Assembly: GCF_022760925.1 (NCBI RefSeq)
Contig: NZ_JAKTNT010000004.1
Coordinates: forward strand, 1 to 64,000
From: Thermus hydrothermalis
GTDB lineage: Bacteria; Deinococcota; Deinococci; Deinococcales; Thermaceae
Reading direction: 5' to 3'
Length of the DNA: 64,000 bases
The translations under genes and the position numbers were made by a program. Numbering within the stretch: the first letter of the stretch is position 1; each line of letters starts with the position of its first letter. This document shows positions 1 through 64,000 of the stretch, in pieces. Under the pieces are notes generated by a model. That model was given only the letters and a program-made list of their open reading frames with translations, searched no databases and was not told the origin of the DNA.

Positions 1-50
1 CATAGCGGCCACTATTTTTTCAGATCCAGGGGATAGGTAGCAACTTGGGT
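1..50 (+). mobile_element. Right end of an IS982-type element, or a short deletion derivative (MITE-like), cut by the window edge
   Basis: Positions 36-52 carry GGTAGCAACTTGGGTTA, the same end that closes the complete IS copy at 14446-14462. Positions 1-10 (CATAGCGGCC) match the inside of that copy near its left end (13604-13613) in the same orientation, yet only about 25 unrelated bases separate the two matches here instead of about 830. This suggests an internally deleted, non-coding derivative. The left end lies outside the window, so this remains an inference. Confidence 0.55.
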
Positions 51-1531
51 TAAGTGTACTCCTCAATCACCCAGATGCCCGACTCCCGGGCCCCGTTGCC
101 GCTCGCCTTCACGCCGCCGAAGGGCAGGTGGGCCTCGGCCCCCACGGTGGCGTTGTTGATGCTGGTCATGCCCGCCCGGATGCCCACCTTGAAGAGGTAG
201 GCCCAGTGTCGGTGGTTGGTGTAGATGGCGCTGGAAAGGCCGTAGGGCGTGGCGTTGGCCACCCGGATGGCCTCCTCAATCCCGTCCACCTTCACCAGGT
301 TGATGGTGGGCCCGAAGATCTCCTCCTGGAACTGGCGCATGCCGGGGGCCGCCTCCCACACCGTGGGCCAGCCGTAAAGCCCCGCCTCAGGGTCCCCCAG
401 GAAGCGGGGGTAGGGGTTGTCCCGGGTAATCCGCCCCTTGCCGAAAAGGAGGGTGGCCCCGTCCTCCTTGCCCCAGGCGTAGTGCTCCTCCCAGCGGCGG
501 AAAAGCCTTTCGTTGAGGAAGGGGCCGTAGGTGACCTCGGGGTGGAGGAGGGGGTTGCCCACCACCGTGGCCTCGGTGCGCTCCAGGAAGCGCTTTTTGA
601 ACTCTTCATAAATAGGGGCGTCCACCAGGATGTTCCCGGCGCTGGTGCACCGTTGCCCTCCCGTGGCGAAGGCGCTCCACCAGGCCCCCTCCACCGCCAG
701 GTCCAGATCGGCGTCCCGCATGACCACCAGGGGGTTCTTGCCCCCCAGCTCCAGGGTGGGCCGGATGAGGTTCCGCCCCGCCACCTCCCCGATCCAGCGC
801 CCCACCTGGGTGCTCCCCGTGAAGGCGAACTTGTTGAGAAGCCCCTCGTCCATGAGCTCCACCAGCCACTGGCCGGTGGAGCCCTTACCCCCGCCGAAGA
901 CCACGTTGATGACCCCAGGGGGCAGGCCCGCCTCCTCAAAGAGCTTGACGAAGACGTAGGAGAGGGTGGGGGAGTCGTCCGAGGGCTTCCAGACCACGGT
1001 GTTTCCCGTGAGGACCGCCGGGATGAGCTTCCAGCTGGGCACGGCGATGGGGAAGTTGCCGGCGGTGATCATGCCCACCACCCCTAGGGGTCTGCGGAAG
1101 GTGAAGAGCTCCTTGTCCCGCATCTCGCTGGGCACGGTCTGCCCATAGAGCCTCCGCCCCTCGGAGGCGAAGAAGAGGGCGGTGTCTATGGCCTCCTGCA
1201 CGTCCCCGCCCGCCTCCTTGAAGGTCTTCCCCACCTCCCGCACCATGAGGCGGGTCAGGGTGGGCTTTTCCCGCTCCAGGATCTTCGCCAGGTTGAAGAG
1301 CACCTGCCCCCGCACCGGGGCCGGGGTGCGGCTCCAGACCTCAAAGGCCTCCCGGGCCTTGAGGGCCGCCTTGCGCAGGGTGTCCTTGGTGCCCTCAGGA
1401 AAGCGGGCCACCAGGTCTTCCCGGTCCGAGGGGTTATGGCGCTCCAAGGCCTCCCCTTCCCATACCTCCTCACCCCCGATGAGGTGGCCGAACTCCAGGG
1501 TGTTCCCGTACTTGGCGGAAAACGCCTTCAT
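50..1531 (-). CDS. NAD(P)-dependent aldehyde dehydrogenase, C-terminus replaced by an IS end
   Basis: This is an ALDH-superfamily enzyme oxidising an aldehyde to its acid in the cytoplasm; the substrate cannot be told. It shows the Rossmann-domain segments WKPSD and FTGSTQVG, the general base Glu in LELGGK (about residue 261) and the catalytic Cys in GGQRCTSAGN (about residue 295). The ATG at 1531 is chosen because GGAGG lies 5 nt upstream; a TTG four codons earlier is in frame. The protein stops directly after ESGIWVIEEYT, and its TAA stop (50-52) lies inside the IS terminal repeat. Relatives I recall continue for a further C-terminal tail used in oligomer contacts, so the enzyme looks shortened. 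A divergent transporter gene starts 37 bp away. Confidence 0.88.
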   Translation of the reverse strand: MKAFSAKYGNTLEFGHLIGGEEVWEGEALERHNPSDREDLVARFPEGTKDTLRKAALKAREAFEVWSRTPAPVRGQVLFNLAKILEREKPTLTRLMVREVGKTFKEAGGDVQEAIDTALFFASEGRRLYGQTVPSEMRDKELFTFRRPLGVVGMITAGNFPIAVPSWKLIPAVLTGNTVVWKPSDDSPTLSYVFVKLFEEAGLPPGVINVVFGGGKGSTGQWLVELMDEGLLNKFAFTGSTQVGRWIGEVAGRNLIRPTLELGGKNPLVVMRDADLDLAVEGAWWSAFATGGQRCTSAGNILVDAPIYEEFKKRFLERTEATVVGNPLLHPEVTYGPFLNERLFRRWEEHYAWGKEDGATLLFGKGRITRDNPYPRFLGDPEAGLYGWPTVWEAAPGMRQFQEEIFGPTINLVKVDGIEEAIRVANATPYGLSSAIYTNHRHWAYLFKVGIRAGMTSINNATVGAEAHLPFGGVKASGNGARESGIWVIEEYT

Positions 1532-1556
1532 GCTGACCTCCAAGGGGATTTTAGCG

Positions 1557-1568
1557 GATACTGGGCCT
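1557..1568 (+). promoter_or_regulatory. Leaderless promoter of the DMT transporter
   Basis: GATACT at 1557-1562 resembles a -10 box and is followed by exactly 6 nt before the ATG at 1569. CTGACC at 1533-1538 could be the -35 with an 18-bp spacer. Transcription would start at or next to the ATG. Confidence 0.45.
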
Positions 1569-2884
<1,316 letters not shown>

Positions 2885-3397
2885 TCATACCTCCACGAAG
2901 GTGAGGGCGTTTTCCCCGTAAACCCGCCGCTCCCCTAGGGGAAATAGGAGGTCCTTGGGGTGCTGCAGGATGTAAAGCCCGCCTTCCTCCACCAGACCGC
3001 TTTCCAAAAGGGCCTGGAAGGCCGCCACCAGGTCCAGGAGGTACGGCGGGGCCATGAAGGCCACGGTGTAGCGCTCCCCTTTGGCCTTCGCCTCGGGCAG
3101 GAAGACCTCCACGGGCAGGGGCACGATGCGCACGGGAAGCCCCGTGCGCCGGGCGTTTTCCTGAAGGAGGCGGACGGCCTCGGGGTCCTTTTCCACCAAG
3201 GTGGCCTGCCAGCCCTCGCTGGCGGCCTCGAGGCCCACCGCCCCGCTCCCCGCATAGAGGTCCAAAAAGCGTCCCTTGGCCGGGTAGCGAAGGCGCAGGT
3301 AGTCAAAAAGGGCCTTCCTGAGCCGCACCGGGGAGGGCCTCGCCGAGGCGGGCACCTTGAGGGGCACCCCCTTGGCCTTGCCGCCCAGAATCCTCAC
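2885..3397 (-). CDS. rsmD: 16S rRNA (guanine966-N2)-methyltransferase RsmD
   Basis: Small SAM-dependent methyltransferase expected to modify G966 of 16S rRNA in the decoding region. Opens with RILGGKAKG, as in the RsmD family; the SAM-binding motif I is FLDLYAGSGAVGLEAASEG. Motif IV, normally (D/N)PPY, reads MAPPY here, an atypical first residue for an N-methyltransferase of this group. Two tandem GTG codons (3400 and 3397) are possible starts; AAGGGG just upstream favours 3397. It lies 13 nt after the transporter gene and abuts coaD, forming one operon. Confidence 0.9.
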   Translation of the reverse strand: MRILGGKAKGVPLKVPASARPSPVRLRKALFDYLRLRYPAKGRFLDLYAGSGAVGLEAASEGWQATLVEKDPEAVRLLQENARRTGLPVRIVPLPVEVFLPEAKAKGERYTVAFMAPPYLLDLVAAFQALLESGLVEEGGLYILQHPKDLLFPLGERRVYGENALTFVEV

Positions 3398-3410
3398 CAC
3401 GCCCCTTAGC

Positions 3411-4901
3411 TTAAAGCTCCAGGACCAGGCGGCAAAGCCTCTCCACCCCGCCCCCGAGCTCCTCCAGGGTGATGAGGAGGTCCAGGTGGGCCAAGGTGGT
3501 GGCCCGGCTCTCCGCCCTTCCCCCCTCGAGGCGGGCCAGGTGGGCCCGGCGCAAGCGGTCCAGAAACGCTTCCAGGGCGGGAGCCTGCCGCAGGACCTCC
3601 TCCGCCAAAGCCTTGTCCCCGGTACCCAAGGCGGCCGCCAGAAGCTCAAGCCGCTTTAGGACCTCCCGCATGGCCTCCAAAAGGTCCTCCCGCCCCTCCG
3701 GGCTAAAGGTGAGCCCCTGCGCCCAAAGCCTCTCCGCCTGGCGCACAATCCGCCGCACCAAATCCCCCAGGTGCTCCAGCTCCGAGGCCATGACGAAAAA
3801 GCGCACCGCCCGCTCGTCCTTGGTGCGGGTGGAGAGCTCCGCCGTGTAGAGGACCACCTCCCGGGTGAGGCGGTCCACCTTCTCCTCCAAGGGGACAAGC
3901 TCCGCCTCGCCCCCCTCTTCCTGGGCCAGGACCCTCACCGCCTGGGCTAACATCCCCCGCACCGCATCCGCCACCCGGGCAAGCTCCCGTTGCACCAAGG
4001 CAAAGGCAAGGCCCGGCGTTTCCAGGGCCTCCTGGGAGAGGTACTTGGGGGCCACGCCCCGCTTGGGAAAAAGCCTGCCCGCCAAGGCGGCATACCGCTC
4101 CCCCAAGGGCAAGAACCCCAAGGCGAAGGCGAGGTGCGCCAGGGCGTGAAACCCCACCACCCCCAAGGGGCCAAACCAGGGCAAGAGCCCCAGAAGGGGC
4201 AAGGAAAGGAGAAAGCGGTGGGCGAGGAGCACCGCCCCCAGGGGCAAGGCCTCCCGCCTGCCCGCCACATAGGCCCAAAAGAGGGCCCCGGAAACCCCCA
4301 CCCCCGCCCCCAGGACCAAGGCCATGGCCCCTGCCTGGCCCAAGGCCGGGGAAAGGGCCAAGGCCAGGGCCGCCACCCCGTTGGCGGTGGCGAGCAGGAA
4401 GGCCAGGAAAAAGCCCAAAAGGTAAAGGCCCAAGGGGCCTGGGTCCAAGAGGGCCAAAAGGGGCCTTAGGCTTTCCACCCCCTCCCCCATGCGCAAAAAG
4501 CCCAGGAAAAGGAGCCCAAGCCCGAGGAAAAAGAAGGCCACCCGGCGGAGGCTCGGCCATAGGAGGAAGGGAAGCCCAAGGGCCAGGAGGGCCTCCGCCA
4601 ACCCCCGCTGCGCCAGGGAAACCACCCCCACCCAGAAGGCCGCCCCCGCCGTGGCGGCCAAGGAGAGGAGGGCGGCCCGCCCAAGGCCGAGCACCCCGCT
4701 TTCCAGAAGGCCCAGGGCCAGGAGGGAGAACCCCGTGCCGCTCCCCGAAAGGAGCCCCAAGAAAAACCCTGCCCCCAAAACGCCCAAGGGATGGCCGAGG
4801 GCCCGGGCCAGGAGGTGCCGCCTGGCCTTGAGGGCGGAAAGCCCCTCCCCCACCAGGTGGAGCCCAAGCAAGAGTAGGGCAAGCCCCGCCCAGAAGCCCA
4901 C
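3411..4901 (-). CDS. Na/phosphate cotransporter family protein with C-terminal PhoU-like domain
   Basis: The N-terminal half (about residues 1-285) is strongly hydrophobic with two inverted-repeat-like blocks, including [12 protein letters not shown] near residue 50 and [14 protein letters not shown] near residue 170, as in NptA/YjbB Na-dependent phosphate transporters (PF02690). The C-terminal half (about 300-496) is charged and helical, with two PhoU-like helical bundles. Such fusions are thought to move phosphate, commonly outward, across the inner membrane. The GTG start at 4901 lies exactly 6 nt behind TATACT. The gene heads a likely operon with rsmD and coaD. Confidence 0.85.
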
Positions 4902-4907
4902 GCCCGG

Positions 4908-4913
4908 AGTATA
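4908..4913 (-). promoter_or_regulatory. -10 box of a leaderless promoter for the Na/Pi transporter gene
   Basis: On the minus strand TATACT is followed by 6 nt and the GTG start codon at 4901. No good -35 is visible. The box sits in the tail of the tRNA-Pro terminator, so termination and re-initiation are packed into about 40 bp. Confidence 0.45.
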
Positions 4914-4918
4914 CGGAA

Positions 4919-4940
4919 AAGCCGGCCCTTAGGCCGGCTT
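4919..4940 (-). terminator. Intrinsic terminator of tRNA-Pro
   Basis: A perfect 9-bp stem (AAGCCGGCC/GGCCGGCTT) with a 4-nt loop lies 3 nt beyond the tRNA CCA end; on the minus strand it is followed by TTTTCC. Confidence 0.85.
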
Positions 4941-4943
4941 CCC

Positions 4944-5020
4944 TGGTCGGGGAGACTGGATTTGAACCAGCGACCCCCTCGTCCCGAACGAGGTGCGCTA
5001 CCGGGCTGCGCTACTCCCCG
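4944..5020 (-). tRNA. tRNA-Pro (anticodon CGG)
   Basis: A 77-nt cloverleaf with acceptor stem CGGGGAG/CTCCCCG, encoded CCA end, anticodon loop TTCGGGA within a CCTCG/CGAGG stem (anticodon CGG) and T-loop GGTTCAAATCC. It reads proline CCG codons. It has its own promoter and terminator and is transcribed away from the met operon. Confidence 0.97.
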
Positions 5021-5031
5021 TAGCGGAAGCC

Positions 5032-5060
5032 AGTATAGGCCATGGAGGGGAAAAGGTCAA
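5032..5060 (-). promoter_or_regulatory. Promoter of tRNA-Pro
   Basis: TTGACC (5055-5060), a 17-bp spacer and TATACT (5032-5037) on the minus strand, 11 nt before the tRNA 5' end; close to the sigma-70/SigA consensus. Its -35 is only 5 bp from the -35 of the divergent met promoter. Confidence 0.85.
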
Positions 5061-5065
5061 AGGGG

Positions 5066-5094
5066 TTGACGGGGGAGGCGGGTTTTCCTACACT
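5066..5094 (+). promoter_or_regulatory. Promoter of the metY-metX transcript
   Basis: TTGACG (5066-5071), 17-bp spacer and TACACT (5089-5094). Start of transcription is expected near 5101, about 34 nt before the riboswitch P1 helix. Confidence 0.8.
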
Positions 5095-5103
5095 AGCTCC
5101 TAA

Positions 5104-7793
<2,690 letters not shown>

Positions 7794-9098
7794 CTACTTG
7801 CCCACGCAGAAGTTCTGGAAGACCCGGGCCACCACCGCCTCCGCCACCTCTCCCCGGCCGCGGAGGGCGCTTAGGGCCTCCAGGGCCTCCTGCAGGGCCA
7901 GGCCCATGAGGTCCTGGGGCAAGGAGAGGGCCTCAAGGAGCCTCTCCCGGATGCGGTGGAGGGCCTCCACCTGCCTTTCCGTGAGGAGGAACTCCCCAGC
8001 CCCCTCCCCGAGGAGGGCCCGGTGGATGGCCTCCTTGAGCCGGTCCATCCCCTCTCCCGTGCGGCTGGAAACGGGGAGGAAGGCGGGGTCTTCCCAGGCG
8101 GGGGGCAGGTCCGCCTTGGTGGCCACCTTCAGGGTGCGCTCCCAGGGCAAGGGGGGCGGGGCGGGCCTGGGGGCGGAGCGGTCGGCCACGTAGAGGATGA
8201 GGTCCGCCTCCTCGGCGATCCTCAGGGCCCTTTCCACACCGGCCCGCTCCAAGGGGTCCTCCGTGTCCCGCACCCCGGCGGTGTCCACCGCCACTAGGGG
8301 GATGCCGGAAAGCTCCAGGGGGGCCTCGAGGTAGTCCCGGGTGGTGCCGGGGATGGGGGAAACGAGGGCCCGCTCGTAGCCCAAAAGGGCGTTCAGGAGG
8401 CTACTTTTCCCGGCGTTGGGGGCCCCGATGAGGGCGAGGCGGGCCCCCTTCTGCGCAAGCCGGGAGGCCCGGGCTTGGGCGAGGAGGCCCTCCACCTCCC
8501 CCAGGACCTCCCGGATGGTGCGTTCCGCCTCCACAGGCTCCACCCCCTCTTCGGGGTAGTCCAAAAGGGCCTGGATGTGGGCGAAGAGGTCCAGAAGCCG
8601 GTTTTCCAAGGCTTCTATCCGGCGGGAAAAGGCCCCCTCCAGGGCCCTTAGGGCCTGCCTGCGGGCCAGGTCCCCTTCCGCCTCCACCAGGGCCAAGACC
8701 GCTTCCGCCTGGGCCAGGTCCAGCTTGCCGTTGAGGTAGGCGCGCAGGGTGAACTCCCCAGGCCCAGCGGGCCTCGCCCCCGCCCGGTAGAGGGCCTCGA
8801 GGACCCGCCGGAGCACCGCCGGGGAGCCGTGGGTGTGGAACTCGCAGGCGTCCTCCCCCGTGTAGGACCGGGGGGCCCGGAAGACGAGGAGGAGGGCCTG
8901 GTCCAGCACCTCCCCCGTTTCGGGGTCCACCACCTCCCCCAGGGTGAAGCGCCCCCCCTTTAGCCCCCTTGGGTCCTTCCCCCGCCACACCCTCGCCGCC
9001 ACCTCCAATGCCCCTTCCCCGGAGAGGCGCACCACCCCGATGGCCCCCTTCCCGGGCGGGGTGGCGATGGCGCAGATGGGGTCCTTAAGCCGCATCAC
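7794..9098 (-). CDS. mnmE: tRNA uridine-5-carboxymethylaminomethyl modification GTPase MnmE
   Basis: With MnmG it installs cmnm5 on wobble U34 of tRNAs. The N-terminal tetrahydrofolate-binding domain starts IAALATPPGKGAIGVVRLSG-like (IATPPGKGAIGVV here). The G domain has GAPNAGKSSLLNALLG, the switch stretch PGTTRDYLEAPL and DTAGVRD. The protein ends in FCVGK, the conserved C-terminal (C-x-G-K) with the catalytic Cys. At 434 residues it is somewhat short, as in other Thermus proteins. Its start overlaps the hemL stop (ATGA), and its stop abuts the convergent metX stop. Confidence 0.96.
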   Translation of the reverse strand: MMRLKDPICAIATPPGKGAIGVVRLSGEGALEVAARVWRGKDPRGLKGGRFTLGEVVDPETGEVLDQALLLVFRAPRSYTGEDACEFHTHGSPAVLRRVLEALYRAGARPAGPGEFTLRAYLNGKLDLAQAEAVLALVEAEGDLARRQALRALEGAFSRRIEALENRLLDLFAHIQALLDYPEEGVEPVEAERTIREVLGEVEGLLAQARASRLAQKGARLALIGAPNAGKSSLLNALLGYERALVSPIPGTTRDYLEAPLELSGIPLVAVDTAGVRDTEDPLERAGVERALRIAEEADLILYVADRSAPRPAPPPLPWERTLKVATKADLPPAWEDPAFLPVSSRTGEGMDRLKEAIHRALLGEGAGEFLLTERQVEALHRIRERLLEALSLPQDLMGLALQEALEALSALRGRGEVAEAVVARVFQNFCVGK

Positions 9099-10369
9099 AG
9101 GGCCTTTTGCAGCGCCTCCAGGGTCTTCTCCACGTCCTCCTCCGTGTGGGCCACGGAGAGGAAGGCCGCCTCAAAGTTGGAGGGCGGCCAGTACACCCCC
9201 CGGTCCAGGAGGCCGTGGAAGAAGCGCTTGAAGAGCTCGGTGTCCGTGCGCTTGGCGTCCTGGAAGGTGACCACAGGGCCTTCCGTGAAGAACACGGTGA
9301 GCATGGAGCCCATGCGGTTCACGGCGTGGGGGATGCCCTTGGCGGAGAGGACCTCCTTTAGGCCTGCCTCCAGCTTGGCCCCCAGGGCCTCCAAGTGGGC
9401 GTAGTGGCCGGGGTTTTTCTCCAAAATCTCCAGGGTGGCCAGGCCCGCCGCCATGGCCAAGGGGTTTCCGGAAAGCGTCCCCGCCTGGTAGACGGGCCCC
9501 AAGGGGGCCACCTTCTCCATAATCTCCCGCCTCCCGGCGTAGGCGGCGGCGGGAAGCCCTCCGCCCAGGATCTTCCCCAGGGTGATGAGGTCGGGCTTTA
9601 GGCCAAGCCGCTCCGTGGCCCCGCCGAAGGCCAGGCGGAAGCCCGTCATCACCTCGTCGGCGATAAGGAGGACGCCGTAGTTTTGGGCCTCGAGGAGGGC
9701 CTTGAGAAACTCCTCCGTGGGGATGAGTACCCCAGCGTTCCCCACCACGGGCTCAAAGATGATGGCGGCGACCTCCTCGCCCCGCGTGCGCAAAAGCGCC
9801 CTTAGCCCCTCAGGGTCGTTGTACTCCAGGACCAGGGTGAGCCGGGCGTACTCCTCGGGCACGCCGGCGCTGGAGGGCACGCCGAAGGTGAGGGCCCCCG
9901 AGCCCGCCTCCACCAGGAGGCCGTCCGCGTGGCCGTGGTAGTTGCCCCGGAACTTCACCACGTACTTCCTGCCCGTGTACCCCCGGGCGAGACGGATGGC
10001 GGACATGGTGGCCTCGGTCCCTGTGCTCACGAAACGCACCAGGTCCACCCCCGGATAGGCCCGCTTCACCGCCTGGGCCAGGGCCACCTCCAAGGGGTGC
10101 GGCGCCCCAAAGGTGAGCCCCTTTTCCGCCACCTCCTTCACCCGGGCCACCACCTCCGGGTGGGCGTGGCCCAGGATGAGGGGACCCCAGCTCATCACGT
10201 AGTCCAGGTAGCGGTTGCCGTCGGCGTCAAAGGCGTAGGCCCCTTCCCCTCGCACGAGGAAGACGGGGGTTCCCCCCACGGCCCTAAAGGCCCGCACAGG
10301 GCTAGAAACGCCGCCTGGAATGTGCTCGTTCGCCTCGGCGAAAAGCCGGGCAGAGGTAGGCCGTTCCAT
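9095..10369 (-). CDS. hemL: Glutamate-1-semialdehyde 2,1-aminomutase
   Basis: PLP-dependent class III aminotransferase that turns glutamate-1-semialdehyde into 5-aminolevulinate in the C5 route to haem. Diagnostic stretches are HIPGGVSSPVRAF at the N-terminus, YVMSWGPLILGHAHP, FVSTGTEATMSAIRLARG, the PLP Asp in IADEVMTGFR and the PLP Lys in TLGKILGGGLP. ATG 10369 is preferred; a GTG three codons upstream is possible. TAGAGT (10377-10382) lies 7 nt before the ATG, so the mRNA may be leaderless. It is coupled to mnmE by a 4-nt overlap. Confidence 0.95.
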   Translation of the reverse strand: MERPTSARLFAEANEHIPGGVSSPVRAFRAVGGTPVFLVRGEGAYAFDADGNRYLDYVMSWGPLILGHAHPEVVARVKEVAEKGLTFGAPHPLEVALAQAVKRAYPGVDLVRFVSTGTEATMSAIRLARGYTGRKYVVKFRGNYHGHADGLLVEAGSGALTFGVPSSAGVPEEYARLTLVLEYNDPEGLRALLRTRGEEVAAIIFEPVVGNAGVLIPTEEFLKALLEAQNYGVLLIADEVMTGFRLAFGGATERLGLKPDLITLGKILGGGLPAAAYAGRREIMEKVAPLGPVYQAGTLSGNPLAMAAGLATLEILEKNPGHYAHLEALGAKLEAGLKEVLSAKGIPHAVNRMGSMLTVFFTEGPVVTFQDAKRTDTELFKRFFHGLLDRGVYWPPSNFEAAFLSVAHTEEDVEKTLEALQKAL

Positions 10370-10465
10370 GCCTCCCACTCTAGCGGCTTAAAAGGCGAAA
10401 AGGGTAGCCCATGACGACTCCACGGCGACAAGCCAGCCCGGGTGGCTTGACGGGCAAGACCGTAT

Positions 10466-10483
10466 CAATCCCCTTACGGGGCT
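10466..10483 (-). repeat. Orphan CRISPR-repeat-like sequence
   Basis: The minus strand reads AGCCCCGTAAGGGGATTG. This equals an 18-nt stretch of the type III CRISPR repeat I remember from T. thermophilus, which continues on to ATTGCGAC; here the following bases are ATACGG. Only one unit is present, with no second repeat or spacer nearby. It could be a relic of an array or a chance hairpin (CCCC-TTAC-GGGG). Confidence 0.4.
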
Positions 10484-10484
10484 A

Positions 10485-11345
10485 AGTGGCTGCTACCCTT
10501 CCCCTTTGGAACCGGGTGCTGGACAAGGTTTTCAAGTTGTCCTTGGCCGAAGCTTTTGAAATCCTCATCTCCCGCCATCTTCAACAACACCCGGCTCCGG
10601 ATGAGGTTGTGGGCCAAGCGAAGGGGACCCACCCGCGCCACCAACCCCAACCACGACCTCGCCTCCATCCGGTGAAACCCAAGCGAACGCACCAACACGC
10701 TCAACCGCGTCTCCATCCAGTTCCTCACCCGCCCCATCCATCCCTCCCCTCCCGTTTCCACCCGCTTCCCTCCACGCAACCGGCAGGGAAGTGTCTTAAC
10801 CCCCGCTACCCACCGAAATCCCCGATCCCCCAGCACAGCGGATAGCCCCTCGCTTCACTTCTCCCGAGCGTTCCCGGTCAAAAGGGCAAAGCGAAAGAAG
10901 CGTCCCCGCTCGTTCATCACCGCCCCCAGGACAAGCCCAGCCAACGCTCCCAAAGGTCCCACCTCTATAGCAGCATGGGGGAAGAAGAGGGTGTGGATGC
11001 GGTGGCCGTGGGCTAGGGGTAGGGGTTTGCGGTCCACCCCTTGGAGGAGGCCGGGTCCGCCTGCCAGGCGTTGGGCCAGGAGGGCGGGGAGGTCGGCGGC
11101 TTCTTGGAGGACGCGGTAGAAGCGGGAGGGGTAGGGTAGGGAGGGGGAAGAAGGGTTTGAGGAGGGTTTTGCTAGCCGGGTAGCCTTTGGCGAGGTCTGG
11201 ACCTCCTAACGAGGAAGAAGAGGGCGAGGGATAGGAGTTCAGCGAGGGTAGCTTTTTGGCGCTTTTGGGGTTTTGGGAGTTTGCGGCCTTGGGCTTGGAG
11301 GGCTTTGAGGGTGTCGTTCGCCCAAATGTGGATGGATACCAAAAA
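10485..11345 (-). pseudogene. Decayed DDE-type transposase
   Basis: Fragments in different minus-strand frames line up into one protein. The N-terminal piece starts near the TTG at 11345 (HIWANDTLKALQAQG, TLAELLSLALFFLV). A frameshift near 11205 leads to GGPDLAKGYPASKTLL, and another to FYRVLQEAADLPALL. The core VDRKPLPLAHGHRIHTLFF and GALAGLVLGAVMNERGRFF runs to about 10858. A last break precedes VLGDRGFRWVAGVKTL and the C-terminal HNLIRSRVLLKMAG. D residues in VDRKP and LGDRG suggest a DDE nuclease of IS4-like type. At least three disruptions make it inactive. No clear terminal repeats were found. Confidence 0.75.
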
Positions 11346-11411
11346 GGTTTTGTGTGGAGAAGGTAAAGGTTCGTTAAGTTTTATAGCACCCCCTCTCCTT
11401 ACACATCTGAG

Positions 11412-11465
11412 CCTGGAAATCAAGTAGCACACCAAGGCATTTAACCTTGGAGATCAAGTAGAACG
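11412..11465 (-). repeat. Imperfect direct repeat at the 3' end of the island ATPase operon
   Basis: Two copies of about 19 bp, CCTGGAAATCAAGTAGCAC (11412-11430) and CCTTGGAGATCAAGTAGAAC (11445-11464), flank an inverted repeat CCAAGG-N7-CCTTGG (11432-11450). The second copy contains the stop codon of the downstream defence-like gene, so part of that gene's 3' end is duplicated just beyond it. No T-run follows, so a terminator role is doubtful. Confidence 0.5.
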
Positions 11466-12068
11466 CGAAGGAGGGAACCACTTCCGTAAAGCGACGCGCA
11501 GCTTGTTAAAACTTGGGTCAGCACAATGTTGAAAGCTTACACTTCCCGCCAATTCAGCGTATATGCTGGACGAGCGCGGCAACTTGGACAAATGCAAGCA
11601 TTTCTCCATTGCCTCCTTGGGTCGCTCTGGTTTACCCAATTTGTTCCTCGGAAAGCCTATCAACACCTGGTTCACCTGCTGCTGAGTTAGACCCAGAACC
11701 TGAGGTACATGGGGCGAATTGGACCAAACCCAAACCTCCAACTCGGGCACCAAAATTATCACTTCACACCGCTCCTGCCAACCCGATTGCTCTAAACGGC
11801 TCTTGAGGTCAGTTTCAAGTTTTTCAGGCGGATCTTGTTCCTGACCGCAACCCTCGTAGTCAAATATAACTAAGGCGTAACGGTATTCTTCGGAAAAAGG
11901 ACTTAAGAATTTTTCCGCCTCGCGCAAAACCCCAGGGTCACGCCGTGGATGCACAAATATATCAACCTGCACTGGACAAATTTGCAAAGCAGGATAACGC
12001 TTTTCCAACAGGGTTCGCACGACTGCTTCCATGTTTTTGTCCGCAACGAGGACCACTATATCCTTCAC
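11454..12068 (-). CDS. TOPRIM/DUF4276-like protein, partner of an AAA ATPase (candidate defence effector)
   Basis: 204 residues. Not assignable with certainty. It begins VKDIVVLVADKNMEAVV, a strand-turn-helix with Asp10 and Glu14, followed by YALVIFDYEGCG with Asp70 and Glu72, then ILVPELEVWVW (Glu109, Glu111). This order of acidic residues is like TOPRIM-fold nucleases of OLD, RloB or DUF4276 proteins, which have an early Glu, a D-x-D/E after a strand and a later E-x-W. The GTG start at 12068 is fixed by a GTGA overlap with the ATPase stop; an upstream extension would lie inside the ATPase gene. Its GC content is visibly lower than Thermus core genes, which suggests transfer. Likely acts with the ATPase. 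Confidence 0.65.
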   Translation of the reverse strand: MKDIVVLVADKNMEAVVRTLLEKRYPALQICPVQVDIFVHPRRDPGVLREAEKFLSPFSEEYRYALVIFDYEGCGQEQDPPEKLETDLKSRLEQSGWQERCEVIILVPELEVWVWSNSPHVPQVLGLTQQQVNQVLIGFPRNKLGKPERPKEAMEKCLHLSKLPRSSSIYAELAGSVSFQHCADPSFNKLRVALRKWFPPSRST

Positions 12069-13306
12069 CCCAGCACCCCCGCTGCCAGCAAGTCGCCCAA
12101 AGTCGCTTCTTCGCGCCACTTTTGGAGTTTGGGATGCATGTCGCCACGAACAATGTCTGTCGCTCCGTTAGGGGTGAGGGCAAAACACAGCAAATCATCA
12201 GGCTTCGCCAACTGCAAGAGCAAGGGCGAGTGCGTCGCGACAAACACTTGACCATCGTATACCGACGAAATGGACTGGAAAACCAACTCCAAAGCCTTCG
12301 GATGAATCCCGTTCTCTGGCTCCTCAATCAGGTAAATCTTTCCGGCTTCAGGAAGGTAAGCTAGTAGAGAAAGCGCCAAAAAACGCAAAGTCCCGTCTGA
12401 CAGCATCCAACTCGGCAATCTCAGGTCTTGGGGAAAGTGAACGTCCAAAAAGAGGAAGCGGTCAACTTCCCGTTCCCGAACAGCGATGTCTTCGATGTTG
12501 GGCAACGCCTGCTTCACGTGGGCAAGCCACCGGTGAAAGCGTTCAGGTGAGCCTTCCCTCAGTTGACGCACCACGAGCGGCAAATTGCTACCATCAGGCT
12601 GGAATGCCCTGGGCGCATCAGGACGACAGGGTTCGCGCATTCGTTGGCTGTTTAGCATCAAGCGATGGAGCCCAGAAAGGATGATCCGCCTTGCCCATAG
12701 CGATACCGGAAATCTCTCCTCGTCCTCGGGTAAATTGGCAAGGGCGGCTTTGCGGGGGTCAATTCGGAAAGGCGAGTTCCAGCCGCTGGTCTCAGAACGA
12801 AAATAGACTCTGCCATCGGCTATGCGACCAATGACTTTCCGCCATCCAGCAGGTGCGTGTTGCCCCGGCTCAGCAACAATCCTTTCCGGCGGGCTCGGTT
12901 CGCTAGGGAAAAGCAATCTTTGACCCTTCTCCTCCTCATCACTTGAACGCTTCAACCAAAAGGTCTCCCTTTCAAGCACAATGCCGCCCTCGGTACCAAC
13001 TCCGACCCGAATTTCGTAGCGACAAGAGCGATAGCCACTAGACGACAATGGCAGAGGAACCTCCATTTCTATCGCCAACTCGAAGGTCTGCGATTGCCGC
13101 TTCCATGTCATTTCCTGAAGGGTATTCGCTCGCGCCAAAACGGCCGCTTCAACTCCTTCTTCCAACAAATCCTGCAAAAAGACTAGCACATCCAAAAATG
13201 TGCTCTTGCCGCTAGCGTTCGGTCCGACCAAGATTTGGAATGGACGAAGATCTTGGCTGATGTAATGCAAGCACTTGTAATTGAGCGCTTCGATACGGGA
13301 AATCAT
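12065..13306 (-). CDS. AAA family (OLD/RecF-like ABC-type) ATPase, candidate defence component
   Basis: 413 residues. Walker A GPNASGKST is at 28-36, the signature-like LSDGTLRF at about 302-309, Walker B IYLIEEPENG at about 324-333 and an H-loop in FVATHSP (His359). The arrangement, with a long insert between Walker A and the signature, is that of AAA_15/AAA_21 ATPases. These occur in OLD, PARIS-like, RloA-like and other anti-phage modules. ATG 13306 has TGGAGG 9 nt upstream. It overlaps the downstream TOPRIM-like gene by 4 nt, so both proteins are probably made in fixed ratio. GC is near 52 percent by eye against nearly 70 around it. It sits between a dead transposase and an IS. Confidence 0.8.
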   Translation of the reverse strand: MISRIEALNYKCLHYISQDLRPFQILVGPNASGKSTFLDVLVFLQDLLEEGVEAAVLARANTLQEMTWKRQSQTFELAIEMEVPLPLSSSGYRSCRYEIRVGVGTEGGIVLERETFWLKRSSDEEEKGQRLLFPSEPSPPERIVAEPGQHAPAGWRKVIGRIADGRVYFRSETSGWNSPFRIDPRKAALANLPEDEERFPVSLWARRIILSGLHRLMLNSQRMREPCRPDAPRAFQPDGSNLPLVVRQLREGSPERFHRWLAHVKQALPNIEDIAVREREVDRFLFLDVHFPQDLRLPSWMLSDGTLRFLALSLLAYLPEAGKIYLIEEPENGIHPKALELVFQSISSVYDGQVFVATHSPLLLQLAKPDDLLCFALTPNGATDIVRGDMHPKLQKWREEATLGDLLAAGVLG

Positions 13307-13376
13307 GGTATTACCCTCCAGTCATCCAATCAAACAAACGAGGACCCATTGCTCGGTGGCGATCGACCTCTTCAGG

Positions 13377-13543
13377 TTACAAAGGGAGGATTTCCCTGAC
13401 TTCTTCCACCCTTAGATTTACCATAGGTACCCCTTCAGAACGATCACCAACCCGAAGCGAACTGTCACATCGTTCAAAACCCTTTACACCGTCCCGTCCT
13501 CGTCAGTCAGTACCCATTCTTTGCTTACTACCTGGGAGCGCAT
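13377..13543 (-). pseudogene. Frameshifted small ORF upstream of the ATPase/TOPRIM-like pair
   Basis: Two minus-strand segments join into one small protein of about 55 residues: MRSQVVSKEWVLTDEDGTV from ATG 13543 to a TAA, then after a one-base shift KGFERCDSSLRVGDRS and PMVNLRVEEVREILPL, ending at 13379. The join falls at GGTGTAAAGG. The gap to the ATPase start is 70 bp. The product is not recognised; charge and size would suit a small regulator or antitoxin-like protein. It might instead be chance. Confidence 0.3.
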
Positions 13544-13570
13544 CACCTGGGACAGCCCACTTTTATTTTA

Positions 13571-14460
13571 ACCCAAGTTGCCACCTGTCCCCGGCTTTGA
13601 AACCATAGCGGCCGGTATGCCTTCGCGCATCCTACCGGCCCTCTGCACCCTAGACGATGCCCTCCAAGCCCTGGGCCACCGGGATGACCCCCAAGCCAAG
13701 ACCCCCGCATCCGCCATCCTCACCCTGGCCATCTTGGCCGCCATGGAACGGGGAGGCAAGCACAACAAAGCCCTGGCCCTCGCCCAAGACCTGAAACGCT
13801 TCACCCACATCCCCTCCCCAAGCCGCTTCCACCGCAGGCTCCACGCCCTCTCCCCCCTCCTCCTGCCCCTCCACTACCTCCTGGCCCAGGTTTGGAAGAA
13901 CCTCCACCAGGCCCAGGCCTGTGCCCTGGACACCTTCCCCCTCCCGGTCTGTGAGAACATTCGTGCCCCTCGCGCCAGGCCCTTCCCGGATGGGGTCTAC
14001 CGGGGCTTCATCCCCAGGGAGCGGGTCCCCTTCCACGGCCTGAAGCACCACCTCCGGGTGGACGATGGGAAGTCCCTCCACGAGGTGAACCTGACCCCGG
14101 GAAGCCCGCATGGTTTGACCCCTTTCCTTCTCCTCCCCCTGGAGCTACCCGAGGGGGCGGAGCGCTACCTGGACCGGGGGTACGAGCGCCATCTCCATGA
14201 GGACCTGCTCAAGGAGGCGCAGGGGCTTGTTCCCATGGGGATCCGAAGGGGGAAGGGTCGGCGCTATGTGCCTTGGCCCCAGTACCTGGCCGTGGTGGGG
14301 CGGCGGGTGGTGGAGACGGTGGGGAGCACCCTCCACGCCTCCTTTCCCAGGCGGGTTCGCGCCGTGACCCAGGAGGGCTTCGTCATGGAGGTGCGCTCCT
14401 TCGTCCTGGCCCAGAACCTTGGGCTCATGGTGCAGAGAATGCTTGGGTAGCAACTTGGGT
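13571..14460 (+). mobile_element. IS982-family insertion sequence, apparently complete
   Basis: About 890 bp bounded by inverted repeats: ACCCAAGTTGCCACC at the left, and at the right the complement of ACCCAAGTTGCTACC (one mismatch). It contains one transposase gene whose TAG lies at the edge of the right repeat. No clear target duplication could be seen (flanks TTATTTTA and TACGTAAT). The same right end recurs at positions 36-50 of the window. Confidence 0.85.
13617..14450 (+). CDS. IS982-family transposase
   Basis: 277 residues. Catalytic core reads ALDTFPLPVCENIRAPRARPF, then GVYRGFIPRERVPFHGLKHH, YLDRGYERHLHEDLL and VVETVGSTLHASFPRRVRAV, ending GFVMEVRSFVLAQNLG. This matches the D-S/T-x-P-x-x-VC, F-x-G-x-x-x-H and D-x-x-Y blocks of the IS982 DDE transposase group. 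The ATG at 13617 is preferred because earlier in-frame TTG codons lie inside the terminal repeat. No frameshift is seen, so the enzyme may be active. Confidence 0.85.
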   Translation: MPSRILPALCTLDDALQALGHRDDPQAKTPASAILTLAILAAMERGGKHNKALALAQDLKRFTHIPSPSRFHRRLHALSPLLLPLHYLLAQVWKNLHQAQACALDTFPLPVCENIRAPRARPFPDGVYRGFIPRERVPFHGLKHHLRVDDGKSLHEVNLTPGSPHGLTPFLLLPLELPEGAERYLDRGYERHLHEDLLKEAQGLVPMGIRRGKGRRYVPWPQYLAVVGRRVVETVGSTLHASFPRRVRAVTQEGFVMEVRSFVLAQNLGLMVQRMLG

Positions 14461-14466
14461 TACGTA

Positions 14467-15396
14467 ATGCCCGGGTTGATATGGCGGCAAACCCTCCTCG
14501 CCCGCCGTCCCAACGTCGCTCGCTCCAAGCCGCACCCTTCCAAGGCTTCCGGTACCCGAACCTCGGACGCCGCCGCCAACGGGCCACCTGAGGGCGGGGG
14601 TGGCGAAGACGGCGGGGAAGGCGGGGACCAGGAGGACGACCCACCGCCGCCGCTAAGGGCCGCCCCCAAGCGCCGGGGCCGTCCGGGAAAGACCCGCCGC
14701 TTCCGGGCCTTCCCTTCACATAGAACGCATAAAAAGCGCCGCGCGATTTTGGACGCCATCGCCGAGGCTCTGGCGGGGCGCCCTGCCGCCCTTTTCCTCA
14801 CCCTAACCCCCACCACCCCCACCCCGGATGAGGCCCGCCGCCTGGCCGCCGTCCACCCATCCATCGCCAAATGCTTTTCCGCGTTCGCGGCTCGCCTTCG
14901 CCGGGAAGGGGCCCTTTTCGCCGTCGTGGTAGAAACGCGGTCGGACGCTGGCGCCTTTTTCCCCCATGCCCACGGCATCGTAGCCGGGGTGCCTCTGGCC
15001 CGCCTAAAGGTCCTGGCGGCGCGTTCGGGGCTGACGCTCCACGCGGAAGCCTTGCGCGACCCCCGGGCCGCGGCGCGGTACCTCGCGAAGGCCGCCCAAC
15101 GTCGGCATTACGACGCCATTCAAGGCGCGCGGGGCTTTTGGGCCTCCACGGGGAGGGTTGTGTACCCGGGTACACAAAAGGCGCGCTCCCTCCCCGCTGA
15201 ACCTGTGCGGCTAGCCCCTGGCGTGGTGGTAGTGGACATCCCCCGCTTCTTGCGGGCTAACCTGGCAGGCCTGCGAAGCCCTTCCCCCGTCGTCCGCAAA
15301 GCCTCGGCCACGGCCCTTCGCGCCTTCTGCCAGGCCACGGGGCTTCCTCCTGACCCCCAAACGCTTGCGGCCTTTGCGGAAGGGGGTGGCCCATGA
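14467..15396 (+). CDS. HUH-endonuclease replication initiator (rolling-circle Rep-like)
   Basis: 309 residues from the ATG at 14467. The three Rep motifs are in order: motif I LFLTLTPT (about 109-116), motif II FPHAHG with His167 and His169, and motif III RYLAK with Tyr205 and Lys208, a single-tyrosine HUH type. Glu156 in VVVETRSD may help bind metal. The first 90 residues are low-complexity and basic. Such enzymes nick the plus origin of plasmids or filamentous phages. The IS ends only 6 nt before this ATG, so promoter and perhaps true N-terminus were displaced. Stop overlaps the next gene (ATGA). Confidence 0.75.
   Translation: MPGLIWRQTLLARRPNVARSKPHPSKASGTRTSDAAANGPPEGGGGEDGGEGGDQEDDPPPPLRAAPKRRGRPGKTRRFRAFPSHRTHKKRRAILDAIAEALAGRPAALFLTLTPTTPTPDEARRLAAVHPSIAKCFSAFAARLRREGALFAVVVETRSDAGAFFPHAHGIVAGVPLARLKVLAARSGLTLHAEALRDPRAAARYLAKAAQRRHYDAIQGARGFWASTGRVVYPGTQKARSLPAEPVRLAPGVVVVDIPRFLRANLAGLRSPSPVVRKASATALRAFCQATGLPPDPQTLAAFAEGGGP
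15158..15177. repeat. Perfect 20-bp palindrome inside rep
   Basis: TTGTGTACCCGGGTACACAA is self-complementary over all 20 bases and lies just after the HUH motif III codons. A related shorter sequence, TTTGTACCGGGTACGAC, occurs before the integrase gene at about 16777-16792. It may be an origin hairpin or operator. Confidence 0.7.
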
Positions 15397-15908
15397 CCCC
15401 GCGTTCCTTCTTCGCCGACTTGGCCTACGGCCGCGCGGCGGAAGCGGACCCCAAAGTCCGGGCCTTATTAGGCCAACTTTACCCGGGCTACCCCATCACC
15501 CCTGCGCCCCCCGGCCTGGACCTCGAGGGCGTTGACCTTGTCATTGACCGCCCCGGCTTCCCCGTCCCTGTCCAGGTCAAGCGCTACCGGGGAACCCTGC
15601 ACCCCCTTCGCACCGCCCTGGTCTTCCTAGAGGACATCGCGGACCTGGACAGGGGCACCCCGGGGTGGCTGTGGACAAGCCCCGCCGACCTCCTGGTCAT
15701 CGCCTACGCCGACGAGCCCCTTGCCCTCCACCTTCCCACCCTGCGCGCCATCGCCGCCGAAAGGGGGGAGAAATGGGGCCCCTACTTGGACATAACGAAA
15801 ACCGAAGGCCGCGGCGGACGCATTTGGTATAGCGTGGTTTGGCGCGTCCCTTTGCGGGAAGTAGAAGGCGCCGTGCTAACCATCCCGAAGGAGGCCCAGG
15901 GTAGGTGA
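15393..15908 (+). CDS. Nuclease-like protein of the integrated element (putative PD-(D/E)XK fold)
   Basis: 171 residues, not recognised as a named family. The segment GLDLEGVDLVIDRPGFPVPVQVKRY (given in two parts: GVDLVID at about 47-53 and PVQVKRY at about 59-65) has the D...(E/Q)-x-K spacing of PD-(D/E)XK nucleases such as Mrr or Holliday-junction resolvases. The rest is alpha/beta with no signal peptide or membrane segment. It is translationally coupled to rep by a 4-nt overlap, which suggests a role in replication or processing of the same element. Its 3' end overlaps the convergent integrase gene by 33 nt. Confidence 0.5.
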   Translation: MTPRSFFADLAYGRAAEADPKVRALLGQLYPGYPITPAPPGLDLEGVDLVIDRPGFPVPVQVKRYRGTLHPLRTALVFLEDIADLDRGTPGWLWTSPADLLVIAYADEPLALHLPTLRAIAAERGEKWGPYLDITKTEGRGGRIWYSVVWRVPLREVEGAVLTIPKEAQGR

Positions 15909-16754
15909 TACCTTGCCATGGATTTCCCTCAGGTCCTTTTCCGCAAGCCGCACATAGTGGGCGGTCATGGCTGGGGACTGGTGCCCCATAAGCATTTGCA
16001 GGGCATAGGGGTTCATCCCGTTCTTGACCATGACCACCGCCGCGCCCCTACGAAAGGCGTGGGGGGACTTGTAGGGGACGCCCGCCGCCCTAGCAAGCCG
16101 CCGTAGCATTTGCCGGACCGCATCGGCCGTTATCGGCCTCCCCGTACCGCTAAGGAATAGGGCATCGCTTGTGCTTTCTGGCCTTTCGTTCCTAAGATAG
16201 GCCCAAACCGCCCTCCGCGTGGGCGCCGAAATGGGAAGCACCTGGTATGCCCCACCCTTGCGCTTTACCCTTATCCCTTCAGGGCGAACATCCTCGAGCC
16301 TAAGGCCAACAATCTCCCCTATCCGGGCCGCCGTATCCCAAAGCAGAAGCAGTATCGCCTTGTCCCGGAAGGGGTGCTTCCCACCATCCGCCGCTAGGAG
16401 CATCTTGCGTACCTCCCCGGGCCTCACCACCGCAAGGTCGGGGGGTGGCGCCTTGGGCGGCTTCATCCTGGCCGTGGGGTCATGTTCCAAGACGCCCTCC
16501 CGCACAAGCCACCGGAGGAAGGGCCGCACGGCCCGGTAGCGCGCCACAACCCCACCGGGGCTAAGCCCTTCCTCGTGGGACCGCGCGAGGAAGACCCTAA
16601 GGTCCTGCGTCGTTAAATCCTGCACCCGCTTGTCCCCCACAATCCTAAGCATGCTCCTAACCCCTTCCCCATAAAAGGCCAAGGTCCTGGGCGACAACCC
16701 TCTAGCCTTCCCGTCCTGCAAGAACACCCCAAACCATTCCGATAGCCTTTCCAC
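15876..16754 (-). CDS. Tyrosine recombinase / integrase (XerC/D-like)
   Basis: 292 residues. The N-terminal SAM-like core-binding domain spans about 1-90. The catalytic domain has Arg144 in TAARIGEIVGL, the beta-hairpin Lys near 164-166, His232-x-x-Arg235 in SPHAFRRG, His258 in MGHQS and the nucleophile Tyr267 in HYVRLA, so all six residues are present. GTG 16754 is chosen because GGGAGGGG lies 5 nt upstream; an in-frame TTG at 16823 lacks such a site. It lies next to tRNA-Met, a favoured integration target, with rep and the nuclease-like gene behind it. Confidence 0.9.
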   Translation of the reverse strand: MERLSEWFGVFLQDGKARGLSPRTLAFYGEGVRSMLRIVGDKRVQDLTTQDLRVFLARSHEEGLSPGGVVARYRAVRPFLRWLVREGVLEHDPTARMKPPKAPPPDLAVVRPGEVRKMLLAADGGKHPFRDKAILLLLWDTAARIGEIVGLRLEDVRPEGIRVKRKGGAYQVLPISAPTRRAVWAYLRNERPESTSDALFLSGTGRPITADAVRQMLRRLARAAGVPYKSPHAFRRGAAVVMVKNGMNPYALQMLMGHQSPAMTAHYVRLAEKDLREIHGKVSPTLGLLRDG

Positions 16755-16765
16755 ACAACCCCTCC

Positions 16766-16809
16766 CGTGTTCGGTTTTGTACCGGGTACGACCACATGAT
16801 TGTGTTCGG
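16766..16809. promoter_or_regulatory. Repeat cluster upstream of the integrase (operator or attachment-arm candidate)
   Basis: Direct repeats GTGTTCGG (16767-16774 and 16802-16809) flank GTACCGGGTAC (16780-16790), an odd palindrome similar in core to the 20-bp palindrome in rep. The region is the integrase leader and could hold its operator or recombinase arm sites. Confidence 0.4.
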
Positions 16810-16861
16810 ATGACGCGGGACAAGGGGGTGTTCGCCTGTTTCTGGGGAAGCGAGGATTTTG

Positions 16862-16895
16862 CGATAAGAAAGCCCCGGGAAGTCCCTTCCCGGGG
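16862..16895 (-). terminator. Intrinsic terminator of tRNA-Met
   Basis: A perfect 10-bp stem CCCCGGGAAG/CTTCCCGGGG with a 3-nt loop lies 4 nt after the tRNA CCA; on the minus strand it continues CTTTCTTATC. Confidence 0.85.
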
Positions 16896-16899
16896 GCGC

Positions 16900-16976
16900 T
16901 GGTGGCGGCGGTGGGACTCGAACCCACGACACCACGATTATGAGTCGTGTGCTCTAACCACCTGAGCTACGCCGCC
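16900..16976 (-). tRNA. tRNA-Met (anticodon CAT), elongator type
   Basis: 77 nt with acceptor GGCGGCG/CGCCGCC, encoded CCA, anticodon loop CTCATAA and D-arm GTAGCTCAGGTGGTTAGAGC. The 5' half resembles elongator tRNA-Met rather than initiator (no C1-A72 mismatch). A tRNA-Ile(CAU) with lysidine cannot be wholly excluded. The neighbouring integrase suggests it is or was an integration site; no second copy of its 3' end was found in the window. Confidence 0.95.
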
Positions 16977-16996
16977 AAGGGCGCCAGGCAACCCCC

Positions 16997-17025
16997 ATCT
17001 TAGGGGAGGCTTCGGGTTCGGTCAA
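16997..17025 (-). promoter_or_regulatory. Promoter of tRNA-Met
   Basis: TTGACC (17020-17025), 17-bp spacer and TAAGAT (16997-17002) on the minus strand, 20 nt before the tRNA 5' end and 12 nt downstream of the ychF stop. Confidence 0.8.
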
Positions 17026-17037
17026 GCAGCAAGGGCA

Positions 17038-18144
17038 TCACGCGTTGAAGAGCACGAAAAGGACATCTCCGTCCTGCACCTCGTACTCCTTGCCCTCCAA
17101 GCGCACCCAGCCCCGCTCCTTGGCCTTGGCCCACCCCCCCGCCTCCACCAGCCGGTCCCAGGGGATGACCTCGGCCCGGATGAAGCCCCTTTCCATGTCC
17201 GAGTGGATCTCCCCCGCTGCCTCCGGGGCCTTGGCGCCTCGGCGCACCGTCCAAGCCCGCACCTCCTTCTCCCCAGCGGTGAAGAAGGTGAGGAGGCCCA
17301 AGGCCCGGTACCCCGCCTGGGCCAAACGCTGCAGGCCGCTTTCCTTAAGGCCGTAGGCGGCGAGGAGCTCCTTAGCCTCCTCTTGCGAGAGCTCGGCCAG
17401 TTCCGCCTCCAGCTTGGCGGACACCACCACCACCTCCGCCCCTTCCGCCTCCGCCTTCTCCCGCACCGCCTGGACGTGAGGGTTCCCCGCCCCCTGGGGT
17501 AGGTCCTCCTCCGCCACGTTGGCCACGTAGATCACCGGCTTGGCGGTGAGGAGGGGGGTTTCCTTGAGGAAACGGCCTAGTTCCTCGGAAGGGGGAAAGG
17601 TGCGGGCGGGCTTTCCCGCCTGGAGGTGGGCGTAGAGGCCTTCCGCCGCCTCCAAAAGGGGAAGCTTCTCCCGGTCAGCGCGGGCCTCCTTGCGCAGGCG
17701 TTCAAGCCGGCGCTCCAAGGTGGCGAGGTCGGCGAGGAGGAGCTCGGTCTCCACCACCTCGGCGTCCTCCAAGGGGTCCACCCGGCCCATGACGTGCACC
17801 ACCCCGGGGTCGGGAAAGCACCGGAGGACGTGGGCGATGGCCGCCACCTCGCGGATATGGGCCAAAAACTGGTTCCCGAGCCCCTCCCCCTTATGGGCCC
17901 CCTTCACGAGGCCGGCGATGTCCACGAACTCCACGTGGGTGGGGACCACGGGGGGTACCCTTTCCCCTTTGGCGAAAACCTTCTGCAGGGCGTAAAGCCT
18001 TTCGTCCTCTAGGGGCACCACCCCCACGTTCTTGTCAATGGTGGCGAAGGGGTAGTTGGCGGCGAGCGCCCCGGCTCGGGTCAGGGCGTTAAAGAGGGTG
18101 GACTTGCCCACGTTGGGTAGACCTACGATGCCGACTGCAAGCAT
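17038..18144 (-). CDS. ychF: Ribosome-associated ATPase YchF (OLA1 family)
   Basis: Obg-related P-loop protein that prefers ATP over GTP and binds ribosomes; linked to stress and translation control. N-terminus VGIVGLPNVGKSTLFNALT is the G1 loop, followed by NYPFATIDKNVG (switch I) and DIAGLVKGAHKGEGLGN (G3, switch II). A coiled-coil insert surrounds LERRLERLRKEA, and the C-terminal TGS-like domain ends DGDVLFVLFNA. The 368-residue length is usual. Its leader contains a terminator-like hairpin with a T7 run 9 nt before the ATG, which could limit read-in or attenuate expression. Confidence 0.96.
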   Translation of the reverse strand: MLAVGIVGLPNVGKSTLFNALTRAGALAANYPFATIDKNVGVVPLEDERLYALQKVFAKGERVPPVVPTHVEFVDIAGLVKGAHKGEGLGNQFLAHIREVAAIAHVLRCFPDPGVVHVMGRVDPLEDAEVVETELLLADLATLERRLERLRKEARADREKLPLLEAAEGLYAHLQAGKPARTFPPSEELGRFLKETPLLTAKPVIYVANVAEEDLPQGAGNPHVQAVREKAEAEGAEVVVVSAKLEAELAELSQEEAKELLAAYGLKESGLQRLAQAGYRALGLLTFFTAGEKEVRAWTVRRGAKAPEAAGEIHSDMERGFIRAEVIPWDRLVEAGGWAKAKERGWVRLEGKEYEVQDGDVLFVLFNA

Positions 18145-18153
18145 GCTTACCTC

Positions 18154-18175
18154 AAAAAAAGCCCCGCTTGGGGGC
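18154..18175 (-). terminator. Terminator-like hairpin in the ychF leader
   Basis: On the minus strand GCCCC-CAAGC-GGGGC is followed by seven T, then GAGGTAAGC and the ychF ATG (18144). The neighbouring gene upstream is divergent, so this hairpin can only act on the ychF transcript itself. Confidence 0.5.
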
Positions 18176-18203
18176 CTCTTTCCATCCTATCACGCCCTTT
18201 GCG

Positions 18204-18209
18204 TATGAT
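18204..18209 (+). promoter_or_regulatory. -10 box upstream of deoC
   Basis: TATGAT, 8 nt before the deoC ATG; GGCGGGG between them could also serve as a weak ribosome site. A -35 is not obvious. Confidence 0.4.
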
Positions 18210-18217
18210 GGCGGGGT

Positions 18218-18877
18218 ATGGACCTGGCCGCCCACATTGACCACACCCTCCTGAAACCCACGGCCACCCCGGAGGAAATCCAAAAGGTGGCGGAAGAGGC
18301 GCTGGAGTACGGCTTTTATGGCCTTTGCATTCCCCCCTCCTACGTGGGCTTCGTGCGGGAGCGCTACCCCCATGCCCCCTTCCGCCTGGTGACCGTGGTG
18401 GGCTTTCCCCTGGGGTACCAGGAAAAGGAGGTGAAGGCCCTCGAGGCTAGCCTGGCCTACGCCCGAGGGGCGGACGAGATTGACATGGTCCTCCACCTGG
18501 GCCGGGCCCTATCCGGGGACTTGGCCTACGTGGAGGAGGAGGTGCGCGCCGTGCGCCGGGCGGTGCCCCGGGCGGTGCTCAAGGTGATCCTGGAAACGGG
18601 CCACTTCCCCCCCGAAGCCCTGGAGGCCCTGGCCGAGGCCGCCATCCAAGGCGGGGCGGACTTCCTCAAGACCTCCACGGGCTTTGGCCCCCGGGGGGCG
18701 AGCCTGCCCGACGTGGAGCTCCTGGTGCGGGTGGCGAGGGGCCGGGCCCAGGTGAAGGCGGCGGGGGGCATCCGGGACCGGGAAACCGCCTTGAAGCTCC
18801 TGGCGGCGGGGGCGAGCCGGCTCGGCACCTCCAGCGGCGTGGCCCTGGTGCGGGGGGAGGAGGCCGGTGGGTACTAG
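18218..18877 (+). CDS. deoC: Deoxyribose-phosphate aldolase
   Basis: Class I aldolase cleaving 2-deoxyribose-5-phosphate to glyceraldehyde-3-phosphate and acetaldehyde in deoxynucleoside catabolism. Opens with LAAHIDHTLLKPTAT, contains ADEIDMVLHLG, the Schiff-base Lys in DFLKTSTGFGPRGA (about Lys151) and the second active Lys in VKAAGGIRD. At 219 residues it has the usual length of short bacterial DERA. It overlaps the next gene, a PLD-family protein, by 11 nt, so the two are co-transcribed although no metabolic link is apparent. Confidence 0.96.
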   Translation: MDLAAHIDHTLLKPTATPEEIQKVAEEALEYGFYGLCIPPSYVGFVRERYPHAPFRLVTVVGFPLGYQEKEVKALEASLAYARGADEIDMVLHLGRALSGDLAYVEEEVRAVRRAVPRAVLKVILETGHFPPEALEALAEAAIQGGADFLKTSTGFGPRGASLPDVELLVRVARGRAQVKAAGGIRDRETALKLLAAGASRLGTSSGVALVRGEEAGGY

Positions 18878-19991
18878 GCGGAAGCCAAAGACCCTAGGGG
18901 GGCTTCCCGGCTACCTGCTCCTCCTCGTCCTTCTCCTCCTTTGGGCCTACCAAGAACTCCGGAGGCCCGCCCCGCCCCCGGTGGAGGCGGGGAAAACGGA
19001 GGTCTACTTCATGCCCCAGGATGGGGAACGGGCCAAGGCCCGCCTCCTCGCCCTCATGGCCTCGGCCCAGGAAGCGCTAGAGGGGGCCTTCTACGAGTTC
19101 CGCGACCTCAAGATCGCCCAAGGCCTCCTCGCCGCCCACAAGCGGGGGGTAAGGGTCCGGCTTTACGGGGAAAGCGACTACCGGGAAGACTTCCGCCGCT
19201 ACCTGGTGGCGGCCTCCCTAGGGCAAGGGGAAGAACCTCCAAGGGTACCCCGCGCCCTCCTAAGGGAAAGGGTCAAGCCCCTTTCCCTAGACTGCGAGGA
19301 AATCGCCGGCATCCCCGTCTGCTACGACGAGCAGGAAGGCTTCATGCACCACAAGTTTCTGGTGGCGGACCAAAAGGCGGTGTGGACGGGAAGCGTGAAC
19401 ATGACCTGGAACGCCTTCGCCCGCAACAACGAAAACGCCCTCCTCCTCCCCTCCCCCACCTTGGCGGAAGGCTACGCCCGGGAGTTCCAGGCCCTTTATG
19501 GGGGCGCCAAGGAGGGCCTGGGCCGCCCCGTGGACTTCGCCCTGGAGGGGGTAGAGGGTACCGCCTACTTCAGCCCCCAAGGGGGCAAGCTCGCCCAAGA
19601 GGCAATCCTTCGCCAGATCCGGGCGGCGCAGAGGGAAATCCTGGTGGCCGCCTTCGTCCTCACGGACCGGGAAATCGTGGGGGCCCTCTTGGAGGCCAAG
19701 AAGCGGGGTGTGGACGTGCGGGTGGTCCTCGAGGCCCGCAACCTGGGGGATAGCCAAGACGAAAGGCTCCGCGAGGAGGGTATCCCCGTGCGCAAGGACG
19801 CCAACCCCTACACCCTGCACCACAAGGTCATGGTCCTGGACGGAAGCCACGTGATCACGGGAAGCTACAACTTCTCCTTCCGCGCCCGGGAGGTGAACAA
19901 CGAAAACCTCCTGGTCCTAAGGAGCCCCACCCTGGCGGAGGCCTACCGAAAGGAGGTGTTAAGGCTTTGGGAGGCGGGCGAACCCCTTTAG
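18867..19991 (+). CDS. Membrane-anchored phospholipase D-family protein
   Basis: 374 residues. A single N-terminal membrane helix (about 12-28) is followed by two HKD motifs: [18 protein letters not shown] at about 161-178 and [18 protein letters not shown] at about 318-335, each with the H-x-K-x4-D and GS-x-N pattern. Two motifs in one chain form one active site. Members include phospholipases, phosphatidyltransferases and nucleases. The extracytoplasmic catalytic part suggests action on lipids, or on DNA outside the cytoplasm, but the substrate is unknown. GTG start at 18867 follows GGGGAGGAGG. It overlaps maf by 25 nt. Confidence 0.85.
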
Positions 19992-20530
19992 TCCTGGCCT
20001 CCGGTAGCCCCAGGCGCAGGGCCCTCCTCGAGGCCCTGGGCTACCCCCTCAAGGTGGTGGTCCCGGGGGTCAAGGAAGAGGGCCTGGACCTCCCCCCGGC
20101 CGAGCTCGCCCAGGCCCTCGCCCGGCGCAAGGGGGAAAGCGTGGAAGGGGAATGGGTCCTGGCGGCGGACACCGTGGTGGACCTCATGGGCAAGGCCCTC
20201 GGTAAGCCCAAGGACCCGGAGGAGAACCGCCTTTTCCTCAGGCTCCTTTCCGGGAAAGCGCACCTCGTCCACACCGCCATCTACCTGCGCACCCCCAAGG
20301 ACCTGGTCCTGGAGGTGCACACGGCAAAGGTGCGCTTCCGTTCCCTTTCCGAAGAGGAAATCGCCTGGTACGTGGCAAGCGGGGAAGGCCTGGACAAGGC
20401 AGGGGGCTACGGGGCCCAGGGGCTCGGCATGGCCCTTTTGGAAGGGGTGGAGGGCGACTTCTACACCGTGGTGGGCCTCCCCGTCTCCCGGGTCTTCGCC
20501 CTGCTTTGGGAAAGGGGGTTTAGGCCGTGA
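19967..20530 (+). CDS. maf: Nucleoside triphosphate pyrophosphatase, Maf family
   Basis: House-cleaning pyrophosphatase acting on dTTP/UTP or modified nucleotides; septum-linked Maf proteins lie beside mre genes in many bacteria. The N-terminal [18 protein letters not shown] and [10 protein letters not shown] are the conserved active-site blocks; the C-terminal stretch [28 protein letters not shown] is also typical. No ATG or GTG fits, so TTG 19967 with AGGAGG about 10 nt upstream is taken. It overlaps mreC by 4 nt, which places it in the cell-shape operon. Confidence 0.93.
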
Positions 20531-21315
20531 GCGAAACCGCCTGGCGCCGCCTCTTCCTCCTCGCCCTCCTCGCCCTAGGGCTCACCCTGGCCGCCCTCAC
20601 CCGGCCCCTCGCCCCCTCGCTTTCCCTCCGCCTCTCCCCCCTCACCGCTCCCTTGCCCGCCTTGGGGCACCGGTTTGGGGAAAACCTCCACGCGGGGGTT
20701 TCCGCCCTCCTAAACCGCCAAGACCTCTACCGGGAAAACCGCCTCCTCAAAGACCGGGTAGCGGCCTTAGAGGCGGAAAACCGCAGGCTCCGCCTGGAGG
20801 TGGAGCGCCTTTCCCGGGCCCTGAAGGTCCAGGAGGAGCAGGCCCCGGGGGTGGTGGCGGTGGCCCCCGTGGTGGGAGAAGACCTTTCGGGGCTTTACCG
20901 CCGCTTGGTGATTGGCCTGGGCGAGCGGGACGGGATCCGGGTGGGCATGCCCGTCACCGCCCCCGAGGGGCTTGTGGGCCTGGTGGTGGAGGTGGAGGCC
21001 AACCGGGCCCTGGTGCGCACCCTCCTAGACCCGGAAAGCCAGGTGGGGGTGCGGCCCGAGAAGGCCCCGGGGCGGGGCATCGCCCGCGGCGCCCCGCCGG
21101 ACCGCCTCCTCGCCGAGTTTCCCCCCACGGTCAAGGTGGCCCCGGGAGACCTCCTCCTCACGGGGGCGCCCTTAGGCCTTTTCCCGGCGGGCATCCCCGT
21201 GGGCCTGGTGGAGCGGGTGGAGCGGGTACAGGGCGGGCTCAAACTAAGGGCCTGGGCTAAGCCCTTGGTGGAGCTTTCCCTCTTGGAAGAGGTCATCGTC
21301 CTGAGGCCCTTATGA
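20527..21315 (+). CDS. mreC: Rod shape-determining protein MreC
   Basis: Bitopic inner-membrane protein of the elongasome that bridges MreB/RodA/PBP2. One membrane helix at about 9-27, a coiled coil around [21 protein letters not shown] (about 67-87), then a beta-rich periplasmic domain with [15 protein letters not shown] and [13 protein letters not shown]. 262 residues is usual. GTG start in a GTGA overlap with maf, and TTATGA overlap with mreD, indicate coupled translation. Confidence 0.94.
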
Positions 21316-21770
21316 CGGCGCTTGTAGCCCTTCTTCTCACCCTTTTCCTGGCCGGGCTCCTTTCCGCCCTTTGGCCCCAAGGGCTTATGGCCCCGGACCT
21401 CTTCCTCCTCCTCGCCCTTTGGTACGCCGGGGGAAGGCCCTACTACCTGGGGCTTCCCATGGCTTTCCTCTTCGGCCTCCTCCAGGACCTTTTGGGGTAT
21501 GGCCTCCTGGGCCTCCACGCCACGGGCCTCCTCTTCGCCTCTTACGCCTTCTACGCCGCAAGCCGCCGCCTGGTGGCCGGGGAAGGCCTGGGAACCATCT
21601 TCGCCTTCCTCTGGGCTTTCCTCGCCAAGTGGTTCGGCTACTTCCTGGTGGCCTACTGGCTCCGCCTGGAGTTGCCGCCCCTCTCTCTCCTGGACCTCCT
21701 CCTGGAAGGGGTTTTCACCCTGCCCCTCTTCCTCCTTAGCCTGCGCCTACGGGTTGGCAAGGGAACATGA
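21312..21770 (+). CDS. mreD: Rod shape-determining protein MreD
   Basis: 152 residues with about five hydrophobic helices and almost no soluble loops, as in MreD. The stretch PDLFLLLALWYAGGRPYYLGLPMAFLFGLLQDL (seen as PDLFLLLALWY then LPMAFLFGLLQDL) matches the conserved core 'PD..l....w....g...g...Gll.D'. It sits between mreC and the PBP2 gene with 4-nt overlaps on both sides, so function is supported by context as well as sequence. Confidence 0.92.
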   Translation: MTALVALLLTLFLAGLLSALWPQGLMAPDLFLLLALWYAGGRPYYLGLPMAFLFGLLQDLLGYGLLGLHATGLLFASYAFYAASRRLVAGEGLGTIFAFLWAFLAKWFGYFLVAYWLRLELPPLSLLDLLLEGVFTLPLFLLSLRLRVGKGT

Positions 21771-23509
21771 CCGCACGCCTTTACGCCCTCATGCTCTTCT
21801 TCCTCCTGGCCTTTGGCCTCCTTGGCCTGAGGGCCTGGCAACTCCAGGTCCTGGAGCACGAGAAGTATGCCCTGAAGAGCCAGGGGAACTACCTGAAGAC
21901 CGAGGGCATCCCTGCCCCCCGGGGGCGGATCCTGGACCGCAAGGGCCGGGTGATCGCCCAAGACCGGCTGGTGGTGGACCTGGTCTACGAGGGAGGGGAG
22001 GTGGCCTTTAAGGAAAGGCTTCTCCCGCTTTTGGGCATGAAGGAGCTCCCCAAGGAGCCGGGGGTGCTCAAGGCTGGGGTGCCGGAGCACCTCCTCCCCA
22101 CCCTGGCGGAGCTCACCGCCGGGCAGGGGAACCTGAAGCTGGTGGAGCGCATTGAGCGCTACTACCCCAACCCCATCTCGGGGCCCGTTTTGGGCTACGT
22201 GCTCCAGGCCAACGCTGAACAGGTCAAACAGGGCTATAGCCCCGAGGAGCAGGTGGGGCAGGCGGGCCTCGAGGCCGCCCTCGAGCCCTACCTTCGGGGC
22301 AAGCGAGGGGTCAGGGCGGTGGAGGTGAACGTCCGGGGGGAGCGCCTGCGGGAGACCATCTTGGAGGAGCCCACCCCGGGGAAGGACGTGGTCCTCTCCC
22401 TGGACCTGGACCTGCAACGGGCGGCGGAAAGGGCGCTAGAGGAAGCCCTAGCGGACATCAATACCGGCCGCAGGCTCCATGGCCTCCCCCCCGCCACCCG
22501 GGTCAAGGGGGCCATCGTGGCCCTGGACCCGAGGACCGGGGAGATCCTGGCCATGGCGAGCGCCCCCTCCTTTGACCCGAACCTCTTCGCCAGGCGCCCC
22601 GTGCCCAAGGAGGTCCAGGACCTCCTAAAGGACCCCGACCTCCCCCTCCTCAACCGCGCCCTCCAACCCTACACCCCGGGCTCCACCTTCAAGCTGGCCA
22701 CGAGCTACGCCCTCCTGGAGGAGGGCTACGTGGGCCCAAGCACCACCTACCGCTGTAGCCCCTACATCGTCTACGGGGGCCAGGTGCGCCGCAACTGGGC
22801 CACCCGGGACCTGGGTACCATGACGGTGCGGGAGGCCATCGCCTTTAGCTGCAACACCTGGTACTACCAGGCGGTGGCGCAAGACCCCTTGGGCTTCCCA
22901 GACCGCCTGGCGGCCCGCGCCCGGCTCCTGGGCCTTGGGGAGCCCACGGGGGTAGAGGTGGCGGAGAAGACGGGCCTCCTCCCCACCCGGGCCTGGAAGC
23001 GGGAGGCCTTGGGGGAGCCCTGGTACCCCGGGGAAACCCTTTCCGTGGCCATCGGCCAGGGCCCGGTCCTCGCCACCCCGGCCCAGATCGCCCGCATGCT
23101 GGCCACCCTGGCCAACGGGGGCAGGAAGCCCCGGCTCCACCTGGTAAGGCGGATCGGGGAAGAGGAGGTGAGGCCCGCCTTGGAGCCGGTACCGGGGCGC
23201 TTCTTCGCCGTGCTCCAGGAGGGCCTGCGCAAGACCGTGACCGAGGGCACGGCGCGGCACGTGCTCGGCAACTTCCCCGTGCCCACCGGGGGGAAGACGG
23301 GCACGGCGGAAACCCCGGGGAAAAGGCGGGGCCTCGAGCATGCCTGGTACATGGGCTATGGCCCCACGGACCCCCAAAGCCCCTACCCCCCCTTGGTGGT
23401 GGTGGCCTTCTTTGAAAACGGCGGGGAGGGTAGCCGGGTGGCCCTCCCCGCCGTGCGCAAGGTGATGGCGGCCTACTGGAAGGTGCCCGAGGAAGCCAGG
23501 TCCCCGTAG
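21767..23509 (+). CDS. mrdA: Penicillin-binding protein 2 (elongation-specific transpeptidase)
   Basis: Class B PBP that cross-links peptidoglycan during elongation. N-terminal anchor about residues 5-24, dimerisation domain beginning IPAPRGRILDRKGRVIAQD (about 43-61), transpeptidase motifs S306-T-F-K in PGSTFKLATSYAL, S361-C-N and K510-T-G in GGKTGTAET. 580 residues is normal. Start overlaps mreD. Its TAG stop forms the first three bases of the -10 box of minC. Confidence 0.95.
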   Translation: MTARLYALMLFFLLAFGLLGLRAWQLQVLEHEKYALKSQGNYLKTEGIPAPRGRILDRKGRVIAQDRLVVDLVYEGGEVAFKERLLPLLGMKELPKEPGVLKAGVPEHLLPTLAELTAGQGNLKLVERIERYYPNPISGPVLGYVLQANAEQVKQGYSPEEQVGQAGLEAALEPYLRGKRGVRAVEVNVRGERLRETILEEPTPGKDVVLSLDLDLQRAAERALEEALADINTGRRLHGLPPATRVKGAIVALDPRTGEILAMASAPSFDPNLFARRPVPKEVQDLLKDPDLPLLNRALQPYTPGSTFKLATSYALLEEGYVGPSTTYRCSPYIVYGGQVRRNWATRDLGTMTVREAIAFSCNTWYYQAVAQDPLGFPDRLAARARLLGLGEPTGVEVAEKTGLLPTRAWKREALGEPWYPGETLSVAIGQGPVLATPAQIARMLATLANGGRKPRLHLVRRIGEEEVRPALEPVPGRFFAVLQEGLRKTVTEGTARHVLGNFPVPTGGKTGTAETPGKRRGLEHAWYMGYGPTDPQSPYPPLVVVAFFENGGEGSRVALPAVRKVMAAYWKVPEEARSP

Positions 23510-23512
23510 AAT
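23507..23512 (+). promoter_or_regulatory. -10 box of a leaderless minC promoter, fused to the mrdA stop codon
   Basis: TAGAAT begins with the mrdA stop TAG and is followed by 6 nt and the minC ATG. No convincing -35. Confidence 0.5.
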
Positions 23513-23518
23513 AGCCCC

Positions 23519-24076
23519 ATGCGCCTCCGCGCCACACCCAAGGCCCTGGCCCTGCGCCTAGACGGCGGGGAAAGCGCCGAAGACATCGCCAAGCTCGCCC
23601 TCCCCGAGGGGCTTCCCCTGGAGGTGGAGGTGGCGGGCCCCGTGTCCCAAGAGGTCGTAGAGGCCCTCCTGGCCTTAGGCCGCCCCCTCACCCTCGTACC
23701 CGCCCGAAGCCACAAGGGCCTAAGCACCCTGGTGGTGAGCAAAACCCTAAGGGCCGGGGAGCGGGTGGAGCACCCTGGCACCGTCGTGGTCCTGGGGGAC
23801 GTGAACCCAGGGGCCGAGGTGGTGGCGGGTGGGGACGTGATCGTGGTGGGGAAACTCCGGGGCCTCGCCCACGCCGGGGCAGGGGGGGATGAGGAGCGCT
23901 TCATCTTCGCCCTAAGCCTCGGCGCCAAGCAACTGCGCATCGGGCCCCACCTGGCCCAGGCCCCCGAGGGGGAAGCGGCGGAGGGGCCCGAGCTCGCCCG
24001 GGTGGTGGAGGGGCGGATCGTGGTGGAGCCCTGGGCTAGAAGGCGATCCCCCCCGACTCCACCCCGTAGCGCTTGA
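23519..24076 (+). CDS. minC: Septum site-determining protein MinC
   Basis: FtsZ-assembly inhibitor that blocks polar division. The C-terminal beta-helix domain is clear: VVSKTLRAGERVEHPGTVVV, then LGDVNPGAEVVAGGDVIVVGKLRGLAHAG (split here: LGDVNPGAEVVAGGD and VIVVGKLRGLAHAG). The N-terminal domain is short (about 1-70), giving 185 residues in total. No minD follows; the next gene is convergent and overlaps minC by 41 nt. Leaderless start behind TAGAAT. Confidence 0.9.
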   Translation: MRLRATPKALALRLDGGESAEDIAKLALPEGLPLEVEVAGPVSQEVVEALLALGRPLTLVPARSHKGLSTLVVSKTLRAGERVEHPGTVVVLGDVNPGAEVVAGGDVIVVGKLRGLAHAGAGGDEERFIFALSLGAKQLRIGPHLAQAPEGEAAEGPELARVVEGRIVVEPWARRRSPPTPPRSA

Positions 24077-24473
24077 GCACGAGGTAAATGACCCAACCCG
24101 TGAGGGCCACGTAGAGCCAGATGGGCACCAGGACCTTAGCCCAGCGCTTGTGGAGGGCGAACTCGCCCCTAATGGCCCGCCAGATAACGTAAAGGGCCAA
24201 AGGCCCGTTCAGGGTGGCCAAAAGGGTGTGGGTGATGAGGATAAAGTAGTAGACCCCCCGCCAAGCCTCCGGCCCCCCATAGGCCGTGGTGCCGTAAAGG
24301 CCCCACTTGGTGAGGTAGAAGACCAAGAAGAGGGCCGCCAAGCTGGTGGCGACGAGCATGGTGCGGTGGTGAAGAACCCGCTCCCCCCGGCGGATCAAGA
24401 CCACCCCCACCACGAGGGCCAGGCCCGAAAGACCAATGCTCCAAACGGCAAGCAAGCCGAGAAGTTCCTTCAT
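24036..24473 (-). CDS. DUF420 family membrane protein
   Basis: 145 residues with four membrane helices. The conserved HHRTMLVATSLAALFLVFYL and ITHTLLATLNGPLALYV resemble DUF420/YozB proteins, which often occur near cytochrome c oxidase or haem genes and carry conserved His residues; their exact role is not known to me. Its ATG overlaps the stop of the preceding 90-residue gene by 4 nt. The last 41 nt overlap minC on the opposite strand. Confidence 0.8.
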   Translation of the reverse strand: MKELLGLLAVWSIGLSGLALVVGVVLIRRGERVLHHRTMLVATSLAALFLVFYLTKWGLYGTTAYGGPEAWRGVYYFILITHTLLATLNGPLALYVIWRAIRGEFALHKRWAKVLVPIWLYVALTGWVIYLVLKRYGVESGGIAF

Positions 24474-24742
24474 TGGCGTTCTCCCAAACGTTCGCTTAGA
24501 AGCCGCACCGCCTCGAGGCGGGCGGTGCGGGCGTAGCTATACCCCCTGAGGTAGTCCTCCTCCTGGCCTAAAAGCTGGTAAAGCCTGAGGTACGCCACCG
24601 CCAAAAGCCCGTCCCGCTCCCGGATCGGGGGGAGGCGGTGGAGGAGCCTGGCGATTTCCCGGAAGCGCCCCGCCTCCCGGGCCTCGAGGGGGGTCTCCCT
24701 CAGGGCCCGGGCCAGGTCGTGAAGGGTTTCCCCTAGCGGCAT
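24470..24742 (-). CDS. Conserved small helical protein, function unknown
   Basis: 90 residues, rich in Arg, Leu and Glu, predicted mostly helical, without signal peptide or membrane segment. No family recognised. It is translationally coupled to the DUF420 gene (ATGA). TACACT lies 10 nt upstream of its ATG and may be a -10 box. Codon use matches the neighbours and there is no sign of decay. Confidence 0.65.
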   Translation of the reverse strand: MPLGETLHDLARALRETPLEAREAGRFREIARLLHRLPPIRERDGLLAVAYLRLYQLLGQEEDYLRGYSYARTARLEAVRLLSERLGERQ

Positions 24743-24772
24743 ACCGGCCCAAAGTGTACCACAAGGCGCCCC

Positions 24773-25354
24773 TTAGGGAATGCGCCTAGAAGAACGGTTG
24801 CCAGCGGCGTCCACCGCTACCACCACCGCTCCCGAAGGGACCTCCACCAAAAAGGAAACCCTGGCTTCCTTGGGCAGGGAAAGCGGCGTGTAGCGCCCCC
24901 CCATTTGCACCACCACCCGGTCCACCCGCACGTTGTCCTCCACCCGGCCATAGACCCGGTAAAGGCTCCCCTCCCGCTCTAGCCTTTCCAGCACGATGCG
25001 GGGCGGCGCGGCGTCCAGCACCAAGGGAACGCGCCGCTCCACCCGGTGGCCCAGGGCGTCCACCGCCTCCATCCTCAGTTCCACCTCCCCCGAGGTGGGG
25101 GCCTGTAGGCGGAAGCGGAAGCGCACGAGCCGCTTGCCCTTCTCCGCCTCCCCCAGCACCTCCGCCCCTTGCGCCCGCACGCTCGCCACCCCGGAGGGGT
25201 CAAAGGCGTAGCCCTCCACCACCAGGGCCTTGCCGGGGGCCACCGCTCCACCTAAGGGCTCCACCAGGCCGAGCTCCGGCGGGGCCCCATCGGGCCGGGC
25301 ACAACCGGCAAGGAAAAGCAAAAGAAGAAGGGGATGCCTAAGCATCCCCTTCAT
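24773..25354 (-). CDS. Lipoprotein with Ig-like/bacterial surface domains
   Basis: 193 residues. A signal peptide with lipobox LAGC (Cys18) indicates lipid anchoring. The remainder consists of beta-rich repeats with phrases such as GYAFDPSGVASVRAQG, AVDALGHRVERRVPLV and VEDNVRVDRVVVQMGG, and ends AVDAAGNRSSRRIP. These patterns are seen in Ig-like/fibronectin-like domains of surface proteins. Ligand unknown. It lies 13 nt downstream of the outer-membrane protein gene, so both probably share the promoter at 26086-26114. Confidence 0.72.
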   Translation of the reverse strand: MKGMLRHPLLLLLFLAGCARPDGAPPELGLVEPLGGAVAPGKALVVEGYAFDPSGVASVRAQGAEVLGEAEKGKRLVRFRFRLQAPTSGEVELRMEAVDALGHRVERRVPLVLDAAPPRIVLERLEREGSLYRVYGRVEDNVRVDRVVVQMGGRYTPLSLPKEARVSFLVEVPSGAVVVAVDAAGNRSSRRIP

Positions 25355-25367
25355 GCTACCCTAGGGC

Positions 25368-26045
25368 TTAGAAGCGATAAGCGGCGCCCACGCGGAGCTT
25401 GAAGACCCACTCGGGCTGGGTAACCCGTTCGTTGCGGCTATCGTAGCCGCTGTCCCCGGGGCACACAGTGCCCTCATTCTTATTCCCGGAGTCATCCTCA
25501 ACGACACGCTTGAAGCAAGCGTTCAGGTAGTAGTCCGCCCCCAGGTCCCCCACCAGGCTCAGGTTGGGCATGAGGGGGTAAGCGAGGCGCACACCGGCGC
25601 CGAAGCCAAACTGGTTGGTGGAAACAGATTCGCTCTTGGTGCCCGAAATCTTATTCTGCGGATCCGTATAGCCACCCGAGAAGAGGTTGTAGCGGATCCC
25701 GGCGTAAGGCGCCACCTCCACCGGCAGACCCAAGCCCGCCACCTTGTAGAGAACATCCAAGGAAAGGGTGATGTTTTGGCCCCACTCGGAGAGCTCGTTG
25801 GTCTTCTTGTAGTCACCCCAAGTCGTGCCTCCCCCAAGGTCATACCCATCGTCCAGCGCATCGCTCTGGGCGAAGCCCACGCCCAGCCGCACCCCCAAGG
25901 GAAGCCCAGGGGTAAAGTCCTCCGCCACCACAGCCAGTTGCCCGCCTAGGTTTCCGTAGAGGCCAGCACCAGCCTCCACGGAAAACTTCTGCGCCATGGC
26001 CGCCGTCAGGAGAGCCGCAAAAGCTACAACCACCGCTTTCTTCAT
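25368..26045 (-). CDS. Outer-membrane beta-barrel protein
   Basis: 225 residues. Signal peptide MKKAVVVAFAALLTAAMAQ, then an alternating amphipathic beta pattern and a C-terminal YRF, the aromatic end recognised by the BAM machinery. Phrases such as FGFGAGVRLAYPLMPNLSLVGDLGADYYL are OmpA/OmpW-like barrel strands. Four Cys residues, including CFKRV and VCPGDSGYD, could form disulfides in extracellular loops. Role unknown (porin-like or structural). It has a near-consensus promoter and a hairpin at the very 5' end of its mRNA, fitting strong expression. Confidence 0.82.
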   Translation of the reverse strand: MKKAVVVAFAALLTAAMAQKFSVEAGAGLYGNLGGQLAVVAEDFTPGLPLGVRLGVGFAQSDALDDGYDLGGGTTWGDYKKTNELSEWGQNITLSLDVLYKVAGLGLPVEVAPYAGIRYNLFSGGYTDPQNKISGTKSESVSTNQFGFGAGVRLAYPLMPNLSLVGDLGADYYLNACFKRVVEDDSGNKNEGTVCPGDSGYDSRNERVTQPEWVFKLRVGAAYRF

Positions 26046-26061
26046 CCTTCACCTCCATATA

Positions 26062-26077
26062 GAGGGTTTCCACCCTC
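26062..26077 (-). promoter_or_regulatory. 5'-terminal mRNA hairpin of the outer-membrane protein gene
   Basis: GAGGGT-GGAA-ACCCTC forms a 6-bp stem. Given the -10 at 26086-26091 the transcript should start at about 26079, so the hairpin is at the 5' terminus, ahead of the GGAGG ribosome site. Such structures stabilise ompA-type messages. Confidence 0.5.
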
Positions 26078-26085
26078 GTGAAGAT

Positions 26086-26114
26086 ATGCTACGTTCTTCC
26101 CAAGAAAAAGTCAA
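26086..26114 (-). promoter_or_regulatory. Promoter of the outer-membrane protein gene, overlapping the argJ stop
   Basis: TTGACT (26109-26114), 17-bp spacer and TAGCAT (26086-26091) on the minus strand. The argJ TGA stop (26111-26113) is inside the -35 hexamer. Confidence 0.75.
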
Positions 26115-27256
26115 GTCGTGTACAAGGCGTTTATGCGCACATACCCCTCGGTCAGGTCGCACCCGTAGGCCTCCCCCACCCCTTCCCCCTCTCCCAGGTC
26201 CACCAGGACCTCCACCACCTCCTGGCGCATGGCCTGGCTCGCCCTCTCCCGGTCAAAGGGGAGGTCCCCGCCGGCGTACAGGGGGATACCTTGGAGGGAA
26301 ATCCGCACCCGCAAGGGGTCAAATCGGGCCCCCGAGTTGCCCAAGGCGGCCAAAATCCGTCCCCAGTTGGGGTCGTTCCCGTAAAGGGCGCTTTTCCAAA
26401 GGAGGCTTCCCGCCACCGCCCTAGCCGCCCGCCTCGCCTCCTCCTCCGTGACCGCCCCCACCACCCGCACCACCAAAAGCTTCGTGGCCCCTTCCCCATC
26501 CCGGGCAATCCTCTTGGCAAGCTCCCGCGCCACCCCTTCCAAAGCCTGGAAGAGGGCTTCGGGCGGCACCTCCCCATAAGCCCCATTGGCCATGACCAGG
26601 GCCAGGTCGTTGGTGGAGGTGTCCCCGTCCACGGTCACCTGGTTGAAGGTGCGGTCCACGATGCCCCTCCAGGCCTCCCGCAAGGCCTCCTGGGGCACCC
26701 AGGCGTCCGTGACCAAAAAGGCCAGCATGGTGGCCATGTTGGGGTGGATCATCCCACTTCCCTTGGCGATGCCCACCACCCTGGCCCCCGCCACCTCGGC
26801 CTCCGCCACCTTGGGCACCAGGTCGGTGGTGAGGATGGCCTCGGCGAAGGGGTCGGCGTAAGGGGTGAGCTCTATTTGCGGCAGGCCCGCCGCGATCCGC
26901 TCCACGGGCAGGGGCACCCCGATCACCCCCGTGGAGGCGGTGAGCACCTCCTCGGGGGCAAGGCCCAGGCGGAAGGCGGCGAGCTCGGCCATCCGCGCGT
27001 CGTCCCGAAAGCCCCGCTCCCCCGTGGCGCAGTTGGCGTTGCCGGCGTTCACCACCACGGCCCGCAAGGGGGCTCCGGTGGCGTAAAGCCCCCGGCCCCG
27101 GTGGATGGAAGGGGCCGCGGCCCGGTTCTGGGTGGCGGCGTAGGCCCATTGGGCGGGAAGCCCTGAGACCAAAAGGGCCAGGTCCGGCTTGCCCGAAGGC
27201 TTGATGCCCGCCCGGGTAGCCCCGGCGCGGAAACCCCTGGGTAACCTCACGGCCAT
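26111..27256 (-). CDS. argJ: Glutamate N-acetyltransferase / ornithine acetyltransferase
   Basis: Recycles the acetyl group from N-acetylornithine to glutamate in the cyclic arginine pathway; bifunctional members also use acetyl-CoA. N-terminal nucleophile hydrolase-like enzyme that self-cleaves before the Thr in [42 protein letters not shown] and [17 protein letters not shown] are family blocks. 381 residues. ATG 27256 is preceded by AAGGAGG and overlaps argC by 10 nt; a much longer in-frame upstream reading runs antisense-free through argC and is rejected. Last gene of the arginine operon. Confidence 0.95.
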
Positions 27257-28293
27257 ACGCCCTCCTTGGGCAAGGCGGTGTCCTCGGGTAGGCCCAGCAT
27301 CAGGTTCAGGTTCTGCACCGCCTGCCCCGCCATGCCCTTCACCAGGTTGTCCAAGGCGGCGAAGACCAGGACGCGCCCAGTCCTTTCCTCGTAGAGGGGC
27401 TTGAGGTCCACCCGGTTGGCGCCATAGGTGCCCTTGGTCTCGGGAAGCCCCCCCAAAACCCGCACGAAGGGCTCCCCTAGGTAGAAGTCCCGGTAGAGGG
27501 CGTCCAGAGCCTCCTGGCTCCAGGTCCCCTCCACCTCCGCCTCCGCGGTGACCAAAATCCCCCGGGTCATGGGCACCAGGTGGGGGGTGAAGGAAAGGCG
27601 CACCTCCCGCCTGGGCCCGTGGGTGCGCACCCTCCGCCCTTGGGCCAGGAGGCGGCCCAGGTTCGCTTCCATCTCGGGGATGTGGCGGTGGGTGCCCCCT
27701 ACCTTGTAGGGTTTCAGGTTCTCGTTCACCTCGGCGAAGAAGGTGCCCTCCCCCTCCCTGCCCGCCCCCGAAACCCCGCTTAAGCCCACCACGAAGGCAC
27801 GCCGGAGAACCCCTTCCGCCGCCAAGGGAGCGAGGGCCAAGGTGGCGGCGGTGACGTAGCAGCCAGGGTTCGCCACCAGGCGGGCTTCCCTGAGCTCCTC
27901 CCGGTGGAGCTCGGGCAGGCCGTAGACCGCCTCCCGGAAGAGCTCGGGGCTTTGGTGGCGGATCCCGTACCAGGCCTCGTAGACCTCCGGGGGAAGGCGG
28001 TAGTCCCCGGAAAGGTCTATGACCCGCTTGCCCGCGCGAAGGGCCTCGGGGGTGATCCCCATGGCGAGGCCGTTGGGGAGGGCCAGAAACAGGACGTCCG
28101 CCCGCTCCAAGACCTCCTCTTGGGCAACGAAGGGCCTTTCGTCCCAAAGCTGGGGCCAGGCGGAAGAAAGGGGTCTACCCTCGTGCTTGCGGCTGGAAAA
28201 ACCCACCAGTTCCACCCCAGGATGGCGCTTAAGCAGGCGGAGGAGCTCCGCCCCGCCATACCCCGAGGCGCCCAGGATCCCCACCCTTACCAC
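27247..28293 (-). CDS. argC: N-acetyl-gamma-glutamyl-phosphate reductase
   Basis: NADPH-dependent reduction of N-acetylglutamyl phosphate to the semialdehyde, third step of arginine synthesis. Rossmann start [20 protein letters not shown]; catalytic Cys in [14 protein letters not shown] (about residue 147); GVSGAGRE and [11 protein letters not shown] are the substrate-binding blocks. 348 residues, usual. It overlaps the Uma2 gene upstream by 7 nt and argJ downstream by 10 nt. Confidence 0.96.
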
Positions 28294-28805
28294 GGCACCT
28301 CCAGAAGAACTTCCGGGAAGGCCAGGGGCGCCAGGCGCTCCCCGGGCTTAACCCAGATCTGCTCCCGGTAGTGGTCCTCCTCCGGGGTGCGGAAAACGAG
28401 GAGCCGGCTTCCCTGGAGGTCCTGGACCCAAACCTCGGGCACGCCCATACGGGCGTATAGGGGCACCTTTTTGCCTAAATCGTACTCCAAGGAAGCATCG
28501 GAAACCTCCAGGAGCAAAAGCACGTCCTCCGCCCCAGGAAGGCGCTCCCCATAGTCCCCCGGCCGCAGAAGGGCCAGGTCCGGCTCCAAATACACATCCG
28601 GAGCCAGGGCCAAGGGACCCTGAACCTGCACCAACGCTTCGGGAAAGCGCTCCACGAAGAGACGGTTCCAGCGGTTCAGAACGTAGGCGTGGCGTGGGCC
28701 GATGGGTGCCATCTGGTAAATCTCCCCCTCCAGAAGCTCCACCCCCCGCTCGGGCAGGGGAAGCTTCAGGAACTCCTCCAGGCTAAAGCGGTAAGGGCGG
28801 ACCAT
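28287..28805 (-). CDS. Uma2 family (DUF820) putative endonuclease, first paralogue
   Basis: 172 residues of the Uma2 type, a PD-(D/E)XK-like fold abundant in cyanobacteria and Thermus; function unknown. Recognised by ELLEGEIYQMAPIGPRHAYV, the acidic DVYLEPDLALL and VLLLLEVSDASLEYDLGKKVPLYARMGVPEVW (seen as LLLLEVSDASLEYD and KVPLYARMGVPEVW), where the E-V-S...D...K residues form the presumed active site. It stands between argF and argC, apparently with its own leaderless -10 box. I recall an unidentified ORF at this position in the T. thermophilus arg cluster. A second paralogue is at 33631-34155. Confidence 0.8.
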   Translation of the reverse strand: MVRPYRFSLEEFLKLPLPERGVELLEGEIYQMAPIGPRHAYVLNRWNRLFVERFPEALVQVQGPLALAPDVYLEPDLALLRPGDYGERLPGAEDVLLLLEVSDASLEYDLGKKVPLYARMGVPEVWVQDLQGSRLLVFRTPEEDHYREQIWVKPGERLAPLAFPEVLLEVPW

Positions 28806-28809
28806 ACCC

Positions 28810-29715
28810 CTACTTTAGCAAGGTGAGGAGGACGGCTTTGGCGGTGTGGAGACGATTTTCCGCCTGGTCAAAGACGCGGCTTTTGGGGCCGTGCACGGCT
28901 TCCTCCGTGGTCTCCTCTCCGTAGTGGGCGGGGAGGCAGTGGAGGAAGATCCCTTCGGGGTGGAGGAGGGAGAGGAGTTCCCCGTTCACCTGGAAGCCAC
29001 GGAAGTCCTTGAGGCGCTTTTCCCGCTCCGCCTCCTGGCCCATGCTGGTCCAGACGTCCGTGTAGAGGGCGTGGGCCCCAAAGGCGGCCTCCTTGGGGTC
29101 GTGGGTGAAGTAGGCCTTGGCCTTTTCCAGAAGGGCGGGATCGGGCTCGTAGCCCTTAGGGGTGGCCACCCGCACCCTTAGCCCCACCAGGGGCGCGACC
29201 TCCAGGAGGGAGTTTAAAACGTTGTTCCCGTCCCCCACCCAGGCCACCTCGAGGCCCTCCCACCCCCCGAAGGCCTCCTTCAGGGTGAGGAGGTCCGCCA
29301 GGGCCTGCAGGGGGTGGGCCCAGTCGGAGAGGGCGTTGATGACGGGGATGCGGGCGTGGCGGGCCAGGGCCACCACGGTCTCGTGCCGGTAGACCCGGGC
29401 GGCGATCCCCTCCACAAAGCGCTCCAGGTTCTTGGCGATGTCCCTCACGGGCTCCCGCTCCCCGATGCCCACCTGTTTCTGGTCCAGGTAAACCGCATTC
29501 CCTCCCAGGTGGAGCATGGCCACCTCGAGGGTGGTCCGGGTGCGCAAGGAGGGCTTTTCAAAGAGGAGGGCGAGGACTTGGCCCTTGAGGTCCTCCCCGC
29601 GGTAGCGCTCCCGCTTAAGCCTTTCCGCCAGGGAAAGGAGCCTTTTAAGCGCCTCGGGGCCGTAGCCGGAAAAGTCCAAAAGGTCCTTGGGCAGGGTCAG
29701 GGCGTCTCCCCCCAT
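28810..29715 (-). CDS. argF: Ornithine carbamoyltransferase
   Basis: Makes citrulline from ornithine and carbamoyl phosphate. Carbamoyl-phosphate motif FEKPSLRTRTTLEVA; HPLQALADLLT; ornithine-binding DVWTSMGQE and catalytic Cys in FLHCLPAHYGEE. The start at 29715 gives 301 residues and lies 9 nt behind TATCCT, fitting published statements I recall that Thermus argF lacks a Shine-Dalgarno sequence. An in-frame ATG at 29754 would place the start inside the operator-like palindrome. First gene of argF-Uma2-argC-argJ. Confidence 0.93.
   Translation of the reverse strand: MGGDALTLPKDLLDFSGYGPEALKRLLSLAERLKRERYRGEDLKGQVLALLFEKPSLRTRTTLEVAMLHLGGNAVYLDQKQVGIGEREPVRDIAKNLERFVEGIAARVYRHETVVALARHARIPVINALSDWAHPLQALADLLTLKEAFGGWEGLEVAWVGDGNNVLNSLLEVAPLVGLRVRVATPKGYEPDPALLEKAKAYFTHDPKEAAFGAHALYTDVWTSMGQEAEREKRLKDFRGFQVNGELLSLLHPEGIFLHCLPAHYGEETTEEAVHGPKSRVFDQAENRLHTAKAVLLTLLK
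28812..28817 (-). promoter_or_regulatory. -10 box before the first Uma2 gene
   Basis: TAAAGT, 6 nt before the ATG at 28805; it overlaps the argF stop TAG by one base. Confidence 0.4.
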
Positions 29716-29724
29716 GAGGCCCTT

Positions 29725-29755
29725 AGGATACCCCGCCCTTGCAAAGTTATGCAAG
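29725..29755 (-). promoter_or_regulatory. arg operon promoter with overlapping operator-like palindrome
   Basis: TTGCAT (29749-29754), 18-bp spacer and TATCCT (29725-29730). The palindrome CTTGCA-N6-TGCAAG (29738-29755) covers the -35 and spacer; its 18-bp size and A/T-rich centre resemble an ARG box bound by the arginine repressor. Binding would block RNA polymerase. Confidence 0.6.
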
Positions 29756-29758
29756 ACC

Positions 29759-30442
29759 CTAGGCCCGGGACCAGGGGACGTAGAGCACGGGAAGCGGGCT
29801 CACAAAGGGCTCGGCGTAGTCCACCCCCAGGTAGTTGCCAAAGTAGCGGCGCATGGCCTTGCGGGCCTCCACCCCTCTAGGCCCCACGGTCTCGCTCGCC
29901 GCCTCCCCGGAAAACTGGCTCCTGTAGGCCAGGACCGCCTGCTCCCACTGGTCTATGAAGGCGGAGATCTTCACCAGGAAGCTGGGGGTGAAGGGGTGGT
30001 TGCCCGGGTAGAAGAAAAGCCTTTCCACCCGGTGGGGCTCCCCCTCCACGGGGGCCTTCTTCAGGCCCGCCAGGTGGAGGGCAGCCACCGCCAGGCGGCT
30101 TGCCGCCGTGTGGTCGGGGTGGCGGTCGGCCTCGAGGGGAGCGAAGAGGATGCGGGGCCGAAGCCTCCGCAAGGCCTCCGCAAGCCTAAGGCGCTGCTCG
30201 GGGATGTCGGCAAGCCCCCCGTCGGGAAGCCCTAGATTTCCCCGGAAGTCCAGGCCCAGGATGCGGCTCGCCTCCGCCACCTCCCGGGCCCTCTCCTCCG
30301 GGGTGCCCTTGGTGCCCATCTCCCCCCGGGTAAGGTCCAAGATGCCCGTGGAAAGCCCCTCCGCCTTGGCCCTGGCCAAGGTCCCCCCACACCCGAGCTC
30401 CCCGTCGTCGGGGTGGGGGGCGATGACCAAAAGGTCAAGCAT
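29759..30442 (-). CDS. bshB1: Bacillithiol biosynthesis deacetylase BshB1
   Basis: PIG-L/LmbE family zinc deacetylase removing acetate from GlcNAc-malate, second step of bacillithiol synthesis. Zinc ligands and base come from APHPDDGELGCGG (about 8-20) and RHPDHTAAS (about 109-117). DLTRGEMGTKG and NLGLPDGGL are BshB1-type sequences, distinguishing it from mycothiol or chitobiose enzymes. 227 residues. Its start overlaps plsY by 8 nt. The bacillithiol disulfide reductase-like YpdA at 40666-41661 supports the pathway assignment. Confidence 0.9.
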   Translation of the reverse strand: MLDLLVIAPHPDDGELGCGGTLARAKAEGLSTGILDLTRGEMGTKGTPEERAREVAEASRILGLDFRGNLGLPDGGLADIPEQRLRLAEALRRLRPRILFAPLEADRHPDHTAASRLAVAALHLAGLKKAPVEGEPHRVERLFFYPGNHPFTPSFLVKISAFIDQWEQAVLAYRSQFSGEAASETVGPRGVEARKAMRRYFGNYLGVDYAEPFVSPLPVLYVPWSRA

Positions 30443-31037
30443 CCCTCACCTCCACCCGCTCCCCAAGCCGCCTTTCCGTGCCCGCCTGGAGGCGCTTTAG
30501 GTTTTCCCGGTGGGTGAAGAAGATGAGGAAGGCCATGAGGGCCACGGTGCCCACCTCCCAGAGGGGCCGCCCCAGGGCCAAGGCGAGCACCAAGGCCGCC
30601 ACCCCCCCGGTCATGCTCCCCGCCGAAACGTAGCGGGTGAGGAGCATCACGGATAGCCCAATGGGCAGGGTCCAAAGGGCGAGGGCTGGGTCCAGGAAGA
30701 GAAGGGTGCCGAAGCTGGTGGCCACCCCCTTCCCCCCTTTAAACCCCAAGAACACGGAGTAGTTGTGCCCCAAGACCGCCGCCAAGGCCACCCCCCCAAG
30801 CAAGGGCCCCTCTATCCCCACCGCCCGGGCGATGAGCACGGCAATGCCCCCCTTGAACACGTCAAAGAAGGCCACCACGAAGGCGGGGCCAGGGCCCAAG
30901 GTCCTAAGGACGTTGGTGGCCCCGATGTTCCCCGAACCCACCTTGCGGATGTCCACCCCGTAGGTGCGGGCCACCAGGACCCCCGCCGGGATGGAGCCGA
31001 AGAGGTAGGCGAGAAGGAGGACCCAAAGCCAGTCCAT
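30435..31037 (-). CDS. plsY: Acyl-phosphate:glycerol-3-phosphate acyltransferase PlsY
   Basis: Integral membrane enzyme making lysophosphatidate from acyl phosphate. All three motifs are canonical: GSIPAGVLVART with VGSGNIGATNVLRTLG, GHNYSVFLGFKGGKGVATSFG, and THRENLKRLQAGTERRLG. 200 residues, about six membrane helices. ATG 31037 follows a short leader; longer readings lack the family N-terminus. Contrast with the degenerate PlsY-like domain at the N-terminus of the 553-residue fusion protein at 45233-46894. Confidence 0.95.
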   Translation of the reverse strand: MDWLWVLLLAYLFGSIPAGVLVARTYGVDIRKVGSGNIGATNVLRTLGPGPAFVVAFFDVFKGGIAVLIARAVGIEGPLLGGVALAAVLGHNYSVFLGFKGGKGVATSFGTLLFLDPALALWTLPIGLSVMLLTRYVSAGSMTGGVAALVLALALGRPLWEVGTVALMAFLIFFTHRENLKRLQAGTERRLGERVEVRDA

Positions 31038-31047
31038 GGGGTGGATT

Positions 31048-31827
31048 TTAACTGCTCGCCGATGTGTAGCTCCGAAGGGCCAGGCGGAAGAAGCCCCGCG
31101 CCAGGAGGAAAAGGCCCAGGGCAAGCCCCAACGCCACCCAGGGCGCCCCCCTTCCCAAGGCGGCCTCCGCCGGCACCGTGGTGAGGAAGGCCACGGGCAC
31201 CACGAAGGTGAAGAAGAAGCGGTAGAGGGCCGGATAGCTGGAGGCGGGAAAGCGCCCCGCCTCCAAGAGCCCCCGCAGGACCTCGGTGACGTTGTAGATC
31301 TTCACGAACCAGATGCTGGTGGTGGCGAGGAGGAACCAGAGGCTATAGAGGATCACCGCCCCCAAAAGCCAGTAGAGGGCGAAGAGGAGGTAGTCCTGAA
31401 GCCCCAGGCCAAGCCGGCCTCCCCCATAGAGGAGAAGCCCAAGCCCCAGGAGGAAATCCCCGAGGCCCCAAGGGGAGAAGACCCTCAAGGAGAGCCAAAA
31501 CTGGGGGTCCAAAGGCTTCAGGAGCACGAAGTCCAGGGTGCCCTGTTGCACGTGCTCCACGATCTTGTTGAGGTTGGGGGCGAAGAGGGTGCTCCCAAGC
31601 CCCTGGAGGAGGGTAAAGGCGGCGAGGACCAAAAGGGCCTCCTCCCAGGCCCATCCCCCTGGCCGGTACCCCCCTTGGTAGAGGAGGACGAGGCCGAAGA
31701 GGGCCCCAAGAAGGGTAAGCGCCGAGGAGAAAAGCCCGAGGAGAAAGTTCAGGCGGTACTCCATCTCCGCCGCCAGGGAAAGGCGTAGGAACAGGCCGAA
31801 AACCCGTAGATAACGCACGAAAACCAT
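31048..31827 (-). CDS. ABC-2 type transporter permease (DUF990-like), divergent member
   Basis: 259 residues, six hydrophobic helices; resembles the ABC-2 permease family PF06182. Features include MEYRLNFLLGLFSSALTLL and the amphipathic EHVQQGTLDFVLLKPLDPQFW, a motif (G.ld..LlkPl.p) shared by both permeases of such exporters. It is transcribed away from the ATPase gene, with only 24 bp between the start codons. A matching second permease follows the ATPase, so this is one exporter encoded on both strands. Substrate unknown. Start ATG 31827 lies 8 nt behind TACCCT. Confidence 0.82.
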   Translation of the reverse strand: MVFVRYLRVFGLFLRLSLAAEMEYRLNFLLGLFSSALTLLGALFGLVLLYQGGYRPGGWAWEEALLVLAAFTLLQGLGSTLFAPNLNKIVEHVQQGTLDFVLLKPLDPQFWLSLRVFSPWGLGDFLLGLGLLLYGGGRLGLGLQDYLLFALYWLLGAVILYSLWFLLATTSIWFVKIYNVTEVLRGLLEAGRFPASSYPALYRFFFTFVVPVAFLTTVPAEAALGRGAPWVALGLALGLFLLARGFFRLALRSYTSASS

Positions 31828-31839
31828 TACACCACAGGG

Positions 31840-31845
31840 TAGACT
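31840..31845 (+). promoter_or_regulatory. -10 box of leaderless ABC ATPase gene
   Basis: TAGACT, then 6 nt, then the GTG start at 31852. The opposite-strand permease promoter must overlap it. Confidence 0.45.
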
Positions 31846-31851
31846 TAGGGG

Positions 31852-32850
31852 GTGCGCGAAGAGGCCATCATCCTGGCCCAGGACCTCACCAAGCACTACC
31901 GCGTGGCCCTAAAGGAGGAAAGCCTCCTGGGTACCCTGCGCCACTTCCTCTTCCGCCAGTACCGCCTGGTGCGGGCCGTGGAGGGGGTGAGCTTCGCCAT
32001 CCGGCGGGGGGAGGTGGTGGGCTTCCTGGGCCCCAACGGGGCGGGCAAGACCACCACCCTGAAGATGCTCACGGGCCTCATCCACCCCACCCGGGGCCAG
32101 GCCCTGGTGGCGGGGCACGTGCCCTGGCGGCGGGAAAAGGCCTTCCTGAAGAAGATCACCCTGGTCATGGGCAACAAGCAACAACTCATCTGGGACCTCC
32201 CGGCCATGGACACCTTCCGCCTGAACGCCGCCATCTACGAGATCCCCGAGCGGGAGTTTCGGCGGCGGGTGGGGGAGCTCGCCGAGATGCTGGGCCTAGG
32301 GGACAAGCTCCACCAACCCGTGCGCAAGCTCTCCTTGGGGGAGAGGATGAAGGCGGAGCTTTTGGCCGCTCTCCTCCACCGGCCGGAGGTGCTCTTCCTG
32401 GACGAGCCCACCCTGGGCCTGGACGTGAACGCCCAGGTGGCGGTGCGGGCCTTCGTGCGGGCCTACAACGCCCGCTACGGGGCCACCGTCCTCCTCACGA
32501 GCCACTACATGGCGGACATCGCCGCCCTGGCGGACAGGGTCCTCGTGATCCACCAAGGCCGGCTCCTTTACGACGGGGAGCTTGCGGGCCTCACGGCCCG
32601 CTTCGCCCCCTACCGGGAGGTGCGCCTGGTCCTCGCCCGGCCCCTTCCCCGGGAGGCCCTTGCGCCCTTTGGGGAGGTGCGGGAGGTGGAGGGGCAGGAA
32701 GCGCGCCTCCTCGTCCCCCGGGATGGGCTCACGGAGCGGGTGGCCCTGATCCTAAAGCGGCTTCCCGTGGAGGACCTCGAGGTCAAGGAACCCCCTCTGG
32801 AAGAGGTCATCGCCCGGGTCTTCCAAAGCCCCAAGGAGGTGGAAGGATGA
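31852..32850 (+). CDS. ABC transporter ATP-binding protein of the ABC-2 exporter
   Basis: 332 residues. Walker A GPNGAGKTTTLKMLTG (about 62-77), Q-loop in VMGNKQQLIWDLP, signature LSLGERMKAELLAALL, Walker B VLFLDEPTLGLD and H-loop LTSHYM. The long N-terminal strand region with a 'LRHFLFRQYRLVRAV' insert is typical of the group that pairs with DUF990 permeases. The C-terminal 100 residues form an accessory domain. GTG start, leaderless. 4-nt overlap with the following permease. Confidence 0.9.
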   Translation: MREEAIILAQDLTKHYRVALKEESLLGTLRHFLFRQYRLVRAVEGVSFAIRRGEVVGFLGPNGAGKTTTLKMLTGLIHPTRGQALVAGHVPWRREKAFLKKITLVMGNKQQLIWDLPAMDTFRLNAAIYEIPEREFRRRVGELAEMLGLGDKLHQPVRKLSLGERMKAELLAALLHRPEVLFLDEPTLGLDVNAQVAVRAFVRAYNARYGATVLLTSHYMADIAALADRVLVIHQGRLLYDGELAGLTARFAPYREVRLVLARPLPREALAPFGEVREVEGQEARLLVPRDGLTERVALILKRLPVEDLEVKEPPLEEVIARVFQSPKEVEG

Positions 32851-33623
32851 GGAAGGCCAGGACCCTTCTTGCGGTCTACCTCGCCTACATGCTGGAGTAC
32901 CGGGCGGAGCTTTTCCTTTGGGCCTTGGCGGGGGCGCTTCCTTTAATCCTCCTTGGGGTCTGGACCGAGGCGGCGCGGCACGGGGACTTTCCCCTAAGCC
33001 CTGGGGAGTTCGCCCGCTACTTCCTCATGGTCTTCCTGGTGCGCCAGGCCACGGTGGTCTGGGTGGTGTGGGAGTTTGAGCGGGACGTGGTGGAAGGGAG
33101 GCTTTCCTTCCGCCTCCTGAGGCCCCTGGACCCCTTCTTGGACCACCTGGCGGCCCACGTGGCGGAAAGGCTCGCCCGGCTTCCCTTTGTGGTCCTCCTC
33201 ACCCTCCTCTTCTTCCTCCTCTTTCCCGAGGCCCGCTTCCGGCCCGAGCCCTTGCCCTTCCTCCTGGGGCTTCTCCTCACCGCCTTGGCCTTTTTGCTCC
33301 GCTACCTCATGCAGTACGTCACCGCCCTCCTCACCTTCTGGAGCGAGCGGGCCACGGCGGTGGAGGAGGTCTTCTTCCTCCTTTACCTCTTCCTCTCGGG
33401 GACCATCGCCCCCCTCGAGGTCTTCCCCGAGCCCTTGCGCTCCCTCGCCCTCCTCACCCCCTTCCCCTACCTGGTCTACCTCCCCGCCGCCCTCCTTGCC
33501 GGACAGGAGGTGCGCCTTTTCCCGGGCCTTTGGGTGATGCTCCTCTGGGGGCTTTTCTTCCTCCTCCTTTGGCGGGGGCTTTGGCGGCTTGGGCTTAGGC
33601 ACTACTCCGGCCAAGGGGCATAA
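32847..33623 (+). CDS. ABC-2 type transporter permease, second member
   Basis: 258 residues with six helices. Shares with the divergent permease the pattern VEGRLSFRLLRPLDPFLDHL after helix 2 and a large hydrophobic C-terminal half (FLSGTIAPLEVFPEPLRSLA). It would pair with the product of 31048-31827 as a heterodimer on the ATPase. Its stop TAA lies inside the -10 box CATAAT of the next gene. Confidence 0.83.
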   Translation: MRKARTLLAVYLAYMLEYRAELFLWALAGALPLILLGVWTEAARHGDFPLSPGEFARYFLMVFLVRQATVVWVVWEFERDVVEGRLSFRLLRPLDPFLDHLAAHVAERLARLPFVVLLTLLFFLLFPEARFRPEPLPFLLGLLLTALAFLLRYLMQYVTALLTFWSERATAVEEVFFLLYLFLSGTIAPLEVFPEPLRSLALLTPFPYLVYLPAALLAGQEVRLFPGLWVMLLWGLFFLLLWRGLWRLGLRHYSGQGA

Positions 33624-33624
33624 T
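33619..33624 (+). promoter_or_regulatory. -10 box of the second Uma2 gene, fused to the permease stop codon
   Basis: CATAAT contains the TAA stop (33621-33623) and is followed by 6 nt and ATG 33631. Confidence 0.45.
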
Positions 33625-33630
33625 GGGGGT

Positions 33631-34155
33631 ATGGCCACCCGGTACCGGTTCCGCGTGGAGGAGTTTGAGCGGGCCTTCCAAGGGGTGCCGCACGTGGAGC
33701 TACTGCGGGGAGAGGTGTACCAGATGAGCCCCATCGGCCCTAGGCACGTGCATAAGGTAGCCCAACTGGACGAGCGGTTCCAGGAAGCCTTCCGGGGCAA
33801 AGCCGTTATCTTGGTGCAAAGCCCCTTGCGCCTCTCCGAAGACTCGCAGCCCGAGCCGGACCTCCTGGTGCTCAAGCCCCCCCTGGAGCGGTATGCGGAA
33901 AGGCTTCCTGCCCCGGAGGACGTCCTCTTCTTGGTGGAGGTGGCGGACACCTCCTTGCCCTTTGACAAGGAGGTGAAGCTTCCCCTCTACGCCGAGGCGG
34001 GCATCCCCGAGGTGTGGCTCCTAAACCTCCAGGAAAACCTCCTAGAGGTGTACCGGGACCCCCGGGGCGGGCGGTACCGGGAGATCCGCCTCCTCACCCC
34101 GGAAGAGCCCGCAAGCCCCCTGGCCTTCCCCGAGGTCAGGCTTCCCTGGGGGTAA
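33631..34155 (+). CDS. Uma2 family (DUF820) putative endonuclease, second paralogue
   Basis: 174 residues. Shares HVELLRGEVYQMSPIGPRHVH, QPEPDLLVL, LFLVEVADTSLPFD and VKLPLYAEAGIPEVWLLNLQ with the arg-operon paralogue, including the acidic/Lys active-site pattern, so both copies look intact. Function unknown. Transcribed alone from a leaderless promoter; its last 20 nt overlap the convergent cimA gene. Uma2 genes tend to multiply in thermophiles and cyanobacteria. Confidence 0.8.
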   Translation: MATRYRFRVEEFERAFQGVPHVELLRGEVYQMSPIGPRHVHKVAQLDERFQEAFRGKAVILVQSPLRLSEDSQPEPDLLVLKPPLERYAERLPAPEDVLFLVEVADTSLPFDKEVKLPLYAEAGIPEVWLLNLQENLLEVYRDPRGGRYREIRLLTPEEPASPLAFPEVRLPWG

Positions 34156-35716
34156 GGGCGCGCACGGGAAAGAGGAGGGCGTAGGCGTAGCCGTCCGTGA
34201 GGGCCTTGAGGGAGGCCTCGAGGATGTTCTCGCTGGCCCCCACCGTGGCGAAGCGCTCCTCCCCCCGCCGCATCTCGGTCATCACCCGCACCCCCGAGTT
34301 GGTGCCTGCCTCCTGGCCCGAGAGGATGCGCACCTTGTAGTCCGTGAGCTCCACCTCGGCGAGCTCCGGGTAGAACTGCAACACCGCCTTGCGGAAGGCC
34401 CGGTCCAGGGCGGAAACGGGCCCGAAGGGGCTTTCGGCGGCGGTGTGTTGGAGCGTCTCCCCCACCCGCACCCTCACCGTGGCCTCGGCCCAGGCGGTGT
34501 CCAGGCCCGAGCCGTGCACGAAGACGCTAAACCCCTCCACGCTAAAGGGAAGGGCCCCGCCCTTCAGGCGGTGGGCCAAAAGGTAGAAGCTCGCCTCCGC
34601 CCCCTCAAAGGCGTAGCCCTCGTACTCCAAGGCCTTCACCTCCTCCAGGAGGCGCCTGGCCTCCTCCTTGGAGAGGTCCACCCCGAGCTCCTGGAGCTTG
34701 GCGAGGAGGTTGGAGCGGCCCGAGACGTCCGAAACCAGGAAGCGGCGAGTATTCCCCACCCACTCCGGGGGGATGTGCTCGTAGGTGCGGGGGTTTTTGA
34801 GAACGGCGGACACGTGCACCCCCGCCTTGTGGGCGAAGGCCGCCTCCCCCACATAGGGGGCGCGGCGGTTTGGGGTAAGGTTGGCCCGTTCGTCCACGAA
34901 GTGGGAGAGCTCCCGAAGGCCCTTTAGCCTTTCCGGGGGGATGGCGGGGATGCCGTACTTGAAGACCAGGGTAGGGAGGAAGCTGGTGAGGTTTAGGTTG
35001 CCGCACCGCTCCCCGTAGCCGTTGATGGTGCCCTGGGCGTGGGTGGCCCCGGCCCGCACCGCCGCCAGGGCGTTGGCCACGGCGAGCTCGGCGTCGTTGT
35101 GGGGGTGGATGCCGATGCGAACCCCGGGAAAGCGCTCCACCACGGCCTTGGTGATGGCGTAGACCTCCTCAGGGAGGCTTCCCCCGTTGGTGTCGCAGAG
35201 GACCAGGGTGTCCGCCCCTCCCTCCCGGGCGGCCTCGAGGGTGGCGAGGGCGTAGGCGGGGTCCTCCTTGTAGCCGTCAAAGAAGTGCTCGGCGTCGTAG
35301 ATCACCCGCTTTCCCCTCTGGGCGAAGAAGGCCACCGTGTCCCGGATCATGCGGAGGTTCTCCTCCAGGGTGGTCTCCAGGGCCTCGAGGACATGAAGGG
35401 TCCAGCTCTTGCCAAAGAGGACCACCACCGGGGTCTCCGCCTCCAGGAGGGCGAGGACGGAGGGGTCCTCCTCTGGGGAAAGCCCCTTGCGGCGGGTGGC
35501 CCCGAAGGCGGCGAGGCTCGCCGCCCCCAGGTCCACCCCCTTCATGCGGGCGAAAAACTCGGCGTCCTTGGGGTTGGAGCCAGGCCACCCCCCCTCAATC
35601 ACGTGGACGCCGAAGGCGGCCAAACGCTTGGCGATGGCCACCTTGTCGTCCACGGAGAGGCTCACCCCCTCCCCTTGGGTGCCGTCCCGGAGCGTGGTGT
35701 CCAGGATCTCCACCAT
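34136..35716 (-). CDS. cimA: (R)-Citramalate synthase
   Basis: DRE-TIM metallolyase condensing pyruvate and acetyl-CoA to citramalate, the threonine-independent entry to isoleucine. N-terminus EILDTTLRDGTQGEGVSLS, catalytic IHPHNDAELAVANALAAV and GYGERCGNLNL; the C-terminal LeuA dimer domain gives allosteric feedback. The VIEGGWPGSNPKD and FHAGVHVSA-type stretches (HKAGVHVSAVL here) separate CimA from LeuA. 526 residues. It follows leuA by 2 nt and is the last gene of the branched-chain operon. Confidence 0.92.
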   Translation of the reverse strand: MVEILDTTLRDGTQGEGVSLSVDDKVAIAKRLAAFGVHVIEGGWPGSNPKDAEFFARMKGVDLGAASLAAFGATRRKGLSPEEDPSVLALLEAETPVVVLFGKSWTLHVLEALETTLEENLRMIRDTVAFFAQRGKRVIYDAEHFFDGYKEDPAYALATLEAAREGGADTLVLCDTNGGSLPEEVYAITKAVVERFPGVRIGIHPHNDAELAVANALAAVRAGATHAQGTINGYGERCGNLNLTSFLPTLVFKYGIPAIPPERLKGLRELSHFVDERANLTPNRRAPYVGEAAFAHKAGVHVSAVLKNPRTYEHIPPEWVGNTRRFLVSDVSGRSNLLAKLQELGVDLSKEEARRLLEEVKALEYEGYAFEGAEASFYLLAHRLKGGALPFSVEGFSVFVHGSGLDTAWAEATVRVRVGETLQHTAAESPFGPVSALDRAFRKAVLQFYPELAEVELTDYKVRILSGQEAGTNSGVRVMTEMRRGEERFATVGASENILEASLKALTDGYAYALLFPVRALTPREA

Positions 35717-35718
35717 GC

Positions 35719-37275
35719 CTAAACCCCTCGCTCCACCTCGGCGATGGAAGGGGGGTGCCGGGTGGCCCGGCCCGAGGCCAGCTTCCCGGCGGCGTCCAAG
35801 AAGGCCAGGGCGCTCGCCTCAATGATGTCGGGGGAAACCCCCACCCCCACCGCCTGGAGCTCGCCGAGCCTGAGCCGCACCGTCACCTGGCCCAAGGCCT
35901 CGGTGCTCCCCGTGATGGCCTCCACCCGGTAGAGCTCAAGCTCGGGCCTGAGGCCAATGGCCTCCTGGATGGCCTTGTACACGGCGTCCACCGGCCCGTC
36001 CCCCGTGTGGGTGGCCACCCTTTCCCCATCGGGGGTCCTTACCTTCACCGTGGCCGTGGGCAGGAGGCCCGAGCCCGAGAAGAACTGCACGTGCTCCAGG
36101 GCGAAGAAGTGGGAGGCGGGCTCGCGCTCGCTTTCCACCAGGGCCTGAAGCTCCTCGGCGGAAAGGGGGCCCTTCTTCTCGGCGATCTCCTTGAAGCGGG
36201 CGAAAAGCTTCTTCAGGTCCTCCTCGGAGAGGTCCTTGTAGCCCAGGTCCTCGAGGGCCTTTCTAAAGGCCGCCCGTCCCGAGTGCTTCCCGAGGACGAT
36301 CACCGCAGGCCGGCGGCCGATGAGCTCGGCGTCCATGATCTCGTAGGTGGCCCGGTGCTTCAGGACGCCGTCTTGGTGGATGCCGGACTCGTGGGCGAAG
36401 GCGTTGTCCCCCACGATGGCCTTGTTGGGAGGAACGGGCATCCCCGTGTACCGCTCCACCAGGCGGGAAACCCGGTAGATCTCCCGGGTGTTGATCTGGG
36501 TGTAGGCCTTGTACCAGTCGCGGCGCACGTAGAGGGCCATGACCACCTCCTCCAAGGAGGTGTTCCCCGCCCGCTCCCCGATGCCGTTGATGGTGCACTC
36601 CACCTGGCCCGCCCCGTTTTCTATCCCCGCCAGGGCGTTGGCCGTGGCCAGGCCCAGGTCGTCGTGGGTGTGGGTGGAGATGATGACGTCCCGGCCCCGC
36701 ACCACCTCGTCGCGGATGCGGCGGATGAGGGCCCCGTACTCCCCGGGGGTTCCGTAGCCCGTGGTGTCGGGGATGTTGATGGTGGTGGCCCCCGCCTCTA
36801 TGGCCACCTCGTAAAGCCGCTTCACGAAGTCCCAGTCCGCCCGCATCACGTCCTGGGCGGAAAACTCCACGTCGTCCACGTAGCGACGGGCGTAGCGGAC
36901 CATTTTATCGGCCATCTCCAAAACCTCCTCCTCCGTCTTCTTCAGCATGTACTCCAGGTGGATTTTGGAGGCGGAGGTGAAGACGTGGATCCTGGGCTTT
37001 TCCGCCTTCTCCAGGGCCTTGGCCGCCTGGTCAATGTCCAGGGTGTGGGTGCGGGCCAAGGCGGCGATGATGGGGCCCTTGACCTCCGTGGCGATGCGCC
37101 GTACCGCCTCAAACTCCAAGGGCCCGGATACGGGGAAGCCCGCCTCAATGATGTCCACGTTGAGCCGGGCCAGGGCGTGGGCGATTTCCAGTTTTTGGTC
37201 CAAGGAAAGCGCCACCCCTGGGCTTTGCTCGCCGTCCCTGAGCGTGGTGTCAAAGATCCGAATGTGCCGCTCCAT
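35719..37275 (-). CDS. leuA: 2-Isopropylmalate synthase
   Basis: First committed step of leucine synthesis, condensing 2-oxoisovalerate with acetyl-CoA. RIFDTTLRDGEQSPGVALS, STHTHDDLGLATANALAG, INGIGERAGNTSLEEVVMAL and NAFAHESGIHQDGVLK are hallmark motifs, and a C-terminal leucine-binding domain is present. 518 residues from ATG 37275, preceded by GGGAGGG. An inverted repeat separates it from ilvC. Confidence 0.96.
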   Translation of the reverse strand: MERHIRIFDTTLRDGEQSPGVALSLDQKLEIAHALARLNVDIIEAGFPVSGPLEFEAVRRIATEVKGPIIAALARTHTLDIDQAAKALEKAEKPRIHVFTSASKIHLEYMLKKTEEEVLEMADKMVRYARRYVDDVEFSAQDVMRADWDFVKRLYEVAIEAGATTINIPDTTGYGTPGEYGALIRRIRDEVVRGRDVIISTHTHDDLGLATANALAGIENGAGQVECTINGIGERAGNTSLEEVVMALYVRRDWYKAYTQINTREIYRVSRLVERYTGMPVPPNKAIVGDNAFAHESGIHQDGVLKHRATYEIMDAELIGRRPAVIVLGKHSGRAAFRKALEDLGYKDLSEEDLKKLFARFKEIAEKKGPLSAEELQALVESEREPASHFFALEHVQFFSGSGLLPTATVKVRTPDGERVATHTGDGPVDAVYKAIQEAIGLRPELELYRVEAITGSTEALGQVTVRLRLGELQAVGVGVSPDIIEASALAFLDAAGKLASGRATRHPPSIAEVERGV

Positions 37276-37292
37276 GGTTCCCTCCCTTACGC

Positions 37293-37318
37293 AGAAGGCC
37301 CCCAAAAGGGGGCCTTCT
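37293..37318 (-). promoter_or_regulatory. Intercistronic hairpin between ilvC and leuA
   Basis: Perfect 11-bp stem AGAAGGCCCCC/GGGGGCCTTCT with a 4-nt loop, 2 nt after the ilvC stop and 17 nt before leuA. No T-run follows on the minus strand, so it is more likely an mRNA stabiliser, or a partial terminator, than a full stop. Confidence 0.6.
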
Positions 37319-37320
37319 CG

Positions 37321-38334
37321 CTACCCCACTTCCTCCAATACCCTCGCCCTGAGGAAGGGCATCATGGCCCGCAGCCTCGCCCCCACCTCCTCAATGGGGT
37401 GGGTCTTCCAGCGCTTGCGGTTGGCCTCGAGGACGGGCTGGCCCACCTGGTTCTCCAGCATCCACTCCCGGGCGAACTCCCCGGTCTGGATCTGCCGGAG
37501 GATTTCCCGCATGCGCCTTTTGGTTTCCTCCACTGGCACCGCCACCTCGCCCCGGGTGTAGTCCCCGTACTCGGCGGTGTTGGAGATGGAGTAGCGCATC
37601 CCGGCGAAGCCCGCCTCGTAGATGAGGTCCACGATGAGCTTCACCTCGTGCACGGTCTCAAAGTAGGCCATCTCCGGCGGGTACCCCGCCTCCACCAGGG
37701 TCTCAAACCCCGCCTGGATGAGCCGGGTGAGCCCCCCGCAGAGCACCGCCTGCTCCCCGAAGAGGTCGGTTTCCGTCTCGTCCTTGAAGGTGGTGGCGAT
37801 GACCCCGGCCCGGGCGGCCCCGATGGCCTTGGCGTAGGCCAAGGCGGTGGGGAAGGCGCTCCCCGAGGCGTCCTGGTGCACCGCCACCAGGGCGGGCACT
37901 CCGCTACCCCTTTGGTACTCGCTCCGGACCAGGTGGCCGGGCCCCTTGGGGGCCACCATCCAGACGTCCAGATCCCGCCTGGGCTTGATCTGGCCGAAGT
38001 GGATGTTGAAGCCGTGGGCGAAGGCCAAGGCCGCCCCTTCCTTCAGGTTGGGCTCTATCTCCTCCCGGTAGACCCGCCCCTGGGTTTCGTCGGGGAGGAG
38101 GACCATGACGATGTCCGCCTCCCGCACCGCCTCGGCCACGGAAAGCACCCGGAGCCCCGCCGCCTCCGCCTTGGCGAAGCTCTTGGAACCGGGCCGGAGG
38201 CCTACCCGGACGTCCACCCCCGACTCCTTCAGGTTCAGGGCGTGGGCGTGCCCCTGGGAGCCAAAGCCCAGTACCGCCACCTTCTTGCCGAGGATGAAGC
38301 CTAGGTCCGCATCGTGCTCGTAGTAAATCTTCAT
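37321..38334 (-). CDS. ilvC: Ketol-acid reductoisomerase (class I)
   Basis: Isomerises and reduces acetolactate with NADPH to dihydroxyisovalerate (valine/leucine) and the isoleucine analogue. [17 protein letters not shown] is the nucleotide-binding loop, with RPGSKS giving NADPH preference. The Mg-binding acidic knot includes [10 protein letters not shown] and [15 protein letters not shown]. 337 residues, short class I. ATG 38334 overlaps the ilvN stop by 4 nt. Confidence 0.97.
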
Positions 38335-38843
38335 ACCGCCTCCCGTTTTTCCCTGACCTTAAGGGTCCTCTCGCCGCGGCTCATGGCCACGGCCCCGGTG
38401 CGCATGACCTCGAGGATCCCGTAAGGCCTCAGGGCCTCAATGAAGGAGTCCACCTTCTTGGAGTCGCCGGTGAGCTCCAGGATCAGGCTCCTCTGGGCCA
38501 CGTCCACCACCCGGGCCCGGAAGGCCTCCTGGATGTCCTTCACCGCAAGCCGCTCCTCCACCCCGGCCACGTGGACTTTTACCAGGCAAAGCTCCCGCTC
38601 CACGTGGGGCTCGGAGTGGTCCGTGACCTTGAGCACCTCTATGAGCCGGTTGAGTTGCTTCTCCACCTGCTCCAGGGTGTGGTCGTCCCCGGAAACCACC
38701 AGGCTGATGCGGGAAAGGCCGGGCACATGGGTGGTCCCCACGGCCAGGCTTTCCAGGTTGAAGCCCCGGCGGGCGAACAGGCTGGTGATGCGGTTCAGGA
38801 CCCGGGGATGGTCCTGCACTAGGACCGAGATGACGTGCCTCAC
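38331..38843 (-). CDS. ilvN: Acetolactate synthase small (regulatory) subunit
   Basis: 170 residues. N-terminal ACT domain [34 protein letters not shown], reported here in two parts ([16 protein letters not shown] and [14 protein letters not shown]), binds valine and mediates feedback; the C-terminal half starts [12 protein letters not shown] start in a GTGA overlap with ilvB ensures balanced subunit synthesis; longer readings run through ilvB in another frame. Confidence 0.95.
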
Positions 38844-40528
38844 GCCTCCACCTCCTCCTTCTCCTCGGGGTGCTCGAGGATCATGTCCTCCGCGGCGCCG
38901 CCCGCGGGGATCATGGGGAAGACGCCCTCCTCGTGGTAGACCTTGAACTCCGCCACCACGGGCCCATCGGCGTTCAGGACCGCCTCCACGCCCTTCCTCA
39001 GGTCCTCCTTGCGCTCCACCTTGATGCCCCGGATGCCGTAGGCCTCGGCCAGGCGGGCGAAGTCCGGGTTGGAGTCCGCCAGGTAGACCTCGGAGTAGCG
39101 CTTGGCGTGGAAGAGGTCCTGCCACTGGCGCACCATCCCCAGGTAGCCGTTGTTCAGGATCACCACCTTCACGTCCAGGCCGTACTTCACCACCGTGGCC
39201 AGCTCCTGCAGGGTCATCTGGAAGGAGCCGTCCCCGTCAAAGTCAATGACGAGCTCGTCCGGCCGGGCGAACTTGGCCCCGATGGCGAAGGGAAGCCCCA
39301 CCCCCATGGTACCCAGGCCCCCAGAGGTGATGAAGCTCCTGGGCCGGGTCACGGGGAAGAACTGGGCGGCGAACATCTGGTGCTGCCCCACCCCCGTGGT
39401 GACGATGGCGTTCCCCCCGGTGGCCTCAAAGAAGGCCCGGATCACCTCTTGGCTTTGCAGGTGGGGCCTAGGCTTCCAGCGCAAGGGGTAGCGGGTGCGC
39501 CACTCCTCCAGCTCCCGCCACCAGCTCGCAAGCTTCAGGGGCTTGGCCCCCTTGAGCATCTCCTTCAGGACCAGCCGGGCATCCCCCACGATGGGGATGT
39601 GGGTGCGCACCACCTTGCCGATCTCCGCCGGGTCTATGTCCACGTGGATGATGGTGTGGGCGTGGGGGGCAAAGCGGGAAACCTTGCCCGTGACCCGGTC
39701 GTCAAAGCGAAGGCCGATGGCCAGGATCACGTCGGCGTGGTGGATGGCCCGGTTGGCGGCCACGGTGCCGTGCATCCCCGGCATCCCGAGCCAGAGGGGG
39801 TGGTTGCCGGGGAAGGCCCCGAGGCCCATCAGGGTGGTGATCACGGGCAGGCCCGTCTTCTCGGCGAAGGCGAGGAGCTCGGCGTGGGCGTGCTGGGACC
39901 CGCCCCCCACCATCAGGATGGGCCTTTCCGCCTTCTCCAGGGCGTCCAGGGCCCGCTCAATCTGCTTGGGGTGGCCCTTGGTGGTGGGCTTGTAGCCGGG
40001 CAGGTCCAGCTCCACCTCAAAATCCCCCGTGAACTCGGCGAGCTGCACGTCCTTGGGGATGTCAATCAGGACGGGCCCCGGGCGCCCCGTGGAGGCGATG
40101 TGGAAGGCCTCCCGCACCACCCGGGGGATCTCGTTCACGTCCTGGACCAGGTAGTTGTGCTTGGTGATGGGCATGGTGACCCCGGTGACGTCCGCCTCCT
40201 GGAAGGCGTCCGTGCCGATGAGGGCCCGGGGAACGTTGCCGGTGATGGCCACCACCGGGGTGGAGTCCATGTAGGCGTCGGCAAGCCCCGTGACCAGGTT
40301 GAGCGCCCCGGGGCCCGAGGTAGCCATGACCACCCCCACCCGGCCGCTCGCCCGGGCATAGGCTGTGGCCGCATGCACCCCTCCTTGTTCGTGCCGCACC
40401 AGGATGTGGCGGATCTTGCTGTCATAGAGGGCGTCGTAGGTGGGCATGATGGCCCCGCCCGGATGGCCGAAGATCAACTCCACCCCTTCCCGTTCCAGCG
40501 CCTTTAAAAGTGCCTCCGCTCCCTTCAT
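38840..40528 (-). CDS. ilvB: Acetolactate synthase large (catalytic) subunit
   Basis: ThDP- and FAD-dependent enzyme condensing two pyruvates, or pyruvate with 2-oxobutyrate. FGHPGGAIMPTYDAL, the cofactor-activating Glu in VRHEQGGVHAATAYAR, TSGPGALNLVTG and the ThDP motif FDGDGSFQMTLQELAT...NNGYLGM are complete. 562 residues. ATG 40528 has TAGGAGGGGG upstream. First structural gene after the attenuator. Confidence 0.97.
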   Translation of the reverse strand: MKGAEALLKALEREGVELIFGHPGGAIMPTYDALYDSKIRHILVRHEQGGVHAATAYARASGRVGVVMATSGPGALNLVTGLADAYMDSTPVVAITGNVPRALIGTDAFQEADVTGVTMPITKHNYLVQDVNEIPRVVREAFHIASTGRPGPVLIDIPKDVQLAEFTGDFEVELDLPGYKPTTKGHPKQIERALDALEKAERPILMVGGGSQHAHAELLAFAEKTGLPVITTLMGLGAFPGNHPLWLGMPGMHGTVAANRAIHHADVILAIGLRFDDRVTGKVSRFAPHAHTIIHVDIDPAEIGKVVRTHIPIVGDARLVLKEMLKGAKPLKLASWWRELEEWRTRYPLRWKPRPHLQSQEVIRAFFEATGGNAIVTTGVGQHQMFAAQFFPVTRPRSFITSGGLGTMGVGLPFAIGAKFARPDELVIDFDGDGSFQMTLQELATVVKYGLDVKVVILNNGYLGMVRQWQDLFHAKRYSEVYLADSNPDFARLAEAYGIRGIKVERKEDLRKGVEAVLNADGPVVAEFKVYHEEGVFPMIPAGGAAEDMILEHPEEKEEVEA

Positions 40529-40545
40529 CGCCCCCTCCTAAACCG

Positions 40546-40571
40546 AAACCCCCCGGTTTCCCGGGGGGTTT
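40546..40571 (-). terminator. Attenuator hairpin of the ilv-leu operon
   Basis: Perfect 11-bp stem AAACCCCCCGG/CCGGGGGGTTT with a GAAA-type loop, followed on the minus strand by CGGTTTAGG. It lies between the leader peptide and ilvB, 17 nt before the ATG. The U-run is weak (TTTCGGTTT). Confidence 0.7.
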
Positions 40572-40589
40572 GGATGCGCCTGAAAACCG

Positions 40590-40658
40590 CTACACCCTAC
40601 CCCCCGCTGGCCCTACGATTAGGACCAGGCCTAGGGATAGGGTGAGAGCGAAACGCAT
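40590..40658 (-). CDS. Branched-chain leader peptide (22 aa)
   Basis: Short ORF beginning MRFALTLSLGLVLIVG: five Leu, two Val and one Ile within 16 residues, ending in Arg-Val and TAG. It lies 11 nt behind a TTGACA/TATCCT promoter and ends 18 nt before the attenuator hairpin. Stalling at Leu/Val/Ile codons would change leader RNA folding and let transcription into ilvB-ilvN-ilvC-leuA-cimA. Two codon pairs of CTA, rare in this genome, raise sensitivity. Assignment rests on composition and position. Confidence 0.7.
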   Translation of the reverse strand: MRFALTLSLGLVLIVGPAGGRV

Positions 40659-40665
40659 CTTGCCG

Positions 40666-41661
40666 CTAAGGATAGCCCGCACCCCGCGGGGGTGTCAAGG
40701 GGCCAAGCCGCTTGGCGATGGCAAAGAGGGCCAGCCTGGCGTGCTCCCGGCCGTTTTCTATGAACACCGAGCGGGTGTCGGGGCCAAAGGCGCAGGAGCC
40801 CACGGCGAAGAGGCCCGGAATGGAGGTTTCCAACTCAGGGCTTAGGCGAGGCTTTTCCCCTTCGTAAACCACACCGGCCTCCCGCAGCAGGCGGTCCTCG
40901 GCCCGGTAGCCGATGAGGACCAGCACGAAGTCCGCCTCCAAGAAGACCCGCCCAGCGGGGCGCCTAAGCCAGAGGCCCTCGAGGGTAATCGCCTCCACCT
41001 CCGCCTCCATGAAGGCCTCTATGCTCCCCTCTTTCACCCGGTTTTCAAAATCGGGAAGAAGCCAGTACTTGACGCTAGGGCGCACCCACTTCCCCCGGTG
41101 GACCAAGACCACCTTCGCCCCAGCCCGGTAAAGCTCCAAAGCCGCCTCCACCGCCGAGTTGCTCCCCCCTACCACCGCCACCTTGCGGCCGAAGAAGGCC
41201 TCCCCCTCCTCGTAGCGGTGCAGGACGTGGGGCAGGTCCTCCCCGGGCACGCCCAGGCGGTTGGGGTTGCCGTAGTAGCCCGTGGCCAGGACCACGTAGC
41301 GGGCGAGGAAGGTCTTCTCCCCTTGCCGTCCCCGGGCGAAAACCTGAAAGGCCCCCTCCTGGCCTTGGATGCGGAGAACCTCCGTGTAGGTGAGGACGTT
41401 CAAGGCCTCCCGCTCCGCCACGCGCTGGTAGTAGAGGAGGGCCTCCCTGCGGGTGGGCTTGGGGCCGTGGGACACCAAGGGGTGGCCCCCGATCTCTATG
41501 TTCTTGCTCTCGGAGAAAAAGAGCATGTTCCGGGGAAAGCGGTAGATGGTTTCCGCCACCGTGCCCTTTTCCAACACCAGGTGGGAAAGCCCATGGCGCT
41601 TGGCCTCTATGGCGCAGGCAAGCCCCACGGGACCCGCCCCCACCACCAACACGTCCACCAT
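40666..41661 (-). CDS. ypdA: YpdA-family bacillithiol disulfide reductase-like FAD protein
   Basis: 331 residues. N-terminal FAD-binding VVGAGPVGLACAIEAKRHG, NADPH-binding VVGGSNSAVEAALELYRAGA and C-terminal FAD contact SIPGLFAVGSCAFG. It has the thioredoxin-reductase fold but lacks a CxxC pair, as in YpdA, which reduces bacillithiol disulfide in Firmicutes. NMLFFSESKNIEIGGHP is a YpdA-type stretch. It carries the ilv promoter in its 3' end. TAAACT lies 7 nt before its ATG. BshB1 in this window fits a bacillithiol redox system. Confidence 0.87.
   Translation of the reverse strand: MVDVLVVGAGPVGLACAIEAKRHGLSHLVLEKGTVAETIYRFPRNMLFFSESKNIEIGGHPLVSHGPKPTRREALLYYQRVAEREALNVLTYTEVLRIQGQEGAFQVFARGRQGEKTFLARYVVLATGYYGNPNRLGVPGEDLPHVLHRYEEGEAFFGRKVAVVGGSNSAVEAALELYRAGAKVVLVHRGKWVRPSVKYWLLPDFENRVKEGSIEAFMEAEVEAITLEGLWLRRPAGRVFLEADFVLVLIGYRAEDRLLREAGVVYEGEKPRLSPELETSIPGLFAVGSCAFGPDTRSVFIENGREHARLALFAIAKRLGPLTPPRGAGYP
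40669..40698 (-). promoter_or_regulatory. Promoter of the ilv-leu operon
   Basis: Consensus TTGACA (40693-40698), 18-bp spacer and TATCCT (40669-40674) on the minus strand, located inside the last codons of ypdA. Confidence 0.8.
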
Positions 41662-41668
41662 GCTCCCC

Positions 41669-41685
41669 AGTTTATGGGGTATAGT
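41669..41685. promoter_or_regulatory. Divergent -10 boxes between ypdA and terC
   Basis: Minus strand TAAACT (41669-41674) serves ypdA with 7 nt to its ATG; plus strand TATAGT (41680-41685) serves the TerC gene with 8 nt to its ATG. The two start codons are 32 bp apart. Confidence 0.4.
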
Positions 41686-41693
41686 TCTTGCCC

Positions 41694-42437
41694 ATGGAGT
41701 GGCTCGCTAACCCCGAGGTCTGGATCGCCCTCGTCACCCTCACGGTGCTGGAGGTGGTCCTGGGCGTGGACAACGTGATCTTTATCAGCATCCTGGCCTC
41801 TAAGCTTCCCAAAGAGGAGCAGGACCGGGCCCGGGTTCTGGGCCTGAGCCTGGCGGCGGTGACCCGCATCCTCTTCCTCCTCTCCATCGCCTGGATCATG
41901 GCGCTTAAGAAACCCCTCTTCGCCCTTTTGGGCCACGAGGTCACGGGGAAGGACCTGGTCCTGATGGCTGGGGGGCTTTTCCTCATCTACAAGTCGGTGA
42001 AGGAAATCCACGAGAAGCTGGAAGGGGAGCCGGGGCATGCGGTGAAGCGGGTGGCTCCGAGCTTCGCCAGCGTCATCGCCCAGGTCCTCCTGCTGGACAT
42101 CGTCTTCTCCATTGACTCCGTGATCACCGCCGTGGGCCTCACCCGCTATGTGCCCGTGATGGTGGCGGCCATCCTCATCTCCGTGGCCATCATGCTCCTC
42201 GCCTCCAAGGGCATCTACGCCTTCGTGAACGAGCACCCCACGGTGAAGATGCTCGCCCTAAGCTTCCTCCTCCTCATCGGCTTCACCCTGGTGGCGGAAG
42301 GAACAGGGGTTCACATCCCCAAGGGCTACGTCTACTTCGCCATGGGCTTCGCCGTCTTCGTGGAGTGGCTGAACCTGCGGGCGGGGCTCAGGGGCAAGCC
42401 CGTGAAGCTCCACCAGCCGTATGAAGAGGAAGGGTAA
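41694..42437 (+). CDS. TerC-family integral membrane protein
   Basis: 247 residues, seven to eight helices. LTVLEVVLGVDNVIFISILASKLP is the hallmark TerC helix with acidic residues in the membrane (given in parts: LEVVLGVDN and VIFISILASKLP); the repeat is LLDIVFSIDSVITAVGLT. Relatives move Mn or other divalent ions, or assist membrane protein metallation, and some confer tellurite resistance. ATG 41694 is preferred over an in-frame TTG two codons earlier. Confidence 0.9.
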   Translation: MEWLANPEVWIALVTLTVLEVVLGVDNVIFISILASKLPKEEQDRARVLGLSLAAVTRILFLLSIAWIMALKKPLFALLGHEVTGKDLVLMAGGLFLIYKSVKEIHEKLEGEPGHAVKRVAPSFASVIAQVLLLDIVFSIDSVITAVGLTRYVPVMVAAILISVAIMLLASKGIYAFVNEHPTVKMLALSFLLLIGFTLVAEGTGVHIPKGYVYFAMGFAVFVEWLNLRAGLRGKPVKLHQPYEEEG

Positions 42438-42458
42438 AATCGGGCCGGAGGTGGTCCT

Positions 42459-43856
42459 ATGGAATACCGGATTGAGCGGGACACCATGGGCGAGGTGAAG
42501 GTGCCGGCGGACAAGTACTGGGGGGCCCAGACCCAGCGTTCCCTGGAGCATTTTAAGATTGGGGCCTGGCGTTTCCGCATGCCCATAGAGGTCATAAGGG
42601 CCTACGGCATGCTGAAAAAGGCCGCCGCCAGAGCCAACCTGGAACTTGGGGAGCTTCCCGAGGAAATCGCCAAGGCCATCATCCAGGCGGCGGAAGAAGT
42701 GGTCCAGGGCAAGCTGGACGAGCACTTCCCCCTGGTGGTCTTCCAGACGGGTTCGGGCACCCAGACCAACATGAACGTGAACGAGGTCATCGCCAACCGG
42801 GCCTCGGAGATCTTGGGAAAGCCCCTTGGGAGCAAGTACGTCCACCCCAACGACCACGTGAACCGGGGCCAGAGCTCCAACGACACCTTCCCCACCGCCA
42901 TGTACGTGGCCACGGCCCTGGCCCTTCACCAACGGCTCTACCCGGCGGCGGAAGCCCTCATCGCCACCTTTGAGGAGAAGGCCAAGGCCTTTGACACCAT
43001 CGTCAAAACCGGGCGCACCCACCTTATGGACGCCGTGCCCATCACCTTGGGGCAGGAGGTGGGAAGCTGGGCGGCGCAACTTAGGAACACCCTGGGCATG
43101 GTGAAGGAGGCGGGAAAGGGCCTCTACAACCTCGCCATCGGCGGCACCGCCGTGGGCACGGGGCTCAACGCCCACCCCCGCTTCGGCGAGCTGGTGGCCC
43201 AGTACCTGGCGGAGGAGACGGGCCTTCCCTTCCGGGTGGCGGAAAACCGCTTCGCCGCCTTGGCCGCCCACGACGAGCTTGCCCACGTGATGGGGGCTTT
43301 GCGCACCCTGGCCGGGGCCCTGATGAAGATCGGGAACGATATCCGCTGGCTGGCCTCGGGGCCTTACGGGGGGATTGGGGAGATCTTCATCCCCGCCAAC
43401 GAGCCCGGCTCCTCCATCATGCCCGGCAAGGTGAACCCCACCCAGGTGGAGGCCCTCACCATGGTGGTGGTGCGGGTCTACGGCAACGACCACGCCGTGG
43501 CCTTTGCCGCAAGCCAGGGGAACTTCCAGCTCAACGTCTACAAGCCGGTGATGGTGGACGCCGCCCTCGAGTCCATCAAGCTCCTGGCGGACGCCATGGA
43601 ATCCTTTGACGAGCACCTGGCCAAGGGGATTGAGCCCAACCTGGAGCGGATTGAGGAGCACCTGCAGAAAAACCCCATGCTGGCCACCGCCCTCAACAAG
43701 GCCATCGGCTACGACAAGGCGGCGGAGATTGTGAAGAAGGCCATCAAGGAGAAGAAGTCCTTGAAGCAGGCGGCCTTGGAGCTGGGCTACCTTACCGAAG
43801 AGGAGTTTGACCGCATCGTGGTGCCCCTAAAGCTCGCCAAGCCCCACGAGGGCTAG
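42459..43856 (+). CDS. fumC: Fumarate hydratase class II
   Basis: Iron-independent TCA-cycle enzyme interconverting fumarate and malate. [27 protein letters not shown]-type start ([15 protein letters not shown], then [13 protein letters not shown]), [26 protein letters not shown] and the signature [13 protein letters not shown] with the catalytic Ser are complete. 465 residues. It has GGAGGT 8 nt upstream, and TAAAAT built on the terC stop may be a promoter. Confidence 0.97.
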
Positions 43857-43871
43857 GGCGCTTTGTGAGGA

Positions 43872-43896
43872 CGCCCACCCCCTAAAGGGGTGGGTG
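43872..43896 (+). terminator. Terminator after fumC
   Basis: CCCACCCC-CTAAA-GGGGTGGG stem (43874-43894) extendable by two pairs, followed by CCTTATAGT. The TATAGT that follows (43900-43905) is the likely -10 of sodA, so the tail is promoter rather than a pure T-run. Confidence 0.65.
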
Positions 43897-43924
43897 CCTT
43901 ATAGTGGGGCTTGGGAGGTGAGGT

Positions 43925-44539
<615 letters not shown>

Positions 44540-44554
44540 AGGCCTCGCGCCTCC

Positions 44555-44579
44555 AGGGGGCCGGGAGAGGCCCCCTTTA
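44555..44579 (+). terminator. Terminator after sodA
   Basis: GGGGGCC-GGGAGA-GGCCCCC (44556-44575) followed by TTTAT. The mqnB stop on the other strand begins inside the tail. Confidence 0.8.
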
Positions 44580-45233
44580 TCCTTCCAAGAGGCGGGCCAG
44601 GGCCTCCTCCAGGGCCGCCACCGCCTCCTTCACCCGCCAGGCCCCCTTGTCCCGGACGCCGGCGGGGTTGGAGATGGCCCGAAGCTCCGCCCCCCGGATG
44701 CCGAGGGCGAGGCAGGCCCGGGCGAAGGCCGCCCCCTCCATGTTCTCCAAGGCGGCGTTCCACCGGCTGGCCAAGGCCAGGGCCTCCTCGAGGCCTTCTG
44801 AAACCAGGTCCCGGGTGAGGCCGGTGACGACCCGAAGGCCGAGGCTCTGGGCCAGGCTTTGGGTGAGGCCAGGATCCAGGGGAAAGCGGTTAAAAAAGTA
44901 GAGCTTTTCCCCAAGCTCCAAGGCCGGGAAGCCCAAGGGAGCAAGGCCCTCCTTTAGCCCCAGGTCCGCCTCTACCTCCTCCCCCACCAGGACCAGATCC
45001 CCCGGGCGGAGGCCGCTACCCGGGTAGGCCCCGGCGATGCCGAAAAGGAGGGCCTTTTCCACCTCGTGGGTGGCCGCCCAAAGGGCCAGGGCGAGGGCGG
45101 CATTGACCTTGCCGATGCCCGTTTCCAGGTAGACGAACCCCTCCCCCCTAAGCCCCTTCCGCCCGAGGAAGGCGAAGGGCTCGCCCCGGAGGAAGGGGGC
45201 CTCGAGGGCCGTGGGGGAAAGGAGGAGCCACAC
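44577..45233 (-). CDS. mqnB: Futalosine hydrolase
   Basis: Nucleoside phosphorylase-fold enzyme that releases hypoxanthine from futalosine in the alternative menaquinone pathway, first characterised in T. thermophilus. [13 protein letters not shown] start, [56 protein letters not shown] with the catalytic Glu region and [11 protein letters not shown] (Asp replaced context 'N-P-A-G'). 218 residues. GTG start shares its G with the TAG stop of the upstream fusion gene (TAGTG), so translation is tightly coupled. Confidence 0.88.
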
Positions 45234-46894
45234 TAGTCCACCACCCGGAAGCCCAAGGCCTCCGCCCGCTCCACGAAGAACTGGATGTTTTCCCCTTTGA
45301 GCTCTCCCCCCAGGCTCTTGCGGTCAAAGGCCTCCTCCGCCGCCAGGATCATGGTTTCCGCCAGGCAGGCGGGGACCTGGTCCCGGGCGCCAAAGTGGAG
45401 GTCCAGGGTGGCCCAAGCCTCCCCGGGAAGCCGCACCACCCCCCCGGGGATGACCCGCACCCCCGGCACCTCCCTCACGGAGGGGTGGACGTCCGGGGGC
45501 ACCCCCTCATCGTAGATCCAGGCCCCGGGCTTCACGTGCTCGGGGTAGATGACGGGGTTGGGGTCGCTGGTGGCGGTGAAGACGAGGTCCGCCTCCCGGA
45601 TGGCCCCCACCTCGGTGCTCACCTGGATCTCGGGGGCTTCCCCTTTCCGCTCCAGGTTTTTCCTCAAGGTTTCCGCCGCCCGCCCAAGCCGTTCCAGGTC
45701 CCGCCCCACCAGGATGAGCCGGCCCACCAGGGGGGCGATCTGCCGGGCGATGCCGAAGGCCACCACCCCGTTGGCCCCCACCACGGCGGCGGTGGTGGCC
45801 TTTAGGTCCTTGCCGCTTTGGGCGAAGTGGGCGAGGATCTGGGGGATGGCCGCCTTTACCGTGCCAGCGGTGTAGGCGCCGCCGTTGGTCACCTGGATCC
45901 CCGGCACCGCCTCCTGCACCCTCTTCCCCTTCTCCCCCACCACGCTCCAAAAGGCCCCCAGGCCCACCACCGTGGCCCCAAGCTCCTGGGCGAGCCTCGC
46001 CCCCTGGATGGCCCGCCTCACGGCAAGCTCGGGCTTCCCCTTGATCTGGTGGGGCAGGAGGGGGGCGGAGATCAGGTGGCAGAGCACCTCCCGCCCGTCC
46101 GCCGTCTTCACCCCGCGCACCTCCCCCACCTTCATGGGGCGGAAGCGCTCCGCAAGCCCCTCTATCCACTCCTTTCGCAGAAGCCCCAGGCGCACCAAGG
46201 GCCTAAGCCAGCGGAACCGGGGGCTTTGCCAAAAATCCTCTAGGGTAAGGGGGTGGATGAGGAAGGCGCAGACCACCTGCTTTTCCGAGGGGAGGGGCAA
46301 GGGGTTTCCCAGCTTGGGCTCGGTGCCCTCGAGGATCCGGCCCAGGTTCTCCTTGTAGCGCCAAAGGGCGAGGAGAAGGAGCCCCCAGGCGAGAAGCCTT
46401 TCCACCCCGCCCCACCCCCCGAGGAACCCCGCCAAGACGAGGCCCAAGGGAAGCCCCAAAGCCCCCAAGGAGGCGTAGCCCGTGAGGGCGTAAAGGGCAA
46501 GCCCCAGGGCCACGGGCACCATCCCCAAGGCGGGGGGCAAGGGAAGCCCCGCCACGATGCCCAAGAGGACCCCGGCCCCCTTGGCCCGAAGCGGCCAAGG
46601 GTCGCGCAGGAAAAGGGGGTAGAGGTGGCCCAGGTAGGCCGCCATCGCCAGAAGGAGAAGCTCCGCCAGGGAAAGCCCGAGGGCGCGCCCCAAGAGGAGG
46701 GGGAGGTACCCCTTCAAGAAGTCCAGGGCAAAGGCCAGGAGGGTAAACCCTATACCTAGGCGCCTAACGGCGTTTTCCAGACCCAAGGTGTAGGGGCTTG
46801 CCGTGCGCAGGTCTACCCCCCGCCGCCGGGCGAGCCAGTACCCCAAAGGAAGCGCCCCCACCGCGTATGCCAAGGGAAGCAAGAAGGCGGTCAT
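45233..46894 (-). CDS. Fusion: degenerate PlsY-like membrane domain plus acyl-ACP-reductase (AAR)-like dehydrogenase
   Basis: 553 residues. Residues 1-196 have six helices and a PlsY outline: ALPLGYWLARRRGVDLR, GHLYPLFLR and WRYKENLGRILEGTEPKLG. The GSGNxGATN box is replaced by ASPYTLGLENA and FKGGKGVAT by LRAKGAGVLLG. Residues 205-553 resemble cyanobacterial aldehyde-forming acyl-ACP reductase (COG5322-like): RLAQELGATVVGLGAFWSV, NAD(P)-binding VVGANGVVAFGIARQ (about 371-385) and PACLAETM, whose Cys510 aligns with the AAR catalytic Cys as I remember it. Suggested role: membrane-bound reduction of an acyl donor to fatty aldehyde for unusual lipids. Overlaps mqnB by 1 nt and the exporter gene by 4 nt. 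Confidence 0.7.
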   Translation of the reverse strand: MTAFLLPLAYAVGALPLGYWLARRRGVDLRTASPYTLGLENAVRRLGIGFTLLAFALDFLKGYLPLLLGRALGLSLAELLLLAMAAYLGHLYPLFLRDPWPLRAKGAGVLLGIVAGLPLPPALGMVPVALGLALYALTGYASLGALGLPLGLVLAGFLGGWGGVERLLAWGLLLLALWRYKENLGRILEGTEPKLGNPLPLPSEKQVVCAFLIHPLTLEDFWQSPRFRWLRPLVRLGLLRKEWIEGLAERFRPMKVGEVRGVKTADGREVLCHLISAPLLPHQIKGKPELAVRRAIQGARLAQELGATVVGLGAFWSVVGEKGKRVQEAVPGIQVTNGGAYTAGTVKAAIPQILAHFAQSGKDLKATTAAVVGANGVVAFGIARQIAPLVGRLILVGRDLERLGRAAETLRKNLERKGEAPEIQVSTEVGAIREADLVFTATSDPNPVIYPEHVKPGAWIYDEGVPPDVHPSVREVPGVRVIPGGVVRLPGEAWATLDLHFGARDQVPACLAETMILAAEEAFDRKSLGGELKGENIQFFVERAEALGFRVVD

Positions 46895-47355
46895 CGCAGG
46901 TAGTTTAGCCCGGCCACCGCTCCCCCGGTGAGGAGGAGGACGATAAGCCCTGCGGCCAGGACCCCCAAGGAAATGGCCAAGAAGGCGTAGCGCCGCCTAA
47001 GCCCGAGCACCACGGCGAGGACCGCCCCGCTCCAGGCCCCGGTGCCGGGAAGGGGCACGGCCACGAAGAGGAAAAGGCCCAAAGCGCCGAGCCTTTGCAC
47101 CTGCTCTTCCCCCTTTAGCCGAACCCGGGCCTCGAGGGCCCGCCAGAGCCGGGCAAAGAAGGGGTGGCGGGTGATTAGGCCCACCGCCCAGGGCAGGAGG
47201 GCCAGGGCCACGGGGGCCACCAAGAGGTTGCCGAGAAGGCTCAAGAGAAAAGCCTCCCACGGGGGAAGCCCCAAGGCTACCCCCAAGGGGATCGCCCCCC
47301 TTAGCTCCACCACGGGCAGGGCGGCCACCAAGACCACGTAAAGCTCAGGCGGCAT
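46891..47355 (-). CDS. Small multidrug-export-like membrane protein (PF06695-type)
   Basis: 154 residues, four to five helices. VVLVAALPVVELRGAIPLGVALGL and VPLPGTGAWSGAVLAVVLGL are the two conserved blocks of the 'Sm_multidrug_ex' family (reported in parts: LPVVELRGAIPLGVA and VPLPGTGAWSGAV). True substrate unknown despite the family name. ATG 47355 lies only 4 nt beyond the T-run of the rplT terminator, so it is expressed either by read-through or from an unseen start. 4-nt overlap with the fusion gene. Confidence 0.8.
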   Translation of the reverse strand: MPPELYVVLVAALPVVELRGAIPLGVALGLPPWEAFLLSLLGNLLVAPVALALLPWAVGLITRHPFFARLWRALEARVRLKGEEQVQRLGALGLFLFVAVPLPGTGAWSGAVLAVVLGLRRRYAFLAISLGVLAAGLIVLLLTGGAVAGLNYLR

Positions 47356-47359
47356 GGTC

Positions 47360-47397
47360 AAAAAAAGCGCCCTGCCAGGAAGCCTCCCGCAGGGCGC
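47360..47397 (-). terminator. Terminator of the rpmI-rplT transcript, abutting the next start codon
   Basis: Stem GCGCCCTGC/GCAGGGCGC (47367-47375 with 47389-47397), followed on the minus strand by TTTTTTT, GACC and the ATG at 47355. Confidence 0.85.
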
Positions 47398-47410
47398 CAA
47401 GGGGCACGCT

Positions 47411-47773
47411 TTAGGCCGAGGCCCGGGCGGCCTTGGCCCTTTCCACGAGCTCGGCAAAGGCCTGGGGCTCCCGCACCGCCAGATCCGCCAAGACCTTGCG
47501 GTCCAGCTCCACCCCCGCCTTCTTCAGGCCGTGGATGAAGGAGGAGTAGTTGAGCCCGTGCTGGCGGCAAGCGGCGTTGATGCGCACGATCCAGAGCTTG
47601 CGGAAATCCCGCTTCTTCCGCTTGCGGTGGGCGTAGGCGTAGTTCCCAGCGGCGAAGAGGGTTTCCCGGGCCTTGCGCACGCTCTTGGAGCGAAGGCCCC
47701 AGTAGCCCTTGGCGAGCTTCAGAATCTTCTTGTGCTTCCTGCGGCGGACAACCCCGGTTTTGGCGCGCGGCAT
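47411..47773 (-). CDS. rplT: 50S ribosomal protein L20
   Basis: 120 residues, basic. [25 protein letters not shown] start and [20 protein letters not shown] are diagnostic. Binds 23S rRNA early in 50S assembly and in many bacteria represses its own operon through the mRNA leader. It follows rpmI by 12 nt with GAGGTAGAGG upstream. Followed by a strong terminator. Confidence 0.98.
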
Positions 47774-47785
47774 CCTCTACCTCCT

Positions 47786-47983
47786 TTACGCGTAGGGGAG
47801 AAGGAGCTTGATCCGCTCCGCCTCGGGCTTGGCCAGGGTGAACTTCCGCCCCTTCTGCCGGATCTCCTTACCGGACTTGTGCCAGTTGAGGTGCCGCTTG
47901 CCCGTCTTCATGGCCACCACCTTGCCCGAAGCGGTCACCTTTACCCGCTTCTTGGCGCCCTTATGGGTCTTCATCTTCGGCAT
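47786..47983 (-). CDS. rpmI: 50S ribosomal protein L35
   Basis: 65 residues, highly basic: [22 protein letters not shown], reported here as [18 protein letters not shown], then [22 protein letters not shown]. Normal order infC-rpmI-rplT. Ribosome site GGCAGGAGG lies 7 nt before the ATG. Confidence 0.98.
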
Positions 47984-48049
47984 ACGCTTCCTCCTGCCCT
48001 TGGGAAGCGCCCCTAGAAGGGGTCTTGAGGGCTCCCCAAAAGCCTTCCC

Positions 48050-48078
48050 ACTATACCAAGGGAAACGCCCTCCGTCTA
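48050..48078 (-). promoter_or_regulatory. Internal promoter and folded leader of rpmI-rplT
   Basis: TAGACG (48073-48078), 17-bp spacer, TATAGT (48050-48055); the infC stop TAG is the first part of the -35. In the leader, CCCTTGG (48056-48062) can pair with CCAAGGG (47997-48003) next to the rpmI ribosome site, and CCCCTTCTAGGGG forms a local hairpin, a layout that would suit L20 feedback. Confidence 0.45.
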
Positions 48079-48591
48079 GGCGGACACCTTGGCGGGGGCC
48101 AGGAGCATGTTCATGTCCCGGCCCAAGAGCTCGGGCTTCATCTCCACCACGGCAAGGCCCTTGAGGTCCTCGGCCACGCGGTTCAAAAGCCTTTCCCCAA
48201 GCTCGGGGTGGCTCATCTCCCGCCCCCGGAACATGATGGTGACCTTGACCTTGTGCCCCTCCTCCAGGAAGCGCTTGATATGGTTGAGCTTGGTCTGATA
48301 GTCGTGGTCGTCAATCTTGACCCGGAACTTGATGGACTTGACCTCGGTGCGCTTGGCCTTCTTCCGGGCCTCCTTCTCCGCCACCTGCTGCTCGTAGCGC
48401 CACTTGGAGTAGTCCATGATGCGGGCCACGGGCGGGTCGGCGGTGGGGCCCACCAGGACCAGGTCCAGGTCCTGCTCCTCTGCAAGGCGCAGGGCCTCCC
48501 GCGTGTCCATGATGCCGAGCTGTTGCCCATCGGGTCCGATGACCCTCACCTGTTTGGCGCGGATGCGTTCGTTTACCAGGTACTCCTTTAT
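48076..48591 (-). CDS. infC: Translation initiation factor IF-3, AUA start codon
   Basis: 171 residues. Conserved N-terminus (K)[20 protein letters not shown], linker [21 protein letters not shown], and C-terminal [19 protein letters not shown]. The reading frame is closed by TAG directly before codon ATA at 48591, and the family N-terminus YLVNERIR lies downstream of it. No ATG, GTG or TTG is available until the GTG at 48549, which would remove the conserved segment. AGGAGG sits 8 nt before ATA, so ATA is the start. Rare start codons let IF-3 repress its own synthesis. Confidence 0.95.
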
Positions 48592-48604
48592 CTACACCAC
48601 CTCC

Positions 48605-48641
48605 TAGCCCGCAGGGCCTTGGCCTCTTCCTGTGCGGGCTA
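48605..48641 (-). promoter_or_regulatory. infC leader stem-loop
   Basis: TAGCCCGCA/TGCGGGCTA, a perfect 9-bp stem with a 19-nt loop, ends immediately before the AGGAGG ribosome site of infC (shared AGG). Possible translational operator. Confidence 0.5.
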
Positions 48642-48670
48642 AGGGCAGTCTAGCAGGAAGCCTTCCCCAC

Positions 48671-48676
48671 TACAAT
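48671..48676 (+). promoter_or_regulatory. -10 box of leaderless enoyl-CoA hydratase gene
   Basis: TACAAT, then GGGGGC (6 nt), then ATG 48683. Confidence 0.5.
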
Positions 48677-48682
48677 GGGGGC

Positions 48683-49447
48683 ATGGTCCAGGTGGAACGC
48701 GGGCGGGTCTACCGCCTTTACCTCAATGACCCCGAGCGGCGAAACCCCCTCTCCCCCGCCATGGTGGAGGGCCTCCTGAAGGCCCTAGGGGAAGCGGAGG
48801 AAGACCCCGAGGCCAAGGCGGTGGTCCTCACCGGGAAAGGCCAGGCCTTTAGCGCTGGGGCGGACCTGGCTTTTCTGGAAAGGGTCACGGAGATGGGGGC
48901 GGAGGAAAACTACCGCCACTCCCTTTCCCTCATGCGCCTCTTTCACCGCCTCTACACCTTCCCCAAGCCCACGGTGGCGGCGGTGAACGGCCCGGCGGTG
49001 GCGGGCGGGGCCGGGCTTGCCACCGCCTGCGACCTCGTGGTCATGGACGAGGGGGCCAAGCTGGGCTACACCGAGGTCAAGATCGGCTTCGTGGCCGCCC
49101 TGGTTTCCGTGATCCTGGTGCGGGCCGTGGGGGAAAAGGTGGCGAAGGACCTCCTCCTCACGGGGCGCCTCGTGGGGGCGGAAGAGGCCCGGGCCCTAGG
49201 GCTCGCAAACCGCATAAGCCCTCCCGGGAAGGCCCTGGAGGAGGCGGTGGCCCTGGCGGAGGAGGTGGCGCAAAACGCCCCCACCTCCTTGCGCCTCACC
49301 AAGGAGCTTTTGCTCGCCCTGCCGGGGATGGGCCTCGAGGACGGCTTCCGCCTCGCCGCCTTGGCCAACGCCTGGGTGCGGGAAACCGGGGATCTCAAGG
49401 AGGGCATCCGCGCCTTTTTTGAGAAGAGAAAGCCCCGCTTCTCGTAG
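48683..49447 (+). CDS. Enoyl-CoA hydratase/isomerase family protein
   Basis: Crotonase-fold enzyme acting on acyl-CoA esters; exact reaction uncertain. Oxyanion-hole stretches GQAFSAGADLAFLERV and NGPAVAGGAGLATACDLVV; LGYTEVKIGFVAALVSVIL contains the Glu commonly used in catalysis. 254 residues. The C-terminal FEKRKPRFS fits typical 'F.ekR.p.f'. Alternatives are beta-oxidation hydratase, PaaG-type isomerase or methylglutaconyl-CoA hydratase. The TAG stop is the first half of the glnS -10 box. Confidence 0.88.
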   Translation: MVQVERGRVYRLYLNDPERRNPLSPAMVEGLLKALGEAEEDPEAKAVVLTGKGQAFSAGADLAFLERVTEMGAEENYRHSLSLMRLFHRLYTFPKPTVAAVNGPAVAGGAGLATACDLVVMDEGAKLGYTEVKIGFVAALVSVILVRAVGEKVAKDLLLTGRLVGAEEARALGLANRISPPGKALEEAVALAEEVAQNAPTSLRLTKELLLALPGMGLEDGFRLAALANAWVRETGDLKEGIRAFFEKRKPRFS

Positions 49448-49450
49448 ACT
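49445..49450 (+). promoter_or_regulatory. -10 box of leaderless glnS promoter, fused to the upstream stop codon
   Basis: TAGACT starts with the hydratase stop TAG and is followed by TGGGTT (6 nt) and ATG 49457. Confidence 0.5.
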
Positions 49451-49456
49451 TGGGTT

Positions 49457-51103
49457 ATGGGCCTCGTCCCCGAGTGCTTCATCACCGAGATCGTGGAGCG
49501 GGACCTCAAGGAGGGAAAGTACCCTAAGCTCCTCACCCGCTTTCCCCCCGAACCCAACGGCTACCTGCACATCGGCCACGCCCGGAGCATCCTCCTCAAC
49601 TTCGGCCTCGCCCTGGACTATGGTGGGGAGTGCAACCTCCGCTACGACGACACCAACCCGGAAACGGAGAAGGAGGAGTACGCCCGGGCCATTGAGGAGG
49701 ACGTGCGCTGGCTCGGGTTCACGCCGAACCGCATCCTCTACGCCTCGGACTACTTTGAAACGATGTACGAATGCGCCCTGGTCCTCATCCGAGAGGGCAA
49801 GGCCTACGTGGACGACCTTTCCGAGGAGGAGATGAGCGCCCTCAGGGCCGAGGGCAAGCCGAGCCCCTACCGGGAGCGGAGCGTGGAGGAGAACCTGGAG
49901 CTCTTTGAGAGGATGCGCCGGGGGGAGTTCCCCACGGGAAGCCGGGTCCTGAGGGCCAAGATTGACCCCGCCCATCCCAACTTCAAGCTCCGGGACCCGG
50001 TGCTTTACCGCATCGTCCACGCCCCCCACTACCACGCCGGGGACCGGTGGGTCATCTACCCCATGTACGACTACGCCCACCCCCTCGAGGACTTCATTGA
50101 GGGCGTGACCCACTCCCTCTGCACCCTGGAGTTTGAGAACAACCGGGCGGTCTACGACTGGGTCATTGAGAACCTCAAGGGGAAGTGCGGCCTGCCCCTC
50201 GCCCCCAGGCCCCACCAGTACGAGTTCGCCCGGCTGGACCTGAGCCACACGGTCCTCTCCAAGCGCAAGCTCATCCGGCTGGTGGAGGGGGGGTACGTTT
50301 CGGGCTGGGACGACCCCAGGCTTCCCACCTTAAGGGCGCTTAGGCGGCGGGGGGTGCGGCCCGAGGCCATCCTGGAGTTCGTTCGCCGCACGGGGATTTC
50401 CCGCAACGAGGCCCTCATTGAGATGGACCTCTTTGAGGAGGTGGTGCGGGACGACTTGAACCCCATCGCCCCCCGGGTCCTGGGGGTGGTGGAGCCCCTA
50501 AAGGTCCTCCTCACCAACTACCAGGGGGAGGAGTGGCTCGAGGCCCCCTACTGGCCCCGGGACATCCCCAAGGAGGGTACCCGTCCCCTGCCCTTTTCCC
50601 CCGAGCTTTACATTGAGCGCACGGACTTTGCCCTCAACCCCCCCAAGGGCTGGAAGCGGTTCGCCCCCGGGCAGCGGGTGCGCCTCCGCCACGCCTACGT
50701 GATAGAGCTGGAGGACGTGGTGGAGGAAGGGGGCGAGGTGAAGCTCCTCAAGGCCCGCATCGTCCCCGGGACCCTGGGGGCCAACCCGGAGGACGGGGTC
50801 AAGCCCAAGGGGGTGATCCACTGGGTTTCCGCCCGCCACGCCCTGCCCGTGGAGTTCCGCCTCTACAACCGCCTCTTCCTCACCAAGGACCCGGAGGAGG
50901 GCGGGGACTTCCTGAAGAACCTGAACCCCGAGGCCCTGGTGGTCAGGCATGGCTTCGTGGAGCCGAGCCTCGCCCAAAACCCCAAGGACACCCGCTACCA
51001 GTTGGAGCGGCTGGGCTACTTCTGGCAAGACCCTGTGGACTCGAGGCCCGGGGCCCTGGTCCTAAACCGCATCGTCCCCCTCAAGGAGGGGTACAAGGCC
51101 TAA
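49457..51103 (+). CDS. glnS: Glutaminyl-tRNA synthetase
   Basis: Class I synthetase charging tRNA-Gln directly. RFPPEPNGYLHIGHARSILLNF with HIGH at 38-41, DDTNPETEKEEY, and the KMSKS equivalent VLSKRKL near 266. The C-terminal anticodon-binding beta-barrels start about residue 340. Numerous GlnRS-specific sequences (for example YDYAHPLEDFIEGVTHSLCTLEF, shortened here) separate it from GluRS. 548 residues, no extra GatB-like tail. Its stop overlaps a convergent gene by 4 nt. Confidence 0.96.
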   Translation: MGLVPECFITEIVERDLKEGKYPKLLTRFPPEPNGYLHIGHARSILLNFGLALDYGGECNLRYDDTNPETEKEEYARAIEEDVRWLGFTPNRILYASDYFETMYECALVLIREGKAYVDDLSEEEMSALRAEGKPSPYRERSVEENLELFERMRRGEFPTGSRVLRAKIDPAHPNFKLRDPVLYRIVHAPHYHAGDRWVIYPMYDYAHPLEDFIEGVTHSLCTLEFENNRAVYDWVIENLKGKCGLPLAPRPHQYEFARLDLSHTVLSKRKLIRLVEGGYVSGWDDPRLPTLRALRRRGVRPEAILEFVRRTGISRNEALIEMDLFEEVVRDDLNPIAPRVLGVVEPLKVLLTNYQGEEWLEAPYWPRDIPKEGTRPLPFSPELYIERTDFALNPPKGWKRFAPGQRVRLRHAYVIELEDVVEEGGEVKLLKARIVPGTLGANPEDGVKPKGVIHWVSARHALPVEFRLYNRLFLTKDPEEGGDFLKNLNPEALVVRHGFVEPSLAQNPKDTRYQLERLGYFWQDPVDSRPGALVLNRIVPLKEGYKA

Positions 51104-51528
51104 AGCCCCAGGCTTAGGCCCAAGGCCGCCCCCACCCCGAAGCCCTGGGTGGGGGTTAGGTAGTAGGTGGGGTGAACCTCCAGGTAGGCCCCGAGGAGGG
51201 GGAGGGGCAGGTTGAGCCAGGTGCCCAAGACCGCCCGCACGCCCCCCTGGCCCCGGGTGTCCCCGGGGTAGCTTAAGGCGGGCCCCGTGCCGTAGAAGCT
51301 CCCCAGGCCCAGGTAGAGGTCGGTGAGGGGAAGCTTGAGGAGGAGGTCCACCCCACCCCCCAGGACCTCGAGGCCCACCCCCCCGTAGACCCGCCCCTCC
51401 GCCAAAAAAGGCACCAGGGCGAAGCGCACGCCCCCTTGCACGCCGAAGGGGCTACCCAGGCTCACCTCCGCCCGCTGGGCTAGCCCCAAGGCCAAAAGAA
51501 CCCCAAGTAGCGCCAAAGCCCTACGCAC
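51100..51528 (-). CDS. Predicted exported beta-rich protein, function unknown
   Basis: 142 residues. Signal peptide (RRALALLGVLLALGLAQ, cleavage after about 17), followed by glycine-rich alternating beta segments such as GSPFGVQGGVRFALVPF, VYGGVGLEVLGGGVDLLLK and FGVGAALGLSLGL. It looks like a small outer-membrane or periplasmic beta structure. No named family. GTG start at 51528 overlaps the upstream gene by 8 nt. Confidence 0.6.
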   Translation of the reverse strand: MRRALALLGVLLALGLAQRAEVSLGSPFGVQGGVRFALVPFLAEGRVYGGVGLEVLGGGVDLLLKLPLTDLYLGLGSFYGTGPALSYPGDTRGQGGVRAVLGTWLNLPLPLLGAYLEVHPTYYLTPTQGFGVGAALGLSLGL

Positions 51529-51832
51529 GCCGCACCTCCTCTAAGAGCTCCGCCACCTTGGCCACCTGGGCCCGGTGCACCCCGGGCCGGTAGTCCACCA
51601 TGACCGCCTCCACCTTGAGCATCCCCAAGGCCCTGAGGAAGGCCTCCTTTAGGGCCCTGCTTTCCAAAGGGCTCACCCGCATGCCCAGATGCGGATGGTG
51701 GGCGAGAAAGGCCTCGGCCAGTTCCCGGCGCGTCCAGATGCCGGAAAGCCTCTGGCCCAGGGCCTCCACCACCAGGTGCTCCCCCGGCTCCCCTTCCAAC
51801 ACGTACCAGACCCCGGAAAGCTCGGGCTCCAC
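51521..51832 (-). CDS. Hypothetical protein, divergent from tlyA
   Basis: 103 residues from GTG 51832: starts VEPELSGVWYVLEGEPGEH, later HHPHLGMRVSPLESRALK and ends VAKVAELLEEVRRA. Mixed alpha/beta, no membrane segment. Not recognised. A longer reading would cross the tlyA gene on the other strand. The start is supported by TATTAT exactly 6 nt upstream, a box shared with tlyA. It overlaps the exported-protein gene by 8 nt. Confidence 0.6.
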   Translation of the reverse strand: MEPELSGVWYVLEGEPGEHLVVEALGQRLSGIWTRRELAEAFLAHHPHLGMRVSPLESRALKEAFLRALGMLKVEAVMVDYRPGVHRAQVAKVAELLEEVRRA

Positions 51833-51838
51833 GGGTAG

Positions 51839-51844
51839 ATAATA
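51839..51844. promoter_or_regulatory. Shared core of a divergent leaderless promoter pair
   Basis: ATAATA (TATTAT on the minus strand) lies exactly 6 nt from each of the two GTG start codons (51832 minus, 51851 plus); start codons are separated by 18 bp only. Confidence 0.55.
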
Positions 51845-51850
51845 CCTTCC

Positions 51851-52558
51851 GTGCGCCTGGACCGGTACCTGGTGGAAAAGGGCCTTGCGGAAAGCCGGGA
51901 GAAGGCCAAAGCCCTCATCGCCCAGGGCAAGGTTCTTGTGGAGGGCAAGGTGGTGGCGAAGCCCGCCTTCCCTGTGCCCGAAGGGGCCCGGGTGGAGGTC
52001 CTGGAAGAGGCCCGCTACGTGAGCCGGGGTGCCTACAAGCTCCTGGGGGCCCTGGAGGCCTTTCCCTTGGAGGTGGCGGGCAAGGTGGCGGCGGACCTGG
52101 GGGCGAGCACGGGAGGCTTCACCCAGGTGCTCTTGGAAAGGGGGGCGAGGCGGGTCTACGCCGTGGACGTGGGGAAAGGGCAACTCCACCCCACCTTGCG
52201 CCAGGACCCCCGGGTGGTGAGCCTCGAGAAGCAGGACGCCCGCACCCTCCACCTCCCCGAGCCCGTGGACTTCTTGGTCATGGACGTGTCCTTCATCTCC
52301 TCCACCCTCCTCCTGCCCAAGGTCTTGGACCTTCTCAAGCCCGGGGGGGACGCCTTGGTCCTGGTCAAGCCCCAGTTTGAGCTCTGGCCTGGAGCCCACA
52401 AGGGGGTGGTGCGGGAGGAGGCCCTAAGGCGAGAGGCCCTCCGCCGGGTGCGGGAGAAGGCGGAAGCCTTGGGCTTCCGGGTGCTCGGGGAAAAGGAAAG
52501 CCCCCTCCCGGGCAAGGAGGGAAACCGGGAGGTCTGGCTTTGGCTCAGGCGCCCTTAA
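51851..52558 (+). CDS. tlyA: TlyA-family rRNA (cytidine-2'-O)-methyltransferase
   Basis: 235 residues. N-terminal S4 RNA-binding domain ([22 protein letters not shown], shortened: [17 protein letters not shown]), then FtsJ/RrmJ-like methyltransferase with [20 protein letters not shown] as SAM motif I (about 81-100) and [14 protein letters not shown]. Catalytic K-D-K-E-like residues are in place (LVKPQFEL). TlyA modifies C1920 of 23S and sometimes C1409 of 16S rRNA, with effects on capreomycin susceptibility. GTG start. Confidence 0.9.
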
Positions 52559-53540
52559 GCCATTCCTCGGCGATCTGCACGGCGTTGAGGGCGGCCCCCT
52601 TCAGGAGCTGGTCCCCCACCACGAAGAAGTCCAGGCCGTTCTCAAAGGCGAGGCTTTGGCGGATCCGCCCCACCTCCACGTCCCACTTGTGGCTGGCGGT
52701 GAGGGGCATGGGGTAGCGCTTGGCCAAAGGCTCGTCCACCACCTCCACCCCGGGGGCCTGCCGCAGGACCTCCCGCGCCGCCTCGGGGGTGACGGGCTCG
52801 GCGAACTCCACGCTCACCGCCTCCGCGTGCGCCCTAAGGGTGGGTACCCGCACGGCGGTGGCGCTGATGCGGATGGACTCGTCCCCGAAGATCTTGTGGG
52901 TTTCCCACACCACCTTCATCTCCTCCCGGGTGTAGCCGTTTTCCTGGAAGGTGTCTATGTGGGGGATGACGTTGAAGGGAAGGGGGTGGGCGAAGACCTG
53001 GGCCTCTGGCGTCTCCCCGTGGAGATAGCGGTGGGTTTCCCTTAGAAGCTCCTCCATCCCCTTCGCCCCCGCCCCCGAGGCCGCCTGGTAGGTGGCCACG
53101 ATAACCCGCTTGGCCCGGAAGGCCCGGTGCAGGGGCCAAAGGGCCATGGCCAGGATGGCGGTGGTGCAGTTGGGGTTGGCGATGATCCCCTGGTGGCGGA
53201 AGATGGCCTCCCGGTTCACCTCGGGCACCACCAGGGGCACCCAGGGCTCGTAGCGGAAGGCGCTGGAGTTGTCCACCACCACCGCACCCCCCTCCACCCA
53301 AAGGGGGGCGAGGGCCTTGGAAAGGGCCCCGCCGGCGCTCGCCAGGACGATATCGGCGGGCAAGGGGCCTTCCGGCAAGGGCTCCACGGGGATTTCCTCC
53401 CCCCTGAAGGCCAGGCGCTTCCCGGCGGAGCGGGGGGAGGCGTAGAGCCTAAGGTCGCTTAGGGGAAAGTTGCGGGCCTCGAGGACCTTCAGGATCTCCT
53501 GCCCCACGGCCCCCGTGGCCCCCACCACGGCTACCCTCAT
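52545..53540 (-). CDS. asd: Aspartate-semialdehyde dehydrogenase
   Basis: NADPH-dependent reduction of aspartyl phosphate, a branch point to lysine/DAP, threonine and methionine. [20 protein letters not shown] start, [18 protein letters not shown], catalytic Cys in [15 protein letters not shown] (about residue 128), and [19 protein letters not shown] with the catalytic His region. 331 residues from ATG 53540; an in-frame ATG three codons earlier is possible. Convergent 14-nt overlap with tlyA. Lies 13 nt behind glyS. Confidence 0.95.
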
Positions 53541-53553
53541 GCCGCCCATGGTA

Positions 53554-55074
<1,521 letters not shown>

Positions 55075-55166
55075 CTCTCCTCCCCAAGGGGCCAAGCCCC
55101 GGTTAAAGGGCATCTTAAGGCCAAGGTGAGCGGGGGCGCAAACCCACGAAGGGGCAGGGCTTAGGC

Positions 55167-55172
55167 TAGAAT
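55167..55172 (+). promoter_or_regulatory. -10 box of clpC
   Basis: TAGAAT 17 nt before the ATG at 55190, with GAGGGGAG as ribosome site between. -35 not clear; no CIRCE or CtsR-like operator recognised. Confidence 0.45.
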
Positions 55173-55189
55173 GTGAGGTAGAGGGGAGC

Positions 55190-57400
55190 ATGAACAGGTA
55201 CGACGACCGCGCCAGGCTGGTCTTTCACTACGCAAGGGAGGAGGGGAGCCGCTTAGGCCACTCCATGATCGGCCCAGAGCACCTCCTCCTGGGCCTGATG
55301 CGCGAGGGGGGCACCGCGGCCCGCATCCTCCAGGAGTACGGGGCGAGCCTCGAGGCCATGCGCCGCATGGTGGAGGAGCTGGTGGGCCGGGGTGAGGGGA
55401 GCCGCACGGGCGAGCCCCCCGCCATCACCCCCAGGGCGAGGCGGGTCATGGAGCTGGCGAGCGCCGAGGCCCGCAACATGGGCGCCTCGGTGATCGGCAC
55501 CGAGCACATCCTCCTGGGCATCATCCGCGAGGGGGACGGGATCGCCTACCGCATCCTCTCCCACTTCGCCAAGGACGTGGACGCCATCCGCTGGCGGGTC
55601 CTGTCCATGGCTGAGGGGCGGGAGCGGGAAAAGCCCGTGAACACCCCCTTCCTGGACGAGTACGGCCGCGACCTCACCAAGGAGGCCCGGGAAGGGAAGC
55701 TGGACCCCGTGATCGGCCGGCAGGAGGAGATCAACCGGGTCATCCAGATCCTGGCGAGGCGCACCAAGAATAACCCCGTCCTCATCGGGGACCCGGGGGT
55801 GGGCAAGACCGCCATCGTGGAAGGCCTGGCCCAGGCCATCGTGGAGGGCCGGGTTCCCCCCATCCTGCGGGGGGCCAGGGTGGTGGCCATTGACCTGGCC
55901 GGGGTGGTGGCGGGCACCAAGTACCGGGGCGAGTTTGAGGAGAGGCTTCGCCAGATCATTGAGGAGCTCAAAAACGCCAAGGTCATCGCCTTCATTGACG
56001 AGCTCCACACCCTCATCGGGGCCGGGGGGGCCGAGGGCACCCTGGACGCCGCCAACATCCTGAAGCCGGCCCTGGCCCGGGGGGAGATCCAGGTCATTGG
56101 GGCCACCACCACCGGGGAGTACCACCGCTACATTGAAAAGGACCCCGCCCTGGAGCGCCGCTTCCAACCGGTGATCGTCCTGGAACCCTCCCCGGAGGAA
56201 ACCCTGGAGATCCTCAAGGGCCTCCGCCCCCGTTACGAGGCCCACCACGGGGTCATCATCCCGGACGAGATCCTGGAGCTTTCGGTCAAAATCGGCATCC
56301 GCTCCCTGCCCGGGCGCAACTTCCCCGACAAGGCCATTGACCTCATTGACGAGGCGGCAAGCCGCGTGCGCCTCAATGCCTCCTTGGGCCTGCCCGTGGC
56401 CGAGGAGGAGGACGGCACCCCCGTGGTGACCCGGGAGGACATCGAGGCGGTGGTGGACTCCTGGGGCGGGGTCTACGTGGACGACAAGGACGACGAAAAG
56501 CTCATGCGCCTGGAAGAGGAGCTAAGGAAGCGGGTGGTGGGCCAGGAGGAGGCCATCCGCGCCCTGGCGAACGCCCTAAGGAGGGCCCGGGTGGGCCTCG
56601 GGGGCAGGACCCGGGTAGCCGCGAGCTTCCTCTTTGTGGGGCAAAGCGGCGTGGGCAAGACGCAACTGGCCAAGGCGCTGGCTGAGGTGCTCTTCGGCTC
56701 GGAACGGGCCCTCATCCGCTTTGACATGTCCGAGTTCCAGGAGCCCCACTCCATCTCCAAGCTCATCGGGGCCCCGCCCGGCTACGTGGGCTACGAGCAA
56801 GGGGGCCGTCTCACGGAAGCGGTGCGCCGCCAACCCTTTAGCGTGGTCCTCCTGGACGAGATTGAAAAGGCCCACCCCGACATCTACAACACCTTCCTCC
56901 AGGTCCTGGACGAAGGCCGCCTCACGGACGGCATGGGGCGCACCGTGGACTTCCGCCGCGTCATCCTCATCATGACCTCCAACACCGGCTACAACGTGGG
57001 CCCCGCCATCGGCTTCACCAGCAAGGAGGTGGACACCGAGTCCCCCTTGAAGGCCCTCTTCACCCCTGAGTTCCTGGACCGCCTGGACGAGGTGATCCGC
57101 TTCCGTCCCCTCACGGAGGAGGAGTTGGTGCAGGTGGCCCGGCTCATGCTGGAGGATATCCAGAAGGAGCTGAAGAGCCGGGACATAGAGGTGGCCTTCG
57201 CTCCGGAAGTGGCCCGCTTCGTGGTGGAACAGGCCCCCAAGACGGGAAGCGCCCGGGCCATCCGCGGGGTGATCCGGGAGCGCATAGAAGACCCCCTTTC
57301 CCTGGCCCTCCTGAAAAAGCCCACGGGGCGGCTTTACGTGGCCGTGGAGGAAGGCCGCCTGGCCTTCCACGAGGTGGAGGGCGAGGAGCTCTTGGTCTAG
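55190..57400 (+). CDS. clpC: ClpC-type AAA+ unfoldase lacking the middle (M) domain
   Basis: 736 residues. Two N-terminal Clp repeats ([26 protein letters not shown]), NBD1 with Walker A GDPGVGKT (about 200), [15 protein letters not shown], then NBD2 with GQSGVGKT (about 483), [13 protein letters not shown] and [11 protein letters not shown]. The ClpP-contact tripeptide IGF is at 607-609, so it should dock to ClpP. Between NBD1 and NBD2 only about 35 residues ([19 protein letters not shown] to RVVGQEEA) remain; the coiled-coil M domain and UVR motif of Bacillus ClpC are absent. Adaptor use must differ from MecA-type control. Terminator follows. Confidence 0.93.
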
Positions 57401-57417
57401 ATGGGTAGCGCAAGGTG

Positions 57418-57452
57418 GGGGAAAGGGTTTTAGGGCCCTTTCCCCTCTTTTT
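57418..57452 (+). terminator. Terminator after clpC, abutting the radA start codon
   Basis: Perfect 10-bp stem GGGGAAAGGG/CCCTTTCCCC with an 8-nt loop, followed by TCTTTTT, GACC and the radA ATG (57457). Confidence 0.85.
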
Positions 57453-57456
57453 GACC

Positions 57457-58725
57457 ATGGCCAAGACCGCATACGCCTGCGTGGAGTGCGGCTACCGCAC
57501 GCCCAAGCCCCTGGGCCGGTGCCCGGGGTGCGGGGCTTGGGGAAGCTTCCAAGAGGTGGCCCCCACCACCCGCCGGGAAGCCCCAAAGGAGGCGGCCTCC
57601 CTCCTTGCCCTTTCCCAGGTGGACGAAGGGGAGGAGCGGCGCTTTTCCTCGGGGCTTGCGGAGGTGGACCGGGTGCTGGGCGGGGGGTTCGTCCCGGGGG
57701 AGGTGGTGCTCTTGGGAGGCGAGCCTGGGGTGGGCAAGAGCACCCTCCTCCTGGAGATGGCCAAGCGCATGGGCCGGGAGGTGTACTACGTGGCCGGGGA
57801 GGAGTCCCCGGCGCAGATCAAGCTCCGGGCCCGGCGGCTCGGCCTAGATGACCTTCTCCTCCTAAAGGAAACGCGCCTGGAGCCCCTTTTGGCCCTCTTG
57901 GAACGCACGCCGCCCGAGGCGCTTTTCGTGGATTCCATCCAGACCATTGAGGCGGGGGGAAGCCCCGGGAGCCTGGTGGCGGTACGGGAGGCCACGGGGG
58001 CGTTTGTGCGCTTCGCTAAGGCCACGGGCACGGCGGTGGTCCTGGTGGGGCACGTGACCAAGGAAGGGGTGGTGGCGGGGCCCAAGAGCGTGGAGCACGC
58101 CGTGGACGCCACCCTTTACCTGGAGACCGCTGGGGTGTACCGGGTCCTCCGGAGCGCCAAGAACCGCTTTGGCCCCGTGGGGGAGCTTGGGGTCTTCCGC
58201 ATGGAGGAAGGGGGGCTTTTAGAGGTGAAAAACCCTTCCGAGGCCTTCCTCCTGGAAAGGCCCATTGGGGTGCCGGGAAGCGCCATCGCCCTGGCCTTGG
58301 CTGGGGAAAGGGCCTTGGCCCTCGAGGTCCAGGCCCTGGCGGCCAAGACCCCCTTCCCCGCTCCCCGCCGGGTGGTGCAGGGCTTAGACGGGAGGCGGGT
58401 GGACATGGTCCTCGCCGTGCTAGAGAGGCGGCTCGGCCTCCCCCTGGGCAACCTGGACGTCTACGTGAACCTGGCGGGGGGGCTTCGGGTGCTGGACCCC
58501 GGGCTGGATCTGGCCGTGGCCCTGGCGGTGTATTCTGCGGTGGTGGGTAAGCCCCTTCCCCAGGACCTGGCGGTGGTGGGAGAGGTGGGGCTTCTCGGCG
58601 AGGTGCGGAACGTGGTGGGCCTGGAGAGGCGGCTTAAGGAAGGGGAGCGGGCGGGCTTTTCCCGCTTCCTCCACCCCGGGAACACCCGGGGCCTGAAGGA
58701 GGCCGTGGAGAGGTACCTGGAATGA
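57457..58725 (+). CDS. radA: DNA repair protein RadA
   Basis: RecA-like helicase/branch-migration factor in recombinational repair and transformation. N-terminal C4 zinc finger CVECGYRTPKPLGRCPGCG (8-26), Walker A GEPGVGKST (about 88-96), RadA-specific KNRFG (about 235-239) and C-terminal Lon-protease-like domain (about 270-422). 422 residues. ATG 57457 lies 4 nt after the T-run of the clpC terminator; a longer in-frame reading would start within that terminator. 4-nt overlap with the PIN-TRAM gene. Confidence 0.95.
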   Translation: MAKTAYACVECGYRTPKPLGRCPGCGAWGSFQEVAPTTRREAPKEAASLLALSQVDEGEERRFSSGLAEVDRVLGGGFVPGEVVLLGGEPGVGKSTLLLEMAKRMGREVYYVAGEESPAQIKLRARRLGLDDLLLLKETRLEPLLALLERTPPEALFVDSIQTIEAGGSPGSLVAVREATGAFVRFAKATGTAVVLVGHVTKEGVVAGPKSVEHAVDATLYLETAGVYRVLRSAKNRFGPVGELGVFRMEEGGLLEVKNPSEAFLLERPIGVPGSAIALALAGERALALEVQALAAKTPFPAPRRVVQGLDGRRVDMVLAVLERRLGLPLGNLDVYVNLAGGLRVLDPGLDLAVALAVYSAVVGKPLPQDLAVVGEVGLLGEVRNVVGLERRLKEGERAGFSRFLHPGNTRGLKEAVERYLE

Positions 58726-59726
58726 GCGGCCAAGTCTTCTTGTATCTTCTCTTTGCTTTCCTGGGTTACCAGCTGGCGGTGGTCCTGGAGGGGTTGGGCC
58801 TCCTTCCCCGCTCCGCCGGGCTCCTTTCCCTCAACCGGCTCTACCTCTTCCTGGCGGGCTTTCTCGCCGGCGTCCTCCTCGTCCCGAGGCTGGAGGCCCT
58901 GGCGGAAAGGCCCCTGCGCCGCCTAAAGGACCTCCCTCCCGAGGTGCCCGTGGCCCTGACCCTGGGGGCCACCTTAGGCCTTCTCCTCACGGTCCTCCTC
59001 ACCACCCTGCTTTCCCAGGTGCCGGGCTTCTCCCCTTACCATAGCCTCCTCCTCGCCCTCTTTTTGGTGGGGCTTTTTTCCTACTTGGCCCTGGGCTACC
59101 GGGACTACCTGCGCCTGCCCCGGCCGGAAAGGGCCAAGGGGGGCAAGCTCTTGGACACGAGCGTTCTGGTGGACGGGCGCATCGCCGAGGTGGCGGCCAC
59201 GGGGTTTTTGGAAGGGCCCCTCTATGTGCCCCACTTCGTGCTCAAAGAGCTGCAGCACTTCGCCGACAGCCAAGACCCCCTCAAGCGGGCCAAGGGAAGG
59301 CGGGGCCTCGAGGCCCTGGAAAAGCTCAAGGAGCACGTCCCCCTCGAGGTCCTAGAGGAAACCCCCAAGGGGGAAAGCGTGGACGAGAAGCTCCTCTTCC
59401 TGGCCCGGGACCTGGGGGCCGCCCTCGTGAGCAACGACCTCGCCCTCTTGCAGATGGCCCGCATCTACGGGGTAAAAGCCCTTTCCGTCCAGGCCCTGGC
59501 CCAGGCCCTAAGGCCCCAACTCCAGGTGGGGGACACCCTGAAGCTCCTGATCCTCAAGGAGGGGAAGGAGCCCCACCAGGGGGTGGGCTACCTGGAGGAC
59601 GGCTCCATGGTGGTGGTGGACGGGGGGATCCGCTACCGGGGGCAGGAGATTGAGGTGGTGGTGACCCAGGCCATCCAGACCCAGGTGGGCCGCCTTTTCT
59701 TCGCCCGTCCCGCTCACCAGGCCTAG
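58722..59726 (+). CDS. Membrane-anchored PIN-TRAM domain protein (YacL-like)
   Basis: 334 residues. Four membrane helices (about 5-135), then a PIN nuclease domain with acidic residues in [47 protein letters not shown] and [14 protein letters not shown]-terminal TRAM domain follows (about 268-334; [22 protein letters not shown]). Probably a ribonuclease at the membrane; natural substrate unknown. radA-yacL linkage also occurs in Firmicutes. ATG overlaps radA. Confidence 0.9.
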
Positions 59727-59729
59727 GAG

Positions 59730-59760
59730 TATAATGCCCCTCGGCCTTGGCCGGCCGAGG
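59730..59760 (+). promoter_or_regulatory. sucCD -10 box and SD-sequestering hairpin
   Basis: TATAAT (59730-59735), consensus, followed by an 8-bp hairpin CCTCGGCC-TTGGCC-GGCCGAGG (59739-59760). The hairpin's 3' arm contains the first half of the sucC ribosome site (GAGGAGG), so the mRNA begins with a stem that can mask it. Confidence 0.6.
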
Positions 59761-59769
59761 AGGTGGAGC

Positions 59770-60906
59770 TTGAACCTGCACGAGTATCAAGCCAAGGAAA
59801 TCCTGGCCCGCTACGGGGTGCCGGTGCCGCCCGGCAAGGTGGCCTACACCCCAGACGAGGCGAAGCGCATCGCCGAGGAGTTCGGCAAGCGGGTGGTCAT
59901 CAAGGCCCAGGTGCACGTGGGCGGGAGAGGCAAGGCGGGCGGGGTGAAGCTCGCCGACACCCCCCAGGAGGCCTACGAGAAGGCCCAGGCCATCCTGGGC
60001 ATGAACATCAAGGGCCTCACGGTGAAAAAGGTCCTGGTGGCCGAGGCGGTGGACATCGCCAAGGAGTACTACGCCGGCCTCATCCTGGACCGGGCGCAGA
60101 AGCGGGTGGTCCTCATGCTCTCCAAGGAGGGGGGCGTGGACATTGAGGAGGTGGCGGCGGAACGCCCCGAGGCCATCCACAAGTTCTGGATTGACCCCCA
60201 CAAGGGGTTCCGTCCCTTTGAGGCCCGGGAGATGGTGAAGCGGGCGGGCCTCGAGGGCAACCTCAACAAGCTAGCCCAGGTCCTGGTGGCCCTCTACCGC
60301 GCCTACGAGGGGGTGGACGCCTCCATCGCCGAGATCAACCCCCTGGTGGTGACCACGGACGGCCAGGTGGTGGCCGCCGACGCCAAGATCGTCCTGGACG
60401 ATAACGCTCTCTTCCGCCACCCCGATTTGGCGGAGCTAAGGGAGATTGAGGCGGAACACCCCCTGGAAGTGGAGGCCAGCAACTACGGCTTCGCCTACGT
60501 GAAGCTTAACGGCAACATCGGCATCATTGGAAACGGGGCCGGGCTTGTGATGTACACCCTGGACCTGGTGAACCGGGTGGGGGGCAGGCCCGCCAACTTC
60601 CTGGACATCGGGGGCGGGGCCAAGGCCGAAGTGGTCTACAACGCCCTCAAGGTGGTCCTTAAAGACCCCGATGTGAAGGGGGTCTTTATCAACATCTTCG
60701 GCGGCATCACCCGGGCGGACGAGGTGGCCAAGGGGGTGATCCGGGCCCTGGAGGAAGGGCTTCTCACCAAACCGGTGGTCATGCGGGTGGCGGGCACCGC
60801 CGAGGAGGAGGCCAAGCGGCTTCTGGAAGGCAAGCCCATCTACATGTACCCCACGTCCATAGAAGCGGCTAAGGCCATCGTGGCCATGGTGGGAGGTGCG
60901 GCGTGA
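59770..60906 (+). CDS. sucC: Succinyl-CoA ligase (ADP-forming) beta subunit
   Basis: ATP-grasp subunit of the TCA-cycle enzyme. [21 protein letters not shown] start, [23 protein letters not shown] and [15 protein letters not shown] are complete. 378 residues with the TTG start at 59770, which gives the family N-terminus [15 protein letters not shown] lies 6 nt upstream. Its TTG start, near-perfect -10 and leader hairpin suggest tuned translation. Overlaps sucD by 4 nt. Confidence 0.96.
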
Positions 60907-61769
60907 TCCTGGTGAACCGCGAAACCCGGGTCCTGGTCAAAGGCATCACCGGCCGGGAAGGGCAGTTCCACACCAAGCAGATGCTGGACTACGGCACCAA
61001 GATCGTGGCCGGGGTCACCCCGGGGAAAGGGGGGACCGAGGTCTTCGGCCTACCCGTTTACGACACCGTGAAGGAGGCGGTGGCCCACCACGCCATAGAC
61101 GCCTCCATCATCTTCGTGCCTGCCCCCATGGCGGCGGACGCCGCCTTGGAAGCGGCCCACGCCGGCATCCCCCTCATCGTCCTCATCACGGAGGGCATCC
61201 CCACCCTGGACATGGTGAAGGCGGTGGCGGAGATCAAGGCCCTGGGTAGCCGCCTCATCGGGGGGAACTGCCCGGGCATCATCAGCGCCGAGGAAACCAA
61301 GATCGGCATCATGCCGGGCCACGTGTTCAAACGGGGCAAGGTGGGGCTCATCAGCCGCTCGGGCACCCTCACCTACGAGGCGGCGGCCGCCCTATCCCAG
61401 GCGGGCATCGGCACCACCACCACCGTGGGCATCGGCGGCGACCCGGTCATCGGCACCACCTTCAAGGACCTTCTCCCCCTCTTCAACGAGGACCCCGAGA
61501 CCGAGGCCGTGGTCCTCATCGGCGAGATCGGGGGCTCGGACGAGGAGGAGGCGGCGGCCTGGGTGAAGGAGAACATGAAAAAACCCGTGGTGGGCTTTAT
61601 CGGCGGCCGCTCCGCCCCCAAGGGGAAGCGCATGGGCCACGCCGGGGCCATCATCATGGGGAACGTGGGCACCCCGGAGTCCAAGCTCAGGGCCTTCGCC
61701 GAGGCGGGCATCCCCGTGGCGGACACCATTGACGAGATTGTGGAGCTCGTGAAAAAGGCCCTGGGCTAA
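60903..61769 (+). CDS. sucD: Succinyl-CoA ligase alpha subunit
   Basis: CoA-binding and phospho-His subunit. [31 protein letters not shown] start; the transient phosphohistidine is His246 in [33 protein letters not shown] and [11 protein letters not shown] are typical. 288 residues. GTG start at 60903 overlaps sucC (GTGA). A strong terminator follows. Confidence 0.97.
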
Positions 61770-61784
61770 GGGGCCTAAGCCCCA

Positions 61785-61809
61785 GGGGGGCCCCGCTTGG
61801 GGCCCCCTT
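61785..61809 (+). terminator. Terminator of sucCD, also between convergent malQ
   Basis: GGGGGCCCC-GCTT-GGGGCCCCC stem (61786-61807), followed by TTC. The malQ stop lies at its right edge, so it may act on both strands. Confidence 0.75.
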
Positions 61810-63311
61810 CACGTTCGGCCCGTGGCCTCCGCCATGGCCAAAAGCCTCTCCCCGTGCACCTCGCCCAGCTCCCCCGGCCGGAGCCGCCAGGCCCAGTTGC
61901 CGCTTGGCCTTCCCGGGTAGTTCATCCGCGCCTCGGACCCCAAAGCCAAAACGTCCTGCACGGGGTAGACGGCAAGCTGGGCCCGGGACATCATCCCGAG
62001 GCGCATAAGGGCCCAGGGCACCTCGGTTTCCTCCCTAAAGGTTATCCCCCAGTCCGCCAGATACCGCCCCATAAAGTCCCGCTCGTGGGGCGTGGCGGTG
62101 CGGTACCACCCCAGGGTGGTGTCGTTGTCGTGGGTGCCGGTGTAGACCACCACCCGCCCGTGCTCGGGGTAGTTGTGGGGGAGGAAAGGGTTTTCCATCC
62201 CGTCGTCAAAGGCGAACTGCAACACCTTCATCCCGGGCAGACCAAAGCGGTCCCGCAAGGCCTCCACCTCGGGGGTGATGAAGCCCAGGTCCTCCGCCAG
62301 GATGGGGACCCTTCCGAAGACCTCCCGGATGCGGGCGAAAAGCCTTTCCCCCGGGGCCTTGACCCAGCGCCCCTCCACCGCCGTGGGGCAGGAGGCGGGG
62401 ATTTCCCAATAAGCCTCAAAGCCCCGGAAGTGGTCTATGCGCACCAGGTGGAAAAGCTCCAACGCCTTCCGCAAACGGGCGATCCAGAAGGAGAAGCCCT
62501 CCCGTTCCAAAACCTCCCAGCGGTAAAGGGGGTTGCCCCAGCGCTGCCCGGTTTCCGAGAAGTAGTCCGGGGGCACCCCTGCCACCACCGTGGGCTTCCC
62601 CGCCTCGTCCAGGTGGAACCACTCGGGGTGGGCCCAGACCTCGGCGGAGTCCTCGGCCACGAAGATGGGCATGTCCCCGATGAAGGCGATGCCCAAGGCC
62701 TCGGCCTCCTCCTTGAGGGCGCCCCACTGGCGGAAAAAGAGCCACTGGGTGAAGGCGTGGAAGGCGATTTCCTCCGCCAAGGAAGCTTCCGCCTCCCTAA
62801 GCGCCCGCTCCTCCCGCCTTCTCAGGGGGAGGGGCCAGGCGTTCCAAGGTAGGCCGCCGTGGTGGGCTTTGAGGGCCATGAAGAGGGCGTAGTCCCGGAG
62901 CCACCAGGCCTCCTCCTCCCGGAAGCGGGCGAAGTCCTCCCGCTCCTCCGGGGAGGCCTTTTGGCGGAAGCCTTGGAAGGCCGCCCGTAGGGCGGGCCAC
63001 TTCCAGGCATAAAGGAGCCCGTAGTCCACCCTGCCCTCCGGGAAACCGGGGTCTTCCAGCCGGAGGAAGCCCCGCTCCGCCAGGGGCCTTAGGTCCACCA
63101 GGTAAGGGTTCCCGGCGAAGGCGCTAAAGGACTGGTAGGGGGAGTCGCCATAGCCCGTGGGGCCGAGGGGCAGAACCTGCCAGTAGCGGGCCCCGGCTCC
63201 CTTCAGGAAGCGGAGAAAGGCCCGGGCCTCTTCCCCCAACACCCCCACGCCCCAAGGGCCCGGAAGGCTCGTGGGGTGGAGGAGCAAACCGTAGGCGCGG
63301 GGTAGGTCCAT
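61809..63311 (-). CDS. malQ: 4-alpha-glucanotransferase (amylomaltase)
   Basis: GH77 enzyme that transfers maltosyl/glucan units; with glycogen or maltodextrin metabolism in the cytoplasm. Nucleophile Asp in VRIDHFRGFEAYW, acid/base Glu in ILAEDLGFITPEV and third Asp in YTGTHDNDTTLGW. The N-terminal YGLLLHPTSLPGPWGVGVLG is typical. 500 residues, the length of the T. aquaticus and T. thermophilus enzymes. Leaderless start: TAGACT lies 6 nt before ATG 63311. Confidence 0.97.
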   Translation of the reverse strand: MDLPRAYGLLLHPTSLPGPWGVGVLGEEARAFLRFLKGAGARYWQVLPLGPTGYGDSPYQSFSAFAGNPYLVDLRPLAERGFLRLEDPGFPEGRVDYGLLYAWKWPALRAAFQGFRQKASPEEREDFARFREEEAWWLRDYALFMALKAHHGGLPWNAWPLPLRRREERALREAEASLAEEIAFHAFTQWLFFRQWGALKEEAEALGIAFIGDMPIFVAEDSAEVWAHPEWFHLDEAGKPTVVAGVPPDYFSETGQRWGNPLYRWEVLEREGFSFWIARLRKALELFHLVRIDHFRGFEAYWEIPASCPTAVEGRWVKAPGERLFARIREVFGRVPILAEDLGFITPEVEALRDRFGLPGMKVLQFAFDDGMENPFLPHNYPEHGRVVVYTGTHDNDTTLGWYRTATPHERDFMGRYLADWGITFREETEVPWALMRLGMMSRAQLAVYPVQDVLALGSEARMNYPGRPSGNWAWRLRPGELGEVHGERLLAMAEATGRT

Positions 63312-63317
63312 GCCCCC

Positions 63318-63323
63318 AGTCTA
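63318..63323 (-). promoter_or_regulatory. -10 box of leaderless malQ promoter
   Basis: TAGACT on the minus strand, then GGGGGC (6 nt), then ATG 63311. Confidence 0.5.
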
Positions 63324-63352
63324 CCCCCTACGTGGAAAGGCTTCCAGCCCCC

Positions 63353-64000
63353 CTAACCCACCTTGTTGCCCTTCTCGTCGTAGGTGTAAAAGCCCCGGCC
63401 CGCCTTGCGCCCCAAAAGCCCCGCCTGCACCATGCGGCGAAGGAGGGGCGAGGGGCGGTACTTGTCGTCTCCGAAGCCCTTATGGAGCACTTCCATGATG
63501 GCCAGGCAGGTGTCCAGGCCGATGAAGTCGGCAAGCTCCAGGGGCCCCATGGGGTGGTTCATCCCAAGGCGCATGATCCCGTCAATGGCCTCCTTGCTGG
63601 CCACCCCTTCCCGCAAGGCCTCTATGGCCTCGTTGATCATGGGCATGAGGAGGCGGTTGGAGATGAAGCCCGGGTAGTCCTGCACCTCCAAGGGGGTCTT
63701 CCCCATGCGCTTCGCCACCGCCACCACCACGTCCCGGGTTTCCGGGGCGGTGAGCTCCCCCCGGATCACCTCCACGAGCTGCATGAGGGGCACGGGGTTG
63801 AAGAAGTGCATGCCGATGAACCGCTCGGGCCGCCCGGAATAGCGGGCCAAGGCGGTGATGGGGATGGAGCTCGTGTTGCTGGCCAGGATGGCCTCGGGCT
63901 TGGCCAAGGTGGAGAGGCGCTCAAAGAGCCGCCGCTTCTCCCCTTCGTCCTCCACGATGGCCTCCACGATGAGGTCGGCCTCCTCGAGGGCCTCGAGGGC
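63353..64000 (-). CDS. hbd: 3-hydroxyacyl-CoA (3-hydroxybutyryl-CoA) dehydrogenase, partial at the window end
   Basis: The C-terminal about 215 residues are present; the N-terminal NAD-binding part lies beyond 64000. [32 protein letters not shown] with the catalytic His, [17 protein letters not shown] and [16 protein letters not shown] are conserved in the single-domain hbd/PaaH type. Reduces acetoacetyl-CoA or oxidises 3-hydroxyacyl-CoA in fatty acid or polyhydroxybutyrate-related metabolism. An in-frame ATG near 63967 is internal, since upstream codons ([11 protein letters not shown]) continue the family sequence. 41 nt before malQ. Confidence 0.92.

Follow-up and report, generated by a model that had tools for sequence, protein, structure and literature searches.

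The cyanobacterial acyl-ACP reductase (AAR; TIGR04058, structure 6jzu) works with an aldehyde deformylating oxygenase. An AAR-type thioester reductase domain with a catalytic Cys is also found in PigE of the prodigiosin MAP pathway (NF053554; 4ppm), a soluble protein in which the reductase is fused to an aminotransferase, and in PtTamH of tambjamine YP1 biosynthesis, a transaminase-thioester reductase that turns fatty acyl-ACP into a fatty amine (PMC9594044). In vitro, TamH and its partner TamA converted a C12 acid to the C12 amine and the aldehyde was detected; acyl-CoA was not accepted by TamH (PMC9594044). A PigE-containing lysate turned a thioester into the aminated product, and purified PigE showed no reductase activity (PMC8341465). 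The TAD domain of carmabin biosynthesis (9e4s and others), from another natural-product pathway, shares the reductase fold. The membrane acyltransferase PlsY (PF02660, TIGR00023; 5xj5-5xj8) has been described structurally, and the roles of its residues and the definition of its acyl-phosphate pocket are taken here from the crystal-structure paper (PMC5700162).

In the phosphoglycolipid of T. thermophilus HB8 an iso-C17 alkylamine is amide-linked to glyceric acid, and D. radiodurans has the same scaffold (PMC3398001). Meiothermus ruber has the alkylamine phosphoglycolipid as its major phospholipid, and this lipid has been regarded as a chemical marker that identifies the lineage unambiguously (PMC3035268), and Oceanithermus has the same lipid as judged by Rf (PMC3111992). 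Its first description was from Deinococcus in 1985, going by a reference in PMC3035268. The enzymes that form the third chain of this phosphoglycolipid had not been identified as of 2022 (PMC9636437).

We analysed a window of 64,000 nucleotides from Thermus hydrothermalis (contig NZ_JAKTNT010000004.1), in which one gene joins a PlsY-like membrane domain to an AAR-type reductase. This fusion is most likely an undescribed membrane enzyme of Thermus and its phylum that makes aldehyde from fatty-acid building blocks. A literature search found no title or abstract describing a fusion of PlsY with an acyl-ACP reductase, an absence that is itself weak evidence.

The fusion gene and its neighbours

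The genes considered at this locus, in positions of the window, are:

45233..46894, minus strand: fusion gene, PlsY-like membrane domain plus AAR-type acyl-thioester reductase (open reading frame and sequence)
44577..45233, minus strand: mqnB, futalosine hydrolase (TIGR03664, 6e-54)
46891..47457, minus strand: gene for a PF06695 small membrane protein (7.7e-38), upstream of the fusion
30435..31037, minus strand: canonical PlsY, for contrast

The fusion frame runs from an ATG start to a TAG stop and encodes 553 residues. A preliminary description of this DNA had proposed a PlsY-like and AAR-like fusion beside a separate, normal PlsY, and both observations hold: the intact frame matches PF02660 and the AAR and PigE families and recurs in most genomes of the phylum (see below), and the canonical PlsY scores 172 bits against TIGR00023, above the cut-off of 137.2. 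The 1-nt overlap with mqnB was likewise confirmed, reading ...GACTAGTGTGG... on the minus strand, and we found an additional overlap of 4 nt between the PF06695 gene and the fusion start.

Since the two genes overlap in Thermus and lie close together in Meiothermus and Calidithermus, the fusion could act with MqnB in menaquinone biosynthesis, and a role around quinones had been raised at the outset. Among the loci compared, however, mqnB adjoins the fusion in these three genera only. In the Marinithermus-type loci that were read, the fusion follows infC-rplT-PF06695 and mqnB is absent beside it, while in Trueperaceae its flanking genes are dnaB-like on one side and PrmA/RsmE-like on the other (gene names assigned by eye from translations in both cases). 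We consider a joint menaquinone function extremely improbable and treat mqnB as a neighbour, outside the proposed function of the fusion. No lipid genes were found in an operon with the fusion in any of the loci compared.

The C-terminal half is an AAR/PigE/TamH-type reductase domain

Three features define the reductase half:

45236..46276, minus strand: AAR/PigE/TamH-type reductase domain, residues 207-553
45365..45367, minus strand: codon of the catalytic Cys510 (SeAAR Cys294)
45767..45778, minus strand: dinucleotide loop G373-A-N-G376 (GATGDIG in AAR)

By sequence search, residues 254-529 matched the solved AAR structure 6jzu (7.7e-12) and residues 278-549 matched the PigE structure 4ppm (2.9e-13). 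An AlphaFold (AF2) model of the fusion built from 33 orthologues had a mean pLDDT of 88.2 and a pTM of 0.85; using VIA-align, its residues 208-553 superposed on residues 1-338 of SeAAR 6jzu with a Z score of 26.2 (321 residues, rmsd 3.4), and the three-domain fold of AAR is present in the modelled reductase half. The TAD domain resembles this half less closely in sequence, at 18% identity with Z scores of 20.6-22.

Among curated families the nearest to the reductase half is PigE (NF053554, 4.5e-31), at 108 bits compared with 55.9 for AAR (TIGR04058, 4.2e-15). Both scores fall below the respective cut-offs of 850 and 449.7 bits, and the PigE match covers profile positions 49-333 only; no aminotransferase domain was detected within the fusion protein. 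On these scores the fusion is a relative of the cyanobacterial AAR that lies outside the TIGR04058 equivalog. It shares the fold, the Cys and the dinucleotide loop with AAR but is only 24% identical to it, and AAR has no membrane domain. PigE-type and TamH-type proteins, in which the reductase is joined to a class III aminotransferase, are its nearest other relatives. The Thermus fusion differs from PigE in carrying the PlsY-like membrane domain and in leaving the aminotransferase to a separate gene, and from PtTamH in domain order, in the membrane domain that PtTamH lacks, and in that PtTamH serves secondary metabolism with a C12 tail. In a tree of the reductase domain the fusion sequences formed a single supported group whose position among PigE, TamH-type proteins and AAR is unsure, with long branches.

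Cys510 occupies the alignment position of SeAAR Cys294 and of the corresponding Cys in PigE-type proteins, and is present in every orthologue of two alignments (28/28 and 33/33). The GANG loop at 373-376 is conserved except in the most divergent of the aligned sequences, with G373, A374 and G376 invariant, and conservation among orthologues is high (68% mean column identity). The earlier assignment of the C-terminal part as AAR-type, with its Cys and nucleotide loop, is thus supported by sequence and by fold, and the fusion is very probably an aldehyde-forming acyl reductase.

When the reductase half was compared with plasmid sequences, the only matches were aminotransferase-linked proteins and a Deinococcus remnant described below. 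The reductase precedes the class III aminotransferase in Thioclava, Methylocystis and Pseudoalteromonas, in prodigiosin-type clusters, and follows it, in the TamH order, in Haematobacter and Pseudorhodobacter. Domains that are fused in both orders elsewhere often act in sequence. The alphaproteobacterial plasmid proteins of TamH-like order are those at L090:3612-6317 and on L148; the Haematobacter protein lies outside a prodigiosin-type cluster and probably makes an unknown amine.

The N-terminal half keeps an acyl-phosphate pocket on a PlsY fold

The PlsY-like half comprises:

46307..46894, minus strand: PlsY-like membrane domain, residues 1-196
46577..46627, minus strand: kept acyl-phosphate pocket, His90, Arg103, Lys105 and Gly106 (aaPlsY His92, Lys104, Gly105)
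46763..46795, minus strand: degenerate first PlsY box, residues 34-44 (Ser35 to Pro34, Thr41 to Glu40)

Residues 8-187 matched PF02660 (G3P_acyltransf) at 3.5e-26 and 92.7 bits, above the gathering score of 24.1, and the domain matched PlsY 5xj5 at 4.9e-21 using phmmer. Residues 1-195 of the model superposed on 5xj7, the acyl-phosphate form of PlsY, with a VIA-align Z score of 20.6 over 187 residues. Against the PlsY equivalog TIGR00023 the fusion scored 69.6 bits, short of 137.2, so that by curated cut-offs it is placed outside the AAR, PigE and PlsY equivalogs alike. Profile comparison of the two halves, which had been suggested at the outset, thus put the first in the PlsY family and the second nearest to PigE and AAR with the Cys kept.

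Residue conservation was counted over 28 aligned orthologues, with aaPlsY numbering for the reference residues. His90, Arg103 and Gly106 were present in 28/28, as was Lys or Arg at position 105; Arg103 is an additional invariant residue in the acyl-phosphate pocket region of the fusion. The Ser35 position of PlsY was occupied by Ala, Pro or Val in 27 orthologues and by Ser in one, and the Thr41 position by Glu in 27/28. In PlsY, Thr41 contacts the acyl carbonyl (PMC5700162). The full clamp for glycerol-3-phosphate (G3P; Ser35, Arg45, Lys104 and Asn180 with Ser142 and His177) was not found intact across the 28 sequences, in which several of its residues were changed: His177 was kept in 5/28, Ser142 in 12/28 and Asn180 in 16/28, while Arg45 was Arg in 22/28 and Lys104 was Lys or Arg in all. 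The PlsY boxes had been described as lost, which is accurate for the degenerate first box and the G3P-binding residues but not for the second box, where His90, Arg103, Lys/Arg105 and Gly106 persist.

Since the G3P clamp is gone while the acyl-phosphate pocket is strictly kept, the PlsY-like half is probably not a G3P acyltransferase, but it could, from its residue pattern, still accommodate acyl-phosphate. The acyl-phosphate-forming enzyme PlsX is present. We tentatively suggest that the PlsY fold has been turned into an acyl-phosphate holder: PlsX-made acyl-phosphate might dock there and pass its acyl group to Cys510 for reduction, so that a PlsX-fed aldehyde reductase would commit fatty acids to the marker-lipid alkylamine. 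Alternatively, the N-terminal half could still be an acyltransferase that moves the acyl group of acyl-phosphate to some acceptor that is not G3P, with the reductase supplying or editing a second substrate. The invariant pocket residues and the close superposition on the acyl-phosphate form of PlsY would suit such an enzyme; given that Ser35 and Thr41 are replaced in 27/28, that His177, Asn180 and Ser142 vary and that no candidate acceptor suggests itself, we judge it highly unlikely.

Besides the fusion and the canonical PlsY, the genome encodes a third PlsY-like protein of 180 residues (C15:61876-62415; L099:17877-18416), which keeps the GSGNxGALN and RGGKG boxes without the last PlsY motif and has relatives across the phylum.

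The fusion is distributed across the Deinococcota

Of 111 Deinococcota genomes, 107 carry the fusion either whole or in large part, and the joining of the two domains is therefore not a matter of chance. All 111 genomes gave a match, which in four (G072, G076, G077 and G100) was only at the level of ordinary PlsY. Single-frame fusions were recovered from five families, among them the 28 aligned here, and named carriers include Thermus, Meiothermus, Calidithermus and Trueperaceae. The family groups are labelled f1 to f5, where f4 (Marinithermus/Oceanithermus-like) and f5 (Trueperaceae) are identified by inference.

The 111 genomes include no Deinococcus. In the Deinococcaceae, the control genome Deinobacterium chartae matched in the AAR family search, although Methanocaldococcus also matched, so this is not proof of the fusion. 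A plasmid of Deinococcus sp. QL22 carries a 34-codon remnant of the fusion gene (L079:5001-5102), 68% identical and beside a transposase gene. Together, the D. chartae match and the plasmid remnant are indirect sequence signs of the fusion in this family. Actinobacterial matches from the contig scan (L070-L076) were rejected as FolD-type sequences with a chance NAD-fold match. In Thermus parvatiensis RL a frameshift breaks the fusion gene near its C-terminus (L039:8001-9542); the aminotransferase match in what is apparently the same genome (G060) is also broken, and both breaks are therefore probably sequencing errors.

With its intact Cys and its place outside any lipid operon, the AAR-type domain could supply fatty aldehyde or alcohol for some other product, such as a minor ether lipid, a wax, a signal or an aldehyde shunt, and contribute to no major lipid. 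Presence in 107/111 genomes combined with the high column identity argues instead for a core role. Aldehyde deformylating oxygenase (PF11266) was detected in none of the 111 phylum genomes, whereas the control Synechococcus matched; cyanobacterial-type alkane synthesis, which needs this enzyme, is ruled out. We regard a minor product of this kind as distinctly unlikely.

A candidate aminotransferase partner

Searching the T. hydrothermalis genome with the PigE-like aminotransferase domain gave C15:54330-55562 as the best match (1.1e-94; the next was 1.4e-56), and close relatives of this class III aminotransferase occur in 44 of the 45 f1 and f4 (Thermaceae- and Marinithermus-type) genomes searched. 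Its best family match is putrescine aminotransferase, so this PigE/putrescine-type enzyme may serve polyamine metabolism instead, and its assignment as partner is insecure. The gene does not adjoin the fusion in Thermus, and lies about 6 kb from it only in Meiothermus granaticius. A YbgC/FadM-type thioesterase gene adjoins the PigE/putrescine-type aminotransferase gene and is followed by an RNase R-like gene (L099:9922-11566), an order that recurs in Meiothermus (L042, L172).

Families f2, f3 and f5 are without the f1/f4-type enzyme and have instead another aminotransferase of about 490 residues, which was found in 31 genomes at 1e-90, none of them f1 or f4, with partial copies masked by runs of N in at least four more. 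Most Trueperaceae carry this second type, whose best NCBIfam match is PigE. In a tree, both types fell on the side of PigE and the putrescine aminotransferases, separated from ArgD/LysJ-like enzymes with support of 96/92. Apparent giant aminotransferase fusions of 1,900-2,100 residues in some Trueperaceae (L160, L161, L173) were discarded, as runs of N there mimic open frames.

A proposed route to the alkylamine of the marker lipid

We propose that the fusion is an NAD(P)H-dependent reductase of long-chain acyl groups that is anchored in the membrane. A fatty acyl group would be loaded on Cys510, the resulting thioester reduced with NAD(P)H and a fatty aldehyde released, with the PlsY-like half anchoring the enzyme, perhaps holding the acyl group as acyl-phosphate, and transferring nothing to glycerol-3-phosphate. 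The separate class III aminotransferase would then aminate this aldehyde, giving the long-chain alkylamine that an amide bond joins to glyceric acid in the phosphoglycolipid that marks Deinococcus, Thermus and Meiothermus. We think it somewhat more likely than not that the fusion makes the aldehyde from which the aminotransferase forms this alkylamine, and for the missing first step of alkylamine synthesis no better candidate than the fusion has yet emerged.

The aldehyde had earlier been linked to ether, diol or alcohol lipids, which could still receive it, but the alkylamine is favoured over these because the related two-domain enzymes hand their aldehyde to an aminotransferase and the marker lipid holds an alkylamine. 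For the diols, the aldehyde or a 2-hydroxy-aldehyde would be reduced further to long-chain 1,2-diols. Diols are known from Thermus (Wait 1997, as given in reference 22 of PMC3398001), M. ruber may hold small amounts (PMC3035268), Truepera yielded compounds that fit iso-C18 and iso-C15 1,2-diols (PMC3072082), and the membranes of T. roseum are all diol (PMC2615216). The characterised two-domain relatives, however, yield amines, and the fusion occurs almost throughout the phylum, in much of which diols are minor or unreported. Diols are also unknown from Deinococcus, where usual methods would miss them (PMC3072082), yet a Deinococcaceae genome gives an AAR-family match. We therefore consider a diol product unlikely, though the aldehyde could serve diols, the alkylamine or both.

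If the alkylamine route is correct, the fusion would be an unusual instance in which a PlsY fold lost G3P transfer and kept its acyl-phosphate pocket, and a reductase-aminotransferase route so far seen in natural-product pathways would serve core membrane lipids. The conserved gene pair across the phylum makes a decades-old gap in the biosynthesis of its marker lipid testable.
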